Positions 1-34,656 of a DNA stretch of 34,656 nucleotides are shown piece by piece. The notes beneath the pieces are model-generated. The model saw nothing but the letters and a program-made list of their open reading frames with translations, was not told the origin of the DNA and did no database searches. Each line of letters starts with the position of its first letter. Position 1 is the first letter of the stretch. The position numbers and the translations under genes were made by a program. The stretch spans positions 1 through 34,656 of the forward strand of contig CAJWVY010000014.1 of NCBI GenBank assembly GCA_913048135.1. The letters are read 5' to 3'. Source of the stretch: an uncultured Verrucomicrobiales bacterium. Lineage in GTDB: Bacteria > Verrucomicrobiota > Verrucomicrobiia > Limisphaerales > UBA1100.

Positions 1-2415
1 CTTGAGATAGGCCGTTTGATAGGCCACCACGGCATAGGCGGCGGCGTGTGATTTGTTGAATCCATAGCCAGCGAATTTCTCCAGCAAATCGAAAATCTTA
101 TTGGCCTGAGCTTCGGGGATGCTGTTGGTTTCCTTGCAGCCGGCCACAAAGCTCTTCCGCTGTTTGGCCATTTCCTCGAGCTTCTTTTTGCCCATGGCGC
201 GCCGTAGCAAATCCGCACTACCGAGCGAGTAACCAGCCAGCAACTGCGTGGCCTGCATTACCTGCTCTTGATAAATGAGAATGCCGTAGGTTTCTTCGGA
301 AATCTCTTCGAGTAACGGATGCTCGTATTTGATTTCCACCTTGCCGTGGCGGCGCTTGATGAAATCCGGGATGAGATCCATCGGGCCCGGCCGATAGAGC
401 GCCACCAGCGCGGTGATGTGCTCCACGGAGGCGAGCTGGAATTCGCGACACAGATTGCGCATGCCGCCGGATTCCAGCTGGAACACCCCGACGGTGCGGC
501 CTTCGTTGAGTAGATCGTAAGTCTTCTGATCATCGAGTGGGAGAAGATCCACATCGATGGTCTCGCCCTTGGTGGCCTGGATCATTTCGCAGGAGTTGCG
601 GATGACCGTCAGCGTTTTCAAGCCGAGAAAATCCATCTTCAACAAGCCCAGATCGCCCACCGGGTTCATGGGGTACTGGGTGGTGATGACGCCGTCGGCG
701 TCGGCCTTAAGCGGGAGCACATTAACCAACGGCTCGGCGCCGATCACCACTGCCGCGGCGTGGATGGAGGAATTGCGTGTGAGATCCTCCAGCACAAACG
801 CGGTATCAATCAGCTCGCGTGTGACTTCCTCGTTATCGTAGGCCTGTTTGAGTTCGGTGGATTGTTCGAGCGATTTTTCCAGCGTGATCTTCAGTTCATC
901 CGGGATCATCTTGGCCAGTCGATCCACCTCACCGTAGCTGAGGCCCATGACGCGGCCGACATCGCGGATGACGGACTTCGAGCCCATCGTACCGAAGGTG
1001 ATGGTCTGGGCAACACAATCGCGCCCATATTTTTCCCGACAATATTCGATGACCGTCTGACGTTGGTCATCGGCAAAATCGATGTCGATGTCGGGAGGGT
1101 TAACGCGTTCGGGATTTAGAAAACGTTCGAACAGCAGACCGTAGCGCAGCGGGTCGACATTGGAAATTTCCAGCAGATAGGTGACCAGCGAACCGGCTGC
1201 CGAACCACGGGCCACACAGGCAATGCCCTGTTTGCGGCCGTGCTGGACAAAGTCGCCAACAATCAGGAAGTAATCGACGAAGCCGGTCTTCTTGATCACG
1301 CCCATCTCCACCTCAATGCGATCGAGCACATCCTGCAGCGCGGCGGCTACTGCGGGGTCTTTGGGGTCGGTCTTGTCCGTATTGTCGGTGACCTGCAGCG
1401 TGGGCAGGGTGGAAGCATCGCGGATGGAACGAATCTCGTATGCGCCATCCTTGTCCTTCGCCTCGATGCCGTAGCGTTTCTCAAGACCGTCAGTCATCAG
1501 ATGCCGCAAGTACCCTTCGCCGGTGAAACCTTCGGGCGGTTCAAACACTGGATAATGAAGTTTACCCAGCTCGATCTCTACGTTGCATTGCTCGGCGATG
1601 GCCACGGTGTTGCGCACGGCCTCGGGGACCTCGGCAAAGAGCGCAGCCATTTCATCGGCGCTGCGGAGGTAAAATTGTTCCGGCGCATAATTCATGCGAT
1701 TCGGATCGCTGAGGTGGGTTTGGGTGCCAATACAGATCAGCGCGTCGTGCGCGTGGGAATGATCGCGCTCGATATAATGTACATCGTTGGTGGCGACGAG
1801 ATTGAGGTCAAATTCATTGGCCCACGGAATCAGTTGGGCATTGACCTTGGCCTGTTCGTTGAGGCCATGGTTTTGTAGTTCGAGAAAAAATCGTTCCTTG
1901 CCGAAGAGCTGCTTGAACCAGTCGAGCGCGGCGCGGGCCTTATCGAGGTCATCCCGTATGATCGCTTGGGGAATCTCGCTAGCGAGACAGCCGCTAAAGG
2001 CAATGATGCCTTCGTGATGTGCCTCAAGCAGCTCCTTGTCGATGCGCGGTTTGTAATAAAACCCCTCTAGATGTGCGGCCGTGGTGAGACGTACAAGGTT
2101 TTGGTAGCCGATTTCATTCTCGGCCAGCAACAGAAGATGATTGTAGGCGTCCTTGCCCGTGCGGCTGTTGGCTTTACGATCAAATCGGCTGCCGGGTGCT
2201 ATGTACATTTCACAGCCGATGATCGGCTTGAGATCCCTGCGTTTGGATTTTTGATAAAAATCTACCACGCCGTGCATCACACCGTGATCGGTGATGGCCA
2301 GCGCTGGAAAGTTCATTTCCACCGCACGGTCTACTAGCTTGTCCAGACGGCAGGCACCATCGAGCATTGAAAACTCGGTGTGGACATGCAGGTGAACAAA
2401 CTCGTTTTGGGGCAC
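1..2415 (-). CDS. dnaE: DNA polymerase III alpha subunit, 5' part
   Basis: Catalytic subunit of the replicative DNA polymerase. The first 805 codons are present and the gene runs off the left edge; family members are usually about 1,150-1,200 residues, so roughly the C-terminal third is missing. The N-terminal PHP domain starts with [13 protein letters not shown] (residues 8-20) and continues with ITDHG (41-45) and GCEMY (67-71). The polymerase catalytic motif PDIDIDF is at residues 441-447 (Asp442 and Asp444), and the third catalytic Asp is likely Asp595 in KMDFLG. The start is a GTG at 2415-2413. An in-frame TGA lies two codons upstream, so no longer start is possible, and the N-terminus matches the family (FVHLHVH). 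No Shine-Dalgarno is visible. Unlike E. coli DnaE, the PHP metal-site residues look intact. Confidence 0.97.
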
Positions 2416-2420
2416 GGCTC

Positions 2421-2450
2421 AAGTTAGCCGAGGGGAAGCATTTGGTGCAA
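2421..2450 (-). promoter_or_regulatory. Candidate promoter of dnaE
   Basis: Minus-strand TTGCAC (2450-2445) and TAACTT (2426-2421) are separated by 18 bases. The -10-like box ends only 5 bases before the GTG start, so transcription would begin at or next to the start codon. The match to consensus is weak; support comes from the same layout at other genes in the window. Confidence 0.3.
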
Positions 2451-2539
2451 GCGGATGAAGTGTGCCGGTTGTTAACAGACAAAAATGCCACAGCACACGC
2501 TTGCTTTCCCGTCGTAAACAACGCACATTGCGTGAACCC

Positions 2540-2556
2540 CACTTGCAACCCAAGTG
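2540..2556. repeat. Short perfect inverted repeat before the unknown gene
   Basis: CACTTG, five bases, then CAAGTG. The 6-bp palindrome ends 6 bases before the ATG at 2563. It could be an operator or a small translational hairpin, or chance. Confidence 0.3.
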
Positions 2557-2562
2557 CCGTCT

Positions 2563-4137
2563 ATGAGTGATCAACCCGACAACGAATTGTCGTTAGACCT
2601 GCAGTTCCTGCCCGACTGGGCGCAGGACGATGTGGGGAAGAACAAGTATGCTAATCACTCAGGCGAAGACAGGCCACAACGCGGTGGCGGTCGCAAGGGC
2701 CCGCGACGCGATCGGGATGACCGTGGCCGAGGCCGGGATGACCGGCGACCTCGCGGTGATCGACGACCACAGGGCAAAGGCGGGCGCGATCAACGCGGAC
2801 CACGTGATGACGATCGCCGGGGGGCGCGGGACAAGCGGGGCCGCGATTCGCGTGGTGGAAAATTTAAACGCCCACAGGCGCCGCAGTTGGATCTGAAGGT
2901 GGATTTTGTGCCGGACGCCGATGGCGTGGAATCCATCGCCAAGGAGATCAAGCTCACCGGCCGTTCCTATCCGCTCTTTCAAATTGCGCTGCTCGTGCTC
3001 GAGCGCCCGGCGCGTTACACCATCCGGTTGCGCGTGCAGAAAAAGCCCGGCGGCGAAGTGACCCAGCGCCTGTTTGCCTGCAAGCTCGATGGCACTGCGT
3101 GGCTCAACGAGGATCAGGCCGTGCGGCACACCTTGGGCAAGCACTTCGATGAATTTTACGAAACGCGCAAGACGGAGACTGAAGGGCCCAAGGGTAACTT
3201 CACCTTCGTGGCTCAGTGCGGTGTGACCGATGAATACCTCGGCGCGCCGAATCATCACGATTACCAGAACCGGTTGGTGTCCTTCCATGCCGAGCGCCTG
3301 GCGCGGATGCCGTTTGAGAAATTCAAAAGCCGCATCCGTATCGTGAAGGAGGAGGAGGCCATCAACGCGTGGCTGGAACAGGCCAAGTGGAAGACTGAAT
3401 ATGTCACCCGCAAGGCTGAGGCCGAGCAGGCCTTTGCCAAACGCGATGAGGTGGAGGCGCATTTCCGGGAACAACACCTAAACGATGCCGTGGAAGAGGT
3501 TGAGGTGTGCGAGGTCTCCGGCGAAAACGCCAAGGCCATGGCCAATCCGCGCACGCTCGCCGAATTTCTCAAGGATCAATGGCACAAGCAGAAGCATTTC
3601 CCGATGCAGCTGTCCACGCACTTGAGCAAACAGTTTTCCCGGATGGGGCTACAGTTTTTCAAGAAAGACAAAAAGGTGACGCACGTCTCGGTGGCGCGTC
3701 CCAATTTCCTTGATGTCGAAACCGAGCCGGTCAGTGAAGGCGTGAAGAAAATCATGCAGTTCATCGACGGCACCGAAGAATGCACGCGCCGCCAGATCCT
3801 GGAACACCTCGGCGGCATGGAGCATGTGGAGCCGAAGGAAAGCGAGGAACCCGTCCCGGCCCCGGAACAAACCGAGGAACAAAAGCAACTCACCTCCGAC
3901 CTCCACTGGCTCATCCACCAGGGTCACGTCCTAGAATTCTCCAACGGCATCATCGAGACGGCTAAGAAACCCAAGAAAAAACCCGAGCCCTCCGCTGAAC
4001 CCAAAGCCCCCGATGCGAGCCCGGATGAAACTGTTTCCGATTCGCAGTCAGCCGAAACGGAAGCAACAGCATCAGTCGATAAGGAAAACTCAGAATCTGA
4101 TTTGGAAACCTCTTCAGAATCCGATCCCGCCGGATAA
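2563..4137 (+). CDS. Unknown protein with Arg/Gly/Asp-rich disordered N-terminus
   Basis: I do not recognise a named family. The 524-residue product has four parts: a short N-terminal segment containing LQFLPDWA; a low-complexity stretch (about residues 33-105) made mostly of Arg, Gly, Asp and Lys with RGG- and RDDR-like repeats; a folded-looking middle (about 110-420) rich in alternating alpha and beta segments; and an acidic Ser/Glu/Pro-rich tail from about 470. The segment around residues 400-465 (TRRQILEHLGG ... LHWLIHQGHVLEFSNG) looks like a winged helix. RGG/RD-type tracts commonly bind RNA, so a nucleic-acid-binding role is plausible but inferred. ATG 2563 is chosen; an in-frame GTG lies nine bases upstream, inside the inverted repeat. 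No Shine-Dalgarno is visible. The gene is divergent from dnaE and convergent with guaA. Confidence 0.85.
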   Translation: MSDQPDNELSLDLQFLPDWAQDDVGKNKYANHSGEDRPQRGGGRKGPRRDRDDRGRGRDDRRPRGDRRPQGKGGRDQRGPRDDDRRGARDKRGRDSRGGKFKRPQAPQLDLKVDFVPDADGVESIAKEIKLTGRSYPLFQIALLVLERPARYTIRLRVQKKPGGEVTQRLFACKLDGTAWLNEDQAVRHTLGKHFDEFYETRKTETEGPKGNFTFVAQCGVTDEYLGAPNHHDYQNRLVSFHAERLARMPFEKFKSRIRIVKEEEAINAWLEQAKWKTEYVTRKAEAEQAFAKRDEVEAHFREQHLNDAVEEVEVCEVSGENAKAMANPRTLAEFLKDQWHKQKHFPMQLSTHLSKQFSRMGLQFFKKDKKVTHVSVARPNFLDVETEPVSEGVKKIMQFIDGTEECTRRQILEHLGGMEHVEPKESEEPVPAPEQTEEQKQLTSDLHWLIHQGHVLEFSNGIIETAKKPKKKPEPSAEPKAPDASPDETVSDSQSAETEATASVDKENSESDLETSSESDPAG

Positions 4138-4186
4138 TCCCTCTCAAATTTCAGGGGGCACCGGCCTGATTTCCTCAATAAGATCT

Positions 4187-4201
4187 CGGCCGAAAAGGCC
4201 G
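4187..4201. terminator. Possible terminator hairpin between convergent genes
   Basis: CGGCC-GAAAA-GGCCG forms a 5-bp GC stem in the 126-base gap between the unknown gene and guaA. No T-run follows on either strand, so this is at best a weak or factor-assisted terminator. The rest of the gap shows nothing recognisable. Confidence 0.25.
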
Positions 4202-4263
4202 GTTACACCATTCGAGTCGGCGGTCTCAACAGCAATCCATTGTTGAAGAAATGGCTTAGAACC

Positions 4264-5805
4264 TTACTCCCACTCGATTGTGCCGGGAGGTTTGCTGGTA
4301 ATGTCGTAGACGACGCGGTTAACGCCGTCGACTTCGTTGATAATGCGGCTGGAGATGGTTTCCAACAGGGCGGGCGGCAGCTTGACCCAGTCGGCAGTCA
4401 TGCCGTCCTTGCTCTCCACAATGCGCACGGCGATGGTGTACTCGTAGGTGCGTTCATCGCCCATTACGCCAACGCTCTTCACTGGGAGTAACACGGCAAA
4501 ACTTTGCCAGACTTTATAGTACCAGCCGCTGTCTTTCATGGACTCCACCACGATGCGATCCGCGTTACGGAGAATTTCTAAACGGCTTTCGGTGAGGTCG
4601 CCCAGCAGGCGGACGGCCAGACCGGGGCCGGGGAAGGGTTGACGCCAGACGACTTCCTTGGGTAGGCCCAAAGCCGTTCCCAGTGCGCGGACTTCATCTT
4701 TGAATAGGCAGCGTAGAGGTTCGACGAGCTTGAACTTCATATCCTTGGGCAGGCCGCCTACATTGTGGTGGCTCTTGATCAAAGCGGCCGGGTTGCCAGC
4801 GATGGGAACGGACTCGATGACATCCGGATACAGCGTGCCTTGTGCAAGGAATTTGGCTTTGCCGACCTTGCGGGTGGCTTTTTGAAACACATCAATGAAG
4901 GTGTTACCGATGATCTTGCGCTTCGTCTCGGGATCCGTGACGCCCTTGAGTTTTTTGAGGAACAACTTGGCGGTGTCCTCGTAGAGGAAATTGCACTTAA
5001 AATTGTTTTTGAACAGCGTCTTCACTGCTTCGGCTTCGTTGGCGCGTAGCACACCGTTGTTGACGAAGATACAGGTAAGTTGTTTACCAATGGCCTTGTG
5101 GATAAGCGCGGCGGCCACGCTGGAATCCACACCTCCGGACAGGCCCAGGATGACGTGTTCCTTGCCGACCTGCGCGCGGATGTCTTCCACGGACTGGTCA
5201 ATGTAGCTGCGCATGGTCCACTTGCGGCCGCAGCCACAAATCTTTTGGACGAAATTGCTGAGAATGGTTTTGCCCTTGGGTGTGTGCACCACTTCGGGGT
5301 GAAATTGCAGTCCGAAAAATTTGCGCTTCCGGTTTTCCACCGCGGCGTACGGGGAATTTTCCGTGACCGCTACGGTCTTGAAACCTTCGGGCAGTTTCGT
5401 GAGTTTATCACCGTGGGAATTCCACACCTGTAAGCTTTTGGGTAATTTTCCGAAGAGCGCGCAGCGGCCGTCTTTTACTGTGAGTGTGCCTTTGCCGTAC
5501 TCGCGCTTGAGACCGCGTTCAACTTTGCCTCCGAGGAATTTCGCCATCACCTGCAGGCCAAAGCAAATACCCAGCACCGGGACGCCGAGCTCGAATACCG
5601 CCTTATCCGGCAGTGGTGCCTTGCGGCTGTAAACGCTCATGGGGCCGCCGGAAAGAATGATGCCCTTGGGTGCCAAGGCGGCGATCTCTTCCGCGGCCGT
5701 ATTGTAGGGCAGGATTGTCGAGTACACTTTGCACTCGCGGATACGGCGCGCAATCACCTGCGTGTATTGCGAGCCAAAATCAAGAATGACAATTTGCTCC
5801 TGCAT
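4264..5805 (-). CDS. guaA: GMP synthase (glutamine-hydrolysing)
   Basis: Converts XMP, ATP and glutamine to GMP, the last step of de novo guanine nucleotide synthesis, in the cytoplasm. The 513-residue length is typical. The class I glutamine amidotransferase domain comes first, with catalytic Cys81 in LGICFGLQ and the His169/Glu171 pair in LQFHPEV. The ATP-pyrophosphatase domain follows with its P-loop SGGVDSS at residues 223-229, and the C-terminal dimerisation domain ends in PPGTIEWE. The reading frame stays open upstream to 5970, but the family N-terminus ([14 protein letters not shown]) begins at ATG 5805; the upstream part would overlap the neighbouring plus-strand gene. It stands alone, divergent from the zinc-ribbon gene. 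Confidence 0.97.
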
Positions 5806-5877
5806 GTTGGAGAAAGAGGAGACCCTGCCGTGTGGGCCGTTGAAAACCAGCAAAAATTTATTCCCAACGGCGCGGCG

Positions 5878-5906
5878 TTGACTTGACCCTTCCGGAAGCC
5901 TAGGTT
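5878..5906 (+). promoter_or_regulatory. Candidate promoter of the zinc-ribbon gene
   Basis: TTGACT (5878-5883), 17-base spacer, TAGGTT (5901-5906). The -35 is strong and the -10 keeps only the key T, A and final T. The predicted start site is about 5 bases before the ATG at 5918, with no room for a Shine-Dalgarno. Confidence 0.4.
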
Positions 5907-5917
5907 GGCCGAACCCC

Positions 5918-6643
5918 ATGCACGAGGATATCGAAAAACTGCTGGTCCTGCAGGAAAGGGATCGATCCATCGCTCACGCTGAGCAGGAAATTGCCGGTCT
6001 GGAGCACGAACGGGTGGAGGTGAACAGCCGTTCGGCTGATGCGGAAACGGCTCATGAGGCAGCTCAGCAAAAAGCCAAGGAATTAGAGGCCCGCAAAAAC
6101 GGGTTGGAAGTGGAGGTCGAAGCCGAGCAGGAAAAGATCCGGACCTACGCCCGACAGCAGATGGATACCAAGGACAACGATCAATATAAAGCTCTGGGGC
6201 GTCAGCAGGAAACCTGCAAGGAGACTATTTCGGATTTGGAAACCACCGAGATTGAAGTGCTGGAGGAAATCGATTCGCACGCCGAGGTAAGTCAGGCCGC
6301 TAAGACGGAACTGGATGAAGCCAATGCCGCGAAGGCCAAGGCATTAGGTGAGATTGACGAGCGCGAAACCAATCTGAAGACTAAGCTGGAGGGATTGGCC
6401 GTTCAACGCACGGAATCCGCGGGAAAAGTGGAAGCGAGCGTGCTCAAGCAATACGACCGCTTGCGAGCGCGCAAGGGGACCAATATTGTGGTTGGTATCG
6501 AGCATGGCGCTTGCGGAGGCTGCCATATGAAGCTACCTGAATCTGATGTGATAGAGATTAAGACCGGATCCAAAATCAATTATTGCCCGCACTGCGGCCG
6601 CATTCTTTATTACACGCGAGATATGGTTATGGAATCGGATTAG
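5918..6643 (+). CDS. Coiled-coil C4 zinc-ribbon protein (COG1579/HP0958 family)
   Basis: 241 residues. About residues 5-180 are almost entirely Glu/Lys/Ala/Gln-rich helix and form a long antiparallel coiled coil. The C-terminus holds a zinc ribbon with Cys199 and Cys202 (CGGC) and Cys223 and Cys226 (CPHC). This is the architecture of the HP0958/FlgZ-like family, whose studied members bind nucleic acid or protein partners; the exact function outside Helicobacter is not settled. Start ATG 5918 follows a candidate promoter closely and has no Shine-Dalgarno. It lies 67 bases upstream of the RNase P RNA gene. As I recall, this family often neighbours rnpB in other bacteria, which hints at an RNA-related role, but that is inference. 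Confidence 0.9.
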
Positions 6644-6675
6644 GAGAAATCCGAAATACTTCCTGTATTTCAGCC

Positions 6676-6704
6676 TTCAAAAACACTCCGAAATCTTCAA
6701 TACT
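6676..6704 (+). promoter_or_regulatory. Candidate promoter of rnpB
   Basis: TTCAAA (6676-6681), 17-base spacer, AATACT (6699-6704). Each box matches 4 of 6 consensus bases. The predicted start site, about 6711, coincides with the first base of the P1 helix of the RNA. Confidence 0.45.
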
Positions 6705-6710
6705 AACCCC

Positions 6711-7097
6711 ACCTTGGAAGGGTGGAGGATCGCTTTCGTTTTATGACGGGAGAGGAAAGTCCGAACACCACAGGACGCGATGCTGCGTAACCTCGGTTCC
6801 GCCGGGGATACATGCAGGCGGCGGTTTCGGAAGGAACCGTCGACGGACAGTGCCACAGAAAACAAACCGCCCCGGTTCGCCGGAGCAAGGGTGAAAAGGT
6901 GGGGTAAGAGCCCACCGCGCCACGCGCAAGCAAGGCGGCACGGTAAACCCCATCGGGTGCAAGGCCAAATAGGGGGCCAGGGACGGTCCGTCCCGCGATC
7001 GGAAACGATCACGGCTCCGGGTAGGGTCGCAACAGATAAATGATCCTCTCCACCGCGTGCGGTGTAGACAAAATTCGGCTTACAACCCTTCCAAGGT
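6711..7097 (+). ncRNA. rnpB: RNase P RNA, bacterial type A
   Basis: Catalytic RNA of ribonuclease P, which removes 5' leaders from pre-tRNA. The conserved landmarks occur in order: GAGGAAAGTCCG (6752-6763), CACAGAAAACAAACCGCC (6854-6871), GTGAAAAGGTGGGGTAAGAG (from 6891), GGCACGGTAAACCCC (from 6937), GGTGCAAGGCCAAATAGG (from 6956), AGATAAATGATC (7034-7045) and ATTCGGCTTACA near the 3' end. The termini are fixed by a perfect 13-bp P1 helix: ACCTTGGAAGGGT (6711-6723) pairs with ACCCTTCCAAGGT (7085-7097). The length of about 387 nt is normal for type A. No T-tract terminator follows. The DUF1501 start codon is only 20 bases further, so read-through or processing of a joint transcript is possible. 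Confidence 0.97.
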
Positions 7098-7117
7098 GCT
7101 TTATAGTAGGAGGAGCA

Positions 7118-8476
7118 ATGCAGCGGCGCGATTTTTTAAAACTCGGACTCGGTGGGCTGACTCTACCGCAGGTGCTGGCTTTGCGGGCCGGGGCGAACGA
7201 AGGCGCTCACGGTTTCGGCCGCGCCAAGAATTGTATCGTGCTCTTTTGCTGGGGCGGCATCAGTCACCTAGATACGTTTGATTTGAAACCCAACGCGCCC
7301 TCGAACATTCGCGGCACGTTTAACGAAATCCCCACCACCGTGCCCGGTATTCGGGTTGGCGAACATCTGCCCGGGTTTGCGCGCACCATGAAACACTGGG
7401 CCGTCGTGCGCAGCGCTCATCACAATGCGCCGAGTCATCGTTCCGGTGCTTACTGGAATCTGACCGGGCATCAACCGCAAAACCTGACCGGCAATTGGAC
7501 TGCCACTCGTGCGGATTGGCCGAGCATCGGCTCGATGATCTGGGACGCCAAAGGCGCGCCGGCAAATCATCTGCCCGGCGCCGTGGCGCTGCCGTACACC
7601 CTGTACGATGGCGGCGTCGCCAATGGGCAGGACGCGGGCTTCCTCGGCATGGCCAAGGATCCGGCTGTGTTTCGGCCGCCCAGTGAGGGGCTGAAATTCT
7701 ATGAGGGTAAATCGCCTACGTCCGGCCGCATCAATCTGGATTTGCCGGAAGGCGTAAACCGCCAACGCATGAACGGGCGACGAGGGTTGATTAATGGCTT
7801 CAGTCAGACAAAACGCACGGCTTTGGCACAGGAGACCGCTCCGATGAGCCGCACGCATGAGCAGGCGATGGATATGTTGCTTAATCCCTCGGTGCATGAA
7901 GCATTCGATCTAGAGAAAGAACCGCGCGCCGTGCGCGAGAAATACGGTATGCATATTTGCGGCCAAAGTACTTTGACCGCGCGCCGCCTCACGGAGGCCG
8001 GGGTGCCTGTGGCAACCGTATATTGTGCGGCCGGCGATTTGAATGGATCCAAAGGATCTCACTTTGACACGCACGCCAATAATTTTAACCGACTGAAAAA
8101 CGACATGCTGCCGCCCTTTGATCAGGCCGCCTCGGCGTTGGTCGAGGATCTGCACGCGCGCGGACGTCTGGACGACACGTTGGTCGTGATGCTCACCGAT
8201 TTCGGCCGCACGCCCAAGATTAACGGCGCCGCCGGGCGCGATCATTTTCCCGGGGCATACTCCGTGGTGTTTGCCGGTGGCGGGATTCAGGGCGGACAGG
8301 TGTATGGCGCCTCCAACGCCACCGGCTACGAACCGGCGGAGCAGGCTTGTGGCCCGCCGGATTTGCACGCCACCATTTTTCACGCGATGGGCATCGACCC
8401 TAGTACCACGATGATTCATGATCGCGACAACCGTCCGCTGCCGATCTGTGACGGCAAGCCGCTGCCGTTGTTCTAA
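7118..8476 (+). CDS. Tat-exported DUF1501 family protein
   Basis: 452 residues. The N-terminus MQRRDFLKLGLGGLTL is a twin-arginine (Tat) signal, so the protein is expected to be folded before export. The body matches the DUF1501 family (sulfatase/alkaline-phosphatase-like fold) by CWGGISHLDTFDLKP, the SAHHNAPSHRSGAYWNLTG region, HFDTHANNFNRLK and the C-terminal TDFGRTPKINGAAGRDHFPGAY segment. DUF1501 proteins are abundant in Planctomycetes and Verrucomicrobia, but their substrate is unknown. ATG 7118 is chosen because a strong Shine-Dalgarno AGGAGG (7108-7113) precedes it and the signal peptide begins here; the frame is open back to 7040, but that lies inside rnpB. Its stop overlaps that of the convergent glycosidase-like gene by four bases. 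Confidence 0.93.
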   Translation: MQRRDFLKLGLGGLTLPQVLALRAGANEGAHGFGRAKNCIVLFCWGGISHLDTFDLKPNAPSNIRGTFNEIPTTVPGIRVGEHLPGFARTMKHWAVVRSAHHNAPSHRSGAYWNLTGHQPQNLTGNWTATRADWPSIGSMIWDAKGAPANHLPGAVALPYTLYDGGVANGQDAGFLGMAKDPAVFRPPSEGLKFYEGKSPTSGRINLDLPEGVNRQRMNGRRGLINGFSQTKRTALAQETAPMSRTHEQAMDMLLNPSVHEAFDLEKEPRAVREKYGMHICGQSTLTARRLTEAGVPVATVYCAAGDLNGSKGSHFDTHANNFNRLKNDMLPPFDQAASALVEDLHARGRLDDTLVVMLTDFGRTPKINGAAGRDHFPGAYSVVFAGGGIQGGQVYGASNATGYEPAEQACGPPDLHATIFHAMGIDPSTTMIHDRDNRPLPICDGKPLPLF

Positions 8477-9954
8477 CGCTTCAACAGCGTGGCCGGCGCA
8501 CTGGCGATGCCGGCGGCGTTAATGGCGGTGACGGCGATCGTTTCGGGGAATTGATCGGTCACCCGCAACAGGGCCATCTTTTGAGCGCCGGGCATTAGCT
8601 TCGAAATCCAGCGGCCGTTGGCTTTGATCTGGAAAAGCCACCAGCGCACGCCTTCCCGGTTCACTGAGCGCCAAGTGGTATGGATCATTTTCTTTTGATT
8701 ATCCCAAGACGCATTGATGGCCGGCGTCTTGGGGGCGATGCGGCCGAGCCAGGGGGAGGCAGGCAACAGGGCGGGTTGTTGATATTTCCGGGCCAACAAC
8801 TGGGTGCCAAGTTTACCGCGGTTGTCGACCAGAGCGCTGAGATTCCAGTGGATGTTGCCGGTGGTGCCGGGGTGTTTTCGTGTGAGATCAATTTGGTTGA
8901 GTATTTCCGTGGCCGGCCAGGGCTCCACCTTGGCGCTGTTGTTGCCGGGCCAGAGGTGTCGGCGTTTGGGGTTTTGTTCGTGCCACCATTGGAGGAGCAC
9001 GGGATAACTTTGAGCGGGGGGATCGATGCGCCAGTAGAGTTGCGGGGCGCAGTAGTCCAACCAGCCTTCGCGCAACCAAAGGCGGGCGTCGGCGTAGAGG
9101 GTGCCGTAGGCGTCGAGGCCTTTGATTTGCTTGGGGTATCCGGGGCGCCAGATGCCGAACGGGCTGATGCCGAATTTCACGTGGGGTTTGATTTTGTGAA
9201 TCTCGGTGTGCAGGCGTTTGATGAAATTGTTGATGTGCATCCGGCGCCAGTCTTTGCGGTCCATGTCGCCCTGAAATGTTTTCCAGCTGGCTTCATCGGG
9301 AAACGGCGCGCGGTTGGCGGCGGGGTAGGGGTAGAAGTAGTCGTCGATGTGGATGCCATCCACATCGTAACGACGGGTGACATCGAGGATGACCTTCAAC
9401 GAATGGGCGGCAGCGGCCGGTTCGGCGGGGTCCAGCCATTGGTAGCCATCGTAGCTGCGCACGAGCTGCGGATGGGTGCGGCTGATGTGCCGGTTGGCGG
9501 CGGGGCCTTTGGCGGATTTGTAGCGGGCGCGGTAGGGGTTGAACCAAGCGTGCAATTCCATGCCGCGCCGATGGGCCTCACGAATGGCGTAGGCGAGAGG
9601 ATCCCAGAGCGGCTGCGGCGCCTGCCCCATTTTACCAGTAAGATACTCGCTCCAAGGCTCCAGAGTGGAGGGATACAGTGCGTCGCAGGCGGGGCGCACC
9701 TGAAAGATCAGGCAGTTGAGTTTCAGTTGAGCGGCGGAATCGATGAGGTCAGCGAGTTCTTTCTGCTGCTCGGCCACGGGTAAACCGGGCTTTGAAGGCC
9801 AATCGATGTTGTTGACGGTGGCAATCCACGCCCCACGAAATTCTCTGGATAACGTTGGTACAGCGGTTTGGCCCGGGCGGTAGGCAACATCGGCCGCCGC
9901 CAACAGCAGGGTGCTGCCCAGCAGGAGCAGAAATGTGAACCACCTTCGGCGCAT
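8473..9954 (-). CDS. GHL10 family glycoside-hydrolase-like secreted protein (DUF187)
   Basis: 493 residues. A signal peptide is visible (MRRRW then a Phe/Leu-rich core to about residue 20, then AAADVAY). The mature part has the GHL10/DUF187 TIM-barrel signatures: EFRGAWIATVNNIDWPS, LNCLIFQVRPACDALYPS, GMELHAWFNPYRAR, the acidic VDGIHIDDYFYPYP motif, KFGISPFGIWRPG and WLDYCAPQLYWRID. A C-terminal fibronectin-like segment follows. Family members are predicted to cleave glycans; the substrate cannot be told from the sequence. ATG 9954 begins the signal peptide; 12 further in-frame codons upstream lack support. A candidate promoter ends 6 bases before this ATG. Confidence 0.92.
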   Translation of the reverse strand: MRRRWFTFLLLLGSTLLLAAADVAYRPGQTAVPTLSREFRGAWIATVNNIDWPSKPGLPVAEQQKELADLIDSAAQLKLNCLIFQVRPACDALYPSTLEPWSEYLTGKMGQAPQPLWDPLAYAIREAHRRGMELHAWFNPYRARYKSAKGPAANRHISRTHPQLVRSYDGYQWLDPAEPAAAAHSLKVILDVTRRYDVDGIHIDDYFYPYPAANRAPFPDEASWKTFQGDMDRKDWRRMHINNFIKRLHTEIHKIKPHVKFGISPFGIWRPGYPKQIKGLDAYGTLYADARLWLREGWLDYCAPQLYWRIDPPAQSYPVLLQWWHEQNPKRRHLWPGNNSAKVEPWPATEILNQIDLTRKHPGTTGNIHWNLSALVDNRGKLGTQLLARKYQQPALLPASPWLGRIAPKTPAINASWDNQKKMIHTTWRSVNREGVRWWLFQIKANGRWISKLMPGAQKMALLRVTDQFPETIAVTAINAAGIASAPATLLKR

Positions 9955-9960
9955 AAGATG

Positions 9961-9990
9961 AGTTAAGCGGCCCCTTCGACGTGGACTCAA
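9961..9990 (-). promoter_or_regulatory. Candidate promoter of the GHL10 gene
   Basis: Minus-strand TTGAGT (9990-9985), 18 bases, TTAACT (9966-9961), then 6 bases to the ATG at 9954. This would give a leaderless or nearly leaderless transcript. The -10 match is weak. Confidence 0.3.
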
Positions 9991-10037
9991 GCGTGATTTA
10001 TCAAGGTTTCCATTTGAATTGCGAAAAAACCCAAAAT

Positions 10038-10898
10038 ATGGCTAAGGTCTCCGCTCCCTTGAACTGGACGGACAAAACCTATTTTTGCTGCGCGGTGACT
10101 TTGTACGGCATCGCAATGGTGTATTCCGTGTTCCTTTGGCGGAAAGGGTTTCAGCGCGATGATTGGGTGGTGTACGGCGTGCTGGCTGGAGGCCTCGTGC
10201 TGCATACGGTGGCCATGGCCAAACGCGGGTTTAACCTGCAGGCCTGCCCGATCAACAATCTCTACGAAGCTACGGCCTTCATCATGTGGACCATAGTCGC
10301 CGTGAATCTCGTGGCCGGCATCTGGCAGCGGTTCCGGTTTGTGGGGGCATTTGCGTCTCCTTTGCTCTTTGTGCTGGGGGTTTTCGCGTTATTTCCGGAT
10401 TTGGATCCGGAATTAGCGAATGGGACGCATGAATTTTCCGGTGCCCTCAGCAGTCTGCACAAGGCGCTGTTAATGTTGTCCTTTGGCGGGTTTGGCCTGA
10501 GTGCTGTCGGTGCAGTGATGTATCTCACGCAGGAGAAAGATCTCAAGTTGCACAAGTTTCGCGCGATCCTTTCCAAGCTGCCGTCGCTGGAACGTCTCGA
10601 GACGGCGATGACGCGGTTGGTGTGGATTGCATTCGGACTACTCACCGCTGGGTTGATTACCAGTAGTGCCTATTTGCATCAGGTGAAACAAGTATGGTTC
10701 AAGGCCGATCCGGAGATGATTTGGGTGATGGGCGTGTGGGCGTTTTATCTGGTGCTGTTGGTGCTCCAGAAACGCCATGCCCATAGCGGCCGGCGGTTTG
10801 CCTGGTGTGCGTTGGGAAGTTTTCTGTTTGTGCTGCTCACCTTCTGGGGCGTGTACCTGTTGTCGCCGCTTCATCAAACCTCCAACGCTGTCTCGTGA
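10038..10898 (+). CDS. Cytochrome c assembly / HemX-like membrane protein (CcsA family)
   Basis: 286 residues with about eight hydrophobic segments. It is placed in the CcsA/CcmC/HemX family by its topology and by the conserved segment around PINNLYEATAFIMWTIVAVN, with His residues near LHKALLMLSF and later SAYLHQVKQVW. Such proteins handle heme in cytochrome c maturation or, as HemX, accompany heme-synthesis genes. Being first in an operon with hemA and hemC favours the HemX-type arrangement. ATG 10038 is used because 19 further in-frame codons upstream contain no family sequence. No Shine-Dalgarno or convincing promoter is visible in the 83 bases before it. Its TGA overlaps the hemA ATG (TGATG), implying coupled translation. 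Confidence 0.85.
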   Translation: MAKVSAPLNWTDKTYFCCAVTLYGIAMVYSVFLWRKGFQRDDWVVYGVLAGGLVLHTVAMAKRGFNLQACPINNLYEATAFIMWTIVAVNLVAGIWQRFRFVGAFASPLLFVLGVFALFPDLDPELANGTHEFSGALSSLHKALLMLSFGGFGLSAVGAVMYLTQEKDLKLHKFRAILSKLPSLERLETAMTRLVWIAFGLLTAGLITSSAYLHQVKQVWFKADPEMIWVMGVWAFYLVLLVLQKRHAHSGRRFAWCALGSFLFVLLTFWGVYLLSPLHQTSNAVS

Positions 10899-11980
10899 TG
10901 CCGATTGTTTGTCTAGGCCTGAACCATCGTACCGCGCCAGTCACCGTGCGCGAACGGTTTGCTCTGCCGGAAGGGGAATTGCCTGTCCTGCTCGGAGCCC
11001 TACGCGAACGCACGGTGGCGAAGGAGGCTGTGATTTTGTCCACCTGTAATCGCGTGGAAATCTATGCAGCTACGGAGGATGAGCCCCAAGTATTGCTCAA
11101 CGAACTGCGCGCGTTTCTGCTGAAGGACCGCGAGGTGGACGCGGATCCGGATGAGATCTTTTACGAGCACGCCGGCGAATCGGCCGTGCGACATCTCTTC
11201 AATGTGGCCAGCGGCTTGGATTCGATGGTGTTGGGTGAGACGGAAATCCTCGGCCAACTCAAGGCGGCTTATCAGCTCGCGCTTGATCAGAAGGCTACGG
11301 GCGGACGGTTGAACAAGGCCTTTCAAAAGGCGTTCAATGTGGCCAAGCAAATCCGCACGGAAACCAACATCCAACGCGGCAGCGTTTCCGTTGCCAATGT
11401 AGCGGTGGAATTGGCCGGAAAGATTTTTGATGAACTCGATGACCGCACGGTGATGGTGATCGGCGCGGGCGATACCAGCGAAAAGACCGCGCGCGCACTC
11501 CTCAGCCGCGGCGCGCGCAGCGTGATGGTGTCCAACCGATCCTACGATCGCGCCAAGGATTTGGCCGATGAACTCGGCGGTCGCGCGGTGGATTTCGATC
11601 ATTGGGAAACCGAGTTTGAGGCGATTGATATCATTATTAGCAGCACCAGCGCGCCGCATTATGTGATCGATCGGAAGAAACTCGAGCCGCTGCAGGCTGG
11701 CCGCCGGCATCGGCCGTTGTTGCTGGTGGATATCGCCGTGCCGCGCGACATCGAGCCGGAGGTTAATTTCATGGAGGACGTGTACCTCTACAATATCGAT
11801 GATCTGCAGGCGATTGCCGACGATTACCTGCGCCTTCGGCAGGAGGAGATCGCCAAGTGCGAGTCGATCGTGGACGCCAAGATGCGCGAGTTGGTTGAGT
11901 CCCTCAACGCACCGCCTGCACCCTGTCGTAAGAATCCCCCACTCCCATCGGCCGGCGAGGCGTCGGCCGCTCAAAGCTAA
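10898..11980 (+). CDS. hemA: Glutamyl-tRNA reductase, C-terminally short
   Basis: Reduces glutamyl-tRNA(Glu) to glutamate-1-semialdehyde, the first step of C5 tetrapyrrole synthesis. The catalytic domain contains GLNHRTAPV and the active-site Cys50 in ILSTCNRVEIYA, then LDSMVLGETEILGQLKAAY. The NADPH domain has VMVIGAGDTSEKTA, in place of the usual GAGEMGE-type motif, and VDIAVPRDIEP. The spinal helix starts in IDDLQAIADDYLRLRQEEI. The protein stops at 360 residues, whereas the classical enzyme has about 410-430, so most of the C-terminal dimerisation bundle is absent. The hemC ATG overlaps the stop (TAATG), so no missing exon-like remnant lies downstream. Confidence 0.95.
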   Translation: MPIVCLGLNHRTAPVTVRERFALPEGELPVLLGALRERTVAKEAVILSTCNRVEIYAATEDEPQVLLNELRAFLLKDREVDADPDEIFYEHAGESAVRHLFNVASGLDSMVLGETEILGQLKAAYQLALDQKATGGRLNKAFQKAFNVAKQIRTETNIQRGSVSVANVAVELAGKIFDELDDRTVMVIGAGDTSEKTARALLSRGARSVMVSNRSYDRAKDLADELGGRAVDFDHWETEFEAIDIIISSTSAPHYVIDRKKLEPLQAGRRHRPLLLVDIAVPRDIEPEVNFMEDVYLYNIDDLQAIADDYLRLRQEEIAKCESIVDAKMRELVESLNAPPAPCRKNPPLPSAGEASAAQS

Positions 11981-12930
11981 TGCCCGAATCGCCCATCATT
12001 ATTGCCACCCGGGGCAGCGCTTTGGCATTGGCTCAGGCAAATTTCATTTTCGACCAATGCCGTGCGGCCTTTCCGCGGTTGGCGTTTGAGATTCAAATTT
12101 TCAAGACCACCGGCGACAAACTGCAAACCGCGTCTCTGGCGCAGGCTGGGCAGTCGTTACCCAAGGGATTGTTCACCAAGGAACTGGAAGTGGCGCTCGT
12201 GCGGCAGAAAGCCGACATCGCCGTGCATAGCCTGAAGGATTTACCCACCGAATTGCCCGCAGGCCTGACGCTGGGCGCTGCCACCAAGCGCGAGGATGTG
12301 CGTGATGTGTTGATTTACAAAACCGATGACGGCCATGGCGGACCGATTCCGCAATTGGCCGAGGGCGCGCGGGTGGCGACCAGCAGCACGCGGCGGCAGG
12401 CGCAGTTGGCCGCCGCGCGGCCGGATCTGCAGCTGGAGGAAATTCGCGGCAATGTGCCCACGCGATTGGAGAAGCTGGCGGAGAACGATGAATTGGCCGG
12501 CACCATTTTGGCTGCGGCCGGCTTGAACCGGTTGCATTTTTCCATCAACGCCGATGGCGCGCTGGAAGGTGACGCCGTGCCCGATGGCATTCGTGCCGTG
12601 GCACTGGATACGGACCTGATGTTGCCGTGTGTTGGACAGGCGGCGATCGGTCTGGAAATTCGCGAGGACGACGGCCGCATTGCCAAGATCACTGAGCGCC
12701 TGAATCATTTCAACACTTTCGCGGCTGTGACCGCCGAGCGGGCGTTTCTACGCGGCATGGGCGGGGGTTGCCAATCGCCGGTGGGCGCGCACGCGGTGAT
12801 TGAGGGCACGACGATTCGCATGCATGCCGTATCGTTTCTCAATGATACCGTGCAGCGCACCGAGCAATCCGGCGCCTTGCGAGAGCCGGAAGTGTTGGGG
12901 CAGGCGGTGGCCGAGGCCCTGCGCGCATGA
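11980..12930 (+). CDS. hemC: Porphobilinogen deaminase (hydroxymethylbilane synthase)
   Basis: Joins four porphobilinogens into hydroxymethylbilane. The 316-residue length is typical. The N-terminus IIIATRGSALALAQA is the family signature. HSLKDLP (83-89) carries the catalytic Asp87. ATSSTRRQAQL and IRGNVPTRL follow, and GMGGGCQSPVG contains Cys264, the attachment point of the dipyrromethane cofactor. Start and stop overlap both neighbours (TAATG upstream, ATGA downstream), placing it firmly in the hem operon. No hemD or hemB is in view; hemD is often adjacent elsewhere. Confidence 0.97.
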   Translation: MPESPIIIATRGSALALAQANFIFDQCRAAFPRLAFEIQIFKTTGDKLQTASLAQAGQSLPKGLFTKELEVALVRQKADIAVHSLKDLPTELPAGLTLGAATKREDVRDVLIYKTDDGHGGPIPQLAEGARVATSSTRRQAQLAAARPDLQLEEIRGNVPTRLEKLAENDELAGTILAAAGLNRLHFSINADGALEGDAVPDGIRAVALDTDLMLPCVGQAAIGLEIREDDGRIAKITERLNHFNTFAAVTAERAFLRGMGGGCQSPVGAHAVIEGTTIRMHAVSFLNDTVQRTEQSGALREPEVLGQAVAEALRA

Positions 12931-13709
12931 CTGACTGGCAACAGCTCTTTCAGATAGAGTGGTTGCCGCTCGGCACTTTTTTCAACGTCATTTGTATCCT
13001 CATCGGCGGTCTTGCAGGGCTGCACCTAAGCCGGCAATTATCTGACGAAACCCAACGGCGTATTCGGCGTTATCTCGCCGGCCTCACGGTGGTTGCAGGC
13101 AGCTACATGATGGCGCAGGGGCTGTATGGCGGCTGGAAGGAGTCGGCCAGTTTCTGGATGTTTCTCCTGCTTGGGCTGATTGGGTTGTTGTCCGTGTCGT
13201 TTGGTAATCTGATTGGCACGCAGCTCAAGCTGCAGGAACGGCTCGACCAACTCGGGCAGGAAGCCAAGCGCCGCTTGGCGAACTCAGACGATGAGCAGGA
13301 GGACAATCGATTCAGCGACGGTTTTGTGACCTGCACGGTGCTTTTTACCGTGGGGCCGATGTCCATCCTAGGCTGTGTGGAGGATGGTTTGGGCAATGTG
13401 CCGAGCATTCTGATTTTGAAATCCGTAATGGACGGCATTGCCACGCTGTGTTTCGCCCCACGCTTTGGGGCGGGCGTCCTGCTTTCCGCGGTGCCGCTAT
13501 TGGCCTATCAGGGCACGGTGACGCTACTGGCCTCCAACCTCGTTTTCATGCGCGACGAACCCATGATGCTCGCCATCTTTAACCTCGTTGGCGGTATGCT
13601 GGTGTTGACCATTGTACTAGTGATCATGGAAATCCAAAAAGTACCTCTGGCGAATTATTTACCCTCTTTGATCATTGGCCCGGCACTCGTGTGGTGGTGG
13701 ATTTTGTGA
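12927..13709 (+). CDS. DUF554 family membrane protein
   Basis: 260 residues with about six or seven membrane segments. It is recognised as DUF554 (YdfK-like) by the N-terminal GTFFNVICILIGGLAGL, the central TCTVLFTVGPMSILGCVEDG, ILILKSVMDGIATLCF and VLLSAVPLLAYQGTVTLLA. A charged cytoplasmic-looking loop (ANSDDEQEDNRFSDG) separates the halves. Members are predicted transporters or channels with no proven substrate. The ATG overlaps the hemC stop (ATGA), so it is co-translated with the heme genes; whether it has any part in heme or metal handling is not known. Confidence 0.9.
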   Translation: MTDWQQLFQIEWLPLGTFFNVICILIGGLAGLHLSRQLSDETQRRIRRYLAGLTVVAGSYMMAQGLYGGWKESASFWMFLLLGLIGLLSVSFGNLIGTQLKLQERLDQLGQEAKRRLANSDDEQEDNRFSDGFVTCTVLFTVGPMSILGCVEDGLGNVPSILILKSVMDGIATLCFAPRFGAGVLLSAVPLLAYQGTVTLLASNLVFMRDEPMMLAIFNLVGGMLVLTIVLVIMEIQKVPLANYLPSLIIGPALVWWWIL

Positions 13710-13716
13710 TCTGAAT

Positions 13717-14256
13717 CTACTCCGCCTCCAGATCATCCTGCAACATGCGACGTCCCATGGCGTTGTAGGGATGAACGGTGTAGCCACCTTCGAGTGGCAG
13801 ATCGGCTTCAGCCCAGGCGAAGATGGCGCCTTCGAGATTAAGGACGTTGGTATGGCCAAGGGCCTGCAGGCGGCGGGCCATCTGTGCGCTGCGATAGCCG
13901 ACTGCGCAGTAGACGAGGATGGTTTGGTTGGGATCGGGCAGCAACTGCTTCAAGGCGGCATCAGCAGTATCCGGCGGCACATGCCGGGCGTCGGGCAGGT
14001 GGCTGACGGCGAATTCGTCCGGGCGACGGATATCCCAGATCACGGTGGCGGTGTCGTCGGCCAACAAGGCGGCGGCTTCAGCTGGAGTGACGTGTTGGAC
14101 ATCGTCAAATTTCCAGCGCAGAAATTTCCCGGCCGCCGGCAGACCATTGGCCGGCAGCCAAAGCCAGAAGGCGAACGCGCACAGGCTCAGCGCGCCGGCG
14201 GTAATCAGGCCAATGCGTTTCCAGTTGCGGACTGGCGGGGCAGAGGAGTCGCTCAT
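13717..14256 (-). CDS. Membrane-anchored rhodanese-domain protein
   Basis: 179 residues. A single N-terminal transmembrane segment (about residues 13-34) is followed by a rhodanese domain. Its active-site loop is CAVGYRS, with Cys117 as the likely persulfide-forming residue, and it also has VIWDIRRPDEFAVSHLPDA. Rhodanese domains transfer sulfane sulfur or act as persulfide sensors; the membrane anchor suggests a periplasmic or envelope-side domain. The ATG overlaps the stop of the ceramidase-like gene by ATGA, so it is translated from that gene's mRNA. It converges on the DUF554 gene with a 7-base gap. Confidence 0.9.
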   Translation of the reverse strand: MSDSSAPPVRNWKRIGLITAGALSLCAFAFWLWLPANGLPAAGKFLRWKFDDVQHVTPAEAAALLADDTATVIWDIRRPDEFAVSHLPDARHVPPDTADAALKQLLPDPNQTILVYCAVGYRSAQMARRLQALGHTNVLNLEGAIFAWAEADLPLEGGYTVHPYNAMGRRMLQDDLEAE

Positions 14257-15602
14257 TCGCTGCCGGTTTCTTTCACCAGTTGATTGGCAGCTTGAGTGAC
14301 CAGTTTTTCCACGTTTTCCTTCCAGCGATCGGCGGGCAGACCGTACACGGCCATGGAGCTTTGGCCTTCGTAGCCGCCTTCCTGCAGGACGCGAAAGGTG
14401 GGGATGTAGGCCATCACATCATTGGCATAGCTGGTGACCCACGTGCGCGGGCCAAAGGATTTTTTAAACTGCAACGAATAATCTACGACCACTTCGCCGC
14501 CCATGGAGAGCCAAAGCAGATCGCCTACTCGCCAGCATTGGAGGGGGTACGGGTAGGTCTTGGGCAGTTTGCCAGTGGTTTTGAGTTGGATCATGCGGGC
14601 GGCCCAGCGGCCGCGGTAGCTGTTGGGATTTTTGGCGGCCGCGGCGAGGGCATCGTCGGACGGCAGGGCACCGTACTCGAGTGGTACGGTTTTCAGCCGC
14701 GTGGTGAGAGTGGGTTTCAGGGAATCCATTTTTTGCAGTAACACTTCCTCAACGGCAGCGGCGAGCATATGACCGTAGCGTTCGGCTAGGCTGACTTCTC
14801 GGCGGGGCAGGGGGTTGATGTCCGCGCCGCAACCGGGACTGAACAACGCCACCGCGCCGGGATGAGATTTCTCCAGAGCAATCTGCGTGAACCCGGCAAA
14901 GTCGCCGGAGAATTTCTGGAAACTCAACGTGGTGCTGTGGCAGGCGTATCCGAACACGACGGCCTTGAGCTTGAGACCGTCATACACCGCCAGCACGGGC
15001 ACATCGTGGTCTACGGGGCCCTTGAGGGCATTGGCGGCGATGAGCTTGGGGATATCACCGTACGGCTTGTTCTCGCGGCGGTTCACGCCAAAGCGCGAGA
15101 TGCCGATGCCGTGTCTGAGCGTGGCGGGCGCGAGGTTTTTCAGGGCCGCGCCGGTGACATTCAGAATCTCCGTTTCCAAGCGGGCGGAATATTCCTCGAT
15201 TCGCTTGATGCGTTCGGCGTTGAGCGGATAGATATCGTACAATCCTCCGCGCAACACCGGGCCGGTGTGCGTGTGCGATGCGTTGATCATGATCTGCGCC
15301 GGCTGCAGATTGTGCGCCTTGGCCAGCTTGGTTTTCAGGCTGGCATAAAGACTGGCGGTCATGCCGAGGGTGTCGGTGGCAATGATCACCGCCCGGCGGC
15401 CTTGGGCATCCTCCAGCGCGAGCGCCTTGGCCCAGAGCGGATGCAGCACGCCGTCACTGGGAGCGGTGCGTCCGCCATAGCCGGCCATCCAGATGGGTTT
15501 GCGCGGAGTGATGTCCACCTTGGCCGCGCCGGCTTTCCATCCGGCGGCGATGAGGGACGTGGAGCACAGCAGCAAGACAAGCAGAAGGCGCAAGGAGGTC
15601 AT
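14253..15602 (-). CDS. Secreted neutral/alkaline ceramidase-like protein
   Basis: 449 residues with a clear signal peptide (MTSLRLLLVLLLCSTSLIAA). The body matches the N-terminal catalytic domain of neutral/alkaline non-lysosomal ceramidases: AAKVDITP at the mature N-terminus, the zinc-site-like NASHTHTGP, YACHSTTL, and SPGCGADINP, which aligns with the family's GDVNP region. It lacks the C-terminal domain of true ceramidases. Such single-domain homologues are frequent in Planctomycetes/Verrucomicrobia, and their substrate is unproven, so an amidase on a lipid or other amide is a guess. ATG 15602 starts the signal peptide; the frame is open to 15629 without support. The start of the following rhodanese gene overlaps its stop. 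Confidence 0.88.
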   Translation of the reverse strand: MTSLRLLLVLLLCSTSLIAAGWKAGAAKVDITPRKPIWMAGYGGRTAPSDGVLHPLWAKALALEDAQGRRAVIIATDTLGMTASLYASLKTKLAKAHNLQPAQIMINASHTHTGPVLRGGLYDIYPLNAERIKRIEEYSARLETEILNVTGAALKNLAPATLRHGIGISRFGVNRRENKPYGDIPKLIAANALKGPVDHDVPVLAVYDGLKLKAVVFGYACHSTTLSFQKFSGDFAGFTQIALEKSHPGAVALFSPGCGADINPLPRREVSLAERYGHMLAAAVEEVLLQKMDSLKPTLTTRLKTVPLEYGALPSDDALAAAAKNPNSYRGRWAARMIQLKTTGKLPKTYPYPLQCWRVGDLLWLSMGGEVVVDYSLQFKKSFGPRTWVTSYANDVMAYIPTFRVLQEGGYEGQSSMAVYGLPADRWKENVEKLVTQAANQLVKETGSE

Positions 15603-15608
15603 GGGGCA

Positions 15609-15636
15609 AGGGTAGTTTTCGATGGCCAATTATCAA
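15609..15636 (-). promoter_or_regulatory. Candidate promoter of the ceramidase-like gene
   Basis: Minus-strand TTGATA (15636-15631), 16 bases, TACCCT (15614-15609), then 6 bases to the ATG at 15602. It has the same -10 sequence and spacer as the nagB candidate. Confidence 0.35.
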
Positions 15637-15665
15637 GGCCCAAGGAAGCGGCATTATTCAGCATC

Positions 15666-15686
15666 GATAATTGATAATTGATAATT
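15666..15686. repeat. Three tandem copies of a 7-base repeat
   Basis: GATAATT is repeated three times without interruption in the intergenic space between the ceramidase-like and Gfo/Idh/MocA genes. It is AT-rich in a GC-rich surrounding. The second and third copies create a TTGATA that can serve as a -35 box for the rightward gene. Confidence 0.8.
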
Positions 15687-15706
15687 GGTGCTTCGCCCCT
15701 GATAGT
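15678..15706 (+). promoter_or_regulatory. Candidate promoter of the Gfo/Idh/MocA gene
   Basis: TTGATA (15678-15683, inside the tandem repeat), 17-base spacer, GATAGT (15701-15706). The predicted start is about 20 bases before the ATG at 15734. Confidence 0.4.
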
Positions 15707-15733
15707 GCGCGCACCGATTTCACACGGATCATC

Positions 15734-16893
15734 ATGGACAAGGTACGCATTGGCATTATCGGCATGGGCAACATGGGGCGCTTCCATGCGAACGATCTTC
15801 TGGATGGTAAAGTGCCGCGCGGCGAATTGACCGCCGTGGGCAGCACCTCGCCGCATAAGCTGGAGGAGTACAAGGAAAGGGCGTGCAGATTTTCGGATCG
15901 GGCGAGGAGATGATTGCCAGTGGCGCGATTGATGCCTTGCTGATTGCCACACCACATTATCAGCACACGAGTCTTGGCGTTGCGGCGCTGGAGGCCGGTC
16001 TGCATATCATGGTGGAGAAACCCATCTCGGCGCACAAGGCGGATGCCGAGCGGTTGATTGCCGCAGCGGCGGCACGGCCGGATCAGGTGTTTGGCGCGAT
16101 GTTCCAGCTGCGCGTGGAGCCGCGTTACCAGAAAATCCGTGAGTTGGTGCAGGGCGGCGAGTTGGGCGATCTGGTGCGGGTGTTATGGATCATGACCGAT
16201 TGGTTCCGCAGCGAGGCGTATTTCCAGAGTGGCGGCTGGCGCGCCACGTGGAAGGGCGAGGGCGGCGGTGTGCTGCTGAATCAATGCCTACATCAACTTG
16301 ACGCGATGCAATGGATCACCGGCATGCCGAGCAAGGTGCGCAGCCACGTGGGCATCGGCCGCTGGCACGACATCGAGGTGGAGGATGATGTGACCTGTTA
16401 CATGGAATTTGCCAATGGCGCTTCCGGCGCGTTCATCACATCCAGCGGCGAGACGCCCGGCAGCAACCGGTTTGAGATTGCTGGCACCAAGGGGCGGTTG
16501 ATTCTGGAAAACGACACGCTCACGCTCACACGCAATGAGGTGCCTTCCGATGAATGGTGCAAGACTTCGAAGATCGGTTTTCAAAAACCGGAGACGACTG
16601 TGGAGGAGATTCCCATCCCCGGCGCGGACGCGGCGCATGCCACGTTGATGACGAATTTTGTGAACGCCATCCTCGATGGCGAAGCGCTGATCGCGCCCGG
16701 TGTGGAAGGGTTGGGCTCGGTGGAGCTGGCCAATGTGATGGTGTATTCGGGACTGCTCAATGAGTCGGTGGATCTGCCAATGGATGGTGCGGCGTGGGAG
16801 GCGAAGCTCAATGAATTGATCGCCAACTCCACGCATGAAAAGAAAGTGGTGGAAGTGAGCAGCGAAGATTTCGCCGCCAGTTTTCGCAAATAA
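15734..16893 (+). pseudogene. Gfo/Idh/MocA family oxidoreductase, broken by a -1 base frameshift
   Basis: NAD(P)-dependent sugar or cyclitol dehydrogenase family. The first frame (from ATG 15734) encodes the Rossmann start VRIGIIGMGNMGRFHAND and runs into a TGA at 15911. The rest of the protein continues in another frame, with the ordered motifs ATPHYQHTSLGVAALEAG, MVEKPISAHKADAE and LLNQCLHQLDAMQWITG, to the stop at 16893. Joining needs one extra base near 15872-15882, in the GGAAAGGGC stretch; restoring an A gives a smooth Lys-Glu-Lys-Gly-Val-Gln junction and a 386-residue protein of normal family length. The site is not a canonical slippery heptamer. It may be an assembly error in a short homopolymer or a recent mutation. 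It likely forms an operon with the isomerase that begins 15 bases after its stop. Confidence 0.88.
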
Positions 16894-16908
16894 TTTAAAG
16901 GAACTATC

Positions 16909-17784
16909 ATGGAATTAATGGGCATAGCCGATGAAGGGGCCGTTTCGATTGACGGCCAGATCGCCGTGACGCAACAGCTCGGTTGGAAATGGATCGAGAT
17001 GCGCGCGGTGCAGGCGGAAGGCTTCGAAAAAGGGCCGGTGCACGAGATCCCGGACGAAGCTTTCGAGGTTGTGGCGCAGAAGCTCGAGGCGTCCGGCGTG
17101 GGCGTGTACGCCTTCGGCTCCACGATCTGTAATTGGCAAAAGACGGTCGAAACGCCTTTTGACGTGACGCTCGCCGAGGTGGAGCGCGCCATCCCGCGCA
17201 TGAAGCGGTTGGGCACGGCGTTTGTGCGGATCATGTCCTTTAAGCCCACCGACGATTGCGCGGTGACGCCGCCGGAAGTGTTCGAGCGCGTCGGCGAGGT
17301 GACAAAACGTTTTCTCGATGCGGGTCTGCAGCCCGTGCACGAAAACTGCATGAACCACGGCGGTATGAGCTGGCAGCATGCCGAGGAATTGCTGGAGAAA
17401 GTGCCGGGGCTCAAATGGGTGTTCGATACCGCTAACCCGATTTTCAATGCCGATCGCCGCGGCGAACAGCCGTGGGGTATGCAATGCCCGTGGGAATTCT
17501 GGGAGCACATGCGCGATCACACCGCGCACATCCACATCAAGGACGCGGTGAAAACGGCGGACGGTGAGGAATACCATTTCCCCGGTGAAGGTGACGGTCG
17601 CGTGCGCGACATCCTCAAGGACGCCTTCGAGCGCGGCTACGACGCGGGCATCTCCATCGAGCCGCACATGACTGTGGTTTTCCATGACACCGACGGCGGC
17701 CCCGCCCCCGAAGAGGCCATGGCCGAAAACTTCGTGGAATACGGCCGGCGTCTGGAGAAATTGATCGCTGAAGTACGCGACTAA
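16909..17784 (+). CDS. Sugar phosphate isomerase/epimerase-like TIM-barrel protein
   Basis: 291 residues, xylose-isomerase-like TIM barrel (AP endonuclease 2 superfamily). Likely divalent-metal ligands lie at successive strand ends: Glu in PVHENCMNHGG, Asp in WVFDTANP, His in HIHIKD and Glu in GISIEPH. These proteins isomerise or epimerise sugars, inosose or keto-sugars. The partner Gfo/Idh/MocA gene directly upstream is a recurring combination in carbohydrate or inositol catabolism, so joint action on an oxidised sugar is plausible, but the substrate is unknown. A Shine-Dalgarno-like AAAGGAA (16897-16903) precedes ATG 16909. The stop overlaps that of the convergent nagB-like gene by four bases. 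Confidence 0.9.
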   Translation: MELMGIADEGAVSIDGQIAVTQQLGWKWIEMRAVQAEGFEKGPVHEIPDEAFEVVAQKLEASGVGVYAFGSTICNWQKTVETPFDVTLAEVERAIPRMKRLGTAFVRIMSFKPTDDCAVTPPEVFERVGEVTKRFLDAGLQPVHENCMNHGGMSWQHAEELLEKVPGLKWVFDTANPIFNADRRGEQPWGMQCPWEFWEHMRDHTAHIHIKDAVKTADGEEYHFPGEGDGRVRDILKDAFERGYDAGISIEPHMTVVFHDTDGGPAPEEAMAENFVEYGRRLEKLIAEVRD

Positions 17785-18554
17785 AGCAGGCTCGCCGAAT
17801 CGTTATCGAGATACAGCACGCACTGCGGTTGCGTGCGCAGGTGTGAAGCGGGGCAGACGGTGCTGATCGGCCCATGCAGGGCGTCCTTGGCGGCCTGCGC
17901 TTTGCGCGTTTCGGGGCAGAGGCACACCATCTTCTTCGCCTGACACAAGGCCGGCACGGTGAGCGTAAGTGCGTATTGCGGCACAGAATCGAAGGTCGGG
18001 AAATGGCCCTCGCCATGTTGCTGCTGTCGGCAGGCGTCATCGAGCTGGACGATCTTCACCATTTCCGGGTCATTCAGGTTTGCGACGGGAGGATCATTAA
18101 ACGCAATATGCCCGTTCTCGCCCACGCCGAGGCAGCAGAGATCAATCGGCTGCGCCGCCAGCAGATCGGCGTAGCGGCGGCATTCCTTGATCGGCTCTAG
18201 CGCATCGCCTTCCAGATAATGAAAGGCCGCCGGCTGCACCTTCTGCTCCACGCGCTCGCGCATGTAGCGGCGGAAGCTCGCGGAATGATCTCCGTCGAGC
18301 CCGAGGTATTCGTCCATGTGAAAGAGCGTCACCTTGCTCCAGTCCACCTCGCCGATGGCGACGAGTTTCTCGAGAAACTGAATCTGTGAATTGCCCGTGG
18401 CTAGAATCGCCGCAGCACTGCCTTGGTCGGCAATCACGCCGCACAAATATTCATTCACCTCAACCGCAGCAGCGGTCGCCATGTCATCCTGACTGGCAAA
18501 CACACGCACCGGCAACGAATCGACCTCAAAGGATTGGACAGGTTCTGCACTCAT
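17781..18554 (-). CDS. nagB: Glucosamine-6-phosphate deaminase-like protein
   Basis: 257 residues of the NagB/6-phosphogluconolactonase superfamily. The phosphate-binding region is ILATGNSQIQFLEKL, the Asp of FHMDEYLGL (80-86) matches the NagB proton-transfer Asp, and the catalytic stretch is GVGENGHIAFNDP (143-155) with His149. E. coli NagB has Asp and Glu where this protein has Asn147 and Asp154; Asn at the first site is common in the family, but the Glu-to-Asp change is less usual. The product would convert glucosamine-6-phosphate to fructose-6-phosphate and ammonia, though another amino-sugar phosphate is possible. ATG 18554 is chosen over 18581 because a promoter-like TTGACC/TACCCT pair overlaps the longer start region. 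Confidence 0.85.
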   Translation of the reverse strand: MSAEPVQSFEVDSLPVRVFASQDDMATAAAVEVNEYLCGVIADQGSAAAILATGNSQIQFLEKLVAIGEVDWSKVTLFHMDEYLGLDGDHSASFRRYMRERVEQKVQPAAFHYLEGDALEPIKECRRYADLLAAQPIDLCCLGVGENGHIAFNDPPVANLNDPEMVKIVQLDDACRQQQHGEGHFPTFDSVPQYALTLTVPALCQAKKMVCLCPETRKAQAAKDALHGPISTVCPASHLRTQPQCVLYLDNDSASLL

Positions 18555-18564
18555 GAGTGCGGGC

Positions 18565-18592
18565 AGGGTAACGGGGCGCATCGGTCGGTCAA
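18565..18592 (-). promoter_or_regulatory. Candidate promoter of nagB
   Basis: Minus-strand TTGACC (18592-18587), 16 bases, TACCCT (18570-18565), 10 bases to the ATG at 18554. The alternative ATG at 18581 falls inside the spacer, which argues for the shorter protein. Confidence 0.4.
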
Positions 18593-18608
18593 TGCCAAAG
18601 GGTGTCTT

Positions 18609-18637
18609 TTGACTTTTGCCCGCGCTTCTGCTTCACT
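18609..18637 (+). promoter_or_regulatory. Candidate promoter of hisD
   Basis: TTGACT (18609-18614), 17 bases, TTCACT (18632-18637), then 9 bases to the ATG at 18647. It is arranged back-to-back with the nagB promoter, with the -35 boxes 16 bases apart. Confidence 0.35.
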
Positions 18638-18646
18638 GCGCAGCCC

Positions 18647-19939
18647 ATGAACACGCTCCGACATACTGATGCCGGCTACGCCCGCAAGCTCGACCGCCTT
18701 TGCGCGGCCTCGAGTTTGTTTGATCCGAAAATCGAGGCGGACACGCGTGCGATTGTGGAGCGGGTGGCCGCCAAGGGCGATGTGGCGTTAATAGAGTTCG
18801 CTAAAAAATTTGACGGCGCCAAGCTCACGGCCAAGACGCTGCGCGTGAACGAAAGCGAGCTGGCCGCGGCCGGTCAGGCGGTCAACGCCAAGCTGAAGCG
18901 CGCCATTCGGTTTGCCCACCGGAACATTAGCCAGTTTCATAAACAAGGCCTGCGCAAAGGCTGGAGCGGCCGTAATGCGCAGGGCGCGAAGGTGGGGGAG
19001 AAGTTTGATCCGTTCGGCCGCGTGGGCGTGTACATCCCAGGCGGCACGGCGCCGTTGATGAGTACGGCGCTGATGACCGTGACGCTCGCCAAGGTCGCCG
19101 GTTGTCGGGAGATTGTAGTGTGCACGCCTTGCGGGAAGGATGGCTCGGTTAATCCCGGCTTGTTGCACGCGGCCAAAGTGGCCGGTGCCACCGAGGTTTA
19201 TCGAGTGGGCGGCGCGCACGCGATTGCCGCGATGGCTCATGGCACAAAGACGATTGCGCCGGTGCAGAAAATTTTTGGCCCCGGCAATGCGTACGTGGTG
19301 GCGGCCAAGCGTCTGCTAGTGGGACATGTATCGATTGATTTGTTGCCCGGCCCAAGTGAGGTGCTCGTGTTGGCGGATGAAACCGCCAATCCGGCCTTTG
19401 CTGCTGCGGATATCTTGGCGCAAGCCGAGCATGGTTCCGGTCACGAACGCTGCTGGTTGGTGAGCAGTTCGGCCCGCGTACTTAAGGCGGTGGGCCGAGA
19501 AATTGAAAAACAGTTACCCGAGCGTTCCCGAGCGGATTACATCCGCAAAGTGCTCAAGCACAACGGCTGGCTGATTCAGGTGAAATCTCGCGCCGAAGGC
19601 ATCGCCTTGGCCAATCGCCTGGCGCCGGAACATTGCGAGGTGATGATCAAGGATCCTCGATCGGCCGCGAAAGAGATTGTGACCGCAGGCGCGTTGTTCC
19701 TGGGAAATACGTCGCCGACAGTTACCGGCGATTATGTCGCCGGCCCGAGCCACACCCTGCCAACCGGCGGCGCCGGCGCGTCGTTTCCGGGGCTGACAGT
19801 AGATATGTTCCAGCGCCGTACCAGCGTGGTGGAATACACGCCGGCCGCTCTCCGCAAATCGATTGAGGCCATCGAACAATTCGCGGGCGTGGAAGGGCTG
19901 GACGCTCACGGCCGATCGGCTTCCATCCGGCTTGATTAA
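18647..19939 (+). CDS. hisD: Histidinol dehydrogenase
   Basis: Oxidises L-histidinol to histidine in two NAD-dependent steps, the last step of histidine synthesis. 430 residues, normal length. Family motifs: VGVYIPGGTAPLMSTALMT, VQKIFGPGNAYVVAAK, DLLPGPSEVLVLAD, AQAEHGSG (the zinc-binding Gln and His), EHCEVM, GDYVAGPSHTLPTGGAG (zinc Asp and the signature) and the terminal GLDAHGRSA with the last zinc His. ATG 18647 is preferred; 15 further in-frame codons upstream overlap the candidate promoter. hisC follows after 3 bases. Confidence 0.97.
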   Translation: MNTLRHTDAGYARKLDRLCAASSLFDPKIEADTRAIVERVAAKGDVALIEFAKKFDGAKLTAKTLRVNESELAAAGQAVNAKLKRAIRFAHRNISQFHKQGLRKGWSGRNAQGAKVGEKFDPFGRVGVYIPGGTAPLMSTALMTVTLAKVAGCREIVVCTPCGKDGSVNPGLLHAAKVAGATEVYRVGGAHAIAAMAHGTKTIAPVQKIFGPGNAYVVAAKRLLVGHVSIDLLPGPSEVLVLADETANPAFAAADILAQAEHGSGHERCWLVSSSARVLKAVGREIEKQLPERSRADYIRKVLKHNGWLIQVKSRAEGIALANRLAPEHCEVMIKDPRSAAKEIVTAGALFLGNTSPTVTGDYVAGPSHTLPTGGAGASFPGLTVDMFQRRTSVVEYTPAALRKSIEAIEQFAGVEGLDAHGRSASIRLD

Positions 19940-19942
19940 TTT

Positions 19943-21013
19943 ATGAGCCGCATTCGCAAACACGTGGAGCGCTTGCATCCTTACGTGCCCGGCGAACAGC
20001 CGAAGGTCCGCGGGCTAATCAAGCTCAACACCAACGAGAATCCGTACCCGCCATCGCCCAAGGTGCTGGCGGCGACGCAGGCGGCGGTGGACGATCGGCT
20101 GCGGCTGTATCCCAATCCCACGGCGCAAGGACTGCGAGTGCGCTTGGCCAAGCTGCATGGTGTGAAGCTGGAAAATGTGATCGTGGGCAATGGCTCGGAT
20201 GAACTGTTGGCCTTGGCGACCCGCGCATTTGTGGAGCCGGGCCGCGATTGCGTGCAGTATTTTACGCCGAGCTATTCGCTCTATCCAGTGCTGACGGATA
20301 TCCATAAATCCCGCCGCCATGAAGTGCCATTGCCTGCCGATTTCAATCTGCCAACGGTTCAGGAGTTACGCCGCGACAAACGTTGGGATTTCAAGGCAGC
20401 TCTGACCTTTGTGACCACGCCCAATGCGCCGAGCGGTTGCGGCTATGCCACGGCGGACTTAGATGCGTTATGCCGCGCGCAAAAAGGTGTCGTGATTCTG
20501 GATGAAGCTTACGTGGATTTCGCTGGGGAAAACGCCATGGCTTTGGCGACAAAGTATGATCATGTGCTGGTGAGTCGTACGTTTTCCAAGGCGTTCTCGC
20601 TGTGCTTTCAACGGATTGGTTATTTTGTCGGTCCGGCCAAATTGATTGAGGCGCTTGACAAAATTCGGGACAGCTACAACGTCAACGGCCTTGGGCAAGT
20701 GGCGGCGGAGGCGACGCTGAAGCAAATGCCATACTATCGAGCCAACTTCCGGAAAATCATCGAACTGCGCGAGCGCACGACCGAACAATTGGCGGCGTTG
20801 GGTTTTCAGACTCTTCCGAGCGCGACGAATTTCATCCTCACCAAACCACCCCGCTTCGCAGCCCGGACGTGGTTAAAGCGATTGCGGGAACGCAAGATCC
20901 TCGTTCGTTGGCTTACGGATGCGCGCGTGAAGGATTTTTTGCGGATCACCATCGGGGGCGAGCGCGAAATGGCTACCTTGCTCCGGGCCGTGAAGGCGAT
21001 TCTCAAAGGCTAA
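19943..21013 (+). CDS. hisC: Histidinol-phosphate aminotransferase
   Basis: PLP enzyme that transaminates imidazole-acetol phosphate to histidinol phosphate. 356 residues. LNTNENPYPPSP, VGNGSDELL, the Asn161 of TTPNAPSG, ILDEAYVDF (Asp187), the PLP lysine Lys216 in SRTFSKAFSL, and RIGYFVG are all in place; the usual SKAFGLAGLR is altered to SKAFSLCFQR. It follows hisD by 3 bases in one operon, placing two consecutive late histidine steps together; other his genes are not in the window. The stop overlaps the convergent NYN gene by four bases. Confidence 0.95.
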   Translation: MSRIRKHVERLHPYVPGEQPKVRGLIKLNTNENPYPPSPKVLAATQAAVDDRLRLYPNPTAQGLRVRLAKLHGVKLENVIVGNGSDELLALATRAFVEPGRDCVQYFTPSYSLYPVLTDIHKSRRHEVPLPADFNLPTVQELRRDKRWDFKAALTFVTTPNAPSGCGYATADLDALCRAQKGVVILDEAYVDFAGENAMALATKYDHVLVSRTFSKAFSLCFQRIGYFVGPAKLIEALDKIRDSYNVNGLGQVAAEATLKQMPYYRANFRKIIELRERTTEQLAALGFQTLPSATNFILTKPPRFAARTWLKRLRERKILVRWLTDARVKDFLRITIGGEREMATLLRAVKAILKG

Positions 21014-21474
21014 CGCTTGTAGCGATTGGCTTCGCGGCGGTTGTGGGTTTTCACGAAGTCATCGCGTTCCTTAAGGACGCGGTCAATGTCGCGTACAAAA
21101 TCTTCACAACTCTGGGCCAACCCGCCCATGGAGATGACGGTATCGCGTTCGGCAAAATCATTGGTCACCGCCAAGGCTTCGCCGTAGGGCTTCAATCGAT
21201 AAGCCGTGCGCTCGATGAGATCATCGGCAGTTTTGCTATCGCGGGAAAAAACCACCTCCAAAGAATCTGTTGAAATATTTTTGGGCACATCCTTGGGCGC
21301 GCCGGCCCCGTCGAAGAAGAGGGTTACAGGGGTACCGACGCTGTCGGCGTATTGGGTGAGCACGCGGATGAGCGCCTCGCGGGCGCGGGCCGAATGACGC
21401 GGGGCGTTTGGGGCCAGATCGCGCCAGGCGTGTAAAAGGCTGTAGCCATCCACTAAGATTCGCACCACTGCCAT
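21010..21474 (-). CDS. NYN/YacP-type nuclease-like protein
   Basis: 154 residues, PIN-like NYN domain of the YacP (DUF901) type. Acidic residues expected for metal binding are in ILVDGYSLLHAW (Asp9), TLFFDGAG and AVTNDFAERDT, and SRDSKTADDLIE also fits the family. The Bacillus homologue Rae1/YacP is a ribosome-associated endoribonuclease, so a role in RNA decay is plausible but inferred here. It has a basic C-terminal tail (THNRREANRYKR). No clear Shine-Dalgarno or promoter. It is divergent from the FmdB-like gene. Confidence 0.88.
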   Translation of the reverse strand: MAVVRILVDGYSLLHAWRDLAPNAPRHSARAREALIRVLTQYADSVGTPVTLFFDGAGAPKDVPKNISTDSLEVVFSRDSKTADDLIERTAYRLKPYGEALAVTNDFAERDTVISMGGLAQSCEDFVRDIDRVLKERDDFVKTHNRREANRYKR

Positions 21475-21513
21475 CGACGTAGTGTGGGACGAGCGAGGTG
21501 CCTGAGTCGAGGG

Positions 21514-21542
21514 TTTTCAGGTCACGCGGATTACGTTATCCT
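21514..21542 (+). promoter_or_regulatory. Candidate promoter of the FmdB-like gene
   Basis: TTTTCA (21514-21519), 17 bases, TATCCT (21537-21542). Only 5 bases separate the -10 box from the GTG at 21548, so the predicted start site falls on the start codon. Confidence 0.4.
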
Positions 21543-21547
21543 GCGGT

Positions 21548-21811
21548 GTGCCAATCTACGAATTTGAATTGTGCGAAGGTGACTGCACGGTGTGTGGGGG
21601 GCGGTTCGAGTTGAACCGACCGATGAAAACGCCAGAGCTGAAGAATTGTCCTGTTTGCAAGGAGCCCGTGCGTCGTGTGTACGGTGGGTTTTACATGCCT
21701 AACCATCTCCAAAAAGTCAACGTGCGCGCGGCCAAGGAGGCTGGTTTCACGGTCTTGAAAAAATCCAGCAAAGGCGAGTATGAGGTGCACAAGCCGGATC
21801 GAGGAGTCTGA
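21548..21811 (+). CDS. FmdB-like small zinc-ribbon protein
   Basis: 87 residues. It begins MPIYEFEL (GTG start), typical of the FmdB/CxxC-CxxC-SSSS family, with two knuckles at Cys13/Cys16 (CTVC) and Cys34/Cys37 (CPVC) that should bind one zinc. Members are thought to be regulatory or assembly proteins without firm function. The alternating IYEFELCEGDC start gives confidence in the GTG. Its TGA overlaps the next ATG (TGATG). Confidence 0.88.
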   Translation: MPIYEFELCEGDCTVCGGRFELNRPMKTPELKNCPVCKEPVRRVYGGFYMPNHLQKVNVRAAKEAGFTVLKKSSKGEYEVHKPDRGV

Positions 21812-22086
21812 TGCCAGACCGCTTGCACGTATACTTCTCCGGCCACGTGCAGGGGGTGGGGTTTCGCTATTCGGTCAAGCAGTTGTCACTGGAGTTTGAT
21901 GTCACCGGTTCGGTGAAAAATCTCCCGGACGGCCGGGTGGAACTGGTGGCTGAGGGGGAACGAAACGAATTAGAGACTTTTCAAGCCGCCATTCCCGATG
22001 CAGGATTGCGCCGCTTTATCCGCGATACCCAATCGCACTGGAGCGAAGGCACGGGCGAATTCCGAGGTTTCGAGATTGTTCGTTAA
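21811..22086 (+). CDS. acyP: Acylphosphatase
   Basis: 91 residues, exactly family size. Hydrolyses acyl phosphates. The first signature GHVQGVGFRYSV contains the catalytic Arg19 and the second, GSVKNLPDGRVEL, the catalytic Asn37. It is translationally coupled to the upstream zinc-ribbon gene by TGATG and lies 9 bases before the phosphoesterase gene. Confidence 0.95.
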   Translation: MPDRLHVYFSGHVQGVGFRYSVKQLSLEFDVTGSVKNLPDGRVELVAEGERNELETFQAAIPDAGLRRFIRDTQSHWSEGTGEFRGFEIVR

Positions 22087-22095
22087 GGCTTCGGC

Positions 22096-22824
22096 ATGAG
22101 ATACGCAATATTGTCAGACATCCACGGCAACCTAGAGGGGTTGAATACCGTGTTGGAACACGCCAGTTCGCAGGGCGTGGATCGATATGTCTGCGGTGGC
22201 GATGTGGTCGGCTACAACGCAAACCCCAAGGAGTGCATGGATATTGTACGCGGTTTGGATATGCCTTGTGTGATGGGCAACCATGACGAGTACATCGGAC
22301 AGGACTGTGATCTATCCGCCTTCAACCCGATTGCCCAAGAGGCTGTGTTGTGGTGCCGTAATCAGCTCAGTGAAGAGGATCGGCAATGGTTGCGTGACCT
22401 GCGTTATGTTCGATTGGTGGATCATTTTTCCATCGTGCACAGTACGATGGATAGCCCGCGCTACTGGGGCTACGTTCAGGACGCCAGCGATGCGGCGGCA
22501 AATTTTACGTATCAAAGCACCAACCTTTGCTTCCATGGGCACACACACGTGCCGCAGATGTTTATTGATGACGGAGTGGATATTCATCATGGAAGTTTTA
22601 TTGAGCCGTTGAAGCTGCAAATCGGTAATCGCTATTTCATCAACGTGGGCAGTGTGGGCCAGCCGCGCGACGGAGATCCGCGTGCCGCCTATTGCATTTA
22701 TGATTCCGAGGAGGAAACCGTCGAACTCTTCCGGCTGGAATACGACATCGAAACCACCAAGACCAAGATCCGCGAAGCCGGGTTGCCCGAGCGCTTGGCA
22801 GAACGGCTCGATTACGGCAAATAA
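22096..22824 (+). CDS. Metallophosphoesterase (YfcE-like)
   Basis: 242 residues, calcineurin-like phosphoesterase. The dimetal-site motifs are in order: LSDIHGN (Asp8, His10), CGGDVVGYN, MGNHDE, IVHSTM and HGHTHVP. INVGSVGQPRDGDPRAAY is also typical of the bacterial YfcE/MJ0936 group. Substrates range from phosphodiesters to phosphoproteins and cannot be assigned. It is third in the 21548-24811 run of plus-strand genes, with no strong Shine-Dalgarno. Confidence 0.93.
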   Translation: MRYAILSDIHGNLEGLNTVLEHASSQGVDRYVCGGDVVGYNANPKECMDIVRGLDMPCVMGNHDEYIGQDCDLSAFNPIAQEAVLWCRNQLSEEDRQWLRDLRYVRLVDHFSIVHSTMDSPRYWGYVQDASDAAANFTYQSTNLCFHGHTHVPQMFIDDGVDIHHGSFIEPLKLQIGNRYFINVGSVGQPRDGDPRAAYCIYDSEEETVELFRLEYDIETTKTKIREAGLPERLAERLDYGK

Positions 22825-22835
22825 CCGCGCTTCGC

Positions 22836-23837
22836 GTGAAAGTCCTTATCCTCAAACCCAGCTCGCTCGGGGACATCATTCATGCCTTGCCAGTGCTGCG
22901 GCTAATTAAGCAGCAACGCCCAGATTGGACGGTACATTGGTGGATTGCTAAGCATTTTTCGTCTTTGCTGGAAATGGATCCAGATATTGCTGCGCTGCAT
23001 TATTTTGATCGGAATGCATGGAGCGAAGCGCAAGGCCTGTACCGGAGCTTGGAGAGCATCGGGCAAATGCGCCGTGAACAGTTTGATGTGGTGATTGATT
23101 TACAAGGTTTGGCCCGAAGTGCACTGCATGGCTGGGCCGCTCGTGGAGCCTACCGGATTGGCTTGCAACAAAATCGTGAATGCGCCGCTTTGTTTTATGA
23201 TGAACGTGTAGAGCGTCCCACCCCAGAAACCCATGCCGTGGATTGGTGCCAGGCCGTGCTACCGCGACTGGGGTTGCAAACCGATGGCGAATTTGAGTGG
23301 ATGCCGGAACGTCCCTGGTTAAATAAGCGATTGACCGAACAGGGTTTTGAGGCGGGGCCGCGTTGGGTGGTCCTTTGCCCAGGCACTCGTTGGCCCAGCA
23401 AGCAATGGCCGGTGGAATATTTTGAACAGTTGATGGGTGAATTGGCGGGTGGCTCAGTGAGGTTTGCCGTGGTGGGCAGTGGTGCCGAAAAAATTCTGGG
23501 TAAACGTCTTGCTGGACGCAGGGATTGTGTCGATTTGACCGGCAAAACAACGTTGCCCGAAATGACCGAGTGGTTACGAGCCAGCTCGGTTGTAGTGACC
23601 AATGACTCAGGGCCGATGCATGTGGCGGCGGCGGTGGGCACACCAGTGATTGCCTTGTTCGGTCCCACCAACGCCAGTAAAACAGGGCCGTACGGTGCGC
23701 GTGGCACGGTGCTGGCGGCGGATTCCAAGGATTGCGCCGCGTGCGCGCGCGGCTTATCCTATAGGGCTGAAGGTTGTGATTGCATGCGCTCGATTGCTCC
23801 AACCACGGTTGCGGAAGCTGTGGCAGCGTGTGAATAA
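22836..23837 (+). CDS. Glycosyltransferase family 9 (heptosyltransferase-like)
   Basis: 333 residues, GT-B fold. The N-terminus VLILKPSSLGDIIHALPVL is the hallmark of ADP-heptose:LPS heptosyltransferases, followed by DVVIDLQGLARSA, LCPGTRWPSKQWP and the C-terminal nucleotide-sugar region VVTNDSGPMHVAAAVGTPVIALFGPT. It would extend the lipopolysaccharide core at the inner membrane; whether the sugar is heptose is inferred from the family. The GTG start at 22836 gives the canonical N-terminus (MKVLILKP). It lies 11 bases after the phosphoesterase gene. Confidence 0.93.
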   Translation: MKVLILKPSSLGDIIHALPVLRLIKQQRPDWTVHWWIAKHFSSLLEMDPDIAALHYFDRNAWSEAQGLYRSLESIGQMRREQFDVVIDLQGLARSALHGWAARGAYRIGLQQNRECAALFYDERVERPTPETHAVDWCQAVLPRLGLQTDGEFEWMPERPWLNKRLTEQGFEAGPRWVVLCPGTRWPSKQWPVEYFEQLMGELAGGSVRFAVVGSGAEKILGKRLAGRRDCVDLTGKTTLPEMTEWLRASSVVVTNDSGPMHVAAAVGTPVIALFGPTNASKTGPYGARGTVLAADSKDCAACARGLSYRAEGCDCMRSIAPTTVAEAVAACE

Positions 23838-23845
23838 CTCTGCCA

Positions 23846-24811
23846 ATGGCAACCGGCTTTGCCCTCGCGAAAAGGGTGTTTTTGTGCGATATTTTTCCAG
23901 TGAGGAGGTTTTTTCGGATTAGTCTAATGACTTGGATCGGCTTGTGCTGTGCTGTCAATGTTGAGGCGCAACTCCTTGATATTCGGCTCAAGACAGGCCG
24001 CAATAATTTCCTCCTTCAGGAACGCGTGATTGTGGGGGTCACGATTCAAAATAAGACGGATCAATTGGCTGTACTGGCGAATGATAAGGATTGGATTCAA
24101 TTTTCGGTAAGTCGAGCAAGAGGTGTTCCGGTTACGAGAAAGGGGCAACCTCCTGAAGGGGAAGTGTACTTGTTGAAGGCTGGAGAGACTGTGGAGCGTG
24201 AATTTCAGCTGGATCCATACTTCGATTTTTCAGAACCGGGTGAATATTCACTTAGAGCGGTGGTGGCCGTTCCCAATTGGGATGGGAAAAAGATTGTCAG
24301 CTGGCCGACGCGGATCCAGATAACGCGTGGTCACGATATTGCAATTCTTGAACGTGGGGTTTCATCGTCTACGGGCGGTGCTGCGCCTGAAGTTAGACGA
24401 TACACTTTGCAGAAGGCACAGGTGGAAGGGAAGCTGTTTCTGTATTTGCGGGTGGCGGATAACAACACCCCGAGTTTTCGGGTGTACAATGTCTTACCGT
24501 TGGGGACGATGGTGCAATCTCCTCGTCCTGAGATTGGATTTGAAATCGATGCTGCAGGTATTGCGCACGTTTTCTTCCAATGTCATGCGCGTCATTACTT
24601 GTATTGCACCATGAATGCGGATGGTAAACTGATTGGCCGGCAGATGTTTGTAAGTGATACAATTGCAGGGACCCCTAGAATGGCACGGGATGTGAGAGGC
24701 CAATTTGGCGTGCAGGGTGGTCACCGGAAATTGAGTGCTTGGGATCATCCAGCCCCCCGGCGTCGGCCACGCGGTTTGCCGGCCAAGGAATTGGGATTGC
24801 CGAATCCTTAA
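23846..24811 (+). CDS. Secreted protein of unknown function
   Basis: Up to 321 residues; I do not recognise the family. A signal peptide ends at NVEA before QLLDIRLKTG. From ATG 23846 it would have an unusually long 27-residue lead-in; the GTG at 23900 (RRFFRISLMTWIGLCC) gives a cleaner signal and may be the true start, and ATG 23927 is a third option. The mature part has a beta-rich domain (about residues 42-160: LQERVIVGVTIQNKT, FDFSEPGEYSLRAVV) that resembles immunoglobulin-like or DUF4198-like extracellular folds. A second beta-rich part follows, then a basic Pro/Arg-rich tail. The base composition looks more AT-rich than its neighbours. It begins 8 bases after the GT9 stop, and its own stop overlaps that of the convergent gene. 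Confidence 0.75.
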   Translation: MATGFALAKRVFLCDIFPVRRFFRISLMTWIGLCCAVNVEAQLLDIRLKTGRNNFLLQERVIVGVTIQNKTDQLAVLANDKDWIQFSVSRARGVPVTRKGQPPEGEVYLLKAGETVEREFQLDPYFDFSEPGEYSLRAVVAVPNWDGKKIVSWPTRIQITRGHDIAILERGVSSSTGGAAPEVRRYTLQKAQVEGKLFLYLRVADNNTPSFRVYNVLPLGTMVQSPRPEIGFEIDAAGIAHVFFQCHARHYLYCTMNADGKLIGRQMFVSDTIAGTPRMARDVRGQFGVQGGHRKLSAWDHPAPRRRPRGLPAKELGLPNP

Positions 24812-25881
24812 GGTGACTTCTTCTCCCGTCCTGCATCAAATAAATCACCTTCCGGGGCCGCGGCTAGGATTTGTTTGGCGATATTATTGCCGTAGGCGAG
24901 ATCCTTGCGCTGGGTGGATGCCACGCGGCTGCTCAGGCGCATTCGGGCGGCGCCAATGATGTTGTTGTTCCGATCCTTCACCGGTACGGTGACGGTGCTG
25001 ATCCCGTCTTTTTGTCCGTGGAAATTTTCCTCCGTTTCCAAAACCTTGGTCACGACTTCATGGGCTGGCTGGCCAATATCCTTGGGCTCGAGGCTGGCAA
25101 TCACCACAGGGGGTTTTTGGGCGGCTGGCCGTGCGGAGAGTTTGAGGGAAAGGACGCGGTTGTTTTCGCGGGCGATTTGTTTGAGAAGGGCGACGAGTTG
25201 ATACTGCCTTTCCTCCTTTAGGGTGCGAATGACGGGGGCGGCGAATTGTACGCGTGAATCGCTGCGCACCCAAAAGCCAACCATGCCGCGGCGGTAATCA
25301 GGAGTGGTTTCCGGGTTGTAGGTAATGAAATCTCGGCGATGGTTCAGGGTCCAGCGGGAGGTGTTTTCTTCAGCCTGTAGTTTGATGGATTGCCAGCCGT
25401 CCTTGGGGGAAATGAACTGGTCCTCGTCGTACTTGAATCCTTTCACCGGAAGTCCATCCTGAAACACCGTCCAGAAAGCCTCCTTGGTCTCGGGTTTCAC
25501 GGCGAGTAGGTAATAGTCTTTTTGGTTGGGCTGCATTCTGAAGATGACGCCTGCGGCCCGGACGCCTTCGCCGTCCACGATGCGGAAGCGCGTGGCGATG
25601 GAAAGGCTGCTGTAAGCCGGTTGGTCTAGGAGCACCAGTGTGTAGTGGTCGGCGGCGGCACCGCCGCCGGTGATCTCTAGGACGCGTTGTTTTTCGGTAA
25701 CACCAGTGGTGGGATGGGGGACGTTTTCCGTGGTGACACGCACTTTGCCCAAGGCACCGGGGCCGACCTTAATGACCTTCAGGTTGGCGGGCAGTTTGCC
25801 TTCGGGCAATTGTTCCAGCAACAGCGGGTTGGCGTCGGCTTGCATCAAGCCGATAAACAGAATCCACAGGAGCGACCTCAT
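24808..25881 (-). CDS. Secreted protein with lectin-like and Cache-like parts, unknown function
   Basis: 357 residues with a signal peptide (MRSLLWILFIGLMQADA). The middle (about residues 70-220) resembles a concanavalin/LamG-like or 3-keto-disaccharide-hydrolase-like beta sandwich: YSSLSIATRFRIVDGEG, VIFRMQPNQKDYYLLAV, WQSIKLQAEENTSRWTLNH, MVGFWVRSDSRVQF. The C-terminal part (about 275-340, GISTVTVPVKDRNNNIIGAA) recalls the last strands of Cache/PDC sensor domains. No transmembrane helix follows, so it is probably periplasmic. The ATG lies 6 bases after the ilvB stop, so it is likely co-transcribed with ilvB and under its attenuator, an odd partner where ilvN would be expected. Domain calls are by eye and tentative. 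Confidence 0.78.
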   Translation of the reverse strand: MRSLLWILFIGLMQADANPLLLEQLPEGKLPANLKVIKVGPGALGKVRVTTENVPHPTTGVTEKQRVLEITGGGAAADHYTLVLLDQPAYSSLSIATRFRIVDGEGVRAAGVIFRMQPNQKDYYLLAVKPETKEAFWTVFQDGLPVKGFKYDEDQFISPKDGWQSIKLQAEENTSRWTLNHRRDFITYNPETTPDYRRGMVGFWVRSDSRVQFAAPVIRTLKEERQYQLVALLKQIARENNRVLSLKLSARPAAQKPPVVIASLEPKDIGQPAHEVVTKVLETEENFHGQKDGISTVTVPVKDRNNNIIGAARMRLSSRVASTQRKDLAYGNNIAKQILAAAPEGDLFDAGREKKSP

Positions 25882-25887
25882 CGCGCG

Positions 25888-27753
25888 CTAGTAAATCATA
25901 TCCGCCACCGTATGGCCAGCGGGGATGAAGGGGAGCACGTGTTCGGTGTAGGGGGTGATGACTTCCAGCACGTAAGGTTCCTTGGCCGCGAGCATGCGGC
26001 GCATGGCGGCAGGGAGATCCTTTTTGTACATCACCCGCTCGCATTTCACGCCGAACCCGGCGCACATGGCGGGGTAATCGGGGTAAATGGCCTTGGTGTT
26101 GTCCGGGTCGCCCAGATAGGTGTGGCCGCGGTTGCCCTTGTAGAATCGATCCTCCCACTGCACCACCATGCCGAGGTGCTGGTTGTTTAACACCAACGCC
26201 TTGGCGTTGATCTTCTCGATCTTGGCGGTGGCGAGTTCCTGAATGTTCATCAGGAAGGAGCCGTCACCGTCGATGTCGATCACTTCCTTGTTTGGGTGGG
26301 CGACCTTCACGCCGAGGGCGGCCGGGTAGCCGAAGCCCATGGCGCCGAGGCCGGCACTGGTGATGAGCTGGCGCGGGTGTTTGTACACGTAATGTTGGCC
26401 GGCCCACATCTGGTGCTGGCCCACGCCGGTGGTGATGAGGGCGTCGCCTTTGCTTTCCTTGAACAGGGTGGCAATTGCGTGTTGCGGCAGGATCACCTGG
26501 TCTTCTTTGCCCTTGAGGTGATCCTTCATGTGCATGGAATTCATCACCTCGTCGGTGACTTCGTAGCCGAGCGGGGCGCGTTGTTTCCATTCGGCGATCT
26601 GCTTGTGCCACTTTGTGTAGCGGGCCTTGATCGGGCGGGCTTTGACCATCTTGACCAGTTTGCCGAGGGCGTATTTCACATCGCTGTGGATGGGCAGCTG
26701 CACGTGTTTGTTCTTGTTGTGCTCGGAGCGGTCGAGATCCACGTGCACGATGGTGCCGGTCTCGCAGAATTTCTCCACCTTGCCGGTCACGCGGTCATCA
26801 AACCGCACGCCAAAGGCGAGCAGGAGATCGGCGCCGTCGGCGATCTTGCGGGTGTTGCCCTTGGCGTCCTTGCGGAGTTCGCCGCTGACAGCCCAGTTCG
26901 CGTAGGCGGCGCCGTGCATGCCCAGCCAGCGCAGGGAAAGTTTATGATCCTCGGGGAAAGCGCCCACGCCCATGATGGTTGTGGTGACGGGAATCTTGGT
27001 GGCCTCGGAAAAGGCGCGCAGTTCCTTGGAGGCTTCGCCGGTGATGATGCCGCCGCCGACATAGAGCACTGGGCGCTCGGCTTTCTCGATCAGACCGATG
27101 ATTTCGTTCAGCTCCAGATCGTCCGCTTTCGGGTCAGGTCGGTAGCCGGGCAGATCAATTTTGGTGGGCCACACCGGTTGGGCGGTTTGTTGCTGAATGT
27201 TTTTCGGAAAATCAATAACCACCGGACCGGGCCGGCCGGTTTGAGCAATGTGAAAAGCTTCCTTCACCACGCGCGGAATATCGCGGATATCGGTGATCAG
27301 ATAGCTGTGTTTCACGACACCGAGGGTCATGCCGTAGAAATCGGTTTCCTGGAACGCGCCCTTGCCTATCATCGCCTGCGGGACTTGGCCGGTGAGTGCG
27401 ACGAGTGGTGTGCTGTCCATCCACGCATCAGCAATGCCGGTTACGAGGTTGGTGGCGCCGGGGCCGCTGGTGGCCATGCACACGCCGGCTTTGCCGGTGG
27501 CGCGGGCGTAGCCCTCGGCGGCAAATGAACCGCCTTGTTCGTGCCGGGGCAGAATGGTGCGGATTTTCTCAGACTGCGTGAGGGCTTGATGGAGCTCCAT
27601 GCTGGCACCGCCTGGGTAGGCGAAAATCGTGTCCACGTTTTCGCGCTCGAGCGCGGCCACAAGGATTTCGCAACCCTTCATGGGGCGGCCGAGTTTGCGA
27701 CGGGTGGCGGTCTTGGGTTTGCTCTTGCTGCTTTTGCGGGTGGGTTTGCTCAT
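25888..27753 (-). CDS. ilvB: Acetolactate synthase, large (catalytic) subunit
   Basis: TPP-dependent enzyme forming acetolactate or acetohydroxybutyrate, the first common step of valine, leucine and isoleucine synthesis. 621 residues. The catalytic Glu72 lies in [27 protein letters not shown] and [16 protein letters not shown] precede and follow, and the TPP/Mg site [15 protein letters not shown] starts near residue 494. A Lys/Arg/Ser-rich extension of about 24 residues precedes the usual family start (MKGCEIL); ATG 27753 is used, but 27681 is an alternative. The frame is open back to 27972, through the leader-peptide region, which is not coding for this protein. No small regulatory subunit gene follows. 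Expression should be controlled by the attenuator upstream. Confidence 0.95.
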
Positions 27754-27796
27754 GGTTCTTTGGGTTGGGCGGCTGGGGGAGCGGTCGGTTTGGGCG

Positions 27797-27836
27797 AAAG
27801 AAAAAGACCCACGACCGTTTCCAGCCGCGGGTCTTT
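27797..27836 (-). terminator. Intrinsic terminator (attenuator) in the ilvB leader
   Basis: In the minus-strand RNA, AAAGACCC (27836-27829) pairs with GGGTCTTT (27810-27803). Inside this, seven more pairs (GCGGCTG with CGGTCGT, three of them G-U) close a GAAA tetraloop. The 15-bp hairpin overlaps and continues into TTTTTCTTT (27805-27797). It lies between the leader-peptide stop and the ilvB ATG, the position of a transcription attenuator. Confidence 0.9.
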
Positions 27837-27905
27837 GTCGAAAGTCATCTAGCCTCGACACGACCCGGCGGCACCGGCAAGTACTACAGGTACTACCGTG
27901 ACGCC
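27824..27905 (-). promoter_or_regulatory. Alternative pause and antiterminator hairpins of the ilvB attenuator
   Basis: Region 1 is GGCGTCACGG (27905-27896, leader codons 10-13). It can pair with CCGGTGCCGCC (27877-27867) with one mismatch and one bulge: the pause hairpin. Region 2, GCCGCCGGGTC (27872-27862), can instead pair with region 3, GACCCGCGGC (27833-27824), as 10 bp with a single bulged C: the antiterminator. Region 3 is also part of the 5' arm of the terminator, so the 1:2, 2:3 and 3:4 structures exclude one another. A ribosome stalled on the Val codons would leave region 2 free for region 3. Pairings were found by eye, not by folding software. Confidence 0.8.
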
Positions 27906-27932
27906 AAGGGTTTGTACGGGCAAATTCAACAT
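27849..27932 (-). CDS. ilvL: Branched-chain amino-acid leader peptide of ilvB
   Basis: A 27-codon reading frame from ATG 27932 to TAG at 27851-27849. It starts M-L-N-L-P-V and contains six Val and four Leu codons, including the run Val-Val-Pro-Val-Val-Leu at residues 13-18; there is no Ile. Five of six Val codons are GTA, which I judge uncommon in the surrounding GC-rich genes and would sharpen the response to charged tRNA(Val). It has no Shine-Dalgarno and starts about 5 bases after the predicted transcription start. Function by analogy with IlvL/IvbL: ribosome stalling during Val or Leu shortage prevents terminator formation. The symbol is used by analogy of role, not by homology. Confidence 0.85.
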
Positions 27933-27943
27933 GTTCGGCGGAG

Positions 27944-27972
27944 CTTGTAGCAGGAAACGCCGATCGGGTCAA
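27944..27972 (-). promoter_or_regulatory. Promoter of the ilv leader and ilvB
   Basis: Minus-strand TTGACC (27972-27967), 17-base spacer, TACAAG (27949-27944). The -35 box overlaps the nhaD stop codon. The expected start site, about 27937, is 5 bases before the leader-peptide ATG. Confidence 0.6.
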
Positions 27973-29528
27973 TGGCCATCCGAACCATGCCCATGGGTGC
28001 CATTGTCATCGGTCACCTGGCCGGAGGCAGCTGCGGCTTTGGGATCGAGCTTCTGGATGAGCCCAATTTTCTCGGCACCAAAGAGATAGGCCGTGGCCAG
28101 CGTGAGTTGGACCAGTACCACGATAGCCCCGATTTTCACGTATTGCATGAAGGTGATGTTATGGCCTTCTTTCTTAAGAATCCCGATTGCCACCACGGTG
28201 GAGGCACTGCCGATCGGCGTAAAATTGCCACCTAACCCGGCTCCGAAGATGAGGCCCCACCAGAGGAGATGGCCGTATTCGGCGAACCATGCAAGATCGC
28301 CAATCTGGGACTGAAAACCGCTGAGCACCTTGGCCAACACCGCGGCCAGTGGGATGTTGTCGGTGAGGCCGCTGAAGAACGCGCTACTCCACATCATGGC
28401 CATGGGACCGGAATAGGAGCCGGAACTGAGTGGGGATTTAAGCCATTCGCCGATCATGGACAGGACGTCGGCTTTCCCCATGACGCCCAACAGGGCGAAG
28501 AGACCGACGAAAAACAGAACCAGCGTCCATTCGACCTCGTTGAGCACGCCTTCCACATCGGTGGGATAAATCACCAACATCACCGTGGCGCCGAGGATGG
28601 CGATTACCTCGAGTCCCATATCCTTGAGCACAGGGATGGAGGAGTGCAGGGCGAAGCCGAGGATGATGGCGCCCAGCACCATGGCGGAGAGATAAAAGAA
28701 TTTGCGATCCTTGACCGTCTCCCATTCATCGAAGGCATCAACCATGCTCTTGGCCTCGGCCTTGGAAGCTTCATCAGTAAGCGGTTTGATTTTGAACAGC
28801 CAGCGCACTAGATAAAGCGTCACCACAAAGGCGAGTATGCAGTACGGCCCGGCTACGAGGAGAAACTGCGTGTAGCCGATGTTGGCTGCGGTACCGACGA
28901 TAATGTTCGGGATGGACGAGATGAGCGTCAATAGGCCACCGATGTTGGTGTAGATGCCCTCTGCCAACAGGAATGGCATGGCGGAGAGCTTGAGTTTTTT
29001 GCAGGCCACAATGGTGAGCGAGCCCACAATGATCATGGCGGTGACGTTGTTTAGGAACGCGCTGAATACGACCGTGAGGCCGGAGAAGCAGATCAACAGT
29101 TTAAACGGATCGCCCTTGGAGACCTTGAGAATCTTGACGCTGATCCACGCAAACAGGCCGCTGCGCGAGATGAGTTCCACGAAAATGGTGGACCCAATGA
29201 TGATCCCGATGGTGCCCCAATCAACCATCTGAATATAGGTCGGCATGTAATGCCCATCATGCATTTCCCCGCCCTTAATGATCCCTTGCCAAGTGGCCAA
29301 TAACAGGGCGATACCGGCGCCGAGCAGCACGAGGATGGCTTTATTAATTTTCTCCAGAGCCAGCATGCCGAGGGTGACGGCGAGTAGGATGCCGAACACA
29401 AATTTTTGCTCCGTGCCGTTATGCAGGAGAAAGGCGCACAGGCCGGTGACCAGCACGACCATGATGGTGACGTGCAGGGGATTATGGAGTTTCTTCTTTG
29501 CGGGGGCAGATTCAGCGGCTTCGCTCAT
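27969..29528 (-). CDS. nhaD: NhaD-type Na+/H+ antiporter
   Basis: 519 residues with about 12-13 hydrophobic segments, ion transporter superfamily (ArsB/NhaD branch). Conserved features are [14 protein letters not shown], the matching second-repeat segment [19 protein letters not shown], and the [20 protein letters not shown] loop typical of NhaD. It should exchange Na+ (or Li+) for H+ across the inner membrane. The C-terminus is His-rich ([10 protein letters not shown]), perhaps a metal or pH sensing tail. A good Shine-Dalgarno (TAAGGAG then ATATC) precedes ATG 29528. It lies 9 bases downstream of the Usp-like gene and shares an operon with it. Its stop codon overlaps the ilv leader promoter. 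Confidence 0.9.
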
Positions 29529-29537
29529 GATATCTCC

Positions 29538-30386
29538 TTAGACAATCAACAGGGGAGTGGTACGCAGCTCCACGGCGACTGAATATGCCGTGGCATTCAT
29601 GGCGAGTTGATCCTCGTCGTGGCCCTGTAAGACCACCAGGTCAACCTGATGATCCTTAATGGCATTTCGGTATTTCTCCAGACGATGGCCGTGCGTGACG
29701 TGTTTAACCACCCTGAGGTCCACACCGGCCTCGCGCAGGGCGGTTTCGCAGGAATCAATGTAGGCCGAGGGTTCGCGTAGAAGCTGTTCCTGGATGGTTT
29801 CCCGGGCGACATCGGTATCAATCTCCGGGATCTTACTGATCACATCGAGATACCGTTCGAACACGGCGTCATCCTCCACGTGCGTGAGATGCAGGGTGCC
29901 GCCAATGGCAGTCAGGACGGCGGCGTGATTCACAAGGGCATCTTCGCCGACCAAATGACTGTTGATGACCATGACGCTGTCCGTGTTCTTCAATGCGCGT
30001 TCCGGCACGCCTTCGCGATCGGGGTGCGGGAGGATGGCTACGGGGGGGGTGCTTTCCTGAATCAACACATCCAAATGCTCGCCCAAACTGTACGGCCAGC
30101 GCCATGCCTCGCTGTGCAGGTGCCGGTAGGTCACGATCAAGCCCGGCTTGCGGGATTCCACGAGGTTGAGCAGTTCCTTGACCGTGGCAAACTCTCCGCC
30201 GTGCACGGTTTCCCATTTGCCGGTGACGGCCCCGAAAAATGTTCGGACGCTCCCGGCATACTTCTCAGCGGCGTCCGGCTCCAGATCGGTCACCACAAGG
30301 GCGTTTTCCAGCGCGGGCGGTTGATGTTGAAACGCCGTTTGGGAGGCGGCGTTGAAGACGCTGGCGAATTGGTCCACCGTACTCAT
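29538..30386 (-). CDS. Universal-stress-protein-like tandem domain protein
   Basis: 282 residues, two UspA-like halves: ALVVTDLEPDAAEKYAGSVRTFF near the start, and a second half beginning SVMVINSHLVGEDALVNHA and ending VDLVVLQGHDEDQLAMNATAYSVAVELRTTPLLIV. The ATP-binding Gly-x2-Gly-x9-Gly-Ser/Thr motif of UspA is not evident, so nucleotide binding is doubtful. It is directly upstream of nhaD in one operon; Usp domains are often coupled to antiporters, suggesting a regulatory role for the transporter (inference). ATG 30386 has no Shine-Dalgarno and follows a candidate promoter closely. Confidence 0.78.
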   Translation of the reverse strand: MSTVDQFASVFNAASQTAFQHQPPALENALVVTDLEPDAAEKYAGSVRTFFGAVTGKWETVHGGEFATVKELLNLVESRKPGLIVTYRHLHSEAWRWPYSLGEHLDVLIQESTPPVAILPHPDREGVPERALKNTDSVMVINSHLVGEDALVNHAAVLTAIGGTLHLTHVEDDAVFERYLDVISKIPEIDTDVARETIQEQLLREPSAYIDSCETALREAGVDLRVVKHVTHGHRLEKYRNAIKDHQVDLVVLQGHDEDQLAMNATAYSVAVELRTTPLLIV

Positions 30387-30393
30387 GGGATGA

Positions 30394-30423
30394 ATTGAAC
30401 CGAAGCAAGCCCCTCCAGGGCAA
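30394..30423 (-). promoter_or_regulatory. Candidate promoter of the Usp-nhaD operon
   Basis: Minus-strand TTGCCC (30423-30418), 18 bases, TTCAAT (30399-30394), 7 bases to the ATG at 30386. The -10 matches 4 of 6. Confidence 0.35.
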
Positions 30424-30452
30424 GGGAAAACGATTCCAAAAAGCGGCCGGAA

Positions 30453-31493
30453 TTATAGTGAACCCAGCGGTTCCTGTACGGTAAGGCAATGAAACGAGCC
30501 CAGACCCCAGATGAGATCGGAGGAATCCAGAGCCAGCACGCGGCGGTTCGGGAAACATTGTTGCAGGATGATCTGTGCGGCGGCATCGCGCGGCTGTCCG
30601 TAGGCAGGCATCAACACCGTGCGGTTGCCGATGTAGAAATTCGCGTAACTGGCCGGCATACGTTCGCCCTGATGCCACACCGGTTCAGGCATGGGCAGCT
30701 CAATCACGCGCAACGGGGTGCCGTCTTCGGTGCGCATGGCTTGCAGGCGCTCGAGGTTCGCCTGCAGCGAGACGTGATTGGGATCCTGCGGGTCGGGCTC
30801 CACGGCGGTGACGACAGTCTGGGTATCCACAAAGCGCGTGAGATCATCCACATGCCCATCGGTGTCGTCGCCAACAATCCCGTCGCCGAGCCACAGGATG
30901 TTTCGTACACCGAGATAATCGCGCAGCTGTTGTTCGATCGCGGCGCGATCCAGCGCGGGGTTGCGGTTGGGGTTTAATAAACAACTCTCGGTGGTGATGA
31001 GTGTGCCCTGACCGTTGACCTCAATCGAGCCGCCTTCGAGGATAATGTCCGGCGTAAAACAGGACAGGGCGCGCGCGGTTGCAATGCGCTCCGGAATGGC
31101 GTTGTCCAGATCGTACGGCGGATATTTTTCGCCCCACGCATTGTATCCCCAGTTGACCACGGCGCGTTCGGAATCGTTGACGATGAAGACCGGACCATGA
31201 TCGCGGCACCATGGTTCGTAGGCGGGGTGATGATGAAATTCAACACGATCGTTCAACGCATCGTGTTCAGACAGCACAGTGCGCACCTCGGTTTCCATGG
31301 CGGCATCCCAAACATTGATGAACACGTCTTCATCTTCAGCCAAGGCGCGGACCATGGCGGCGAGCACGGGCGGGATGCGGTCGTAGAGGTCCGGAAAGCT
31401 GATGCCTTCGCGGCGCGGCCACGTGAGCCACGTGCCGGCATGGGGTTCCCACTCAGCCGGCATGCGATAGCCGAGCTGGGCGGGCGTGCTCAG
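30453..31493 (-). CDS. aguA: Agmatine deiminase (CTG start proposed)
   Basis: Converts agmatine to N-carbamoylputrescine and ammonia in polyamine synthesis. Peptidyl-arginine-deiminase-like fold with YRMPAEWEPHAGTWLTWP at the N-terminus, WCRDHGPVFIVN, EGGSIEVNGQGTLITTESCLLN, DDTDGHVDDLTRFV and the catalytic Cys336 in LGSFHCLTVQEP. The family normally has about ten residues before the RMP(A/G)E motif. ATG 31463 would remove them, and the ATG at 31535 lies deep inside the upstream gene. A CTG at 31493 fits the family length, overlaps the upstream TGA as CTGA, and has a strong AAGGAGG 7 bases before it, so a CTG start (346 residues) is most likely. No carbamoylputrescine amidase gene is in view. 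Confidence 0.9.
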   Translation of the reverse strand: MSTPAQLGYRMPAEWEPHAGTWLTWPRREGISFPDLYDRIPPVLAAMVRALAEDEDVFINVWDAAMETEVRTVLSEHDALNDRVEFHHHPAYEPWCRDHGPVFIVNDSERAVVNWGYNAWGEKYPPYDLDNAIPERIATARALSCFTPDIILEGGSIEVNGQGTLITTESCLLNPNRNPALDRAAIEQQLRDYLGVRNILWLGDGIVGDDTDGHVDDLTRFVDTQTVVTAVEPDPQDPNHVSLQANLERLQAMRTEDGTPLRVIELPMPEPVWHQGERMPASYANFYIGNRTVLMPAYGQPRDAAAQIILQQCFPNRRVLALDSSDLIWGLGSFHCLTVQEPLGSL

Positions 31494-32425
31494 GGAAGAT
31501 CCTCCTTCAAGGCGGAGGTGAGCAGGGCGTACCATTGCTCGTGCGTGAGCTGTAATTCATCTGCTCCGGCCAGTTCGCGGATGCGTTCTGATTTCGTGCT
31601 GCCCACGATCGGGATAATTCCGGATGGATGCCGCATCAGCCACGCCAAAGCCACTACCGCCCGGCTGGTACCAAGTTCGCGCGCCATGGCATCGAGCCGT
31701 CGGCGGATCTTGGTGGGCTTATATTTTTCCTGGGACGGCAGTACTGCGCTTTTGCCATTGCCCAAAAAGCCCCCGGCCAATGGGCTCCAAGCCATGGGGG
31801 TAATCTTGTGTTCCTGACATTGATCCAAGGTGCCGTCTTCAAACGGTGTGAGCTGTAGCAGGCTCAGCTCAACTTGGTTTACCAGTAGCGGGTCCTTCAG
31901 AGCGCTTTGCAGCAGGCTCACTTGTGAGGGGCGGAAATTGCTCACGCCAAAGTGCTTCACTTTGCCGGCCTTCTTGAGCGTGGTGAAGGCCTTGGCGACC
32001 TCGTCAGGATCCATCAACCAATCGGGACGGTGCAGTTGATAAATATCCACGCAATCGACATCCATACGCTGCAGCGATTTCTCGCAGGATTGAATGATGT
32101 AGTCGGCCGAGAAATCGTAACGGTATGGCTCATTGCCTTCCGGAATGCGGATGCCGCATTTGGTGGCAATGACGGCGGATTTTTTCAGTGCCTTAGATTG
32201 CTTGAGCGCTAGCCCGAACAATTCCTCGGAAACGCCTCCGCAATAAATATCCGCATGATCGAACAGCGTGTAGCCCGCTTCTTGGGCGGCAAGGATAGCC
32301 TTGAGCCCGGCTTCGCGCGCCTTGGCCGTGACCTTGCGCGCTTCCCACGTGCCGGCAATGCGCCAGCAACCGAAAGCGAGCCGGGATCCTTTCAACGTAC
32401 TTCTGCCAATGCGAACTTGTTTCAT
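31490..32425 (-). CDS. Aldo/keto reductase (YdhF-like)
   Basis: 311 residues, NADPH-dependent aldo/keto reductase TIM barrel. The catalytic tetrad is recognisable as Asp56 and Tyr61 (FDHADIYCGG), Lys89 (IATKCGI) and His132 (YQLHRPDWL). HFGVSNFRPSQ, NQVELSLLQ and MAWSPLAGG are typical of the YdhF group (AKR family related to YajO/YdhF). The substrate is unknown. ATG 32425; a weak TTGCCC/TAACGT pair lies upstream. The next gene, agmatine deiminase, begins overlapping its stop, so the two are translationally coupled, but no biochemical link is obvious. Confidence 0.93.
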   Translation of the reverse strand: MKQVRIGRSTLKGSRLAFGCWRIAGTWEARKVTAKAREAGLKAILAAQEAGYTLFDHADIYCGGVSEELFGLALKQSKALKKSAVIATKCGIRIPEGNEPYRYDFSADYIIQSCEKSLQRMDVDCVDIYQLHRPDWLMDPDEVAKAFTTLKKAGKVKHFGVSNFRPSQVSLLQSALKDPLLVNQVELSLLQLTPFEDGTLDQCQEHKITPMAWSPLAGGFLGNGKSAVLPSQEKYKPTKIRRRLDAMARELGTSRAVVALAWLMRHPSGIIPIVGSTKSERIRELAGADELQLTHEQWYALLTSALKEDLP

Positions 32426-32498
32426 GTGAGTCGGGCGGCGGTCACGTTACGGCAGGATGAAAATCGGGCAAAGCAAAATGCGCGTGAACAGGGCGCAC

Positions 32499-32526
32499 TT
32501 GCCTTGCCTGCGCCAATGGGCACACT
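32499..32526 (+). promoter_or_regulatory. Candidate promoter of lnt
   Basis: TTGCCT (32499-32504), 16 bases, CACACT (32521-32526), 6 bases to the GTG at 32533. It is weak, but similar to the hisD arrangement (TTCACT followed by GCGC). Confidence 0.25.
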
Positions 32527-32532
32527 GCGCGC

Positions 32533-34170
32533 GTGGACGGCAGCAAGCGCAACAGCAGCGACTGGATCAAGGCAGGCGTGGCCGGCTTGGTGTGGTCTTG
32601 CGCCTTTGCGCCGCTTCAATGCGAGCCGGCGGCGTGGCTGGCGCCGGCGCTGTTGTTGTGGGCTACGGCGGCGGCACCGAAGCGCGCGTTTCGATTGGGT
32701 CTAGCGGCCGGAGCGGCTCATTTCTTTACCTCGCTATGCTGGGTGCTCTACATCCCGGTGGCCGGCAGTAACATTGTGGGCTGGGTCGCCCTTAGCGGAT
32801 ATTGCTCGTTGTACCCGGCTTTGTGGGCAGCGTTTTGTTGGTGGCTGTTTCCTGGTAAGCCGGAATCGGCTGAGGCGGAAGTGGCGGCTATGGATTGGCG
32901 TCAACGGCTCGGTTGGGGAGCGAGTTGCGCCGGCGCGTGGGTGGCGATGGAATGCCTTCGCGGCTGGGTAATCACCGGGTTTCCCTGGAATTATCTGGGC
33001 GGCTCGCAGCTGGACTGGACCTCACTCGCCATGCTAGCGCAGTTCACTGGGGTCTTGGGGGTTTCCTTGGTAGTGGCTTGGGGGTCAGTGGGCGGCTTGC
33101 TGGTATTCTGGCGCTGGCGCGAACAGGATCGCTTTGAGCCGGCGCTGTTAAAGGATCTGGCCGGGCCGGCTGGACTGTTGCTGGTGGCCTTGGGTTTGGG
33201 GCAGTGGGCGCTTTCACAACCGTTGGCCGAACGACGCGGTTCACTCAAGATCGCACTGGTGCAGCCGGCTATACCGCAAACGGTGCTGTGGAACGTGAAC
33301 GATCCGGTGAGTCAGGCGAACCGGTTTGAGCACATGATGGATCTTTCCGATCGGGCCGTATCGAAGGAACCGGATTTGCTAGTTTGGCCGGAGGCATCGC
33401 TGCCGCCGTTTTGGGTATTGAACCCCACTAATGTCATCCAACGCATGGGGCAGCTGGAGCAAGCGATTGCCGAGCAGGGCGTGTGGCGGGTGTGGGGCGC
33501 GGATACGGCGACCAATAATGTGCCGTACAACAGCGCCGTGTTGGTGCCGCCGGAAGATTCTTTTCTCGGAGGGTTGAAGGAGATGAAATGGCCGAACTAC
33601 GCCAAGCGCCATCTGGTGATGTTTGGCGAGTATGTGCCGTTTTCGGAGCAGTTGCCGTTTCTCAAGAAGCTGGCGCCGGTGGGGAATTTTGGGCGGGGCG
33701 GCGGCGAGGTGGTGTTTGATATGGGGAAAGCCAAGACCTCGGTGATCATTTGCTTTGAGGACGTGGTGCCCAAGCTGGCGCGGCGGGCGACTACGCCGGA
33801 GGTGGATTTTCTGCTGAACCTGACGAATGACGGCTGGTTTGGTGACAGTCATCAGCAATGGCAGCACGCCCGCACGGCGGCGTGGCGGGCGATTGAAAAC
33901 CTGCGACCGCTGGTACGTTGCTGTAACAACGGCATCACCGGTTGGGTGGACGAGTACGGGCGATTTCATGGTGTGACCGAGCCTGTGCATTCCACTGGCG
34001 TGCGCGTGGTGGAAGTGCCGCTGCGCGCGGGGCCGCATGCTCCGACGGTGTACCAGCGTACAGGCGATTGGCTGAGCTGGGGCTGCGTGCTGGCGTGCGG
34101 GATTCTGGCCATGCGGCGTGTGGCGCGATTGAAAAAGGACTCGGCATCCGCAGAGGAAGCGGCTAAATGA
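32533..34170 (+). CDS. lnt: Apolipoprotein N-acyltransferase
   Basis: Adds the third acyl chain to the N-terminal Cys of lipoproteins at the inner membrane. 545 residues: about 7 membrane segments within roughly residues 10-230, then a nitrilase-like periplasmic domain. The catalytic triad is visible: Glu287 in VWPEASLP, Lys358 in YAKRHLVMFGEYVPF and Cys407 in SVIICFEDVVP. NLTNDGWFGDS and ARTAAWRAIENLRPLVRCCNNGIT are family-typical. The GTG start at 32533 has no Shine-Dalgarno. prfB follows after 7 bases. One more hydrophobic segment is seen near the C-terminus (WLSWGCVLACGILAM). Confidence 0.95.
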   Translation: MDGSKRNSSDWIKAGVAGLVWSCAFAPLQCEPAAWLAPALLLWATAAAPKRAFRLGLAAGAAHFFTSLCWVLYIPVAGSNIVGWVALSGYCSLYPALWAAFCWWLFPGKPESAEAEVAAMDWRQRLGWGASCAGAWVAMECLRGWVITGFPWNYLGGSQLDWTSLAMLAQFTGVLGVSLVVAWGSVGGLLVFWRWREQDRFEPALLKDLAGPAGLLLVALGLGQWALSQPLAERRGSLKIALVQPAIPQTVLWNVNDPVSQANRFEHMMDLSDRAVSKEPDLLVWPEASLPPFWVLNPTNVIQRMGQLEQAIAEQGVWRVWGADTATNNVPYNSAVLVPPEDSFLGGLKEMKWPNYAKRHLVMFGEYVPFSEQLPFLKKLAPVGNFGRGGGEVVFDMGKAKTSVIICFEDVVPKLARRATTPEVDFLLNLTNDGWFGDSHQQWQHARTAAWRAIENLRPLVRCCNNGITGWVDEYGRFHGVTEPVHSTGVRVVEVPLRAGPHAPTVYQRTGDWLSWGCVLACGILAMRRVARLKKDSASAEEAAK

Positions 34171-34177
34171 GGCGCGT

Positions 34178-34656
34178 ATGTTCGATGCGGTGCAAGCCCA
34201 GTTAACCGAGACCAAGTCCCGCTTGGAGAAGTTGCGGAGGTTTCTTTGACGTCGCCCAGAGTGAAGCGCGCGTTCAGGAGTTGGAGGAAATCATGTCCGC
34301 CGATGATTTCTGGAATGACCGTGAGCGGGCTCAGAAATTTTCCGAGGAATCGGCCCGTCTGCGTAAGCAGGTAGAGATCTTTCAAAAAACCGAATCTCAA
34401 CTGGCCGACCTGCAAGGGATGGTGGAGTTGGGCGCGGAAGAGGATGAGGAAACGCAGGCCCTGTTGCTCGAGGAACTGACTGCTGACACCGAGCAATTTA
34501 TTGGCTCACTGGATGTTCTTGAACTGCAGGCCATGCTCAAGGATCCGCAGGACAAGTGCAACTGTATCCTCACCATCAACGCAGGTGCTGGCGGTACGGA
34601 AAGCTGTGACTGGGCGGACATGCTCTTGCGCATGTATCAGCGCTGGTGCGAACGCC
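34178..34656 (+). CDS. prfB: Peptide chain release factor 2, 5' part, with programmed +1 frameshift
   Basis: Recognises UGA and UAA stop codons and releases the nascent protein. The ATG at 34178 opens a 23-codon frame (MFDAVQAQLTETKSRLEKLR ...) that ends at TGA 34247-34249. The protein continues in the +1 frame (DVAQSEARVQELEE, then MSADDFWNDRERAQKF) to the right edge, where GAGGTESCDWADMLLRMYQRW, a strong RF2 signature, is reached. About 158 residues are present and the gene is cut by the window end. The frameshift makes RF2 levels autoregulated: scarce RF2 slows decoding of the UGA and favours the shift. It follows lnt by 7 bases. Confidence 0.96.
34235..34250 (+). other. RF2 programmed +1 frameshift signal
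   Basis: The internal Shine-Dalgarno-like CGGAGG (34235-34240), three bases (TTT), then CTT TGA C (34244-34250). Spacing and slippery codon match the E. coli prfB site (AGGGGG, three bases, CTT TGA C). The ribosome slips from CTT to TTT and reads GAC next. Confidence 0.95.

Follow-up and report, generated by a model that had tools for sequence, protein, structure and literature searches.

A predicted leaderless valine attenuator before ilvB, and a leucine counterpart before leuA, in an order of Verrucomicrobiota

The enteric ivbL and ilvGMEDA leaders have a Shine-Dalgarno sequence and a 5' UTR, and their branched-chain control codons act within a 1:2, 2:3, 3:4 logic. Leaders of related design precede ilvB in other bacteria. 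The Corynebacterium ilvBNC attenuator, or ilvB-II motif, consists of a leader ORF with branched-chain codons before ilvB together with a terminator, an antiterminator and an anti-antiterminator (PMC10272879, PMC11857589). In C. glutamicum, the leader before ilvBNC has 15 codons (MTIIRLVVVTARRLP; PMC10272879, PMC11857589), and transcription starts one nucleotide from its start codon (PMC11857589). In the Mycobacterium tuberculosis ilvB1NC attenuator, GUA is the regulatory codon of a branched-chain uORF, and a terminator and an antiterminator are present as well (PMC13236596). The ilvB-OMG and Leptospira ilvB motifs also lie before ilvB and include a branched-chain-rich uORF, and attenuation has been proposed for them (re-examined in PMC10272879).

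Here we analyse a region upstream of ilvB in an uncultured Verrucomicrobiales bacterium, within a window (the whole stretch of DNA analysed) of 34,656 nucleotides. This region very probably holds a ribosome-mediated transcription attenuator of the his/trp/ilv type that would couple ilvB to charged tRNA-Val, and probably also to tRNA-Leu. A first-pass annotation had proposed a Val/Leu attenuator at this position, a reading supported by framed Val codons, exclusive helices, fixed spacing and a twin before leuA. The sequence features that define the class are present (Table 1): a run of end-product codons, an intrinsic terminator before the first gene, and an antiterminator that excludes the terminator and whose 5' strand falls late in the leader ORF.

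The locus has the 1:2, 2:3, 3:4 logic and branched-chain control codons of the enteric leaders but, unlike them, is predicted to be leaderless. It resembles the Corynebacterium ilvBNC attenuator in its branched-chain leader ORF and its rival folds, and from its predicted start would also resemble it in having no ribosome binding site, yet differs in phylum and sequence, in leaders that are usually 22-28 codons long and whose C terminus, encoded by strand 2, is conserved, and in having ilvN elsewhere rather than beside ilvB. The branched-chain uORF with its GUA codon, the terminator and the antiterminator recall M. tuberculosis ilvB1NC, which is however actinobacterial, has LVVI as its control stretch and governs a three-gene operon (PMC13236596). 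With the ilvB-OMG and Leptospira ilvB motifs it has in common the position before ilvB and a branched-chain-rich uORF, although the uORFs of those motifs are also Thr-rich (PMC10272879) and there is no Rfam match here. Judged by its sequence, the attenuator is of the classical ribosome-mediated type and, as far as the literature was searched, new for the phylum. That search, which left most subscription journals outside its scope, found no such leader described in Verrucomicrobia and, within this incomplete coverage, agrees with the first-pass annotation, whose author knew of none.

Table 1. Features of the predicted ilvB attenuator (window coordinates)
Feature	Position	Strand	Basis
nhaD	end at 27969	-	same strand as ilvB, just upstream of leader region
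-35 box of leader promoter, TTGACC	27967..27972	-	sequence; conservation in relatives
-10 box, TACAAG	27944..27949	-	17-nt spacer from -35 box; sequence; conservation
Predicted transcription start	27937	-	inferred from promoter position, ~7 nt past -10 box; 5' UTR ~5 nt
Leader ORF, 27 codons, ATG 27932 to TAG 27851-27849	27849..27932	-	sequence; kept in 83/88 upstream regions
Hairpin 1:2, anti-antiterminator / possible pause hairpin, sequesters strand 2	27867..27905	-	MFE fold
Control codons GTA GTA CCT GTA GTA CTT (VVPVVL), residues 13-18	27879..27896	-	sequence; Val peak in relatives
Strand 2 of antiterminator, GCCGCCGGGTC plus TGTCGA, within leader codons 21-26	27855..27872	-	sequence; fold
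Strand 3, TCGACA plus GACCCGCGGC, common to 2:3 and 3:4	27824..27841	-	sequence; compensatory changes with strand 2
Intrinsic terminator, 15-bp stem closed by a GAAA loop	27803..27836	-	terminator scan; conserved with covariation
Terminator T-tract, TTTTT	27801..27805	-	sequence
ilvB, acetohydroxyacid synthase large subunit, regulated gene	25888..27753	-	ATG at 27753; above TIGR00118 cut-off

Relatives of IlvB were drawn from its protein family and from GTDB genomes, including Limisphaerales, Pedosphaera and Verrucomicrobia subdivision 3. Promoter, leader and terminator precede ilvB in 83 of 88 distinct upstream regions. Two of the five exceptions are interrupted by contig ends (L046, L093), one has a leader rich in Val and a terminator whose T-tract is broken (L089), one looks degenerate (L062) and one is without the attenuator (L068). 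In the genome under study, IlvB is the only protein to exceed the TIGR00118 cut-off, and a sequence search for further copies of the attenuator returned only the ilvB copy with a good score. The ilvN gene neighbours an apparent ilvC on a different contig, and the region upstream of ilvN holds no such attenuator leader.

The -35 box overlaps the stop codon of nhaD, and 11 nt separate the -10 box from the leader ATG. The promoter, the 27-codon leader with VVPVVL at residues 13-18 and the predominance of GTA among its Val codons (5/6) are as the first-pass annotation had described them, the nhaD-ilvB gap alone requiring correction from 216 to 215 bases. This promoter was not among the sites listed by a generic sigma-70 scan; its support comes from conservation among relatives, in which TTGA begins 34-42 nt ahead of the leader's start codon (80/83), the spacer is 17 nt (65/83) and 'TA' occupies positions 1-2 of the -10 box (77/83). 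The promoter position predicts a leader 5' UTR of 0-7 nt in 80 of the 83 relatives, and the leader mRNA is thus predicted to be leaderless. This would account for the apparent lack of a Shine-Dalgarno sequence remarked on in the first-pass annotation, the core of which is present in only 3 of 83 leaders. Certain members of the Verrucomicrobia have been assigned to a class with few Shine-Dalgarno interactions (PMC10783764).

Conservation of the leader is framed by codons. GTN makes up 25.1% of frame 0 in the leaders, vs 6.8% and 1.9% of the two alternative frames, the Val content of ilvB leaders is 25-28%, and Val peaks between 14 and 10 codons ahead of the stop. GTA accounts for 38% of Val codons across all relatives' leaders; in the window's 26 longest non-overlapping ORFs its share is 8.7%. 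The start codon is ATG in 75/83 leaders, and all three stop types (TAA, TAG, TGA) occur. These patterns point to a coding sequence with conserved Val codons, which would be translated, although the leader's upstream portion shows only a mildly low pN/pS (0.60).

The fold of 27940-27795 has a free energy of -62.5 kcal/mol (z = -4.5), and none of 200 shuffles was as stable. Within this region, the stretch of Val codons is base-paired in hairpin 1:2 to the beginning of strand 2; action of this hairpin as a pause signal is plausible. The antiterminator pairing of GCCGCCGGGTC with GACCCGCGGC, which the first-pass annotation had proposed, is present with one bulge and extends into a second stacked stem, TGTCGA/TCGACA, that it had not included. 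The antiterminator 2:3, folded without strand 4, reaches -28.0 kcal/mol and the terminator 3:4 reaches -25.4 kcal/mol; with strand 3 common to both, the two folds are mutually exclusive. The exclusivity claimed earlier was thus found, and is conserved in relatives, as was the 15-bp terminator with its GAAA loop and T-tract (27836-27801). Taken alone, the terminator scan proves little, with three terminator-like sites in 1.5 kb vs 2.0 expected in shuffles; the stem at 27836-27803 is by far the longest of the three.

Comparative evidence bears on each helix. Compared with synonymous shuffles, stability is higher for the 2:3 duplex in all 83 leaders and for hairpin 1:2 in 77 of them. Since the folds exclude one another, RNAalifold on the whole alignment shows the terminator only, and antiterminator pairs were therefore counted separately. 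Eight of 16 antiterminator pairs have changes on both sides, with 29 double-change cells vs 13.2 in shuffles that keep the relatedness of the sequences; 77% of cells are paired in the gapped alignment, in which many individual cells are unpaired, vs 33-52% when slid, a control that partly removes relatedness. For the terminator, compensatory changes affect 3 of 14 pairs (14 double-change cells vs 3.4 shuffled) and 96% of cells are paired. The spacing from stop codon to strand 3 is 22 nt in 52 of the 83 leaders and 21-23 nt in 72. The first-pass annotation had suggested aligning relatives for Val/Leu codon runs and covarying stems, and both proved to be conserved.

We infer the transcription start, leader translation, stalling, read-through and valine response from the arrangement of these elements. 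Judging from the promoter, RNA polymerase would begin some 5 nt ahead of the leader ATG, and ribosomes would bind directly at the leaderless 5' end. Given sufficient Val-tRNA, the translating ribosome would reach the stop codon and, strand 2 being leader codons 21-26, would cover it (27872-27855), leaving the 3:4 terminator to end transcription after roughly 135-140 nt. When Val-tRNA is scarce, the ribosome would stall on the GTA codons and melt hairpin 1:2, thus freeing strand 2 to pair with strand 3 as the antiterminator and allowing the polymerase to read into ilvB; by our placement of the ribosome, stalling on codons 13-17 would mostly leave strand 2 free. Were the leader not translated, 1:2 and 3:4 would both form and the terminator would win.

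It is conceivable that the attenuator acts in trans as well, through the terminated RNA (~135-140 nt) or the 27-residue peptide on other targets. A stable short RNA is predicted and the C terminus of the leader (C-R) is conserved among relatives, but conservation of the C-terminal codons is accounted for by the pairing of strand 2, and we regard such additional action as very improbable.

The reading as a translation-coupled attenuator gains further support from leuA. A second attenuator of like layout precedes leuA in the same genome (contig 33; L195, about 1300-1450), arranged as TTGACC-17-TAACAA-6-GTG with the leader VRNGLNLPLQRALLLGSRAVGV, a terminator of -23.5 kcal/mol and an antiterminator of -24.3 kcal/mol. 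Across the order, 26 of 30 regions upstream of leuA keep it. A scan of both genes with no amino-acid criterion gave leuA leaders with 29.6% Leu and 5.7% Val and ilvB leaders with 27.6% Val and 8.9% Leu; reverse-complement and shuffle controls gave no matches. By this measure the leader codons follow the pathway, Val before ilvB and Leu before leuA. The trpE and hisG upstream regions were also examined and hold no such attenuator.

This codon-framed swap weighs against direct sensing of uncharged tRNA-Val or of a metabolite by a T-box or riboswitch, in which the ORF would be untranslated. The region is indeed structured and precedes a biosynthetic gene, but there is little room for an aptamer between the start and the terminator, and an Rfam covariance-model search found no T-box, riboswitch or other leader family above its gathering score; the sole leader family listed, Thr_leader, scored 17 bits vs a cut-off of 55. 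Lacking an Rfam match, this candidate was rejected, and we give it hardly any credence.

A leader-peptide attenuator before ilvB is widespread within the order. In an order-wide sample of about 50 genera, scanned with no amino-acid criterion, it was found in 46 of 51 ilvB upstream regions, with leaders of 27.0% Val and 8.8% Leu. A strict scan for TTGAC, leader and terminator matched 71 of 86 ilvB upstream regions, none of the 86 reverse complements and nothing in ten rounds of shuffles. That the hairpin is a mere terminator of nhaD, preceded by a Val-rich ORF by chance, would fit the end of nhaD on the same strand just upstream, but this joint recurrence of promoter, ORF and terminator, the position of the promoter between nhaD and the hairpin, and the finding of nhaD upstream only in the closest relatives' loci (L001-L007, L013, L018-L021), with the attenuator staying before ilvB elsewhere, led us to dismiss it as exceedingly unlikely: the attenuator travels with ilvB, not with nhaD.

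The attenuator before ilvB is absent from 27 regions of other families and orders of the class (L135-L161; ilvB 54-69% identical), one of which (L160) has a hairpin with no leader match. Its distribution is thus not phylum-wide. In a separate branch of the phylum (ilvB identity 43-47%), branched-chain-rich leader ORFs such as MNKKSLVAAIVPEQAVLVVVLLTGRCASRP, followed by a terminator, precede ilvB in 8 of 12 regions (L182, L184-L190), and in 7 of the 8 the strict scan places TTGAC at leaderless spacing. Either shared ancestry or convergence may explain these distant attenuators. Weak model matches across the phylum were rejected as mostly ordinary terminators; three exceptions precede divergent ilvB and look real (L107, L123, L126).

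It seems likely that an order of Verrucomicrobiota runs branched-chain synthesis by paired attenuators with leaderless leaders, Val for ilvB and Leu for leuA, that a second branch of the phylum uses the same design before a distant ilvB, and that starting translation at the 5' end is the standard means of ribosome-polymerase coupling in these Shine-Dalgarno-free leaders. This would extend classical translation-coupled attenuation to Verrucomicrobiota, across an order. The leaderless layout makes it testable whether a ribosome initiating 0-7 nt from the 5' end can keep up with the polymerase, and the ilvB/leuA pair represents a natural Val-to-Leu codon swap in one genome. Furthermore, the ilvB and leuA leaders provide a large alignment for building Rfam families and for annotating unrecognised leader peptides.

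Some additional observations concern the leaders and the surrounding window. Leaders of ilvB (window 27872-27852), of leuA and of the distant branch often carry A-V-G or A-A-G near their end, which fits the pairing of strand 2 with the terminator strand CCCAC/CCCCAC. Immediately after ilvB, and in the same orientation, lies a gene for a 357-aa protein with no significant Pfam match (window 24808-25881, minus strand); relatives of this protein, with identity down to 23%, are found downstream of ilvB in 42 related loci, and it is possibly an operon partner of ilvB. The window also contains a bacterial class A RNase P RNA at 6714-7098 on the plus strand (229.6 bits).
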